Virus record (IMG/VR): IMGVR_UViG_3300037119_003663 | Coordinates: 1 to 25,668 of that record | DNA length: 25,668 nucleotides | Reading direction: 5' to 3' (one strand) | From: a virus | Part shown: piece by piece, positions 1 to 25,668 of the stretch | Layout: each line of letters opens with the position of its first letter | Numbering within the stretch: the stretch's first letter is position 1 | The notes under the pieces: model-generated | Database searches by the model: none | What the model was told of the DNA's origin: nothing | What the model saw: only the letters and a program-made list of their open reading frames with translations | Translations under genes and position numbers: made by a program

Positions 1-390
1 TCTGGGGTGTCGGGGTGGTGGTGGCAGGGAGGGGCACGGATAGGCAAGGGCGGGTATGTCGGGGTGGGGATGGCGGGGCCGGGGCCGAGCAGCGACGAGC
101 GGGGCAGTCGGGGTGGGCGAGGGCTGGGGGGGCAAGGCTTGGCCGGGGCAGGCACGGGATGTCGGGGGAGGCACGGGTGGGCGCGGGGCGAGGCGGCGCG
201 GCTGGGCAAGTCGGGGTTGGCGTGGCGGGGCGAGACCTGGGGCGGCACGGCGAGGTATGGCCCGTCGGTGTTGGCGAGGAGCGGCGGGGGCAGGCGTGGC
301 GTGGCGCGGGGCGACTTGACCTGTCGGTGCTGGCGCGGGGAGGGCGGGGGTGGCTTGACGTGGCGAGGGGAGTCGTCGTCGGCCCGTGAA
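1..390. repeat. G-rich degenerate tandem repeat, about seven copies
   Basis: The plus strand is extremely rich in G and poor in A/T/C. A recurring core, GTCGGGGTGG and close variants, begins at 9, 58, 107, 161, 210, 264 and 323, so the spacing is 49, 49, 54, 49, 54 and 59 bases: a basic unit of 49 with 5-base expansions. Several G-runs in succession make quadruplex formation on the plus strand likely. All three forward frames stay open simply because stop codons are rare in such sequence; I see no ribosome binding site or protein-like composition, so I call no gene here. It lies just beyond the 3' end of the minus-strand operon. Role unknown; structural, terminal or recombination functions are all possible. 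Confidence 0.7.
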
Positions 391-395
391 GTTTA

Positions 396-450
396 GCGGG
401 AATCACCCGCGTATTGGTTGGCCGACCGGGTAAATTGTACCCGGTCGGCC
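396..450 (-). terminator. Double hairpin ending the replication operon
   Basis: Just past the stop codon at 459 lies a perfect 13-bp stem (420-432 with 438-450, loop AATTG), extendable by G-U pairs. A second 5-bp hairpin, GCGGG with CCCGC and loop AATCA, sits at 396-410, followed on the minus strand by TAAACTT. Neither has a classical long U-tract, but position and strength point to transcription termination of the minus-strand operon or 3'-end protection. Confidence 0.65.
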
Positions 451-458
451 GGCGAAAG

Positions 459-1202
459 TCAATCGGCGGCGTCGGCCAGCTTGGGTTTGCCGATCCTGCT
501 GAACAGGTCGAGCGGGCTGGTGGCGGGGAGGAGTTCGACGTTTGTGACGGTGAACGTACCATGCCCTTGTGACCTCAAAGCACCTAGCCCCTCGCGCTGC
601 GCCGTCTCCAGGATACGATCCCACACGTCGAGGGTGATCGCGTCCTCAAGCGACATGACGGTGAAACTCAGCACCGGGCGCTCGCAAAATTCGACGTAGG
701 TCAGCGTGCTGCGCGGGCCTTGCGGGCCGGTGACGTGGCCGATGAACGACGCCACCCCGTCCGGTTCCTGCCGCCCGAGGGGGATCCGATCTTCCTCGCA
801 AAATACTCTCTCCGCCAAGAACGAACGCGGGGCCTTGCGCGTGACGCCCCACTTGGCGATGGCATATGGATACAAAATTGACGTCGTTTCCTTGAGCAGC
901 GCCTTGACTTGCCGCCCCTCGATGAACAGCCCGTGCTCGTCGCGGAGGAAGCCATTCGTCGACTTGTCCCCCACGGTGGAGTGGATGGCCTGCTCGATCT
1001 CCGCCTCGGTGGCCTGGGCGGGGACCTCGTGCCCGAGGTTGCGCAGGGTGGTGGCGACCATGTCGCGGAGTTGGTCGCCCTGGTCGAGGCCCATGCGCGC
1101 CTTGAGCCAGCCCTCGATGACCTTGGGGTCTTTCGGGACGCCGCCCATGAGGCGATTGTCGATCCGGATGGTGACGCGGTAGCGCGTCCAGAGGTCGGCC
1201 AT
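459..1202 (-). CDS. Conserved phage protein with RAMP-like glycine loop (function unknown)
   Basis: This 247-residue protein is the last gene of the operon. I recognise the type from actinobacterial and related genomes (an N-terminal RYRVTIR strand, GGVPKDP, GFLRDEHGLFIEGRQVKALLKE-like centre, IGHVTGPQGPRSTLTY) but know no established function. The C-terminus, residues 205-219, contains GLGALRSQGHGTF, which resembles the glycine-rich loop of Cas6/Cas7-type RAMP folds (GLGxxRxxGxG). The N-terminal beta strand followed by a helix would also suit a ferredoxin-like fold. The fold assignment is inference from a short motif; no Cas gene or CRISPR repeat is nearby. The ATG at 1202 follows a GGAGAGCAAGGAG-like purine stretch. 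It ends 9 bases before the terminator hairpin. Confidence 0.75.
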   Translation of the reverse strand: MADLWTRYRVTIRIDNRLMGGVPKDPKVIEGWLKARMGLDQGDQLRDMVATTLRNLGHEVPAQATEAEIEQAIHSTVGDKSTNGFLRDEHGLFIEGRQVKALLKETTSILYPYAIAKWGVTRKAPRSFLAERVFCEEDRIPLGRQEPDGVASFIGHVTGPQGPRSTLTYVEFCERPVLSFTVMSLEDAITLDVWDRILETAQREGLGALRSQGHGTFTVTNVELLPATSPLDLFSRIGKPKLADAAD

Positions 1203-1242
1203 GTTCCTGCTCTCCTTGCTCTCGGGTTGTTGACGATCCTCG

Positions 1243-1818
1243 TCAGTCGGTGGCGGCGTCCTCGGCGGGCTTCGGCATGGGCTTGGGCGGGGGCGGGGTG
1301 CTGAGTTTCGCGGCCCATTTCACCTCGGTGAGGCGGTCCCAGCGATCGATCTGTTCCTCGCTGAATTGCGCGCGGACGGGGGTGTGATCGTCCGGGAGGG
1401 CGGCGGCGAGGCGGCGCGCGAGGCCGACGAAGCGCAGCTCCGCGACGGCCCCGGTCTCGCGCTCGTCGGCCATGCTGAGGAGTTGCGGGCGGGTCATGTC
1501 GCCGAGTCTGGTGTACTTGCCGTCGTGGTGCTCCAGGCGGGAGAACCAGTTGGCGCGCGGCTTGCGCTCGGTCCGGGCGGCGGCGGCGGCGTCCTCGTCG
1601 ACGACGGCGGTGCGCGTGTCGGCGGCGATCTGCGCGCCGATGGTGTAGGCGACGGGATAGCCGGTGTCGGCGAACCAGGCGCGCAGGAACGCGTCGTCGG
1701 CGCTGAGCGAGTCGACGGCGGCGCGGGCGAGGTCGGGGAGGATCACCTCGTCCATGTCGGCGATGCGGGCGCGCATCCAGGCGGCGAGCTGCTGGCGCGG
1801 GGTCGGTGCGGTCGGCAT
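1243..1818 (-). CDS. Hypothetical phage protein, 191 aa
   Basis: The start at 1818 is chosen because AAGGAG lies 7 bases upstream and the downstream sequence is protein-like. The N-terminal part (about 1-75) is predicted helical and acidic (ARIADMDEVILPDLARAAVDSLSADDAFLRAWFADTGYP). The C-terminal part (about 150-191) contains EEQIDRWDRLTEVKWAAKLS and then a proline/lysine tail. I do not recognise a family. It lies between a zinc-ribbon protein and the RAMP-loop protein, in the 3' end of the replication/recombination operon, so an accessory role in DNA metabolism is possible but not shown. Confidence 0.7.
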   Translation of the reverse strand: MPTAPTPRQQLAAWMRARIADMDEVILPDLARAAVDSLSADDAFLRAWFADTGYPVAYTIGAQIAADTRTAVVDEDAAAAARTERKPRANWFSRLEHHDGKYTRLGDMTRPQLLSMADERETGAVAELRFVGLARRLAAALPDDHTPVRAQFSEEQIDRWDRLTEVKWAAKLSTPPPPKPMPKPAEDAATD

Positions 1819-1835
1819 GGGTCGGCTCCTTTCGG

Positions 1836-2039
1836 CTAGGGTGTCCGGGCGGCGACGATCGTGCCCGCGCCGCACTCGCGGCAGCGGAGGAGGAGGCCTC
1901 TGCGGTGGTACTCGGCGGCGCGGATGCTGGCGAGGTCGATGCGGAGGACGCGGGCGTTGTCGCGCACGAGCCAGCGGCCAAGGCGGGCATGACAACACGA
2001 GCAGCGGAGCGGCGGGGCGCGGGTGTCCGTGGTCGCCAT
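1836..2039 (-). CDS. Small zinc-ribbon protein, Com-like
   Basis: A 67-residue protein with two zinc-binding knuckles: C13-x2-C16 (CSCC) and C53-x2-C56 (CREC). This spacing and size resemble phage Mu Com-type zinc ribbons, which bind RNA in Mu and regulate translation of mom; the same role here is only a possibility. The ATG at 2039 overlaps the stop of the VRR-NUC gene by one base (TGATG), indicating translational coupling. The presence of several DNA methyltransferases nearby makes a regulatory role attractive, but that is inference. Confidence 0.7.
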   Translation of the reverse strand: MATTDTRAPPLRCSCCHARLGRWLVRDNARVLRIDLASIRAAEYHRRGLLLRCRECGAGTIVAARTP

Positions 2040-2416
2040 CAGCGCAAGACTCCTTCGATCGCGTCCCAGTCGGCGGGATACCAGCAATAGACTTCCACGC
2101 GGGGGACGGCGCGCAGCGCGGCCAGCCACCGCTCCTGATCGGCGCTGAGTCTGCCGGCCCCGACTTTCAACTCCGCGTAGATCAGCCTGGAAGCGCGGCA
2201 GAGGCAGAGGTCGGGATAGCCGGGCGGCGACTTGCGGGAGTCGAACGTGTGGTACACCAGGAACCCCCGGAGTTCGGCATAGCGGATCACGGAGGCCATG
2301 AATGCTTTTTCCGTGATCCCTCGCGTCGGTGTACGTACCCCTGAGACGCGCTGAGCGGGTTTCTGCGGGGCGTTGGGGGTGGGGCCTGTCTCATTTCGCA
2401 TTGCGGTGCCTTTCAC
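2039..2416 (-). CDS. VRR-NUC domain nuclease
   Basis: A 125-residue protein of the virus-type replication-repair nuclease family, a PD-(D/E)XK fold. The catalytic elements are visible: GYPDL with D69, then AELK with E82 and K84, and the usual C-terminal segment VEVYCWYPADWDAIEGVL. Family members are structure-selective DNases used in phage replication or recombination intermediates. The GTG start at 2416 overlaps the upstream methyltransferase stop (GTGA); an ATG at 2401 is an alternative start that would remove five residues. The length is typical of stand-alone phage VRR-NUC proteins. Confidence 0.88.
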   Translation of the reverse strand: MKGTAMRNETGPTPNAPQKPAQRVSGVRTPTRGITEKAFMASVIRYAELRGFLVYHTFDSRKSPPGYPDLCLCRASRLIYAELKVGAGRLSADQERWLAALRAVPRVEVYCWYPADWDAIEGVLR

Positions 2417-3753
2417 AGCCCTGGCAAGCGTCCCACCGGGAGCGCGGCGAGCCGGTCCCGCGTCCAGCCCACGGCCCGCTCATCCAGGTCGAAGCCGATC
2501 CAGCGGCGGCCCTCCTGGGCGGCGACGAAGGCGGTGGTACCGCTGCCGACGAAGGGATCGAGGACCACCTGCGGGCGGGTCGGCGTGCCGGGCGGGCAGG
2601 AGCAGCGGGGAGCCCAGCCGGTCGTCGTGGCGGGCAGTGCCGCCAGGGTGTGCGACACGCCGGGCCGGTGGACCTGCTGGCCGTTGCTCCCGGCGTGGGT
2701 GTTACGGACGCCCGCCGCCCCCCGCTCCGTCACCCGCCCCCACGCCGTGCCGCACGCGGCGCACTCGCCCGCCTCGCTCGTCCCCGCCAGCACGCACGGG
2801 CGGATCAGGGCCCGGGGGTAGGTGGCGAAGTGGTCGATACTCGTGGGCGCGCTGGGGACGGACCAGACGGTGCGGCGGTTGCGCTTCCCGCCGTGCCCAC
2901 CCAGATCGTGCAGCCCCGGTGCCTGGGAAGCGTTGTGGCCGTTGAGCGCCGAACCGCTCCCCGCCCCGGCCGCTGCCCGCACGGCCCACGGCACCGTCCG
3001 CATCTCGCGGGAGACATCCTCAGCGATCGCCGTCGCGTCGAAGTAGTAGGCCGGCCGCTTGCTGAGCAGGAACAGATATTCGTGCGAACGCGTCGGCCGG
3101 TCGGTGACGCTCTCGGGCATGGGATTGGGTTTGTGCCAGATAATATCGCTCCTGAGGATCCACCCGTCGTCCACGAGCGCGAGCGCCACGCGCCAGGGCA
3201 TGCCAAGGAGGCATTTCTCGGGATATCCCGGCGTGCCCCGACCTCGACTCTCCGGTTCAGGCTTCCCGTGAAGATTCTCCCGACCATGCACGAGTTGTCC
3301 CGGTCCCATCTGCGTGCGGAAGTTGTTGTACGAGTCGCCCAAATTTACCCAAATTGTGCCGTCGTCTTTCAGGGCGGGCCTGAGCGCGGCGAACACCGCG
3401 ACGAGGTTGGCGACGTACGCGGCGGGCGTGGCCTCCAGGCCGAGTTGGCGATCGACGCGCGTCGCGCCGCAGCGGGCGCAGGTGGCGGCGTAGGGCGTGC
3501 GGAGGTCGCCCTGCTTGTCGGTGCCGGGCGGCGTGCCGAAGTAGCGTTCGTTGAATCCGGCCTGCGTGCGCTTCGGCGGCCCCTGGTGGTCGCACGCCGC
3601 GTCCCCGCCCGCCCAGGTGCCCGTCCCGTAGTCGCGCAGGGCGTAGTAGGGCGGGCTGGTGATAATCGTCTGCACGCTGCCCGGCTCCAGCCGCCCCGCC
3701 AGTTCGCGCGCGTCGCCGGTATGGACGCGGCCCGGCGCCAGATAGTCGCCCAT
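2413..3753 (-). CDS. DNA methyltransferase, beta class (N4-cytosine or N6-adenine)
   Basis: A 446-residue S-adenosylmethionine-dependent amino-methyltransferase. Motif IV TSPPYY (residues 32-37) precedes the AdoMet-binding motif DPFVGSGTT (about 399-407), the order that defines the beta class. TSPPY is common in N4-cytosine enzymes but occurs in N6-adenine ones, so base specificity is not settled. Two CxxC pairs (CARCG, CAACG) in the variable region suggest zinc or structural sites in the target recognition area. I chose the ATG at 3753 because GGGAGGGGGC lies directly upstream; an earlier ATG at 3795 overlaps the previous stop (ATGA) and would add 14 residues. No restriction enzyme partner is obvious, so protection of phage DNA is the likely role. 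Confidence 0.9.
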   Translation of the reverse strand: MGDYLAPGRVHTGDARELAGRLEPGSVQTIITSPPYYALRDYGTGTWAGGDAACDHQGPPKRTQAGFNERYFGTPPGTDKQGDLRTPYAATCARCGATRVDRQLGLEATPAAYVANLVAVFAALRPALKDDGTIWVNLGDSYNNFRTQMGPGQLVHGRENLHGKPEPESRGRGTPGYPEKCLLGMPWRVALALVDDGWILRSDIIWHKPNPMPESVTDRPTRSHEYLFLLSKRPAYYFDATAIAEDVSREMRTVPWAVRAAAGAGSGSALNGHNASQAPGLHDLGGHGGKRNRRTVWSVPSAPTSIDHFATYPRALIRPCVLAGTSEAGECAACGTAWGRVTERGAAGVRNTHAGSNGQQVHRPGVSHTLAALPATTTGWAPRCSCPPGTPTRPQVVLDPFVGSGTTAFVAAQEGRRWIGFDLDERAVGWTRDRLAALPVGRLPGL

Positions 3754-3791
3754 GCCCCCTCCCCTCACGTCGCCGCCCCGCGCCGGGACGC

Positions 3792-4319
3792 TCATGCGCC
3801 CGCCCCGATCTGCCGCGCCGAGGGCAGCAGCCCCGCCGACTCGGCGGCCTTCGTCGTGCCGCGCCGCGCGTCGTACTCCGCGACGAAGCGCCGCCGGTAC
3901 CGCTCGCGCTCGAAGTCGGATTCGAGGGTGGCGAGCGTGTGAACGGCGGCGGTGTCGATCCCCAGGTGGTGCCGGACAACGTCCCGCGCGAGTTCGTCGG
4001 GCCAGTCGTGGGCCTTCGTGACGCCGAAGGAGTAGCGCGACAGGACGCGGGAGGAGAGCGCGGCCCAGGCCTGCTCCCCGGAGACGATCGCCCCGGCCGC
4101 CTGCTCCGCCTCGGCGGCGAAGCGCAGCAGGACGGCGATCGGCGGCAGGACGAAGGGGCGATCCCACTCCCGGAGCGCGCGGGCGCAGGCGACGGCGAAC
4201 TGCTCGGGTGGCAAGTCGTGCAGGTTCTCCCAATACACCTCAGCCTGCGCCGGGTTCGTTTCGACGGAGAAGGCTAAAATGAGCTTCGAGAGGTTGAGGT
4301 TGAATGTCTGCCGGTCCAT
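3792..4319 (-). CDS. Putative helicase loader / replisome protein (G39P-like)
   Basis: A 175-residue protein starting at 4319, overlapping the 3' end of the winged-helix replication gene by 80 bases. The N-terminal half (residues 1-75) has the pattern of phage helicase loaders of the G39P type: YWENLHDLPPEQFAVACARALREWDRPFVLPPIAVLLRFA, where short helices around a conserved W/E and a proline-rich PPIA segment recur. The C-terminal part is charged and helical. Position directly after the initiator gene, as in lambda O-P or SPP1 38-39, supports a role in loading the host DnaB helicase. The assignment rests on pattern and position and is moderate. Confidence 0.65.
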   Translation of the reverse strand: MDRQTFNLNLSKLILAFSVETNPAQAEVYWENLHDLPPEQFAVACARALREWDRPFVLPPIAVLLRFAAEAEQAAGAIVSGEQAWAALSSRVLSRYSFGVTKAHDWPDELARDVVRHHLGIDTAAVHTLATLESDFERERYRRRFVAEYDARRGTTKAAESAGLLPSARQIGAGA

Positions 4320-5079
4320 GCGGTTTCCCCCATATCGCTTCGAGCGAGCGGCGTATCTTGGCCTCCGACGCGGATTCGTGGCGGCCGTTGGGGCTGGCCC
4401 TGGCCCCGGCCGGCGGGCGCTCGCGCCGCAGCCACGTCCGCAGCGAGGCGTCGAAGTCCTTGATCGCGTCGCCCTTGGCGCGGTGATAGTCGCGCCAGTT
4501 GTCCAGGACGGGATCGAAGTCGAGCCACGGGTAGTCCGTCGCCGCCTTCTCGCGAAACACCGGGGACGGATCATACGTGGCGAGCGTGACGCGCGCACGC
4601 GTCTCTCTCTCGTTGGGTTCTTTCTTGGTTAACGTTAACTGGTTAACTAACGGTTCGGCTGAAGCCGGCTTCAGGGTTTCTGTCGCAAATTTCAGGGTTT
4701 CCGTGCCAGGAATTTCAGGGTTTCCGGCGCAAATTTCAGGGTTTGTCGGTTCTTTCACTGAAAATATTTCAGGGTTTCTCGCGGGTTTCGCTGAAATATT
4801 TTCAGGGTTTGCCAGCCCCGGCAGGGTGATCCGGTAGGCGTTGGTGTTCCCGCGCCCGCCACCCGGCACGATCGCCATCTCGCCGGCGGCGGCGAGTGAC
4901 TGGAGGAGCAGGCGGACATTGCGCTCGCTCATGCGGGCCTTCCGGGCCAGCGTCGCCACGGACGGGTAGGCCCCGTCGCCGTCGTCGTGGGCGTTGTCCG
5001 CGATCGCCAGCAGGAGGACGAGCGCGCCCCCGCTCTGCCGGGAATGCTCCCACACCGCCTGCATCGCGCGTATGCTCAT
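4240..5079 (-). CDS. Replication initiator-like winged-HTH (HTH_36) protein
   Basis: A 279-residue protein whose N-terminal domain (about 5-85) is a winged helix of the HTH_36 type: a helical MQAVWEHS segment, LLLAIADNAHDDGDGAYPSVATLARKARMSERNVRLLLQSL, then a wing around PGGGRGNTNAYRI. Residues 90-137 are low complexity with repeated NPE(I/N) units and are encoded by the iteron array described separately. The C-terminal domain contains FREKAATDYPWLDFDPVLDNWRDYHR-like and DFDASLRTWLRRE segments, common in phage replication proteins. The start at 5079 overlaps the upstream stop (ATGA). Like lambda O, it probably binds the repeats within its own gene and recruits the loader encoded next. Confidence 0.8.
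   Translation of the reverse strand: MSIRAMQAVWEHSRQSGGALVLLLAIADNAHDDGDGAYPSVATLARKARMSERNVRLLLQSLAAAGEMAIVPGGGRGNTNAYRITLPGLANPENISAKPARNPEIFSVKEPTNPEICAGNPEIPGTETLKFATETLKPASAEPLVNQLTLTKKEPNERETRARVTLATYDPSPVFREKAATDYPWLDFDPVLDNWRDYHRAKGDAIKDFDASLRTWLRRERPPAGARASPNGRHESASEAKIRRSLEAIWGKPHGPADIQPQPLEAHFSLLRRNEPGAG
4628..4810. other. Candidate phage replication origin: six iterons plus GTTAAC cluster
   Basis: Within the initiator gene, the 10-mer TTCAGGGTTT (plus strand) occurs six times, starting at 4670, 4691, 4714, 4735, 4768 and 4801; spacing 21, 23, 21, 33 and 33 bases, i.e. close to two and three helical turns. Copies 1, 5 and 6 are joined to dyads: CTGAAGCCGGCTTCAG at 4659-4674 is a perfect palindrome, and CTGAAAATATTTCAG (4758-4772) and CTGAAATATTTTCAG (4791-4805) are exact reverse complements of each other. 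Three GTTAAC sites lie at 4628, 4634 and 4642. The stretch is markedly A+T-rich against its surroundings. This is the arrangement of an iteron-type origin inside an initiator gene. Confidence 0.78.
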
Positions 5080-5636
5080 GGCCGATCCCCCGCCGCCCGC
5101 ACCTCGTCCAGGCTCGCGTAGCGGCACAGCGCGTCGTGCGCCCAATACACCATGCCGTGCCGCCCCCATTCCGGGCTGCGGTGATTCTCCGCGTTGCACA
5201 GGCGGCGGATATCCCCGCCGAACAGGCCGGTCGGGCACGGCCACGGTTCCAGCGGGCGCCGATCGGCCGCGCTGTCCCTGGTGTGCAGGAACAGCAGGTA
5301 CACCGGGTGCGGCCAGCCGGCGGCGATCGCCAGGTACTGGTAGTAGTGGTGCACATCGATCCCCGTCGTCCACCGCCCGGTCTTCCGGTGCCAGGAGAAC
5401 ACGCCCTTGTGCTTCGCCTCGATCCAGAAGACGCGCCCGCCCTTGAGGCCGAGCATGTCCGGCGCGACGATCTCCCGGCGCGGCGCGAGGAGGCGCGGCC
5501 CCTTGCCGGTGTCGATCTCCGTCTCGTAGACGGGCAGGACGGCGCAGCCGCGCGCCTCGCGCAACCAGCGCGCGATCGCCGACTCGCCCACCCGGCCCCG
5601 CGCCAGGGTGGCGGCGAACGTCTCAGCGCGCGCCAT
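5076..5636 (-). CDS. PD-(D/E)XK family nuclease
   Basis: A 186-residue protein with the catalytic signature of the PD-(D/E)XK superfamily: GRVGESAIARWL with E18, APDML with D60, then FWIEAKHK with E73 and K75, and a following aromatic segment HHYYQYLAIAAGW. Such phage proteins often act as Holliday-junction or structure-specific nucleases, or as Cas4-like exonucleases; no iron-sulphur cysteine set is seen, so Cas4 is disfavoured. The ATG at 5636 overlaps the end of the adenine methyltransferase by 14 bases, and its stop overlaps the initiator start. The context suggests processing of replication or recombination intermediates; substrate unknown. Confidence 0.8.
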   Translation of the reverse strand: MARAETFAATLARGRVGESAIARWLREARGCAVLPVYETEIDTGKGPRLLAPRREIVAPDMLGLKGGRVFWIEAKHKGVFSWHRKTGRWTTGIDVHHYYQYLAIAAGWPHPVYLLFLHTRDSAADRRPLEPWPCPTGLFGGDIRRLCNAENHRSPEWGRHGMVYWAHDALCRYASLDEVRAAGDRP

Positions 5637-6324
5637 CCCACACCTCGCGCGTCGCCAGCACCGCCCCGAACCGCCCGAAGATCGCCGCGAACCGATCGAT
5701 CGCCGGGCCGAAGTAGACGATCGCGTTGGAGTGCGTCGGCTGCCCGGCCTCGGTCTCCTCGTTGTAGAACCTGATCCGGTTGTCCGGGAAGCAGATCGGG
5801 TAGCGCTTCAGCGGCGCGAACCACTGATTGCCGGTGACGGCATTGACGAGCAGCAGCGCCTCGGTCACGTCGCCGGCCGCGTGCCGTTCGATCAGCGCGC
5901 GGCTCCAGCGCGCCTGGTTGCTCTCGCCGTCGCGCAGGCCGTAGGGCGGGTTGAGCCACACCCGCCCCGCCCACGGCCGCGCCAGCCCGTCGTCATCCTC
6001 GGTGAAGAAGCGGGCGGCGCGGACGATCCGGTTGGCGAATTCCTCGCTGGCAGGATCGAGATCGATCCCGCCCATGAGTTCGTGCGCGGCGTCGAGGAAG
6101 GGGGCCGGCGTGAACCAGCGATCGTTATCGGACTGGTTGATCAGCTGGTGGTTCTCAAGCGGCTGCGCGTAGGGATCGCGCTCCTGGCGCACCGCCAGGC
6201 GCAGCGTTTGCCTCGTCCAGCCCTCGGCGATTGCCCGGTCGAGCAGGCGGTCCTGTTCCCCGTCATCGAGCGCGGCCACCTCGGCGTGGAACGAGAAGCC
6301 GAGTGTGTTCCGCCGGCGGAACAA
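5623..6324 (-). CDS. Phage N6-adenine DNA methyltransferase (Dam-like, PF05869 type), probably N-terminally displaced
   Basis: The catalytic domain carries the phage adenine methyltransferase pattern: DRWFTPAPFLDAAHELMGGIDLDPAS (residues about 68-93), NRIVRAARFFTEDDDGLARPW, and the motif IV tetrad NPPY at 125-128. The first 45 residues (RRRNTLGFSFHAEVAALDDGEQDRLLDRA) are the tail end of a longer N-terminal domain usual in this protein type. The frame remains open upstream as AAKYVCGKFALF but meets a stop at 6412-6414, and the only start near this point is a TTG at 6324 without a clear ribosome site. The missing beginning appears in a different frame at 6263-6484. The enzyme may be expressed by translational coupling, or the gene may be frameshifted or partly deleted. 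Confidence 0.82.
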   Translation of the reverse strand: MFRRRNTLGFSFHAEVAALDDGEQDRLLDRAIAEGWTRQTLRLAVRQERDPYAQPLENHQLINQSDNDRWFTPAPFLDAAHELMGGIDLDPASEEFANRIVRAARFFTEDDDGLARPWAGRVWLNPPYGLRDGESNQARWSRALIERHAAGDVTEALLLVNAVTGNQWFAPLKRYPICFPDNRIRFYNEETEAGQPTHSNAIVYFGPAIDRFAAIFGRFGAVLATREVWDGAR

Positions 6325-6484
6325 CGCGAACTTGCCGCAGACGTACTTCGCCGCCGCGCAACTCCTCCCCGAGTTGCAGGTATTCGTCGGCGCTCAGTCC
6401 CCCCGGCGGGATCACCAGTCCCGTCGTCGTGTACGTCACCGGCAATCGCGTCATCCCGCCCGTCTCGATCGGTACGATCGTCAC
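6263..6484 (-). CDS. Displaced N-terminal fragment of the adenine methyltransferase gene
   Basis: A 73-residue frame starting with GTG at 6484 behind a very strong GGGAGGAGGGGGC ribosome site. Its first half (VTYTTTGLVIPPGGLSADEY then LQLGEELRGG) matches the beginning I know from longer phage proteins in which a ParB-like/helical N-domain precedes the RRRNTL...HHAEVAAL segment. That second segment is present just downstream but in another frame (6324 onward), with about 40-50 residues of the intervening region absent. The last part of this frame, after LRGG, is not protein-like. So it is either a broken gene caused by a deletion, or a short leader peptide translationally coupled to the TTG-started methyltransferase, which it overlaps by 62 bases. 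Confidence 0.6.
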   Translation of the reverse strand: MTIVPIETGGMTRLPVTYTTTGLVIPPGGLSADEYLQLGEELRGGEVRLRQVRVVPPAEHTRLLVPRRGGRAR

Positions 6485-6659
6485 GCCCCCTCCTCCCGAA
6501 CATAGCAAAGCCCCGGCCCGCCGCCGCCGCTCTAGGCCGAGGCTGGTGCCGGGGTTCTCGCTGTCGTGGTATCATTGCCGCACACGGGGAACTCCACTTT
6601 CCTGCGTGTCATAGGCCGGGGCGTTGCAAGCGTCGCCGGCCACTTTCCTTGGTGGCCCC
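6485..6659 (-). other. Structured leader between promoter and first gene of the replication operon
   Basis: No gene is seen in this stretch. Read on the minus strand, the predicted transcript starts near 6653 and is able to fold at once: GGCCAC pairs with GTGGCC across the 8-base loop CAAGGAAA, and GGCCGG pairs with CCGGCC further on. A long leader of about 170 bases before the strong ribosome site at 6485-6495 suggests regulation by RNA structure or antitermination; this is inference. Confidence 0.4.
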
Positions 6660-6668
6660 ATTGTAGCA
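6660..6668 (-). promoter_or_regulatory. Extended -10 promoter for the replication operon
   Basis: On the minus strand the sequence TGCTACAAT is a good extended -10 element (TG-N-TACAAT), with TACAAT at 6665-6660. It lies 35 bases downstream of the terminator-like hairpin of the preceding operon and points toward the methyltransferase/replication genes. No convincing -35 box is present, as expected for the extended class. The same nonamer TGCTACAAT precedes the plus-strand HNH gene at 11215. Confidence 0.6.
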
Positions 6669-6700
6669 TAGTCGCCGCCTTCCGGGGACGCGGAAACAGA

Positions 6701-6728
6701 GCCGCGCCGAGGCTGTCCCCGGCGCGGC
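6701..6728 (-). terminator. Terminator-like hairpin after the Erf/Rad52-like gene
   Basis: Seven bases beyond the stop codon at 6735, GCCGCGCCGAGG (6701-6712) pairs with CCCCGGCGCGGC (6717-6728) with one mismatch and a four-base loop. On the minus strand the stem is followed by TCTGTTTCC. It separates two minus-strand operons and fits a factor-independent terminator of a GC-rich phage. Confidence 0.65.
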
Positions 6729-6734
6729 CGTCGC

Positions 6735-7331
6735 CTAGCCCGCCACCCCGGCGGGGGCCGCCTCCTGGAGCCGCGTCCGGTGCCAGGTGAGCGCCGCGCG
6801 CCGCACCGCCGCGTCCAGGCCCGAGTCCGCCACGCGATCGGAGCGGTCGGCCAGATCGGCCAGGGTCGTCGCGCCGAGGTAGTAGGCGTGCAGCGCGGCT
6901 TTGCGCGCGTCGGCCGGCGCGTCGGGGTCGTGGATCGCGTCGAGCGGCGGCGGGTAGGTGCGCCTCGGCGGCGCGGGTGGGGTGTCCTCGCCCCGCGCCA
7001 CCTTCGCCATCTCCTCCCGGCTCGGCCGCTGCTTCGACAGGCTCATGCCCATGTTGGCGAGGGCGCGCCCTATGGCCGATGTCTCGCCGTTCTCCCACCA
7101 ACTCGTCCTGTTCGCCCCGGCCGGCCCGCGCTCCTCCTGCGCGATCCCGGTGGCGAGGATGCGATCGTCCACATACACGGTTGCCCGAATCGCCACGCTG
7201 CTCCCGTCGTCGGCCACCCAGACGATCTCGGTCTGGATGCTCCCGATCGGGGCCGGGTACATGGCCCAGAAGCGATCGATCCGCTCGTCCACGGTGACAT
7301 ACTCCGCGAGGTTGAAGCCGCGCCCGCTCAT
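6735..7331 (-). CDS. Erf/Rad52-like single-strand annealing protein family (candidate)
   Basis: A 198-residue protein. Residues 14-100 contain ERIDRFWAMYPAPIGSIQTEIV, a beta-rich stretch with TVYVDDRILATGIAQEE, and ENGETSAIGRALANMGMSL (80-98). The last motif, E(N/T)xETSAIGRALA, is characteristic of a phage family whose members are usually linked to Erf/Rad52-type recombination or to single-strand DNA binding. The rest is a proline-rich linker (about 110-130) and a helical C-terminus. The ATG at 7331 overlaps the upstream zinc-finger gene (ATGA). Association with nucleases and replication genes agrees with recombination, but the biochemical role is inferred from the family pattern only. Confidence 0.68.
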   Translation of the reverse strand: MSGRGFNLAEYVTVDERIDRFWAMYPAPIGSIQTEIVWVADDGSSVAIRATVYVDDRILATGIAQEERGPAGANRTSWWENGETSAIGRALANMGMSLSKQRPSREEMAKVARGEDTPPAPPRRTYPPPLDAIHDPDAPADARKAALHAYYLGATTLADLADRSDRVADSGLDAAVRRAALTWHRTRLQEAAPAGVAG

Positions 7332-7744
7332 GCCGCCACACCCCTCCCCGCCGGGAACCGCGCGAACGCCTCGCCGCCCGGCGCCCAGGTCGGCGGCGAG
7401 CAGGCCGGGTGCCGCGCCAGCCAGTCGGCGGCGAGGTACTCGCTCACCGTGAGGACATGGCGGATATGGTCCCGCGTGATCCACGGGTTGACGGCGGGCT
7501 GGCCGGGGAGAATCCCCAACATTGCGGGCGAGATATAGCCGCGCGGTGGACGGAAGTCCTGCCAGCCCGCGCCGCCGTTCGTCAGGCGCGGGAAGTCCGC
7601 GAGGTCGCCCCGGTTGTTCTTGCGGTGGTAGCAGGTGTAGCAGAGTCCGCGCGGCCGGGCGGGCTTGGCCCGGCCGGGGATCGTGTAGCCCGCCGTGGTG
7701 CCGCAGGAAAGGCAGGCCGCGGCCTCGGTCGTCTGTCCGTTCAT
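7328..7744 (-). CDS. Zinc-finger protein, 138 aa, function unknown
   Basis: Two CxxC pairs, C11-x2-C14 and C35-x2-C38 (CLSCGTTAGYTIP then GLCYTCYHR), form a likely zinc ribbon at the N-terminus, of the kind found in phage DNA-binding or HNH-related proteins; no HNH catalytic residues follow. The remainder (RGYISPAMLGILPGQ, ITRDHIRHVLTVSEYLAADWL) looks like a compact helical domain. The start at 7744 follows AGGAG at a suitable distance, while the upstream gene ends at 7756. The stop overlaps the start of the Erf/Rad52-like gene, so the two are probably co-translated. Confidence 0.7.
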   Translation of the reverse strand: MNGQTTEAAACLSCGTTAGYTIPGRAKPARPRGLCYTCYHRKNNRGDLADFPRLTNGGAGWQDFRPPRGYISPAMLGILPGQPAVNPWITRDHIRHVLTVSEYLAADWLARHPACSPPTWAPGGEAFARFPAGRGVAA

Positions 7745-7755
7745 GGTGTACGCTC

Positions 7756-8079
7756 CTAACTGCAATCGTCGCCGTAGACGCGCGACAACACGTCAACCAT
7801 CCGCTCCAACTTCGTCCGGGGTTTCCCCGCCCTGGCCTGCGCTAACGCGGCCCGCAGTTGGCGCGTGCGCCCCTCCTCCGCGAGCAGCCGCGCCCTGAGC
7901 CAGACGTTCTCGGCCAGCAACTCGCCCACCTGCGCGGACAGGTCGTGCGAGGCGTGGATCGCGGCGTCCAGAAGCCCTTCGACCGCCAGGCAATCGTGCG
8001 AGCCGACCGCCTCCAGCCAGGGGACCAATGCGGCCTGCGCGGCGACCTTGCCCATGTCCCTGGAGTAGTCGTGTGTCAT
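7756..8079 (-). CDS. Small helical/coiled-coil protein, 107 aa
   Basis: No family recognised. The start ATG at 8079 overlaps the dcm stop (ATGA). Residues about 10-95 are predicted almost entirely helical, with leucine/alanine heptad character in LSAQVGELLAENVWLRARLLAEEGRTRQLRAALAQ, suggesting a coiled coil and oligomerisation. The C-terminus is basic (GKPRTKLERMVDVLSRVYGDD). Its coupling to the cytosine methyltransferase suggests joint expression; function unknown. Confidence 0.68.
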   Translation of the reverse strand: MTHDYSRDMGKVAAQAALVPWLEAVGSHDCLAVEGLLDAAIHASHDLSAQVGELLAENVWLRARLLAEEGRTRQLRAALAQARAGKPRTKLERMVDVLSRVYGDDCS

Positions 8080-9005
8080 GATGCCGCCTCCACGATCCGC
8101 CGCCCCAACCATTCCGCAATTTGAGGAACTACGGCGTTGCCGAGTCCTCTAAGTCGGTCCACCCGAGCGGGAACCCCATCAGCCACTCGACCCACGTCGG
8201 GTTCAGTTGCCCACTGGCCTTGCCCCGCGCGGCAACTTCGTTCAAAGGTCGCGAGTTCTTCGCGTGCGTCTCCTCCGAAGCATGGCCCGACCGCCAGGGA
8301 CTGGCGGTCGGGGTCGGCCACCGTTCCTGCTCGATCACCGCCACGAGCAGGGGTGTCCCGCCCGGTGAGGCGTTCGCCCCGCGCTTGACTTTGGCGTAGG
8401 TGTGGCGATCCCGCGCGGTCGGCGTGGGCCACAGCGCCACCGCCCACCCGAGTTTGTTCGGCTTCATCCTGCCGTCCCCGCTCGCGGTCAGCGTTGTGTC
8501 GTTCGCCGCCTTGGACGCACCGGGCGTGGGCCACAATGAAAACCCGGTCACGGATGTGCGGGGCACCAACGGCGGCAGCGGGAATGCAGTCCCATTCCGC
8601 GTCATACCCGCTCGCGGCCAGGTCGCCGAGTACGGTGCCCGCTCCCCGCCCAAGGAGTGCTGCCACGTTCTCCACGAGGACGAAGTGGGGTCGTAGGACG
8701 CGCACGAGCCGGATGTACTCGGACCACAGGCCCGACCGCTCCCCGCCGATCCCGGCGCGCTTCCCGGCGTCGCTGATGTCCTGGCAGGGGAAGCCGCCGC
8801 AGATGAGATCGACTCGTTCGAGTTCGCCACCCGTCACCTCCCGGATATCCCCGAACTTCGGCACGTCGGGCCAGTGCTTCGCCAGCACGCGGCGGCAGTA
8901 CTCGTCTATCTCCACCTGCCAGCGGCAGGCCATGCCCGCCCGTTCCAGCCCGAGATCGAGGCCCCCGATCCCCGCGAACAGGGAGCCGAACGTGAGCGCG
9001 CCCAT
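8076..9005 (-). CDS. dcm: DNA (cytosine-5)-methyltransferase
   Basis: A 309-residue C5-cytosine methyltransferase. Motif I FGSLFAGIGGLDLGLERAG (6-24) binds AdoMet; motif IV GGFPCQDIS has catalytic C74; motif VI is VENV (111-114); motif VIII is IRDRVFIVAHA (151-161); motif X is GNAVVPQIAEWLGRRI (289-304). The target-recognition region (about 162-265) is hydrophilic with VAHADR/VADPDR repeats. The start follows GGAGGTGAGGC. There is no cognate restriction gene, so the enzyme is probably an orphan that protects phage DNA. Most of its length is also open in a second frame on the same strand with recognisable protein features (separate entry), which probably explains the odd composition of the recognition region. 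Confidence 0.93.
   Translation of the reverse strand: MGALTFGSLFAGIGGLDLGLERAGMACRWQVEIDEYCRRVLAKHWPDVPKFGDIREVTGGELERVDLICGGFPCQDISDAGKRAGIGGERSGLWSEYIRLVRVLRPHFVLVENVAALLGRGAGTVLGDLAASGYDAEWDCIPAAAVGAPHIRDRVFIVAHARCVQGGERHNADRERGRQDEAEQTRVGGGAVAHADRAGSPHLRQSQARGERLTGRDTPARGGDRAGTVADPDRQSLAVGPCFGGDAREELATFERSCRAGQGQWATEPDVGRVADGVPARVDRLRGLGNAVVPQIAEWLGRRIVEAAS
8129..8830 (-). CDS. Overprinted protein embedded in dcm (WPTPTA-repeat family)
   Basis: Entirely inside the methyltransferase gene, on the same strand but in another frame, a 233-residue frame from GTG 8830 shows a protein pattern I recognise from phage and bacterial proteins near cytosine methyltransferases: SSWRTWQHSL, YSATWPRAGMTRNGTAF, LVPRTS, repeated LWPTPTARD / RWPTPTAS, HAKNSRPLNE and a conserved end LNPTWVEWLMGFPLGWT. 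The VADPDR-type repeats of Dcm are the same DNA read as WPTPTA here, and GGFPCQDIS is read as SPARTS. Long open length, plus several separate conserved motifs, argue against chance, but expression is unproven; no strong ribosome site is visible at 8830. It might act as an accessory or alternative target-recognition protein; function unknown. Confidence 0.55.
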   Translation of the reverse strand: MANSNESISSAAASPARTSATPGSAPGSAGSGRACGPSTSGSCASYDPTSSSWRTWQHSLGGERAPYSATWPRAGMTRNGTAFPLPPLVPRTSVTGFSLWPTPGASKAANDTTLTASGDGRMKPNKLGWAVALWPTPTARDRHTYAKVKRGANASPGGTPLLVAVIEQERWPTPTASPWRSGHASEETHAKNSRPLNEVAARGKASGQLNPTWVEWLMGFPLGWTDLEDSATP

Positions 9006-9008
9006 GCC

Positions 9009-9146
9009 TCACCTCCCCACCAGCCAGCCCAGCAGCACGAGCCAGGGCAGGCTGAACACCGCGATCACCGCCCAGTACCCGATCGCCTCGGCGCGCGAGG
9101 CCGGCCGCCATTCGCCGTCGTCGGGGCCGTCCTGCCAGGCCGTCAT
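9009..9146 (-). CDS. Small single-pass membrane protein, 45 aa
   Basis: The start ATG at 9146 overlaps the SWIM-protein stop (ATGA). The first 20 residues are hydrophilic and acidic; residues 24-44 (YWAVIAVFSLPWLVLLGWLV) form one transmembrane helix ending in a terminal GR. It precedes dcm by three bases. No known family; the tight coupling on both sides supports that it is real. Confidence 0.6.
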   Translation of the reverse strand: MTAWQDGPDDGEWRPASRAEAIGYWAVIAVFSLPWLVLLGWLVGR

Positions 9147-9535
9147 GGTGTCACCTCCCCGAGCAGCCGCCCGCAGGCGATCACCGCCGCCCTGTCTTCG
9201 ATCGAGTCGTCGCCCATGTCGATCGCGTACTGCCGCGTGGCGCGCACCTCGCGCAGCATGGACGGCGAGTACCGCCCCAGCGTCCGCTCCCACCAGCGCA
9301 CGCGGGCGAACAGGGCGGCAACGTCGATGTGGGAGCAGGTGCCGCGATACGTGTAGGCCGGGCACTGGCAGCGCCATGCGGCGTCGCCGTGCCCCTCAAC
9401 GTCGTGGCAGGTGGTGTAGCGAAGACCTTCGATTCGCTTGCTGGCGACGGTGTATACCTGACAACCTCTGGTGGATCGGTCGGGGTCATACTCGACGCGC
9501 GTGAGGTCGGGGAGAGTCGTGGGTGCGGTGGTCAT
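9143..9535 (-). CDS. SWIM-type zinc-finger protein
   Basis: A 130-residue protein with the SWIM signature CxCx(n)CxH: C56-Q-C58, then C67-S-H69 (CQCPAYTYRGTCSHI). SWIM domains bind zinc and contact DNA or proteins, and in phages occur as small accessory proteins of unknown job. Upstream residues 25-50 contribute two more cysteines (GCQVYTVASKRI, TTCHD). The C-terminus is helical (VRWWERTLGRYSPSMLREVRATRQYAID). ATG 9535 overlaps the preceding HNH stop (ATGA). Confidence 0.8.
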   Translation of the reverse strand: MTTAPTTLPDLTRVEYDPDRSTRGCQVYTVASKRIEGLRYTTCHDVEGHGDAAWRCQCPAYTYRGTCSHIDVAALFARVRWWERTLGRYSPSMLREVRATRQYAIDMGDDSIEDRAAVIACGRLLGEVTP

Positions 9536-9975
9536 GATGCACCTCGTTCGTTGCGGCGTCGCGCGTTCGTCTCCCGGCCGCGCCGTCTCCGACATGCCAC
9601 ACACTCCCGCCGACCTTTCGGGGTCATGTGCAGGTTATCTGCGCTGAGCGAGTGCCCGTGATTGCAATGCGTCTTGCGCGCATTGCGTGCGGCGGGCGAG
9701 TGCCCACGGAGCGCATTCTCCCTTTGGGTCGCAACGCGCAGATGATCGGGATTCACACAACGCCGGTTGCCGCAGAGATGGTCGAGCGTCATGCCTGCCG
9801 GTATGGGACCGATCAGGGATTCCCATGCGTAGCGATAGGCTCTGGTTGGCGCGGTGCGGGTGGGGAAGAACGTCCCGTAACCGGTCGGGGTTGCCGCCCC
9901 GGTCCATTCCCAGCAATCGCCCCGCGCGTCAACCTTCTCCCAGAATCGTTCTTCGGCTGGTCGGTGTCTTGGCAT
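9532..9975 (-). CDS. HNH endonuclease (in operon orientation)
   Basis: A 147-residue phage HNH homing-type endonuclease. An N-terminal FWEKVDARGDCWEWTGA strand region and RAYRYAWESLIGPIPAGM precede the catalytic core LDHLCGNRRCVNPDHL (64-79), with D65-H66, C68/C73 and N75/H78 as metal-binding and structural residues, then TQRENALRG and a second zinc site (CNHGH at 104-108 and CVAC at 125-128). Unlike the two plus-strand HNH genes it follows operon direction, overlaps the SWIM gene start and has only a small hairpin (10000-10012) and GAGGAAG site before it. It could be a free-standing homing nuclease that recently entered the operon. Confidence 0.9.
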   Translation of the reverse strand: MPRHRPAEERFWEKVDARGDCWEWTGAATPTGYGTFFPTRTAPTRAYRYAWESLIGPIPAGMTLDHLCGNRRCVNPDHLRVATQRENALRGHSPAARNARKTHCNHGHSLSADNLHMTPKGRRECVACRRRRGRETNARRRNERGAS

Positions 9976-10014
9976 GTGCTACACTTCCTCTCGTCCTTTG
10001 GCTCTCTGAGCCTG

Positions 10015-10212
10015 TCACTCGACGGCACCCCGTGGCGGCGGGGTGCCGTCTCTCTGCGTGCGCCGCGCCTCGGTACGCGCGGCCATCTCGTCCTCGAACG
10101 CCGCGCGCATGGCGGCGAGCGCGGCCCGCTCCTCCGGGCTGTTGTCGGCGGCGGCGTAGAACAATGCGCGGGCACGGTCGTAGCGCTCCGACGCCTCCTG
10201 TATCGGGCTCAT
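10015..10212 (-). CDS. Small helical protein, 65 aa
   Basis: ATG 10212 overlaps the stop of the ribbon-helix-helix gene (ATGA). The protein is charged and mainly helical (ASERYDRARALFYAAADNSPEERAALAAMRAAFEDEMAARTEARR), ending in a proline-rich tail. No family recognised. Possibly a partner of the RHH protein because the two are translationally coupled, in the manner of small toxin-antitoxin or repressor pairs; there is no further support. Confidence 0.62.
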   Translation of the reverse strand: MSPIQEASERYDRARALFYAAADNSPEERAALAAMRAAFEDEMAARTEARRTQRDGTPPPRGAVE

Positions 10213-10415
10213 GCCGCCCCCTCCTCGTCGTCGTACCCGGACTCCTGGAGCTTGAGGTAAATCTGGATCGCCTGCGTGGCGACCCTGCTGATGCTCAGCC
10301 CCCGCCGGCGGGCCAGTTCCCGCAGCGCGGCGTCGGTCGCGCCGGGGAGGCAGAGCGAGATGGTGCGGTGGTCGATGCCGTGGCGCTGCGCGCGGATGGC
10401 GGGTTGCGTGGTCAT
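10209..10415 (-). CDS. Ribbon-helix-helix DNA-binding protein
   Basis: A 68-residue protein. The central part reads as an Arc/CopG-type ribbon-helix-helix: strand RTISLCLP, helix DAALRELARRRG, turn LSISR, helix VATQAIQIYLKLQES. Such dimers bind short palindromes in the major groove and repress their own or neighbouring promoters. The start at 10415 is supported by GGAGGGGCC directly upstream; longer readings extend into the previous gene. It is the third gene behind the 10992 promoter, whose -35 region carries a palindrome, so autoregulation is plausible but inferred. Confidence 0.75.
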   Translation of the reverse strand: MTTQPAIRAQRHGIDHRTISLCLPGATDAALRELARRRGLSISRVATQAIQIYLKLQESGYDDEEGAA

Positions 10416-10423
10416 GGCCCCTC

Positions 10424-10732
10424 CTATGCGACGCGCCGACTCGGCACGATATAGAGCGGATACGACGGATCGCCGTGACGGACCAGCACTTGGCCGACGC
10501 GCACGGCGAGCGGCCGGTCGTCGTCGGCGATACCGCGATCGGTAGCCGCCCGCCACCCCTCCGGGCAGCGCGCCCGCACCAGATCGAGCGCGTCGTAGAG
10601 ACCGACGCGGAAATAGTTGTGATAGCCCACCGCCTGCGCCGCCGCGAGTTGCTCCGCGCTATGCTCGCCGCGCAGGAGGACCGATCCGCGCCCGTCGCGC
10701 CAGACTTCCGGTGTGCCCAATGTTGTCGCCAT
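10424..10732 (-). CDS. Hypothetical protein, 102 aa
   Basis: No family recognised. ATG 10732 has AAGGGAGACGGAC upstream. The sequence alternates short strands and helices (VWRDGRGSVLLRGEHSAEQLAAAQAVGYHNYFRVGLYDALDLVRARCPEGW), then an RPLAVRVGQVLVRHGDPSYPLYIVPS strand-rich end; it looks like a compact single-domain alpha/beta protein. Second gene of the operon from the 10992 promoter. Early small proteins at such positions often modify host functions, but nothing in the sequence shows this. Confidence 0.68.
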   Translation of the reverse strand: MATTLGTPEVWRDGRGSVLLRGEHSAEQLAAAQAVGYHNYFRVGLYDALDLVRARCPEGWRAATDRGIADDDRPLAVRVGQVLVRHGDPSYPLYIVPSRRVA

Positions 10733-10764
10733 GTCCGTCTCCCTTCGCGCGCCCCGTGGGGCGG

Positions 10765-10935
10765 CTATGCGGCGAACTGCGCGCGGGCCTTCGCGCTCAG
10801 CAGGTTGAGGTAGCGTTCGATCGTCAGCGTGCCGCGCGGTGTGACGCTCGCCGGGTAGGCGCGCATGTAGCGGAGCGCCGCCGTGTAGTTCTCGATCCGG
10901 GCGATCGTCTCGGCGTAGGTCGTCGTCGGTGCCAT
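10765..10935 (-). CDS. Small protein, 56 aa, first gene of the middle operon
   Basis: A short frame starting MAPTTTYAETIARIENYTAAL and ending LNLLSAKARAQFAA. The ATG at 10935 has GGGGGAGAG upstream and is the first start downstream of the promoter at 10987-11015. Predicted to be mostly helical with a short PRGTLTIERYLN turn, which is vaguely like a small HTH but not enough to name one. Its position and ribosome site support translation. Confidence 0.6.
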   Translation of the reverse strand: MAPTTTYAETIARIENYTAALRYMRAYPASVTPRGTLTIERYLNLLSAKARAQFAA

Positions 10936-10986
10936 GTCCGCTCTCCCCCTCTGTGCCTCGGGACTCCCTGTCCCTTACCTGTATCT

Positions 10987-11015
10987 ATCTTACCACCCCT
11001 AACGGCAATTGTCAA
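10987..11015 (-). promoter_or_regulatory. Sigma-70-type promoter for the middle operon
   Basis: On the minus strand TTGACA (11015-11010), a 17-base spacer and TAAGAT (10992-10987) form a near-consensus housekeeping promoter. It points at the 56-aa gene 52 bases downstream; the leader includes a GGGAC/GTCCC hairpin at 10960-10974. It stands out as an A+T-rich island between two operons and beside the plus-strand HNH cassette. Confidence 0.8.
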
Positions 11016-11020
11016 TAGGG
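10997..11020. promoter_or_regulatory. Candidate operator: 24-bp imperfect palindrome over the -35 box
   Basis: The minus strand reads CCCTA, then a central CAATTG palindrome, then TAGGG; 18 of 24 positions are symmetric. The dyad covers the whole -35 hexamer and part of the spacer, where a bound dimer would block RNA polymerase. The ribbon-helix-helix protein (10209-10415) or the LuxR-type protein (13787-14002) are candidate binders; the pairing is inference. Confidence 0.5.
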
Positions 11021-11067
11021 TACAAAGCATGGTATTTGCGGAATGATCGGCCCGGTCGGCGGGGAAG

Positions 11068-11102
11068 GCCGTGCCCCCGCCCCCCCCAGGCGGGGGCACG
11101 GC
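11068..11102. other. Perfect 14-bp GC hairpin between promoter and HNH cassette
   Basis: GCCGTGCCCCCGCC (11068-11081) pairs perfectly with GGCGGGGGCACGGC (11089-11102) across a 7-base loop of six C and one A. There is no U-tract on either strand. It lies upstream of both divergent promoters (10992 minus, 11139 plus) and may insulate them or mark the edge of the HNH cassette. Confidence 0.6.
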
Positions 11103-11135
11103 AGACCCGAGGAGAGGGCTTCCTGACGCCAAATC

Positions 11136-11193
11136 TGCTACAATCCTCCTAACGGAATAGCGAATGCCGGGCGGTGGTTTGAACACCCCCGGC
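11136..11193 (+). promoter_or_regulatory. Extended -10 promoter and bulged leader hairpin of HNH cassette 1
   Basis: TG at 11136 and TACAAT at 11139-11144 form an extended -10 element. About 20 bases downstream the transcript folds: GCCGGG (11166-11171) pairs with CCCGGC (11188-11193), a single C bulges at 11172, then GGTG (11173-11176) pairs with CACC (11184-11187) around loop GTTTGAA. AGGAGG at 11201 and the ATG at 11215 follow. The second plus-strand HNH gene has the same promoter-hairpin-AGGAGG order. Confidence 0.65.
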
Positions 11194-11214
11194 GCGTCCC
11201 AGGAGGGTTAGTCC

Positions 11215-11748
11215 ATGGGCGGCAGAGAGCATACCCCGAACGACATCTACATTCAAGACGAGACGGCATGGATGGTCTTGACCAATCGGGAACACTTCCC
11301 GATCGCGGTAACCATCCTCGACGCCGCCGACGTGCCCCTGGTTCAATCATGGGGGTTGCGGTGGTGCGCCTCCTGGCATCCGAAGTGCCAGAACTATCGC
11401 GTGCTAGCAAAAGACCCGGCGGGGGGCAAGGAGCGCACGGTTTATCTCCACCGGAAGCTCCTGTGCCCTCTGCCGGGGATGGAGACCGACCACATCAATC
11501 ACAACACCCTCGACAATCGCCGCAAGAACCTCCGCGCGGCGACGCGGCAGGAGAACGCACTTAACTACCGGCCCGGTGCGTATGAGAGCTTGCGGCGGCA
11601 CAAACCCCCGACAACAGGATTACCCAAGCCGCCAAAATGTGCGAAAGGGCGGCGGCAGAGTTGGGTTCTGCCGCCGCCTGACACTGGGGGAGAGGGAGAA
11701 GAGGAGCACTGCCGGGCGGTTGGAACGCCCGGCCCTCCCCGCGTGTAA
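11215..11748 (+). CDS. HNH homing-type endonuclease, cassette 1 (opposite strand)
   Basis: A 177-residue protein. After a poorly conserved N-terminus with a YRVLAKD...TVYLHRKLL strand pair, the catalytic motif METDHINHNTLDNRRKNLRAAT occupies about 89-110, with H79, D92-H93, N95 and the second-half N105 in HNH_3 positions; TRQENALNYR follows. From about residue 125 the sequence turns low complexity (PPTTGLPKPPK, GGEGEEEHC) and its DNA contains two strong hairpins, so the natural domain may end earlier and the tail is read-through. It is transcribed against all neighbours from its own promoter and converges on the holin gene with six bases between stops. Confidence 0.85.
   Translation: MGGREHTPNDIYIQDETAWMVLTNREHFPIAVTILDAADVPLVQSWGLRWCASWHPKCQNYRVLAKDPAGGKERTVYLHRKLLCPLPGMETDHINHNTLDNRRKNLRAATRQENALNYRPGAYESLRRHKPPTTGLPKPPKCAKGRRQSWVLPPPDTGGEGEEEHCRAVGTPGPPRV
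11648..11678. other. Perfect 12-bp hairpin in the 3' part of HNH cassette 1
   Basis: GGCGGCGGCAGA (11648-11659) pairs with TCTGCCGCCGCC (11667-11678) around the 7-base loop GTTGGGT. It is inside the reading frame of the HNH gene but in its low-complexity tail. On the minus strand the stem is followed by CTTTCGCACATTTT, so it may work as a terminator for transcription arriving from the holin operon. Confidence 0.6.
11711..11733. terminator. Perfect 8-bp hairpin between the convergent HNH and holin genes
   Basis: GCCGGGCG (11711-11718) pairs with CGCCCGGC (11726-11733), loop GTTGGAA. It lies just before the HNH stop at 11746-11748 and beyond the holin stop at 11755, where convergent transcription meets. 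Its loop resembles those of the HNH leader hairpins (GTTTGAA, GTGGAA). Likely bidirectional terminator or cassette-end signal. Confidence 0.5.
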
Positions 11749-11754
11749 GGGAGG

Positions 11755-12009
11755 CTACGGTATCCCGCCGGTCGCGGTCGCGGGCGGCGGCGGCGGCGGC
11801 GGCGCGGCCTGCTCGGACGCGGCGGCGGGCGTCAGGTAGCTCACCGCGAATGTGAGCACGGTGGTGATCATGGCCGCGATCTCGCCGGGGATCGGCGGAT
11901 TCGGCGGCAGGACGTAGACATTCAAGGCCCAGACGACGACCGTCACGAGCGCGCCCGTGGCGGTGCCCACCGCGACTTTCCTGACGGGGCGGGCGCTGGT
12001 GGCATTCAC
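11755..12009 (-). CDS. Putative holin
   Basis: An 84-residue protein: short basic N-terminus (ARPVRKVAVG), hydrophobic segment ATGALVTVVVWALNVYVL (about 17-34), a proline turn PPNPPIPGE, a second hydrophobic segment AAMITTVLTFAVSYLTPA (about 45-62), and a poly-proline tail. Size, two membrane segments and position two genes after the endolysin fit a phage holin that releases the endolysin to the cell wall. GTG 12009 overlaps the upstream stop (GTGA) with GGAGGTGAC as ribosome site. Assignment rests on topology and context; a membrane accessory protein is the alternative. Confidence 0.7.
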   Translation of the reverse strand: MNATSARPVRKVAVGTATGALVTVVVWALNVYVLPPNPPIPGEIAAMITTVLTFAVSYLTPAAASEQAAPPPPPPPATATGGIP

Positions 12010-12359
12010 TGCGTCACCTCCGGCACCACTCCGGTGCTGATGATGGCGAGCAAGCGGTCATTCCCGCCGCCGAGCGGCTTGTAGTTGAGCGTGCATTTGA
12101 GCGTCCCATCCACGTTGCTCGTGAACGGTGCCGCGCCGAACGCATCCTCGAAATCCACCAGCCCCGGCACCGTCCGCAGGTCGATCGGCGGCACGAGGAA
12201 TCGCCCGTCGCCGGCGCAGAAACTCAACCAGCAGATCGGGCCTCCCCCGCTCGGCCTGCTCAGGAAACAGATCGCCTGCTCCCGGCCCGCCTCGCAGCGC
12301 GCGGGCGTCCCGGTGAAGGTGGCGTTATCGAACTCCCGGATAATCGTCGCGGTTGCCAT
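12006..12359 (-). CDS. Hypothetical protein between endolysin and holin, 117 aa
   Basis: The start ATG at 12359 is chosen because GGAGGGGCT lies directly in front. The protein is beta-rich without membrane segments (ATIIREFDNATFTGTPARCE, GPICWLSFCAGDGRFLVPPIDL, TLKCTLNYKPLGGGNDRLLAII). Five cysteines are present. I recognise no domain. Position in the lysis cassette might indicate a virion decoration, a spanin-like or a regulatory partner, none supported by sequence motifs. Confidence 0.68.
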   Translation of the reverse strand: MATATIIREFDNATFTGTPARCEAGREQAICFLSRPSGGGPICWLSFCAGDGRFLVPPIDLRTVPGLVDFEDAFGAAPFTSNVDGTLKCTLNYKPLGGGNDRLLAIISTGVVPEVTQ

Positions 12360-12409
12360 AGCCCCTCCATTGCTTGACAAAAGCGGGCGGTTTCGACGCT
12401 TCGGTTAAA

Positions 12410-13654
12410 TTAACGCGGCCCTTGCCAATCCTTGAACGCATTCGATTGTACTGACCTGTCGTAGACTTCTCCGGCGGCGTTCTTCCACGACGACCCCGCG
12501 TCCACGATGTTCACACCCTCGTTGCTCGCCACGACGCCGCCGTAGTTGATGACCACCAGGGCCTCGCCCCGGCTGTTGATCACCGGCGTGATCGTGTTGG
12601 CCGCGTACCCGTCCATGTCATCCTCCCCGCCCCCGCCACCCGAGGGTGGGTTGAGGAGCGCGTAGGCGGCATTCACGCCCGCCATGAAGCCCGACCATTG
12701 CGCGTTGTTGTTGGCGCGCATCTTCGTCGGGCAATTCTTCCCCGAGCAGTCGAAGTGCTGGCGCACCGTCGCCGCCGTCAGCCCGTGCTTGGTGAGGAGG
12801 AGCGCCACCAGTTCGGCCCCGTTGGCGCGCGTCCTGGCCCAGTCGCCGTCGCTGTTGACGCACAGTTCGATCCCCAGCGTGGTCGAGCCGCACGAACCCG
12901 GCCCCAGCCCGTCGCCCGCGTGGTGCCCCTCCTCGTCGTTCGGCAAGAGGTGGATCGCCTCCTTGTCATCCACGACGTAATGGAACGAAACATTCTCCGG
13001 GCCGCCGCCGTTGGCGACGAAGCGCCGGTGCATCTCGGCATTCGCGCCGGGGTTGGTATTGGCCGTCTCGTGCATGGTGATCCCGCCCGGACGCCCACCC
13101 TCCAGCTTCGTGCCGGGCCGGTTGGCCTGGAGCGGGATGATCGCCTCGCGTATCGTCAGTGGCATCCCGATTACCCCCCCTGTCCAGCCTTCGATCGATT
13201 TCAGGACGCTCGCTATGTATGCCTCGGGCACGTTGCCGTCCGATCCCGGCGCATATTTCGGGATCACCGAGCGGACGGTGAACAGCCCGGAACCGCGATA
13301 CTTCGGCCCGATCATGCGCGCCGCCCAGTCGGCGGCCCCGTTCGCCCACGTCGGGTAGCGCGCGAACTGGCCGCGCGGCGTCTGCACCACGCCGGTTGAC
13401 AGCGCGGGTATCTCCGCCGATCTGACATTGCCGGGGTTGCGCGTCCCAAACTCCGGCGTCACGCCGACCGTGCCCATGCGCGACTCCACCAGGAAGAAGG
13501 CCAGGAACGCGGCGGGGCTGACGTTCGCCGCCACCAACGCCGCGTACATGTCGTCGGCCTCCGGCGCGGCGGGCGAGTTGGCGGCCGAGAGGATCGCCGC
13601 GAACCGCTCGCGCGTCAGGTCGGGAGGTCCGATGATCGCATAGTCCCCGAGCAT
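12410..13654 (-). CDS. Endolysin: lysozyme/glucosaminidase-like domain plus N-acetylmuramoyl-L-alanine amidase
   Basis: A 414-residue two-enzyme lysin. Residues 1-160 resemble glucosaminidase or transglycosylase-like domains (LTRERFAAILSA, FLAFFLVESRMGT with E57 as candidate acid, TRNPGNVRS, YPTWANGAADWAARM). Residues 165-325 are a type-2 amidase: zinc ligands H195 (ITMHETAN), H300 (RQHFDCSGKNCP) and C308, with the typical HYVVDDKEAIHLLPNDEEGHHAGDG centre and LGIELCVNSDGD. A glycine linker (about 338-343) leads to a C-terminal beta-rich segment (350-414), probably cell-wall binding. No signal peptide, so export depends on a holin. ATG 13654 lies one base after the previous stop. It cleaves host peptidoglycan at lysis. 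Confidence 0.9.
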   Translation of the reverse strand: MLGDYAIIGPPDLTRERFAAILSAANSPAAPEADDMYAALVAANVSPAAFLAFFLVESRMGTVGVTPEFGTRNPGNVRSAEIPALSTGVVQTPRGQFARYPTWANGAADWAARMIGPKYRGSGLFTVRSVIPKYAPGSDGNVPEAYIASVLKSIEGWTGGVIGMPLTIREAIIPLQANRPGTKLEGGRPGGITMHETANTNPGANAEMHRRFVANGGGPENVSFHYVVDDKEAIHLLPNDEEGHHAGDGLGPGSCGSTTLGIELCVNSDGDWARTRANGAELVALLLTKHGLTAATVRQHFDCSGKNCPTKMRANNNAQWSGFMAGVNAAYALLNPPSGGGGGEDDMDGYAANTITPVINSRGEALVVINYGGVVASNEGVNIVDAGSSWKNAAGEVYDRSVQSNAFKDWQGPR

Positions 13655-13655
13655 G

Positions 13656-13793
13656 TCAGTCCCCTCGCGCGAGGTCTTGCCGCGCCACATACCCGTCCCA
13701 CATGGCGACGAACAGCCAGCGCGCCGCCGCGTTGCTCATATGCCTGAGCGCGAACCGGGCCAGCCAGAGCATGAGCCAATCCCGCGCTACCAC
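13656..13793 (-). CDS. Small protein, 45 aa
   Basis: GTG 13793 overlaps the stop of the LuxR-type gene (GTGGTAG) and has GGGAGCGGGGGAC before it. The sequence (VARDWLMLWLARFALRHMSNAAARWLFVAMWDGYVARQDLARGD) is amphipathic with aromatic-rich hydrophobic stretches, possibly a membrane-associated helix pair. No family recognised. It immediately precedes the endolysin, so a lysis-accessory role is possible. Confidence 0.5.
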   Translation of the reverse strand: MVARDWLMLWLARFALRHMSNAAARWLFVAMWDGYVARQDLARGD

Positions 13794-14002
13794 GTCCCCC
13801 GCTCCCGCTCGATCACGAGACGCGCCAATAATACCCGACGGTTGCAATCGCGCGGCAACGCCAATTGCTCGTAGATGTGGTTGATATGTTGCTTCACCGT
13901 CGTCGGCTCGACGTACAGATCGCGGGCAATCTGGGTGTTGGACAGCCCCTCGGCCACCAGCAACGCGCAGACACGCTCGCGCTTCGTCAGCTTGTCCACC
14001 AT
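13787..14002 (-). CDS. Stand-alone LuxR-type HTH protein
   Basis: Only 71 residues, almost entirely a GerE/LuxR C-terminal DNA-binding domain: LTKRERVCALLVAEGLSNTQIARDLYVEPTTVKQHINHIYEQL, with the recognition helix around VEPTTVKQHINHIY. No receiver or ligand-binding domain is fused, so it may act as a constitutive regulator or as a competitor of host LuxR proteins. It follows a membrane protein by one base and overlaps the next small gene, inside the late lysis region. Its target is unknown. Confidence 0.85.
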   Translation of the reverse strand: MVDKLTKRERVCALLVAEGLSNTQIARDLYVEPTTVKQHINHIYEQLALPRDCNRRVLLARLVIERERGTW

Positions 14003-14003
14003 G

Positions 14004-14333
14004 TCAGTCGCCCCCCCGGCGCTGCCGCCGCTCGACGCGCCACGCCAGCACCGCCAGCCGGATCGCCATGCCCGTCAGCGCCACCACCGCCGTCGCCACC
14101 GCCAGCCGGGAGAGCGCCTCGAACGTGTCCGACTGGGGCGCGACGCCGAGCGCCCGCCCGGCCACCACCGCGAACAGATACGTCGGCCACAGCCCGATCG
14201 CCGTGCCCGCGTGCGCCAGCGCGGGGCGGTAGCGCCGCGTCAGGGACGCCGCCGCGCACAAGGCCCAGCCCGCCAGCCCCGAGGCGAGGAACAACACCCA
14301 GGTCGCGGTCACGGCCACCTCGCGCCACGTCAC
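14004..14333 (-). CDS. Membrane protein, 109 aa
   Basis: GTG 14333 overlaps the preceding stop (GTGA), with GGGAGGCGGGACGA before it. Three to four hydrophobic helices: VAVTATWVLFLASGLAGWALC, LAHAGTAIGLWPTYLFAVVA, LAVATAVVALTGMAIRLAVLAW. The C-terminus is basic (RVERRQRRGGD), presumably cytoplasmic. No family known to me. It is one of five adjacent small membrane-protein genes between tail fibre and endolysin. Confidence 0.68.
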   Translation of the reverse strand: MTWREVAVTATWVLFLASGLAGWALCAAASLTRRYRPALAHAGTAIGLWPTYLFAVVAGRALGVAPQSDTFEALSRLAVATAVVALTGMAIRLAVLAWRVERRQRRGGD

Positions 14334-14578
14334 TCGTCCCGCCTCCCCCGCCCGATCACGGAGGCGAGAATCTCGACGAGGATGGGTCCGAACGTCACAT
14401 ACACCCCGATCGTCATCAGCGTCGGCGGCAGCCAGCCGAAGTCGAGGGTCGCGCCCAGCAGGGGCATGTCCACGGATTGCAGCACCAGGAGGCCGATCCC
14501 GAGGTTGAGGTACAGCACCCCGAGCCCGATCTGATACCGCGCCCACCGCGGCGGCTTCGGCAGCCCGTTCCCCGCCAC
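14330..14578 (-). CDS. Membrane protein, 82 aa
   Basis: I place the start at GTG 14578, just after the preceding gene, because further upstream the frame runs through that gene; the ribosome site is weak, so coupling is assumed. Two membrane segments: IGLGVLYLNLGIGLLVLQSV and TLMTIGVYVTFGPILVEILASVI. The N-terminus (AGNGLPKPPRWARYQ) is basic. Unknown family; could be an alternative holin or superinfection-exclusion type protein. Confidence 0.6.
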   Translation of the reverse strand: MAGNGLPKPPRWARYQIGLGVLYLNLGIGLLVLQSVDMPLLGATLDFGWLPPTLMTIGVYVTFGPILVEILASVIGRGRRDE

Positions 14579-14580
14579 AC

Positions 14581-14727
14581 CTACGTCACCAGGCCGTGCG
14601 TCATGATCACGAGCGCCGCCACGAGGCAGAGCACCGCCCAACTCGGCAGGCTGCGCCCCCTGGCGAGCGCCAGGTCCACGATCGCCACGATCGCCGCCAC
14701 CAGCAGCAACAGGTCCGTCAGCATCAT
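14581..14727 (-). CDS. Very small two-helix membrane protein, 48 aa
   Basis: ATG 14727 overlaps the upstream stop by one base (TGATG) with AAGGAGGGCGG eight bases before it. Translation gives MMLTDLLLLVAAIVAIVDLAL, a short basic loop ARGRSLPSW, then AVLCLVAALVIMTHGLVT: a helical hairpin in the membrane, like the smallest class of holins. No family recognised. A strong ribosome site and tight packing make it credible. Confidence 0.62.
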   Translation of the reverse strand: MMLTDLLLLVAAIVAIVDLALARGRSLPSWAVLCLVAALVIMTHGLVT

Positions 14728-15056
14728 CAGCCGCCCTCCTTCCATTCGAGCGCCGCCACCCGCTGCTTGAGCTGCCAGTTCTCGCCCGTCAAGGCCCGCA
14801 CCTCGGCCTGCAACTGCTCCACCATCGCCCCCAGCTCCGTCACCCTGGCGTCGCGCGTCGCCAGCCGCGTCTCCAGCCGGTGATTCTCCTCCTGGAGCTG
14901 ATCCACCAGCGTCCAGAAGCTTTGCTCCCGGCCCGCCGCGATCCCCGCCAGCGTGGTGTCCGCGACGTTGCGGCGCGCGACGTAGGCCGACATGATCGCC
15001 GTGATCGCGATCCCCAGGAACCCGATCAGCGCGGCCACCACGCCCGGTTCCGTCAC
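14727..15056 (-). CDS. Membrane-anchored coiled-coil protein, 109 aa
   Basis: GTG 15056 overlaps the upstream stop (GTGA) behind GGGAGGCGGC. Residues 5-24 (GVVAALIGFLGIAITAIMSA) form one N-terminal membrane helix; residues about 45-105 form a long coiled coil (FWTLVDQLQEENHRLETRLATRDARVTELGAMVEQLQAEVRALTGENWQLKQRVAALE). This architecture is common in phage lysis regions (spanin- or Rz-like, or holin-associated) but has no diagnostic motif. No lipobox or periplasmic anchor partner is seen. Confidence 0.72.
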   Translation of the reverse strand: MTEPGVVAALIGFLGIAITAIMSAYVARRNVADTTLAGIAAGREQSFWTLVDQLQEENHRLETRLATRDARVTELGAMVEQLQAEVRALTGENWQLKQRVAALEWKEGG

Positions 15057-15502
15057 CGCCGCCTCCCGGCCGTGCCCGCGATCCTGAGCGTCGCCCAGAG
15101 CGCGACGAGCGCGAGGACGCCGTAGACGCCCCAGCCGGTGTTGAGGCGGGCCTGTTGCCAGAACCCGACCGCCACGAACGCCCAGAAGCCGACGTGCGCC
15201 GTCATGATCGCCCGCCCGAGCGCCAGGTGCCGCCCGCGCCACGCCACGAACGGCAGCACGGCCAGCGCCAGCGCCGCCAGCCCCCAGACGATATCGGGCG
15301 CGAACGACGCCAGCCGCCCGTAGGTCGGGGACGAGGCGAGCGTGTCCCCCGGCCCCAGCAGCGTCAGCGCCCACGACGCGGCCAGGAGCGAGAGCACGAT
15401 CCCCACCGGCTCGTAGTCGCCGTACAGGACGACGCCGAGGAAGTCGCGCCAGGTGCGCGGCCCCGATCGTCGCGGCGTGGTGGCGGCCGTCTCGTCGCCC
15501 AT
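15053..15502 (-). CDS. Four-helix membrane protein, 149 aa
   Basis: Hydrophobic segments: VGIVLSLLAASWALTLLG, DIVWGLAALALAVLPFVAW, AIMTAHVGFWAFVAVGFW and GWGVYGVLALVALWATLRIAG, after a hydrophilic N-terminus rich in T and R. No family recognised. It lies second in the minus-strand run after the plus-strand HNH cassette 2. Could act in host membrane modification; nothing specific is visible. Confidence 0.7.
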   Translation of the reverse strand: MGDETAATTPRRSGPRTWRDFLGVVLYGDYEPVGIVLSLLAASWALTLLGPGDTLASSPTYGRLASFAPDIVWGLAALALAVLPFVAWRGRHLALGRAIMTAHVGFWAFVAVGFWQQARLNTGWGVYGVLALVALWATLRIAGTAGRRR

Positions 15503-15509
15503 GCATCCC

Positions 15510-15848
15510 CTACCGCCGCCGCTCCAGTTCGTCCGCGCGCTCCGCCACCAGCGCCCGCGCCTTCTCCGGCGTGTCCGCGTCCAGGCCCAGCGCCGCCGCC
15601 CGTCGCTGGTAGTATGCCGCGAACAGCCCCCGCACGCCCTCCCTGTCGGCCCCGCCCGACACCGGGTGGACGGAGGCGCTGTCGCACCCCGGCACCGGGC
15701 AGGGCAGGATCACGTAGGACTGGTGCGCCGCGCCGTCCGGGCGCCGCGCGAAGTCCAGATCGGCCCACGGCACCGTGCCCCCGTGATCTTTTTCATCATG
15801 GTGTACCTGCACACCGGATGCATCGTATCCGATTGGGCGAATCGCCAT
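15510..15848 (-). CDS. Hypothetical protein with CPVPGC motif, 112 aa
   Basis: ATG 15848 follows a GGGGGTTGG purine stretch. The N-terminal half is beta-like (RPIGYDASGVQVHHDEKDHGGTVPWADL) and contains a possible metal site, HHDEKDH and CPVPGCDSASVH (C50, C55, H60). The C-terminal half is helical (EGVRGLFAAYYQRRAAALGLDADTPEKARALVAERADEL). No family recognised. It is the first minus-strand gene past the HNH cassette, whose promoter lies head-to-head within 25 bases of its start. Confidence 0.66.
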   Translation of the reverse strand: MAIRPIGYDASGVQVHHDEKDHGGTVPWADLDFARRPDGAAHQSYVILPCPVPGCDSASVHPVSGGADREGVRGLFAAYYQRRAAALGLDADTPEKARALVAERADELERRR

Positions 15849-15862
15849 TTATCCAACCCCCA

Positions 15863-15916
15863 TGCTATAATTGGGGCACAACAAAGCCGAGGCGAGTGGT
15901 GGAACACTCCCCCGGC
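15863..15916 (+). promoter_or_regulatory. Extended -10 promoter and bulged leader hairpin of HNH cassette 2
   Basis: TG at 15863 and a consensus TATAAT at 15866-15871. Starting about eight bases after the expected transcript start, GCCGAGG (15886-15892) pairs with CCCCGGC (15910-15916) with one A-C mismatch, C15893 bulges, and GAGTG (15894-15898) pairs with CACTC (15905-15909) around loop GTGGAA. TAGGAGG at 15936 and ATG 15951 follow. The architecture equals that of cassette 1 although the stem sequences differ. Confidence 0.68.
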
Positions 15917-15950
15917 ATGGCACTCCCCGAACCGCTAGGAGGTTCAGATC

Positions 15951-16526
15951 ATGCCACGCCAGTATACCCCGCGCGTCCCCCGAGTTTGTGAGCAATGCGG
16001 CACGCAGTTTATGGTCATGCCCTGCGTCATCGGGCGCGGCGGCGGACGATTCTGCCAGCGCGCCTGCTACCGTGCTGCAATGCGACCGCCCTCCGGCCCG
16101 GAACGCACTTGCACCCGCTGCGGCGAGACGAAGCCGATCGAGCAATTCCAGAAGCGGGGCGAGTATCGTGTGACGTTCTGCAATGCCTGCCATAACCAGC
16201 GCTTGCGCGCGAAGTACGACGCCAACCCGGCTTATGCGGAGGAACGGAGACTTGCCGCCCAGGCATGGCGAGAGGAAAATCCGTCCGCGGCCAACGCCGG
16301 TCGCAGGCGCTACCTCGATCGCCATCCCGATCGGCAGCGAGCGCGCTACGCTGTTCGTGAGGCAATTGCGGACGGCCACCTCGTCCGCGAACCATGCTGG
16401 TGTGGGGATCCCGACACGCAGGCACACCATCATCGCGGCTATGCGCCCGATCATGCCATCGATGTTGTCTGGTTGTGCCGCGTTCATCATGGTGAGTCCC
16501 ACCGCAAGTCCCGTCGGTGTGAGTAA
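15951..16526 (+). CDS. Zinc-finger HNH-like endonuclease, cassette 2 (opposite strand)
   Basis: A 191-residue protein with three metal-binding groups: C13-x2-C16 with C35/C39; C54-x2-C57 with C77-x2-C80 (CTRCGETKPIEQFQ then FCNACHNQRL); and a C-terminal HNH-like core C149-x-C151, AHHHRGY (159-161 His), DHAIDVVWLCRVHHGESH with C176, H179-H180 and H184. The linker (85-130) is basic and helical, suitable for DNA contact. It is expressed from its own promoter against all neighbours and ends seven bases from the stop of the tail-fibre gene. Free-standing phage homing endonucleases have this form; cleavage activity is inferred. Confidence 0.83.
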   Translation: MPRQYTPRVPRVCEQCGTQFMVMPCVIGRGGGRFCQRACYRAAMRPPSGPERTCTRCGETKPIEQFQKRGEYRVTFCNACHNQRLRAKYDANPAYAEERRLAAQAWREENPSAANAGRRRYLDRHPDRQRARYAVREAIADGHLVREPCWCGDPDTQAHHHRGYAPDHAIDVVWLCRVHHGESHRKSRRCE

Positions 16527-16533
16527 CAAGTGT

Positions 16534-17451
16534 TTACGGATTCGACTCCACCGTCACCGAATCGTCGGCCGTGTTCGTGGTGAAGAAGAAGTCGCCCGCG
16601 CCCGTCACCGTGGACTGGATGAGGCAACTCCCCGGCCCCGCCCCGCTCACCGCCGGCTGGCCGCAATTGGCGACGTTCCAGGTGCCGTTCTTCGTCACGG
16701 TCGGCGTGCCGGATTTCGTCGTCTTGAAGTGCAGCGTCGTCCCGGCCTGCACCCCCGCCGCCCCGACGCCCCGGTGATACAACTCGCCCGCGCCCGCCCC
16801 GCCCACGACCTCGTAATAGCGCTGGCACCGCCCCAGGTCGTCGGCCGGGTGGAGCGGCTGGTAGGGGGCGGGCGCGGGGCCGATCACCAGCATGGCGTTG
16901 TCGAAATAGAATGTCCCGGTCGCCGTGCATTGCAGGGACACCTCCAGCACGGTCGCCGACGCCGAAATAGCCCGCGTCGCCGTCAGGGTGATGTACGATC
17001 CGGTGGTGCTGGAACTGGTCGCCGTGGTGCTGCCGATGTTGTCGTTGATGATCAGCGTCACCGCGCTGCCGACCGACTGCTGCAGGCGCACCGAGACGGA
17101 GACGGACTTGCCCCGGAAATTCAGGTGCCCCTCCACCTTCTGCACCATGCTGGCGTTGCCGCCCGCCGCCTTGACGAGCTTGAGGGCGTTCCCCGAGCTA
17201 TCGACGGTGGTCGTCTCCTGGGTCACGGTCGCCGTGGTGCCGCTGATGTACCAGCGATCGGCGGTGTACGCGGTGTCGGCGGTGAACGCGCCCGCGCCGC
17301 GCTGCCACACCTCGAACCCGCCGTTCGTCAGCAGATTGGCGTGCGCCCCGGCCAGCTGGTTAAGATTGTCTTTGATTTGGTCCGCCCAGATCGCGTTGGT
17401 GAGCGTCTGATCGACGCGCGCCACGACCGTTGTGAATGTCGCCGTCGCCAT
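16534..17451 (-). CDS. Tail-fibre-like virion protein
   Basis: A 305-residue, Ser/Thr/Gly/Ala-rich, beta-strand protein. Residues 1-40 (helical, DQTLTNAIWADQIKDNLNQLAGAH) probably attach to the tail; residues about 40-70 contain LLTNGGFEVWQRGAGAFT and TADRWYIS, a signature that recurs at the start of carbohydrate-binding-like domains in phage fibres. The middle (about 75-195) looks like a jelly-roll domain and the end is a second beta domain. It follows the hub-like protein and ends the tail module. Role: receptor recognition or peripheral tail structure. Confidence in the general class is good, in receptor binding moderate. Confidence 0.75.
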   Translation of the reverse strand: MATATFTTVVARVDQTLTNAIWADQIKDNLNQLAGAHANLLTNGGFEVWQRGAGAFTADTAYTADRWYISGTTATVTQETTTVDSSGNALKLVKAAGGNASMVQKVEGHLNFRGKSVSVSVRLQQSVGSAVTLIINDNIGSTTATSSSTTGSYITLTATRAISASATVLEVSLQCTATGTFYFDNAMLVIGPAPAPYQPLHPADDLGRCQRYYEVVGGAGAGELYHRGVGAAGVQAGTTLHFKTTKSGTPTVTKNGTWNVANCGQPAVSGAGPGSCLIQSTVTGAGDFFFTTNTADDSVTVESNP

Positions 17452-17461
17452 ACAGCCCCCG

Positions 17462-18613
17462 TCAATAACTGATCAGGTCGGCCCCGCCGACGCTCGATAT
17501 CCCCACGATGAACGGCGCCACGTCGGTACTCCGCTGCCGGAGGCCCCACGCGCCGCGCAGATAGCCCGCCCCCCAATCGCCCTCGACGGAAATCTGCCGG
17601 ATGTGGTAGTCCCCGCTGGTGCCGCCCAGGTTCTCCGTCACCGTCACCCGGTCCCCGAGTTCGCGCGTGAGGAGTTGGGTGAACGTGGCCGAGTCGTGCT
17701 GCCCGATCTTGATCTCCCGGATCGGCGGCAGCGGCGCATTCGCCTGCGCCACCAGATAGGTCGCCAGCGAGAGCGCCGCCGCGTCGCTCGACAGGTAGTC
17801 GCTGGTGATCGGCGGGAAATCCCGCGTCTTGTAGCGGCTGATGCTGGTGGCGTCGGAGGCGGTCTGCGCGGTGCCCCCGGTCGCCGTCACCGTGGCGCGG
17901 TTGCGGATGAGCGCGATATCGACGGACGGGATCACCTCGCTCATGGTCGAGGCGATCGTCCCCTGGCTCGACGTGTACGGGCTGTGGAACGTCCAGTAGC
18001 GTTCCAGGTAGGTCGCCACCCCGGACTTGCCCATGAAGAAGAACCCGCGCTCCGTCTCCAGCAGGCTCCCGATCAGCGCCAGCCCGGTCGCCGTGCCGTC
18101 CGCCTCGAACGTGATCGTGTCCCCGGCATCCAGGTCGGTGGTCCCCGCGAATCCCGCCGCCGTCAGGATCGCCGCGATGGCCGCGCCCGTGGTCGTGCTC
18201 GAACCGGCGATCACCGGCTTGTTGCCCCCGTCCCCGCCGAGCAGGACGAACGCATCGACGCAATCGATCCGCGCCTCCCTGGCATCCCGGCCGGGGTCGC
18301 TCGCGTGGCGCGCGGTGTAGCCCGTGAACAGCCAATACGTTGTCGAGGCATAGACGACGCTGAGGCGCATCGGCCGGAGCGGGTAGGATATCTCCGGGTA
18401 GATCGGGCTGCTCGTGTTGGTCGGATTGTACCTCCCCGTGGTGTCCTTCATCACGAGCGCGCACGTCCCGCCCTGGACTGAGGACTGATCGTCGGAATAA
18501 CCCCTGGTGACGCTGAAACGCTTCAGGCGGCTCGTCTCGTCCACGTAGGACGAACCGTCCCACGCGATCTCCAGCAATGCCGTCAGATTGCCCCTGAGCT
18601 TGACGCCGGCCAT
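17462..18613 (-). CDS. Minor tail / baseplate hub-like protein
   Basis: A 383-residue protein directly after the tape measure gene (six bases apart). The beginning (LLEIAWDGSSYVDETSRLKRFSVTRGYSDDQSSVQGGTCALVMKDTTGRYNPTN) is a pattern I know from siphovirus minor tail proteins in Gram-positive and related phages, followed by an RPMRLSVVY...YWLFTGYTA segment typical of baseplate hub folds (gp27/GpD type). Later parts: AIAAILTAAG, GFFFMGKSGVATYLER, and a C-terminal REIKIGQHD / LGDRVTVTENLGGTSGDYHIRQIS segment. It probably caps the tail tube and links to fibres. Confidence 0.78.
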   Translation of the reverse strand: MAGVKLRGNLTALLEIAWDGSSYVDETSRLKRFSVTRGYSDDQSSVQGGTCALVMKDTTGRYNPTNTSSPIYPEISYPLRPMRLSVVYASTTYWLFTGYTARHASDPGRDAREARIDCVDAFVLLGGDGGNKPVIAGSSTTTGAAIAAILTAAGFAGTTDLDAGDTITFEADGTATGLALIGSLLETERGFFFMGKSGVATYLERYWTFHSPYTSSQGTIASTMSEVIPSVDIALIRNRATVTATGGTAQTASDATSISRYKTRDFPPITSDYLSSDAAALSLATYLVAQANAPLPPIREIKIGQHDSATFTQLLTRELGDRVTVTENLGGTSGDYHIRQISVEGDWGAGYLRGAWGLRQRSTDVAPFIVGISSVGGADLISY

Positions 18614-18619
18614 ATTCCC

Positions 18620-21600
18620 CTACGCCACGTAGCCGATCGATTGGTTCTGCGCCGTCGTCACGATCCCGGCCACCTGCTGCTGCGTCGCGCTGTCCTTCGA
18701 GAGCATGGTGTTGCCGGTGATGTAGTAGTTGTTGACGATCGTGGTGCCGCCGCCGCCCGACAGTCCCGGCGTCGCCAGCGCCAGCCCCGTCCCCCCGAGC
18801 AGCCCCATGCTGAACGTCCCCTGCGCGCTGGCGATATTGGCCGCGAATGCCTCCGCGATGGCCTTCAGTTGCTCGCTCTGGGTGAGCAGTTGCCCGCCGC
18901 GACTCAGCACCCCGGCCATGAGTTCGATCAAGGGCTGCAACCAATCCGTCACCGGCCAGCCACCCGGCTCATCGATCTCCCGGAACAGGTCGAGGCCCGA
19001 CTTGAGCGCGGAGAAGATCGAGCCGGCCGCCTCCCCGAATGAGCGCGCCTGCCCCACGGCCTTCTCGCCCACCAGCGCCGCCGCCCGCCCGAACGCGGCG
19101 ACCACCTCCAGCACCGTCGCGGAGAACGCCTCCACCGCCGCCGGCGCGGGGCGGACGAACTCGGCCAGCGCCACGAAGCCCTCGACCGCGTTGCCGATGA
19201 TCCCGATCGCCCTGCCCGCCCCGTCCGCGAACTCGCCCGCCAGCGCGGCTGCCTCGACGCCGACCTGCTCGGCGACCAGCGCCAGATCGTTGATCACCAT
19301 CCTGATCGTCTTGCCGAACGCGAAGATGGCGGCCGGCGCGGGCTGCACGAAATCCTTGAGCGCGACGAACCCGGCGACCCCCTCGGCGAAGAACCCCACG
19401 GCCTTCCCGGCGTTCTCCCCGAACGTGGCCGCGATGGCGGCGGCATCCGCCGTCACCTGCTCGCTGATCACCTCCAGGTCTTTGATGACCATGCGGAGCG
19501 TCTTGCCGAACGCATAGACGGCGGCGGGTGCCGGGGCGACGAACGTGCCGAGCTTGGTGAACGCCTCCACCCCGGACGACACCGCGTCGGCGATGGCCTT
19601 CGCCACCTCGGCCGCCTTCTTCGCCGCGTCCTGCTGCTTCTCGTCCATGCCCTCGACCAGCCCGGCGATCACGTCGCGGCCGATCTGCGCGAAGACCTTC
19701 GACGGCGAGCGTATCTCCAACTCCCGCTTGGTCCCCTCCGCCAGCGATTGCCCGAGCGCCGCGCCCGCCTCGGACGGCGACGGCCCGCCGCCGATCTGGT
19801 TGAGCAGGCCCTGCGCCTCCTTGATCGCCGCGACCGCCATCCTGATCAGGTCGCGGTAGGCGTTGGCCTCGCTGAGGAAGTCGCCCGCCGCCGAGGCCGC
19901 CTGCTTCATCCAGTCGAGCGCCACCTCGAAATCCGTCGCGAACCGTTTGACGATCGCGCTCGCGGTCTTGTCGAGGTCCACCCCGCCGATGAGTCCCATG
20001 TCCCCGAGCGCCCGGCGGATGGCCTCCGCGATCTGGTCGGTCGCCTCGCGGATCGCCCCGGTCGTGAGCGGTATGCCCTCGCCCATGCCCTCCGACAGAT
20101 TCTCGAAGATCGCTCGCCCGCGATCGATGAGTCCGCGCAGCGGCGATGATGTGTCCTTCGGCTCGGAACCGGGGAGCAGGTTGGCGATCTCCTGCAACCC
20201 GTCCTTGACCCGTTGGATCGCCGCCCCGATCGCGGAGTCGATCCCGGCGGCCAACTGGTGGATGATCGACGCGCCCGCGTTGTACATCGCGCCGCCGATC
20301 GCCAGCACGATCCCCGGCAGCTGCCCCACCGCGTCGGAGACGGCGGCGGTCGCCCGCGCGAAGCCGTCCGTGACGGCATCGACGACCCGCGCGACTGCCG
20401 ACGTGACGCCCTCGACCACGGCGGCCCACGCATCCTGCACGACGTTGGACAGGTCGAGCGTGCTGCCCGTGACGCTGGTGTAGATGGCCTGGAAGTAGGC
20501 GGTCACGGTCGTGACGAACCCGCCGATCAGCCCCGTGATCGCGCCGATCGCGGCCGTGAATATCCCCACCACGATCGTCCACAGGCCGGTCATGATCTGC
20601 GTGACGGCGGCGGTGAACTGCGCGATCGTCTGCTCCGCCGCGCGCCACGCGCCCGCCCAATCCCCCTGGAGGAGCGCCGTCACCACGGCGACCATGCCCT
20701 GCACCACCGCCGACACCGCCGCGATCACGCCCTGGATCACCATGAGCGTGCCCTGCGCCACCATGATCGCGCCGGGCAGGATGCCCGTGAACATGCCCAC
20801 CAGCCCGCCCAGCGCGCCGAGCAGGAACCCGATCTGCGCGACCAGCAGCGTGCCGAGGACGGCGGCGAGCGCGATCCCGATCGGCTTCAATGCCTCCATG
20901 ACGGGGGCCAGTTGCTCCCAGATGGCGCGCATCTGGGAGCCGAGCGCGATGATGCGCGGGAGTTCGGATTGGAACGCCGCGCCGAACTGCTGCACCAGGG
21001 GCACGATCGCCGCGATGGCCCCGCCGATCCCCGCCCTGAGCGCGTCCGCGAACTGCTGCACGAACGGGAGGACGGACTGGATATTGGCGACGATCGTCTG
21101 CACCCAGGCGGGCATCGCCGCCTGGACGGCCGGGATCGCCACCGTCTGCACCCACGCCCCCAGCGCCGTGCCGAGGGTGAGGAGCGCCGCCTGGATGGTG
21201 GGCAGGGCGGTGGAGGTGACGAAGGTGCCGATCGCCGTGGCCCACTGGCCGAGCGTGGCCTGCACCGCCGGCACGGCGCTCGTCGTCACCCAGTCCCCGA
21301 ACGCGGTGCCCAGCGCCGTCAGCGCGGGGATCAGCGCCGGCAGCGCCGTGGACACCAGCCAGTTGACGATCCCGGCCTGCCACGCGGCGAGTTGGACGAG
21401 GACGGCGGGGAGCGCGGTACTCGTGATCCAGCCGACGAACGCCTGCGCCCAGACGCCGAACTGCGCGGCCACCTGCGGCGCGGCGGCGGCGATGAATGAG
21501 CCGACGGCGGAGAAGAACTGCCCGAGGTAGGGCGCGGCCCGCGTCGCCAGTTCCCCCAGCTTGCCCAGGATGGTGGAGGCCCATATCTCCATGCCGCCGA

Positions 21601-22879
21601 CGAACTGGGCGAAATTGATGTCGCCGCCGAGCAGCGCGCGGAACGCCTCCACCACCGCGCCGATCGCCCCGCCCACCTTCTGCCCGAATGCCGCCACCGC
21701 CGCGATCGAGGCGGTCAGCGCCGCCGTCAGGTTCGGCCCCCAGACCTTGATGAACGGGATCGCCGCGCCGACAGCCCTGGTGGCGAGGTCCACCAGCCCC
21801 TTGATCGCCGGGAGGAACGCCTGCCCGAGCGTGATGCTCGCGGTTTCGAGGGAGGATTTCAGCTGCTCGATCGAACCCTTGAGGTTGTCATTCCTGATCC
21901 GCCCCGTCTCGGCCGCGCCCGCGCCCTCCGTGATCGCCTTGAGGTATTCCTCGATCCCCGCCGCGCCCTCGCCGTAGAGGATCGTGGCGGCGGAGACGGC
22001 GTTATTGGAGAACAGCGTGGATAATGCCGCCGCGCGCTGCTGGTCGGTCATCCCGGCCAGCTTCGTCCTGAGTTCCTCGCTGATCCCCGCCAGCGACTTC
22101 ATCTTGCCGGCCGCGTCGAAGAACTCCAGGCCGAGGTCGCCGATCAGTTCGGCGGCCTCCTTCGACGGACTCGCCAGCCCGAGGATGATCGCGCGCAGCG
22201 ATGTCCCCGCCTGGTCGGCCTTGATCCCCTGCGCCGCCAGCGCGGCGAGCGTCGCCGTGACCTCCTCGATCGAGAGGCCCATCGTCTTCGCGATCGGGCC
22301 GATGTATTTCAGCGACTCGCCGAGGTCGCTCACGTCCGCGCTCGACGCATTCGCCGCCCCGGCCAGGAGGTCCGCGACGCGCCCCGCCTCGCTGCCCGCC
22401 AACCCGAACTGGTTGAGCGCGTTGGCCGCGATCTCCGCCGCCCGCACCACGTCGATCCCGCCCGCCGACGCGAGGAGAAGCGCGCCGCGCGCCGCGCCGT
22501 TCAGGACATCCTCGACGGAGACGCCGGCGGCGACGAGTGCCTGCATCGCCTGCGCCGCCTCGGTGGCCCCGATCCCGCTCAGACTGGTGTCCTGCCCGAG
22601 TTGCAGCGCGGCCTCGGACAACTCCGCCAGTTGCTCCTTGGATGCGCCCGCCACCGCCGCGACGCCGGACATGGCCGACTCGAAGCTGGCCGCCGCGCCG
22701 ATCGACGCGCCCAGCCCCGCGACGATCCCCGCGCCGGCCGTGGCGAATCCCGCGAGCGCGACGCCCGCCACTTTCCCGGCCGCGCCGAGTCCGCCGAACG
22801 ACTTGCCCAGCCCGTCGATGACTTTCGAGGCCGCGTCTTTGGCTGTGATCAGGATCGCCAGTTCGGCGGCGGTTGCCAT
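18620..22879 (-). CDS. Tail tape measure protein
   Basis: A 1419-residue protein, the largest of the window. Residues about 60-345 form the TP901-type core (ATEAAQAMQALVAAGVSVEDVLNGAA, NALNQFGLAGSEAGRVADLLAGAAN, EEVTATLAALAAQGIKADQAGTSLRAI). Hydrophobic helices occupy about 660-800. Residues 1056-1078 (IRSPSKVFAQIGRDVIAGLVEGM) match the recurrent SPSxVFxxIGxxVxxGL motif. Two repeat arrays lie at 482-596 and 1113-1304. The protein fixes tail length and is ejected with DNA; at about 1.5 angstrom per residue it would predict a tail near 200 nm. ATG 22879 has GGGAGGCCGG upstream and follows the frameshifted chaperone gene. Confidence 0.95.
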   Translation of the reverse strand: MATAAELAILITAKDAASKVIDGLGKSFGGLGAAGKVAGVALAGFATAGAGIVAGLGASIGAAASFESAMSGVAAVAGASKEQLAELSEAALQLGQDTSLSGIGATEAAQAMQALVAAGVSVEDVLNGAARGALLLASAGGIDVVRAAEIAANALNQFGLAGSEAGRVADLLAGAANASSADVSDLGESLKYIGPIAKTMGLSIEEVTATLAALAAQGIKADQAGTSLRAIILGLASPSKEAAELIGDLGLEFFDAAGKMKSLAGISEELRTKLAGMTDQQRAAALSTLFSNNAVSAATILYGEGAAGIEEYLKAITEGAGAAETGRIRNDNLKGSIEQLKSSLETASITLGQAFLPAIKGLVDLATRAVGAAIPFIKVWGPNLTAALTASIAAVAAFGQKVGGAIGAVVEAFRALLGGDINFAQFVGGMEIWASTILGKLGELATRAAPYLGQFFSAVGSFIAAAAPQVAAQFGVWAQAFVGWITSTALPAVLVQLAAWQAGIVNWLVSTALPALIPALTALGTAFGDWVTTSAVPAVQATLGQWATAIGTFVTSTALPTIQAALLTLGTALGAWVQTVAIPAVQAAMPAWVQTIVANIQSVLPFVQQFADALRAGIGGAIAAIVPLVQQFGAAFQSELPRIIALGSQMRAIWEQLAPVMEALKPIGIALAAVLGTLLVAQIGFLLGALGGLVGMFTGILPGAIMVAQGTLMVIQGVIAAVSAVVQGMVAVVTALLQGDWAGAWRAAEQTIAQFTAAVTQIMTGLWTIVVGIFTAAIGAITGLIGGFVTTVTAYFQAIYTSVTGSTLDLSNVVQDAWAAVVEGVTSAVARVVDAVTDGFARATAAVSDAVGQLPGIVLAIGGAMYNAGASIIHQLAAGIDSAIGAAIQRVKDGLQEIANLLPGSEPKDTSSPLRGLIDRGRAIFENLSEGMGEGIPLTTGAIREATDQIAEAIRRALGDMGLIGGVDLDKTASAIVKRFATDFEVALDWMKQAASAAGDFLSEANAYRDLIRMAVAAIKEAQGLLNQIGGGPSPSEAGAALGQSLAEGTKRELEIRSPSKVFAQIGRDVIAGLVEGMDEKQQDAAKKAAEVAKAIADAVSSGVEAFTKLGTFVAPAPAAVYAFGKTLRMVIKDLEVISEQVTADAAAIAATFGENAGKAVGFFAEGVAGFVALKDFVQPAPAAIFAFGKTIRMVINDLALVAEQVGVEAAALAGEFADGAGRAIGIIGNAVEGFVALAEFVRPAPAAVEAFSATVLEVVAAFGRAAALVGEKAVGQARSFGEAAGSIFSALKSGLDLFREIDEPGGWPVTDWLQPLIELMAGVLSRGGQLLTQSEQLKAIAEAFAANIASAQGTFSMGLLGGTGLALATPGLSGGGGTTIVNNYYITGNTMLSKDSATQQQVAGIVTTAQNQSIGYVA
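18968..19543 (-). repeat. Three 64-residue repeats in the tape measure protein
   Basis: Residues 1113-1176, 1177-1240 and 1241-1304 each begin FV(A/Q/R)PAPAAV followed by xAFGKT(L/I)RMVI(K/N)DL, a V-EQV-AxAAA helix, and GxAxGF-A-GVxGFVAL. The first two copies are most alike; the third has drifted after its FVRPAPAAV start. Exact 192-base periodicity indicates tandem duplication within the gene. Confidence 0.8.
21092..21436 (-). repeat. Five 23-residue repeats in the tape measure protein
   Basis: Residues 482-596 consist of five exact-length 23-residue units, e.g. beginning VGWITSTALPAV, VNWLVSTALPAL, GDWVTTSAVPAV, GTFVTSTALPTI and GAWVQTVAIPAV. Each has an aromatic at position 3, an STALP-like core and a W/L-A-x-(A/G)-(I/F/L) end. 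The absence of length variation in the array, with drifted sequence, implies selection on spacing. Confidence 0.85.
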
Positions 22880-22893
22880 CTACCGGCCTCCCG

Positions 22894-23579
22894 TCATTCC
22901 TCATCGCCCCAGAACATGACGCCGTCCACGCCCAAAGGCTCCAGGTCGGCCTTGATCTGCTCGGCCTGCCCGATCAGGGCCAGGTAGTGCATGATCCGGC
23001 TCCCGTCCTCGCTCTGCTCAAGCTCAACCGGGTCTCTGCCGAACCGTTCGCCGTAGAGCACCAGCGCGTATTCCAGCGGGATCGGCACCCCGGAGCGCCT
23101 GCGGTCCACGCGCCTGCGCGCCTTGCCCTCCCCGACGAACCCGACTTTCCGGGCGTTGTCGAGGTAGGCGCGCAGCGCGCCTCTCAGTTTGGGGAGACAT
23201 CGGCCCCCTCGGCGAGCGCCTCGTTGAACGCCGCCGTCACCGCGCGGAACAGGTCCACCGGAACCAGCCGCATCCCCTCCGGCGTGCAGGGGATCGGCTC
23301 CCCGTCTTCATCCACGAAGTTCCACGCCGTCACGATCTCCGGGATGATGTCGAGCAATGCCCCGAAGTCGCTATCCTGCCGGAGCTTGTCGAGTCTGAGG
23401 ATCACGCCCATCGGGGCGTTGCGCCGCACCGTGATCGTCCACCCGGCGTAGTCGCCGCCCAGATCGATCGTCCGCGTCCTCGCCACCAGCCGACGCGGCG
23501 GCGGCGGGGTTGCGGGGGCGGCGATGGCCCCCCACTCCCCGCCGTCGCCGGCCGATACCGTCCGATATTCCGTCGCCAT
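22894..23579 (-). CDS. Tail assembly chaperone GT fusion made by -1 frameshift
   Basis: Ribosomes reading the 131-residue gpG-like frame can slip at CCCAAAC (23187-23193) and enter the -1 frame, which runs to the stop at 22894. The -1 frame is protein-like right from the slip site (LRGALRAYLDNARKVGFVGEGKARRR, then IPLEYALVLYGERFGRD, HYLALIGQAEQI, VMFWGDEE) and has no good start codon or ribosome site of its own near its beginning. The product is 228 residues, with a 97-residue T extension. In siphoviruses G and GT bind the tape measure protein and major tail protein and guide tail assembly; the gene order here matches. Slippage frequency is not visible from sequence. Confidence 0.85.
23184..23579 (-). 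CDS. Tail assembly chaperone, short (gpG-like) form
   Basis: The unshifted product has 131 residues, ending ADVSPN directly before UGA. Residues 30-60 are beta-rich (ARTRTIDLGGDYAGWTITVRRNAPMGVIL), while the second half is helical (SDFGALLDIIPEIVTAWNFVDEDGEPIP, VDLFRAVTAAFNEALAEG), as in many chaperones of this class. ATG 23579 has GGGGAGAGGGAGC before it. It sits between the major tail and tape measure genes, the invariant place of this gene in long-tailed phages. Confidence 0.85.
   Translation of the reverse strand: MATEYRTVSAGDGGEWGAIAAPATPPPPRRLVARTRTIDLGGDYAGWTITVRRNAPMGVILRLDKLRQDSDFGALLDIIPEIVTAWNFVDEDGEPIPCTPEGMRLVPVDLFRAVTAAFNEALAEGADVSPN
23187..23193 (-). promoter_or_regulatory. 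Slippery heptamer CCCAAAC for -1 frameshifting
   Basis: On the minus strand the zero-frame reading is TCC CCA AAC TGA; the heptamer C-CCA-AAC fits X-XXY-YYZ exactly, and the tRNAs can re-pair on CCC and AAA. The UGA stop directly after it ends the short form. GC-rich downstream sequence (GAGGCGCGCTGCGCGCC) can form a GGCGCGC/GCGCGCC stem that may stimulate slippage. Confidence 0.85.
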
Positions 23580-23600
23580 GCTCCCTCTCCCCGGTTGCGG

Positions 23601-23999
23601 TTACAGGTTGATGCCCCACGCGCCGTTCGCGGCGATGGTGCCGGAAATGCTCACGGCCCCGTCCACGGCGTCCTCGATCGAGAAGTCGACCCAGCACGGG
23701 CCGTAGAGATATTTGGTGAGCGCGTTGGTGCTGACGTAGAGATACGCCTTGCTGCCGTCCGTGCTGCGGCTGGCCGTGTACAGCGTCGAGTCGCTGTCGT
23801 TGTAGAACCCTTCGAAATCCACCGCCACGTCGGGAAGGCCCTGGACGTAGGTCTTGTTGGTGTCGCCGAACGCGGTCGTCTCCACCTTGTCCGTCGAGTA
23901 GTCCAGGCTCCACGAGCGCAGCGAGACGACGGGGATTGCGACACCTGTGCCCGTCGTTGACAAATAAACTCTCCCAGATTTCCCGTGATAGAGCGCCAC
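23601..23999 (-). CDS. Major tail (tube) protein
   Basis: A 132-residue protein from GTG 23999 (read as M-ALYHGKSGRVYLSTTGTG), a beginning typical of small major tail proteins in this phage type; the frame stays open for 23 more codons into the glycosyltransferase gene, but those residues are not conserved-looking. The core is beta-rich: PVVSLRSWSLDYSTDKVETTAFGDTNKTYVQGLPDVAVDFEGFYNDSD and a C-terminal VDFSIEDAVDGAVSISGTIAANGAWGI, the usual strands of the tube barrel. It polymerises around the tape measure to make the tail. AGG upstream at about eight bases is the likely ribosome site. Strongly expressed in most phages. Confidence 0.85.
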   Translation of the reverse strand: MALYHGKSGRVYLSTTGTGVAIPVVSLRSWSLDYSTDKVETTAFGDTNKTYVQGLPDVAVDFEGFYNDSDSTLYTASRSTDGSKAYLYVSTNALTKYLYGPCWVDFSIEDAVDGAVSISGTIAANGAWGINL

Positions 24000-24031
24000 A
24001 GTGTCACCTGTCCCTTCCGCTAACAGTCGCC

Positions 24032-25123
24032 CTATGCGCTGAGCGCATTCCCGCGACGCGACGACCAACTCGCCGCGATCCGCTCCATGAGTTCCGCCGC
24101 CCTGGCGGCGTAGGTGTGGCCCGTCACGGCCCCCGGCAGCGCCTGCGCCATCTCACGTCGTGCCCCCTCCCCCTGCGCGCTCAGGTAGTAGCGGATCAGC
24201 CATTCGAGCGACTCGCTGTCGCTGTAGGTCGGCACCAAATCCCCGAACACCTCGCCCACCTCCTCCCGGTACTCGCTGGTGTGGAAGACGCCGCACGCGG
24301 CCAGTTCGAGCGAGCGAGGGTTGAGGCTCTCGGCGTGGTCGATATGCGCCACGCCGCGCCCGAACCCGCGCGAGGTGCGGTAGGGGTTGAGGACGATCTT
24401 GGCGGCGCGGTAGAGGGATTGCGCGTCGTCGTTGGCGACGATCTCGCCCCGGATATACCGGCGCAGGCGGTGGCGACTCGGCAGGAGCTTGAGCTGGCCG
24501 TAGAGCGCCAGATCGATCCCGTCCCAGTCCACGCCGGCGAGCAGTTCCATGCGCTCCTCGAACAGCGTGCCGAGGAACAGCACGTCGCACGGGGTGTCGC
24601 GCGCGCCGTCCGGGCGCGAGACTTCCGGGTGGTAGGCGTGCCCGAGGTAGTGCGTCTCCGGCAGGCAATGGCGCAGGCGGGGCAGGCTCGCGCGCTCGTT
24701 GGTGAAGGCGATATCCACGACCGGCACGCCGCGATCCCGCCGCGCCAATACGCGCGCCTGGTACATGTCGTCATACGGCGACTCGCTCAGCACCAGCGCG
24801 GTGGGTATCCCCGCGCGCTTGAGGAGGATGAACACGTCCGGGTGCAGGCTCATGCCGCTGAACACCAGCACGCCGTCCACCTCGTGGTAGAGCGCCTGCG
24901 GCACGATGTGCGCGGCGGCGTGCTGGAGGACGAGCGACTGGGGCACCGGGCCGTGCCCCTCGCGCCGGTACACCCAGTGATAGAACTCGTTCGCCAGATC
25001 GATCCGGGCGTCGAGCGCGTAGACGATCGCCTCGTGGCCGAGCGCGCGGATGGCGCGGACGTACCCGGACGCCACGTCCCCCGTCGCGTAGCTCGCCCCC
25101 GGCTGGATACAGAGGAGTTTCAT
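24032..25123 (-). CDS. Glycosyltransferase, GT-B fold, CgeB-like
   Basis: A 363-residue protein. The N-terminus MKLLCIQPGASYATGDVASGYVRAIRALGHEAIVY is a Rossmann-like start with a glycine-rich turn; LVLSESPYDDMYQARVL, FTNERASLPRL and HYLGHAYHPEV form the middle; CDVLFLGTLFEERMELL opens the second domain; ending AKIVLNPYRTSRGFGRGVAHIDHAESLNPRSLELAACGVFHTSEY, the family-1/CgeB donor-binding segment with the late E-x7-E-like acidic residue in SLNPRSLE. It transfers a sugar from a nucleotide-sugar to an unknown acceptor. It overlaps the aminotransferase (ATGA) and lies just before the major tail gene, so virion glycosylation is likely, host-surface or DNA modification possible. Confidence 0.85.
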   Translation of the reverse strand: MKLLCIQPGASYATGDVASGYVRAIRALGHEAIVYALDARIDLANEFYHWVYRREGHGPVPQSLVLQHAAAHIVPQALYHEVDGVLVFSGMSLHPDVFILLKRAGIPTALVLSESPYDDMYQARVLARRDRGVPVVDIAFTNERASLPRLRHCLPETHYLGHAYHPEVSRPDGARDTPCDVLFLGTLFEERMELLAGVDWDGIDLALYGQLKLLPSRHRLRRYIRGEIVANDDAQSLYRAAKIVLNPYRTSRGFGRGVAHIDHAESLNPRSLELAACGVFHTSEYREEVGEVFGDLVPTYSDSESLEWLIRYYLSAQGEGARREMAQALPGAVTGHTYAARAAELMERIAASWSSRRGNALSA

Positions 25124-25668
25124 GCCGCCCCCTCCCGCCGCCCGTAGGCCCACTCCAGCACCGTGTTGGCGATGTGCTCGCGCGCCGCGTCGTCCACCCA
25201 GAAGCCGTTGGGGATCGCCACCTGATGCGCGTCGAAATGGTCCACGCCGGGGAGCGGGCCGCGCGCCTCCGAGACGGCGCGGAAGGCGGTGTGTTTGTCG
25301 TTGCGCGCGTGGACCTGGCTGGTGGCGATGCCGCGCGCCTTGAGGTAGGCGGAAAAGTCGGCGCGATCGTCCACGAGGATCGTGTAAATCCAGTAGGACG
25401 CGCCCGGATCGAACGGCGGCAGCGTCACGCCCGGCGCGTCGGTGAGCGCGCGGGTGTACCACTCGGCGTTGTTGCGGGATCGCGCCACCGACCACGCGGC
25501 GCGCGGCAGGTTGGCGAGGCCGATCGCGGCGGCGATGTCGTTGGATTGGTATTTGTAGCCGATCTCCGCGATGTCCTGCGCGCAGCGGAAATCGGCCTTG
25601 CTGCGGCGGTCAAGCCCGTACCACCTGAGCAGGCGGGCGCGCTCCGTCTGCTCGGGCGGGGTGAGCTT
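25120..25668 (-). CDS. DegT/DnrJ/EryC1-type sugar aminotransferase, 3' part
   Basis: The frame is open to the window edge; 182 residues of the C-terminal part are seen. RARLLRWYGLDRR, GYKYQSNDIAAAIGLANL and NNAEWYTRAL correspond to the segment after the PLP-lysine region of this family, while YWIYTILVDDRADFSAYLKARGIATSQVHARNDKHTAF and the LPGVDHFDAHQVAIPNGFWVDD end form the small domain. The catalytic lysine lies outside the window. Family members convert keto-sugars on nucleotides into amino-sugars with glutamate as donor. Coupled by ATGA to the glycosyltransferase, it presumably makes the sugar which that enzyme transfers. Confidence 0.9.
   Translation of the reverse strand, partial: KLTPPEQTERARLLRWYGLDRRSKADFRCAQDIAEIGYKYQSNDIAAAIGLANLPRAAWSVARSRNNAEWYTRALTDAPGVTLPPFDPGASYWIYTILVDDRADFSAYLKARGIATSQVHARNDKHTAFRAVSEARGPLPGVDHFDAHQVAIPNGFWVDDAAREHIANTVLEWAYGRREGAA

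Follow-up and report, generated by a model that had tools for sequence, protein, structure and literature searches.

A probable origin inside the initiator gene

Judging from its sequence, the stretch of viral DNA analysed here (25,668 bases, hereafter the window) very probably carries an origin of the lambda ori type, made up of iterons and an unwinding or loading element and embedded in the gene of an HTH_36 initiator. Specifically, positions 4609-4810, inside the gene of the phage's own initiator, would be its vegetative replication origin. The features concerned, all on the minus strand, are the following:

4240..5079, minus: initiator gene, 279 aa, HTH_36 / phrog_1032 'replication initiation protein', from profile matches
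4810..5079, minus: winged-HTH codons, residues 1-90; AlphaFold2 pLDDT about 84-98, HTH_36 match, winged-helix matches over residues 2-90
4801..4810, minus: iteron 1, AAACCCTGAA, read as NPE; left half of the dyad at 4791-4805
4768..4777, minus: iteron 2, AAACCCTGAA, read as NPE; left half of the dyad at 4758-4772
4735..4744, minus: iteron 3, AAACCCTGAA, read as NPE; extended flank ATTTGCG, common to iteron 5 and the related locus L070
4714..4723, minus: iteron 4, AAACCCTGAA, read as NPE
4691..4700, minus: iteron 5, AAACCCTGAA, shifted frame, ETLK; extended flank ATTTGCGACA
4670..4679, minus: iteron 6, AAACCCTGAA, shifted frame, ETLK; within the 16-bp dyad at 4659-4674
4609..4656, minus: proposed unwinding/loading element; four AACC words 11/14/11 nt apart (5' ends 4655, 4644, 4630, 4619), containing three GTTAAC
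4240..4599, minus: codons for residues 161-279; AlphaFold2 gives a confident helical part at about 171-220, pLDDT above 90
3792..4319, minus: downstream gene, 175 aa; helicase-loader role assumed from position only

The iteron reads TTCAGGGTTT on the plus strand and AAACCCTGAA on the gene (minus) strand. Its six exact copies start at 4670, 4691, 4714, 4735, 4768 and 4801 (array 4670-4810) with a spacing of 21/23/21/33/33, to the base as the first-pass annotation of this DNA had described them, and no further copy was found in the window with one mismatch allowed. The chance expectation is 0.28 copies, and six were reached in 0 of 100 shuffles. Three copies are tied to dyads, as had also been noticed: the 15-bp CTGAAAATATTTCAG (4791-4805) and CTGAAATATTTTCAG (4758-4772) are each the reverse complement of the other, and the third is the 16-bp CTGAAGCCGGCTTCAG (4659-4674). 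The extended flank AAATTTGCG is likewise present at two copies, 4691 and 4735. Counting against an origin, clear dyads occur at three of the six iterons only, and the two 33-bp spacings exceed the usual 21-23.

The array was said to lie in an A+T-rich island, which both profiles bear out: GC drops to 46-55% over 4550-4849 versus about 70% in the flanks, and this segment contains two of the three least stable 60-bp stretches of the window along with its most A+T-rich 50-mers. Positions 1-400, at the contig end, are G-rich, repetitive and low in complexity.

The initiator matches HTH_36 (PF13730) over residues 16-66 with 29.7 bits, above the Pfam cutoff of 25, and phrog_1032 over residues 1-234 (E=6.7e-22), with its recognition helix at about residues 52-65. 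Residues 91-160, whose codons are precisely those of the iterons and of the tract that follows, reach a pLDDT of about 40-52 in the AlphaFold2 model and are probably a disordered linker; GC3 falls from 0.94 in the winged-HTH codons to 0.40 in the iteron linker. The placement of the array in the low-complexity linker of an HTH_36 protein, proposed earlier, agrees with these results. Since a PDB fold search with this protein returned general winged-helix matches only, none with E <=0.001, no structural family is claimed.

The downstream gene had been called loader-like, a description that we could not confirm. Its 175-aa protein gave weak profile matches only, the best two to families of unknown function and none to a loader, and no relatives of it were found, so that a loader role stays an assumption. 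Among the relatives, L162 has an annotated Replication P gene and L160 an annotated DNA helicase. The downstream frame starts at 4319 and shares its first 80 bases (4240-4319) with the end of the initiator gene; its true start may lie further in. Elsewhere in the window we noted a predicted N6/N4 DNA methyltransferase gene (2413-3693), a Dam-like gene (5623-6324) and a third frame that resembles a cytosine methyltransferase by eye (8076-9005).

Iterons recur at the same place in related initiators

A DNA-only scan for two AAACCCTGAA words 6-30 bases apart, run over viral contigs and bacterial genomes with the protein ignored, recovered HTH_36 initiators (L010/L012/L028, L013, L015/L017, L022 and L070). 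In these the array lies directly behind the winged-HTH codons and the word is read as NPE or ETLN, depending on the frame; in L022 it sits just beyond a short ORF. The 10-mer is therefore found in the same linker of other HTH_36 initiators, where the first-pass annotation had suggested searching for it. When three CCCTGAA words were required, 22 of 98 loci had them in family ORFs, mostly at the same linker position, and several of the CCCTGAA loci showed a full dyad, CCCTGAAC-N3-GTTCA. The counts from these iteron scans are to be read as enrichment and not as an independent test, because the hidden Markov model was built from family members of which some had been found via the iteron itself. 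Many loci of the iteron scan were discarded as false positives, for example the collagen-like GFQGFQ repeats of L003, L020 and L031. Paired AAACCCTGAA words were also seen in contigs without a family initiator, namely L034, L035, L057, L091 and other Bacteroidota loci.

Homologues were also chosen by protein only. The window initiator alone retrieved no relatives from viral contigs, and the closer pair P0001/L070 was the query that yielded them; in all, 93 homologues (window, phage records and viral contigs) were reduced to 39 representatives at 60% identity. Three or more exact copies of an 8-mer occurred in 33 of the 39 representatives versus 1 of 34 control ORFs, the controls being the longest ORFs of the same loci, and four or more in 24/39 versus 1/34 (Fisher p=5e-8). 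Codon shuffling was exceeded at p<=0.01 in 21 of the 39. Most of the 33 arrays start near the end of the winged-HTH codons; in one of them (L153) the repeated word is the 11-mer described below. Six of the 39 homologues lack such an array by this exact-match test, which counts against the origin reading.

The iteron word is specific to the subfamily (AACCCTGAA, AACCCGGAA, AACCCGGCA, CAGGGGTGACA, AAGGGTGCA, CCCCCGAAG and ACCCCCGCA), and the family includes the E. coli K-12 phage mEp013 (L157), with the in-gene iteron GGTAGTGTC. The excess of DNA self-match over codon-shuffled versions is greatest at 21-23 nt within the array and at 10-12 nt behind it, and A+T content exceeds the mean of the gene by 12-16 points between +20 and +60 past the last iteron. 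This two-part layout, iterons with a tract behind them, recurs in dozens of distantly related phages. In L336, L338, L340 and L364 the spacing is 17 bases at first and then 21-23, as if two sub-arrays had been joined.

Iteron similarity followed the similarity of the recognition helix (rho 0.41) more closely than that of the rest of the domain (0.21-0.28) or of the C-terminus (-0.03), and a partial Mantel test given residues 1-38 yielded 0.36 (p=0.001), with relatedness among the homologues only partly controlled. Because iteron similarity tracks the recognition helix, these sequence comparisons point to the winged HTH as the reader of the iterons; the correlation is no proof, since shared ancestry is controlled in part only.

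A second element of AACC words spaced about 11 bp behind the iterons

In many homologues the iterons are directly followed by AACCRTCA-like words about 11 bases apart. Two or more copies were found in 19 of the 39 homologues, and they lie behind the iterons in 16 of the 17 genes that have both. Scanning for three AACCRTCA words, again with the protein ignored, returned at least 119 loci; in 87 of the 119 listed the array lies in a family ORF, and the remaining listed loci were mostly genes cut at a contig end or low-complexity repeats. Among the matches listed, 106 array placements were on the coding strand and 0 on the other, and 54 of 56 dereplicated family genes had an iteron array within 170 bases upstream (shuffled sequence, 0/56), typically with iterons spaced 17 or 21-23 bases. 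In the family profile, A+T content is maximal over the 11-mer element.

The tract at 4609-4656 of the window appears, from its sequence, to be a degenerate counterpart of this array. Its AACC words (p=0.003) and its A+T content (p=5e-5) are above what the protein and local codon usage need, and low duplex stability sets in from 4604; counting against the origin reading, the AACC array of the window contains no match to AACCRTCA. The three GTTAAC sites reported earlier are present (4628, 4634 and 4642), but are better read as part of the degenerate family array than as sites of their own.

Three longer reading frames that do not match the model of the family winged HTH (L366, L390 and L435) also contain the array, which reads there, for example, NHQATIKQPSSNHQ; the AACCRTCA element may reach beyond HTH_36 initiators. 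L341 has seven exact GAACCATC upstream of its 11-mer array, spaced 15/15/15/15/23/22, as though the iteron there were the 11-mer word itself.

Tentatively, and with the balance tipping slightly towards doubt, we suggest that the AACCRTCA array could be an undescribed and widespread element of phage in-gene origins, active in strand-specific unwinding or helicase loading and conserved above the iterons, which would force NHQ, TIK and EPS into the linkers of divergent initiators. Sequence alone would then be enough to find origins and to match iterons with a recognition helix.

Alternative roles of the repeats

The repeats might instead be operators at which the initiator acts as repressor of its own gene or operon, with no origin involved. 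Autoregulation is frequent among winged-HTH proteins, and the fold matches of the window initiator's winged helix include LexA and MarR-type repressors. These sites, however, come after the codons of the DNA-binding domain, some 270-410 bases into the gene, in a position that agrees with ori-lambda; moreover they are followed across the family by the A+T-rich 11-bp array, and the protein matches replication-initiation families, which together make operators improbable. Still less probable is a packaging, recombination or partition site that lies in the initiator gene by chance: direct-repeat arrays are generally known to occur at such sites too, but this one goes with an initiator family in phages that differ widely, its iteron sequence tracks the initiator's recognition helix, and no terminase or partition gene was recognised beside it.

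Whether the repeat belongs to the DNA or to the protein can be read from the frames and codons. In the window gene the iteron is read as NPE in four copies and, one frame over, as ETLK in two (4670 and 4691), so the earlier statement that the array is encoded as NPE repeats applies to the four and not to the two. Here and in relatives the DNA word is kept while frame and peptide change (NPE, ETLK, ETLN). All four NPE of the window gene use AAC CCT GAA, expected at 0.7% each from the codon usage of neighbouring genes, and synonymous-codon shuffling of this gene gave a mean of 2.4 copies of the repeated 8-mer versus six (p=0.005, the smallest value reachable with 200 shuffles). Two or more reading frames are used in 22 of the 33 iteron arrays of the family, and two or three by the 11-mer array in 48 of the 56 dereplicated genes among the matches listed; in L230 three 11-mer copies read NHQ, TIK and EPS in succession.

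On this evidence from frames and codons the iteron array is a DNA signal, not a protein repeat, and the linker peptide is whatever the DNA sites encode, conservation being independent of frame. The suggestion that the linker exists to carry the DNA sites gains support from the word kept across frames, the rare codons and the failure of codon shuffling; the first-pass annotation would have been contradicted by homologues that keep NPE through synonymous codons and lose the 10-mer, and the opposite was found, the word being kept while the peptide varies. The weakest alternative, that NPE/ETLK or EPS were selected as a flexible or interacting peptide with the DNA repeat as a by-product, has on its side a linker predicted to be disordered and low in complexity and the single-frame arrays of a minority of homologues (11/33 iteron arrays, 8/56 11-mer arrays), but is very hard to reconcile with the two or three frames of most arrays, copy numbers mostly unreproduced by codon shuffling, the rare NPE codons of the window gene and an 11-mer that changes its reading in successive frames of one gene.

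Proposed mechanism and significance

In the origin that we favour, the N-terminal winged helix would bind the AAACCCTGAA iterons, probably as dimers on the copies with dyads. The nucleoprotein complex would then melt the adjoining A+T-rich tract of AACC words spaced ~11 bp, as its position, its low stability and the lambda precedent suggest, and the melted tract might, more speculatively, offer strand-specific sites for the initiator or for helicase loading.

To our knowledge, few phage origins have been mapped experimentally. If the layout holds, the initiator gene itself would show where the origin lies in many phages with an HTH_36 initiator, and each would pair its own iteron with a recognition helix that fits it. 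The odd, repetitive stretches in the linkers of these proteins would be explained as DNA sites and not as protein motifs. The 11-mer that they share would add a common second element, and silent mutations could test whether it serves in melting, single-strand binding or helicase loading.

In the open-access PMC literature we found no description of the origins of the HTH_36 family, of their iterons or of the 11-mer element, in line with the earlier remark that no described origin with this iteron is known; absence there is no proof of novelty. As far as that literature shows, the iteron is new, as are the pattern seen across the family and the 11-mer element; the principle of an origin in the initiator gene is already known from lambda. 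In one paper, the matches to AACCATCA that we looked at were sequences preceding start codons and were set aside.

Comparison with known origins

Weak structural matches of the window protein include 4pql (DNA-binding protein, N-terminal domain) and 5kbj (Rep-DNA complex), which we take to be staphylococcal RepA; RepA_N is not among its Pfam matches up to E=1. The staphylococcal plasmids pSK1 and pSK41 and other theta plasmids belong to a category with the origin inside rep and recognisable iterons (PMC3155836). The oriV of repABC lies inside repC, and silent mutations that lower its A+T content abolish replication (PMC3155836), a precedent for testing an in-gene origin by recoding. Unlike the window gene, repC has no iterons (PMC3155836); RP-C has no match in the window protein and weak ones, below the cutoff, in the relatives L150 and L170. 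According to its title, PMC4081077 describes sequence-specific binding of Rep proteins to single strands from the A+T-rich region of a plasmid origin, which is a precedent for what we propose the 11-mers do.

Among named phages, the initiators of Bordetella phage PHB09, Pseudomonas phage D14E, EBPR podovirus 2 and Microcystis phage Mvi-Yong1342-1 belong to the same family and have in-gene iterons with AACC 11-mers downstream. Their iterons differ from that of the window (AAAGGGTGCA, ACCCCCGCAG, AAACCCGGAA and CCCCCGAAGC), and these repeats are not among the listed annotated features of the four phages.

The closest known system is lambda ori / O, with which the Stx phages P27 and 933W are grouped. 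As in the window, the iterons of lambda lie in the initiator gene, between its DNA-binding and C-terminal parts, and are followed by an A+T-rich tract (PMC7466680). The four annotated iterons of lambda O are at gene offsets 348-432 with a spacing of 20/24/23, so that the order of the layout is the same and the position similar. Lambda O and the HTH_36 initiator family have the PHROG profiles 391, 678 and 345 in common, and the structure search lists protein O of phage Min27. The lambda iteron, however, is unrelated to that of the window, and no counterpart of the 11-mer was seen by eye behind the lambda iterons. Of the lambda-O-like origin proposed earlier, the layout is supported. In Pfam, lambda O is PF04492 (Phage_rep_O) and the window protein HTH_36 only; because the Pfam families differ, our claim is that this origin works like lambda ori, not that its initiator is a lambda O.

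Follow-up and report, generated by a model that had tools for sequence, protein, structure and literature searches.

The outer gene and the frame nested within it

The window, by which we mean the whole stretch of DNA analyzed here, corresponds to positions 1 to 25,668 of the virus record IMGVR_UViG_3300037119_003663 (25,668 bases). On its minus strand lies an ATG-initiated gene (8076–9005) encoding the outer C5-methyltransferase chain, hereafter alpha, which comprises 309 residues and was delineated from the ORF and from its matches to PF00145 and M.HhaI. As a first-pass annotation of this DNA had claimed, the ORF list of the window places a second frame of 233 codons (8129–8830, minus strand, GTG start) wholly within the alpha ORF, on the same strand and in frame alpha+1. 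Its 233-residue product, hereafter beta, is recognized by the ORF, by a profile match, and by selection. The inner frame runs from just upstream of alpha motif IV into alpha motif X, which agrees with the span originally proposed for it.

The alignment of alpha with PF00145 covered positions 2–162 of 324 (E 4e-46), that is, only the first half of the profile, and the match with M.HhaI extended over residues 11–170. The catalytic motifs I–VIII are present, and both ENV and the PC of PCQ were invariant in an alignment of 49 alphas. Motif IV, GFPCQDIS (residues 71–78; 8772–8795, minus strand), is located just inside the beta start and carries the GxPCQ pattern that is invariant in the 49 alphas. 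Motif X, GNAVVPQ (residues 289–295; 8121–8141, minus strand), exhibits invariant G289, N290, and V293 in the same set. Motif IX was sought in alpha, with no PF00145 match past position 162 and none of M.HhaI past 170, and the alpha sequence in that region reads EPDVGRVADGVPARVD. Because motif IX was not found in alpha, the protein was classed as one chain of a C5-methyltransferase and not as a whole enzyme; the outer protein is thus an incomplete Dcm whose motif IX sits in the inner frame.

The protein search of both frames, which the first-pass annotation had suggested, assigned alpha to PF00145 and beta to PHROG 1008. Beta residues 10–227 aligned with positions 41–281 of the 329 in the PHROG 1008 profile (E 2.6e-34), and this family was matched by all 51 members of the beta alignment, the window beta among them. 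A search of Pfam and NCBIfam with the window beta gave no match at E up to 1, and the beta profile compared with PDB sequences returned nothing meaningful. The motifs listed for the inner frame at first reading were all found in its translation, namely SSWRTWQ, YSATWPRAGM, the WPTP repeats (WPTPGA, WPTPTAR, and WPTPTAS), and LNPTWVEWLMGFPLGWT. The WPRAG block (8606–8620, minus strand), with W71, P72, R73, and G75 nearly invariant in 51 betas, overprints LAASGYDAE of alpha. The three WPTP repeats are located at residues 100–103 (8522–8533), 134–137 (8420–8431, read from the ORF translation), and 171–174 (8309–8320), all on the minus strand; T102 of the first is invariant in 51 betas, and T173 and P174 of the third are nearly so. 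The third repeat is read as VADPDR in alpha, and translation of both frames agrees with the earlier observation that the WPTPTA repeats and the outer VAHADR/VADPDR strings are the same DNA. Near the end of beta, LNPTWVEWLMGFPLGWT (residues 209–225; 8156–8206, minus strand) overprints alpha EPDVGRVADGVPARVD and shares L.P...E.LMG.P..WT with LTPLECERLMGWPDQWT, which is motif IX in the one-chain enzyme L274. We describe this segment as motif-IX-like, an assignment that is based on the pattern common to L274 and the fused forms described below and that the alignment, entropy, and N/S ratios of the segment support.

Upstream of the beta GTG (8830), the minus strand bears a Shine–Dalgarno-like site, GGAGGTGA (8834–8841), identified by sequence and by enrichment in relatives. 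At least six bases of Shine–Dalgarno sequence preceded a beta-frame start in this part of the gene in 33 of 230 genes against 9.7 expected, whereas the counts stayed below expectation in frame 0, in frame +2, and farther downstream. No strong site of at least six bases was found in the other 197 of the 230 genes, in which initiation must rely on weaker sites or on signals of another kind. In some loci, such as L022, L056, and L060, an in-frame stop directly precedes the Shine–Dalgarno beta start. Modelled alone, beta reached a pLDDT of 60 and a pTM of 0.26 with no confident fold, an outcome that suits a partner-dependent chain, yet counts as no evidence for one.

The ten other window proteins scanned against PHROGs included an HNH endonuclease (9532–9975) and a weak HNH match (7328–7765, E 0.002), and no clear partner restriction nuclease was detected among the ten. 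Hence, the pair probably acts as an orphan methyltransferase that protects the DNA of the phage against restriction by the host. Two more DNA methyltransferases, matching PHROG 67 and PHROG 111, are encoded at 2413–3948 and 5623–6324 (both minus strand) within 6 kb of alpha/beta, and the phage therefore carries three. A 247-residue protein without any PHROG match is encoded at 459–1202 (minus strand).

Conservation of the overlap and selection on both frames

A search of viral contigs with beta retrieved 80 loci at 34–49% identity, and an overlapping alpha homolog in the same +1 arrangement was present in all of them. After the addition of 80 loci found in assemblies of bacteria and archaea from many phyla, and of another 62 viral loci, the same-frame overlap was found in 223 of 223 beta-chosen loci, the window copy included, some contigs being repeated in this set. 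Selection of loci by alpha, using motifs I–VIII only, yielded a +1 beta overlapping alpha in 76 of 80 cases. Of the four exceptions, L266 is truncated where its contig ends, L274 and L296 are ordinary one-chain enzymes that possess a motif IX themselves, and L261 is a natural fusion. Among 299 genomes drawn evenly from the phylum to which the Janthinobacterium locus belongs, 11 carried beta at E <= 1e-10, and all the loci fetched from that draw (L388–L406) had the +1 overlap. When the Janthinobacterium locus served as query in a distant DNA search of E. coli, 2 of 5426 genomes were matched, and the one retrieved contains a broken prophage copy. In the E. coli PCP07014 prophage (L407), stops break alpha and beta at about the same place (~5213–5224), and the gene is marked in its record as a pseudogene with an internal stop. 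In Mycobacterium phage Llama (L387), alpha and beta shift frame at about the same place (~1850–1880), as if a single insertion or deletion had hit both genes at once; its record lists two short methylase genes. The nested arrangement is old and widespread, and genome annotations usually omit the inner gene; both genes are annotated in at least one phage record, that of Paenibacillus phage Bloom (BLOOM_56 and BLOOM_57). The first-pass annotation had expected kin of beta next to phage methyltransferases: relatives do occur in phages, as PHROG 1008 and Bloom illustrate, but in the loci examined they are nested in the methyltransferase, split with it, or fused to it and not separate neighbors.

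Considering the window alone, synonymous shuffling of the outer gene left the inner frame open in 4.9% of cases, with 2.7 stops expected, and at this chance openness of ~5% in DNA of 69% GC the ORF length is by itself weak proof. Across relatives, openness is far beyond what chance would give. Stops were counted there in the 69 usable loci among the 80 chosen only by the N-terminal half of the outer protein (eight without a called motif X, two without a PCQ match, and one duplicate were dropped). An earlier count over 272 loci was excluded because its frames had been picked for being open ORFs in the first place. Between motifs IV and X the +1 frame contained 59 stops against 372 expected and was fully open in 48 of the 69 loci against 1.9 expected, whereas the control frame +2 contained 706 stops across the same loci. 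Frequent stops in homologs, which had been named at the outset as grounds for refutation, are thus not what the relatives exhibit. Additionally, when held-out loci were scored with the beta profile, the real frame surpassed every one of 20 synonymous shuffles in 68 of 70, with means of 151 bits for real and 49 bits for shuffled sequences; the held-out set comprised 70 of 76 loci, each with <70% identity to any profile row, and L300 and L303 were the two that failed.

Selection was examined in 40 disjoint pairs of relatives, which revealed purifying selection on both frames within the overlap. Purifying selection acts on the inner frame when the outer one is taken into account, so that the second proposed ground for refutation, missing conservation in the inner frame, did not materialize either, and the view of a real overprinted gene with frames constraining each other is upheld. 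Region-wise N/S ratios were obtained from 53 pairs for the segments before the overlap, at motifs IV–VIII, in the variable region, at motif IX, and after it. For the inner frame, given alpha-synonymous change, the ratios were 1.5, 0.69, 0.24, 0.03, and 2.0, respectively; for alpha, given inner-synonymous change, they were 0.06, 0.12, 0.68, 0.26, and 0.13. Changes synonymous in both frames numbered 15, 43, 15, 21, and 4 by region, and the single ratios are rough because some cells are small. Between motifs VIII and X, N/S was 0.24 and 0.17 in the inner frame against 0.68 and 0.48 in the outer one, and in the motif IX region the inner frame gave 0.03 and 0.11. Constraint is thus handed over between the frames: the outer frame is constrained at motifs I–VIII and X, and the inner frame between VIII and X. 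No such hand-over was observed in the +2 control frame.

The segment that separates motifs VIII and IX in C5-methyltransferases is the variable target-recognition region, according to PMC3404938. The first-pass annotation had attributed this region to Dcm, whereas the N/S ratios between VIII and X point to the inner frame. Since the inner frame is constrained and the outer one relaxed there, the VADPDR strings of alpha appear to be a by-product of the WPTPTA repeats encoded in the inner frame. Alpha is nevertheless mildly constrained in the variable region (0.68 and 0.48) and may therefore do something there. The third-position entropy of conserved four-fold alpha codons, computed over 230 genes, followed the same course, with means of 1.84 bits before the overlap (seven columns), 1.48 at motifs IV–VIII (18 columns), 0.25 at motif IX (four columns), and 1.77 after it (three columns). 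Conserved alpha codons therefore lose synonymous freedom within the overlap, down to 0.25 bits at motif IX. Beta is protein-coding and conserved; the comparative evidence for this is strong, and the evidence from the window alone is modest.

Fused and split relatives

The natural fusion L261 was used as the query of a further search, which returned 80 loci, 14 of which exhibit the alpha motifs, LPTP repeats, a beta-like motif IX, and motif X in one frame. These 14 are L304–L315, L322, and L370, with L261 itself counted as L304, and for a few of these loci the combined layout is only partly covered by the profile match. The model of L261 (mean pLDDT 76) aligned residues 1–383 with M.HhaI 12–325 (Z 24.2, rmsd 3.1, 245 residues), while its repeat region (231–290) had a pLDDT under 50; the predicted structure of the single chain hence resembles M.HhaI. 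In a third layout, alpha ends after motif VIII and a second ORF has the recognition region, IX, and X (L386, L321, and L325). In Streptomyces phage Samy (L386, 1170–2517), for instance, a short alpha with motifs I–VIII overlaps a longer second ORF, and the two are annotated as two genes. The survey of this layout used two locus sets and left out L001–L223 for motif X.

A tree built from the N-terminal halves of alpha placed the fused forms among the nested and split ones, with bootstrap values that do not settle the branching, and Samy occupied a very long branch. This placement suits a derived origin of the fusions without proving it. All 14 fused forms still keep the N-terminal half of beta in the +1 frame, where it scores higher than any of 20 synonymous shuffles. 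This retained half would either have a function of its own or help the enzyme in trans.

A two-polypeptide enzyme and its known counterparts

Since the C-terminal half of beta occupies the position of target recognition and motif IX across the nested, split, and fused layouts, we consider it highly probable that the locus encodes a two-polypeptide C5-methyltransferase, in which alpha is catalytic and beta, from its own internal start, provides target recognition and motif IX. One C5-cytosine DNA methyltransferase would then be built from two polypeptides encoded by two frames of the same DNA. Alpha would supply the cofactor and catalytic part (motifs I–VIII) together with motif X. Beta would be translated from the internal Shine–Dalgarno site and the GTG just before alpha motif IV, and its C-terminal half would bring motif IX as well as the target-recognition region with its WPTP repeats. 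The two chains would associate into an active enzyme, and the predicted methylation would shield phage DNA from host restriction. The placement of target recognition in beta is an indication drawn from selection and the fusions, in a region whose fold the model does not resolve. The two-subunit model leaves unexplained why the N-terminal half of beta is kept in the +1 frame of the fusions. That half exhibits excess conservation even where recognition and motif IX sit in the alpha frame, which suggests a second function. More tentatively, then, and with more doubt than belief, we entertain an ancient entangled pair spread through many bacterial phyla and phages, with frames that trade constraint and a beta N-terminal half that serves this second function.

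Relatives that combine the parts of alpha and beta in a single chain would also be expected if ribosomes moved from alpha into the +1 frame and an alpha–beta fusion were the active enzyme or part of it. Such a frameshift is unlikely given the Shine–Dalgarno beta-frame starts enriched at the right place, the in-frame stops just before them in some loci, and the conservation of the beta N-terminal half, which would be needless in a product shifted after motif VIII. This same half, conserved in 14 of 14 fusions whose recognition region and motif IX have moved to the alpha frame, could instead be taken to mean that beta is a real protein with a separate role (a regulator, an anti-restriction protein, or a DNA-binding factor) and not a methyltransferase subunit. 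However, motif IX is absent from alpha and present in beta, and the fused and split forms place the beta C-terminal half exactly at the missing position, which renders a separate role very unlikely. A chance ORF in GC-rich DNA, conserved merely through alpha, would agree with the openness probability of ~0.05 in the window alone; it is contradicted by the few stops across relatives, by the lost synonymous freedom and the region-wise purifying selection given alpha, and by the excess over synonymous shuffles in held-out loci, and we rejected it as scarcely credible.

With the two-polypeptide enzyme as the preferred reading, nested, split, and fused forms of one enzyme become available for comparison. 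Many phage proteins annotated as a complete "Dcm" are probably a single subunit whose partner is missing from the annotation, and alpha-only expression tests could therefore fail or mislead. The PHROG 1008 name "DNA methyltransferase" hides that its members are nested small subunits. To our knowledge, established prokaryotic genes rarely show long same-strand overlaps that have stayed fixed in distant relatives. Among the open-access papers examined, we found no description of a nested small-subunit frame in phage C5-methyltransferases, and one may exist elsewhere.

Among known systems, M.AquI (CYCGRG) is a two-polypeptide C5-methyltransferase split behind motif VIII, with motif X in the small chain. 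Samy, L321, and L325 resemble it in being split behind VIII with X in the second ORF, whereas the window has motif X in the large chain, alpha. A second frame read within phage methylase genes is also found in the ShiLan element, an out-of-frame HNH endonuclease, as PMC11855218 describes. That element is an inserted mobile nuclease, whereas beta overprints the methyltransferase core and has no HNH match, and an inserted HNH gene was rejected for beta on this basis.

M.EcoHK31I (YGGCCR) of E. coli is a naturally split C5-methyltransferase of a restriction–modification system. In its description from the 1990s, the small-subunit gene is said to lie inside the large one in another frame, and the window small-chain gene likewise overlaps the large-chain gene in another frame. 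According to PMC3404938, M.EcoHK31I consists of two polypeptides, the larger with motifs I–VIII and X and the smaller with motif IX, and its target-recognition region is predicted in the larger chain. The window alpha and beta exhibit the same division of motifs, a likeness drawn from the description of that enzyme. They differ in that selection and the fusions point to recognition in beta, unlike the large-chain location predicted in that account, and in being a phage gene without a clear partner nuclease. By analogy, the window pair would work like M.EcoHK31I, as a natural two-polypeptide C5-methyltransferase of a kind already known; what seems to be new is the breadth of the arrangement, the hand-over of constraint, the recognition indicated in the small frame, and the range of layouts.
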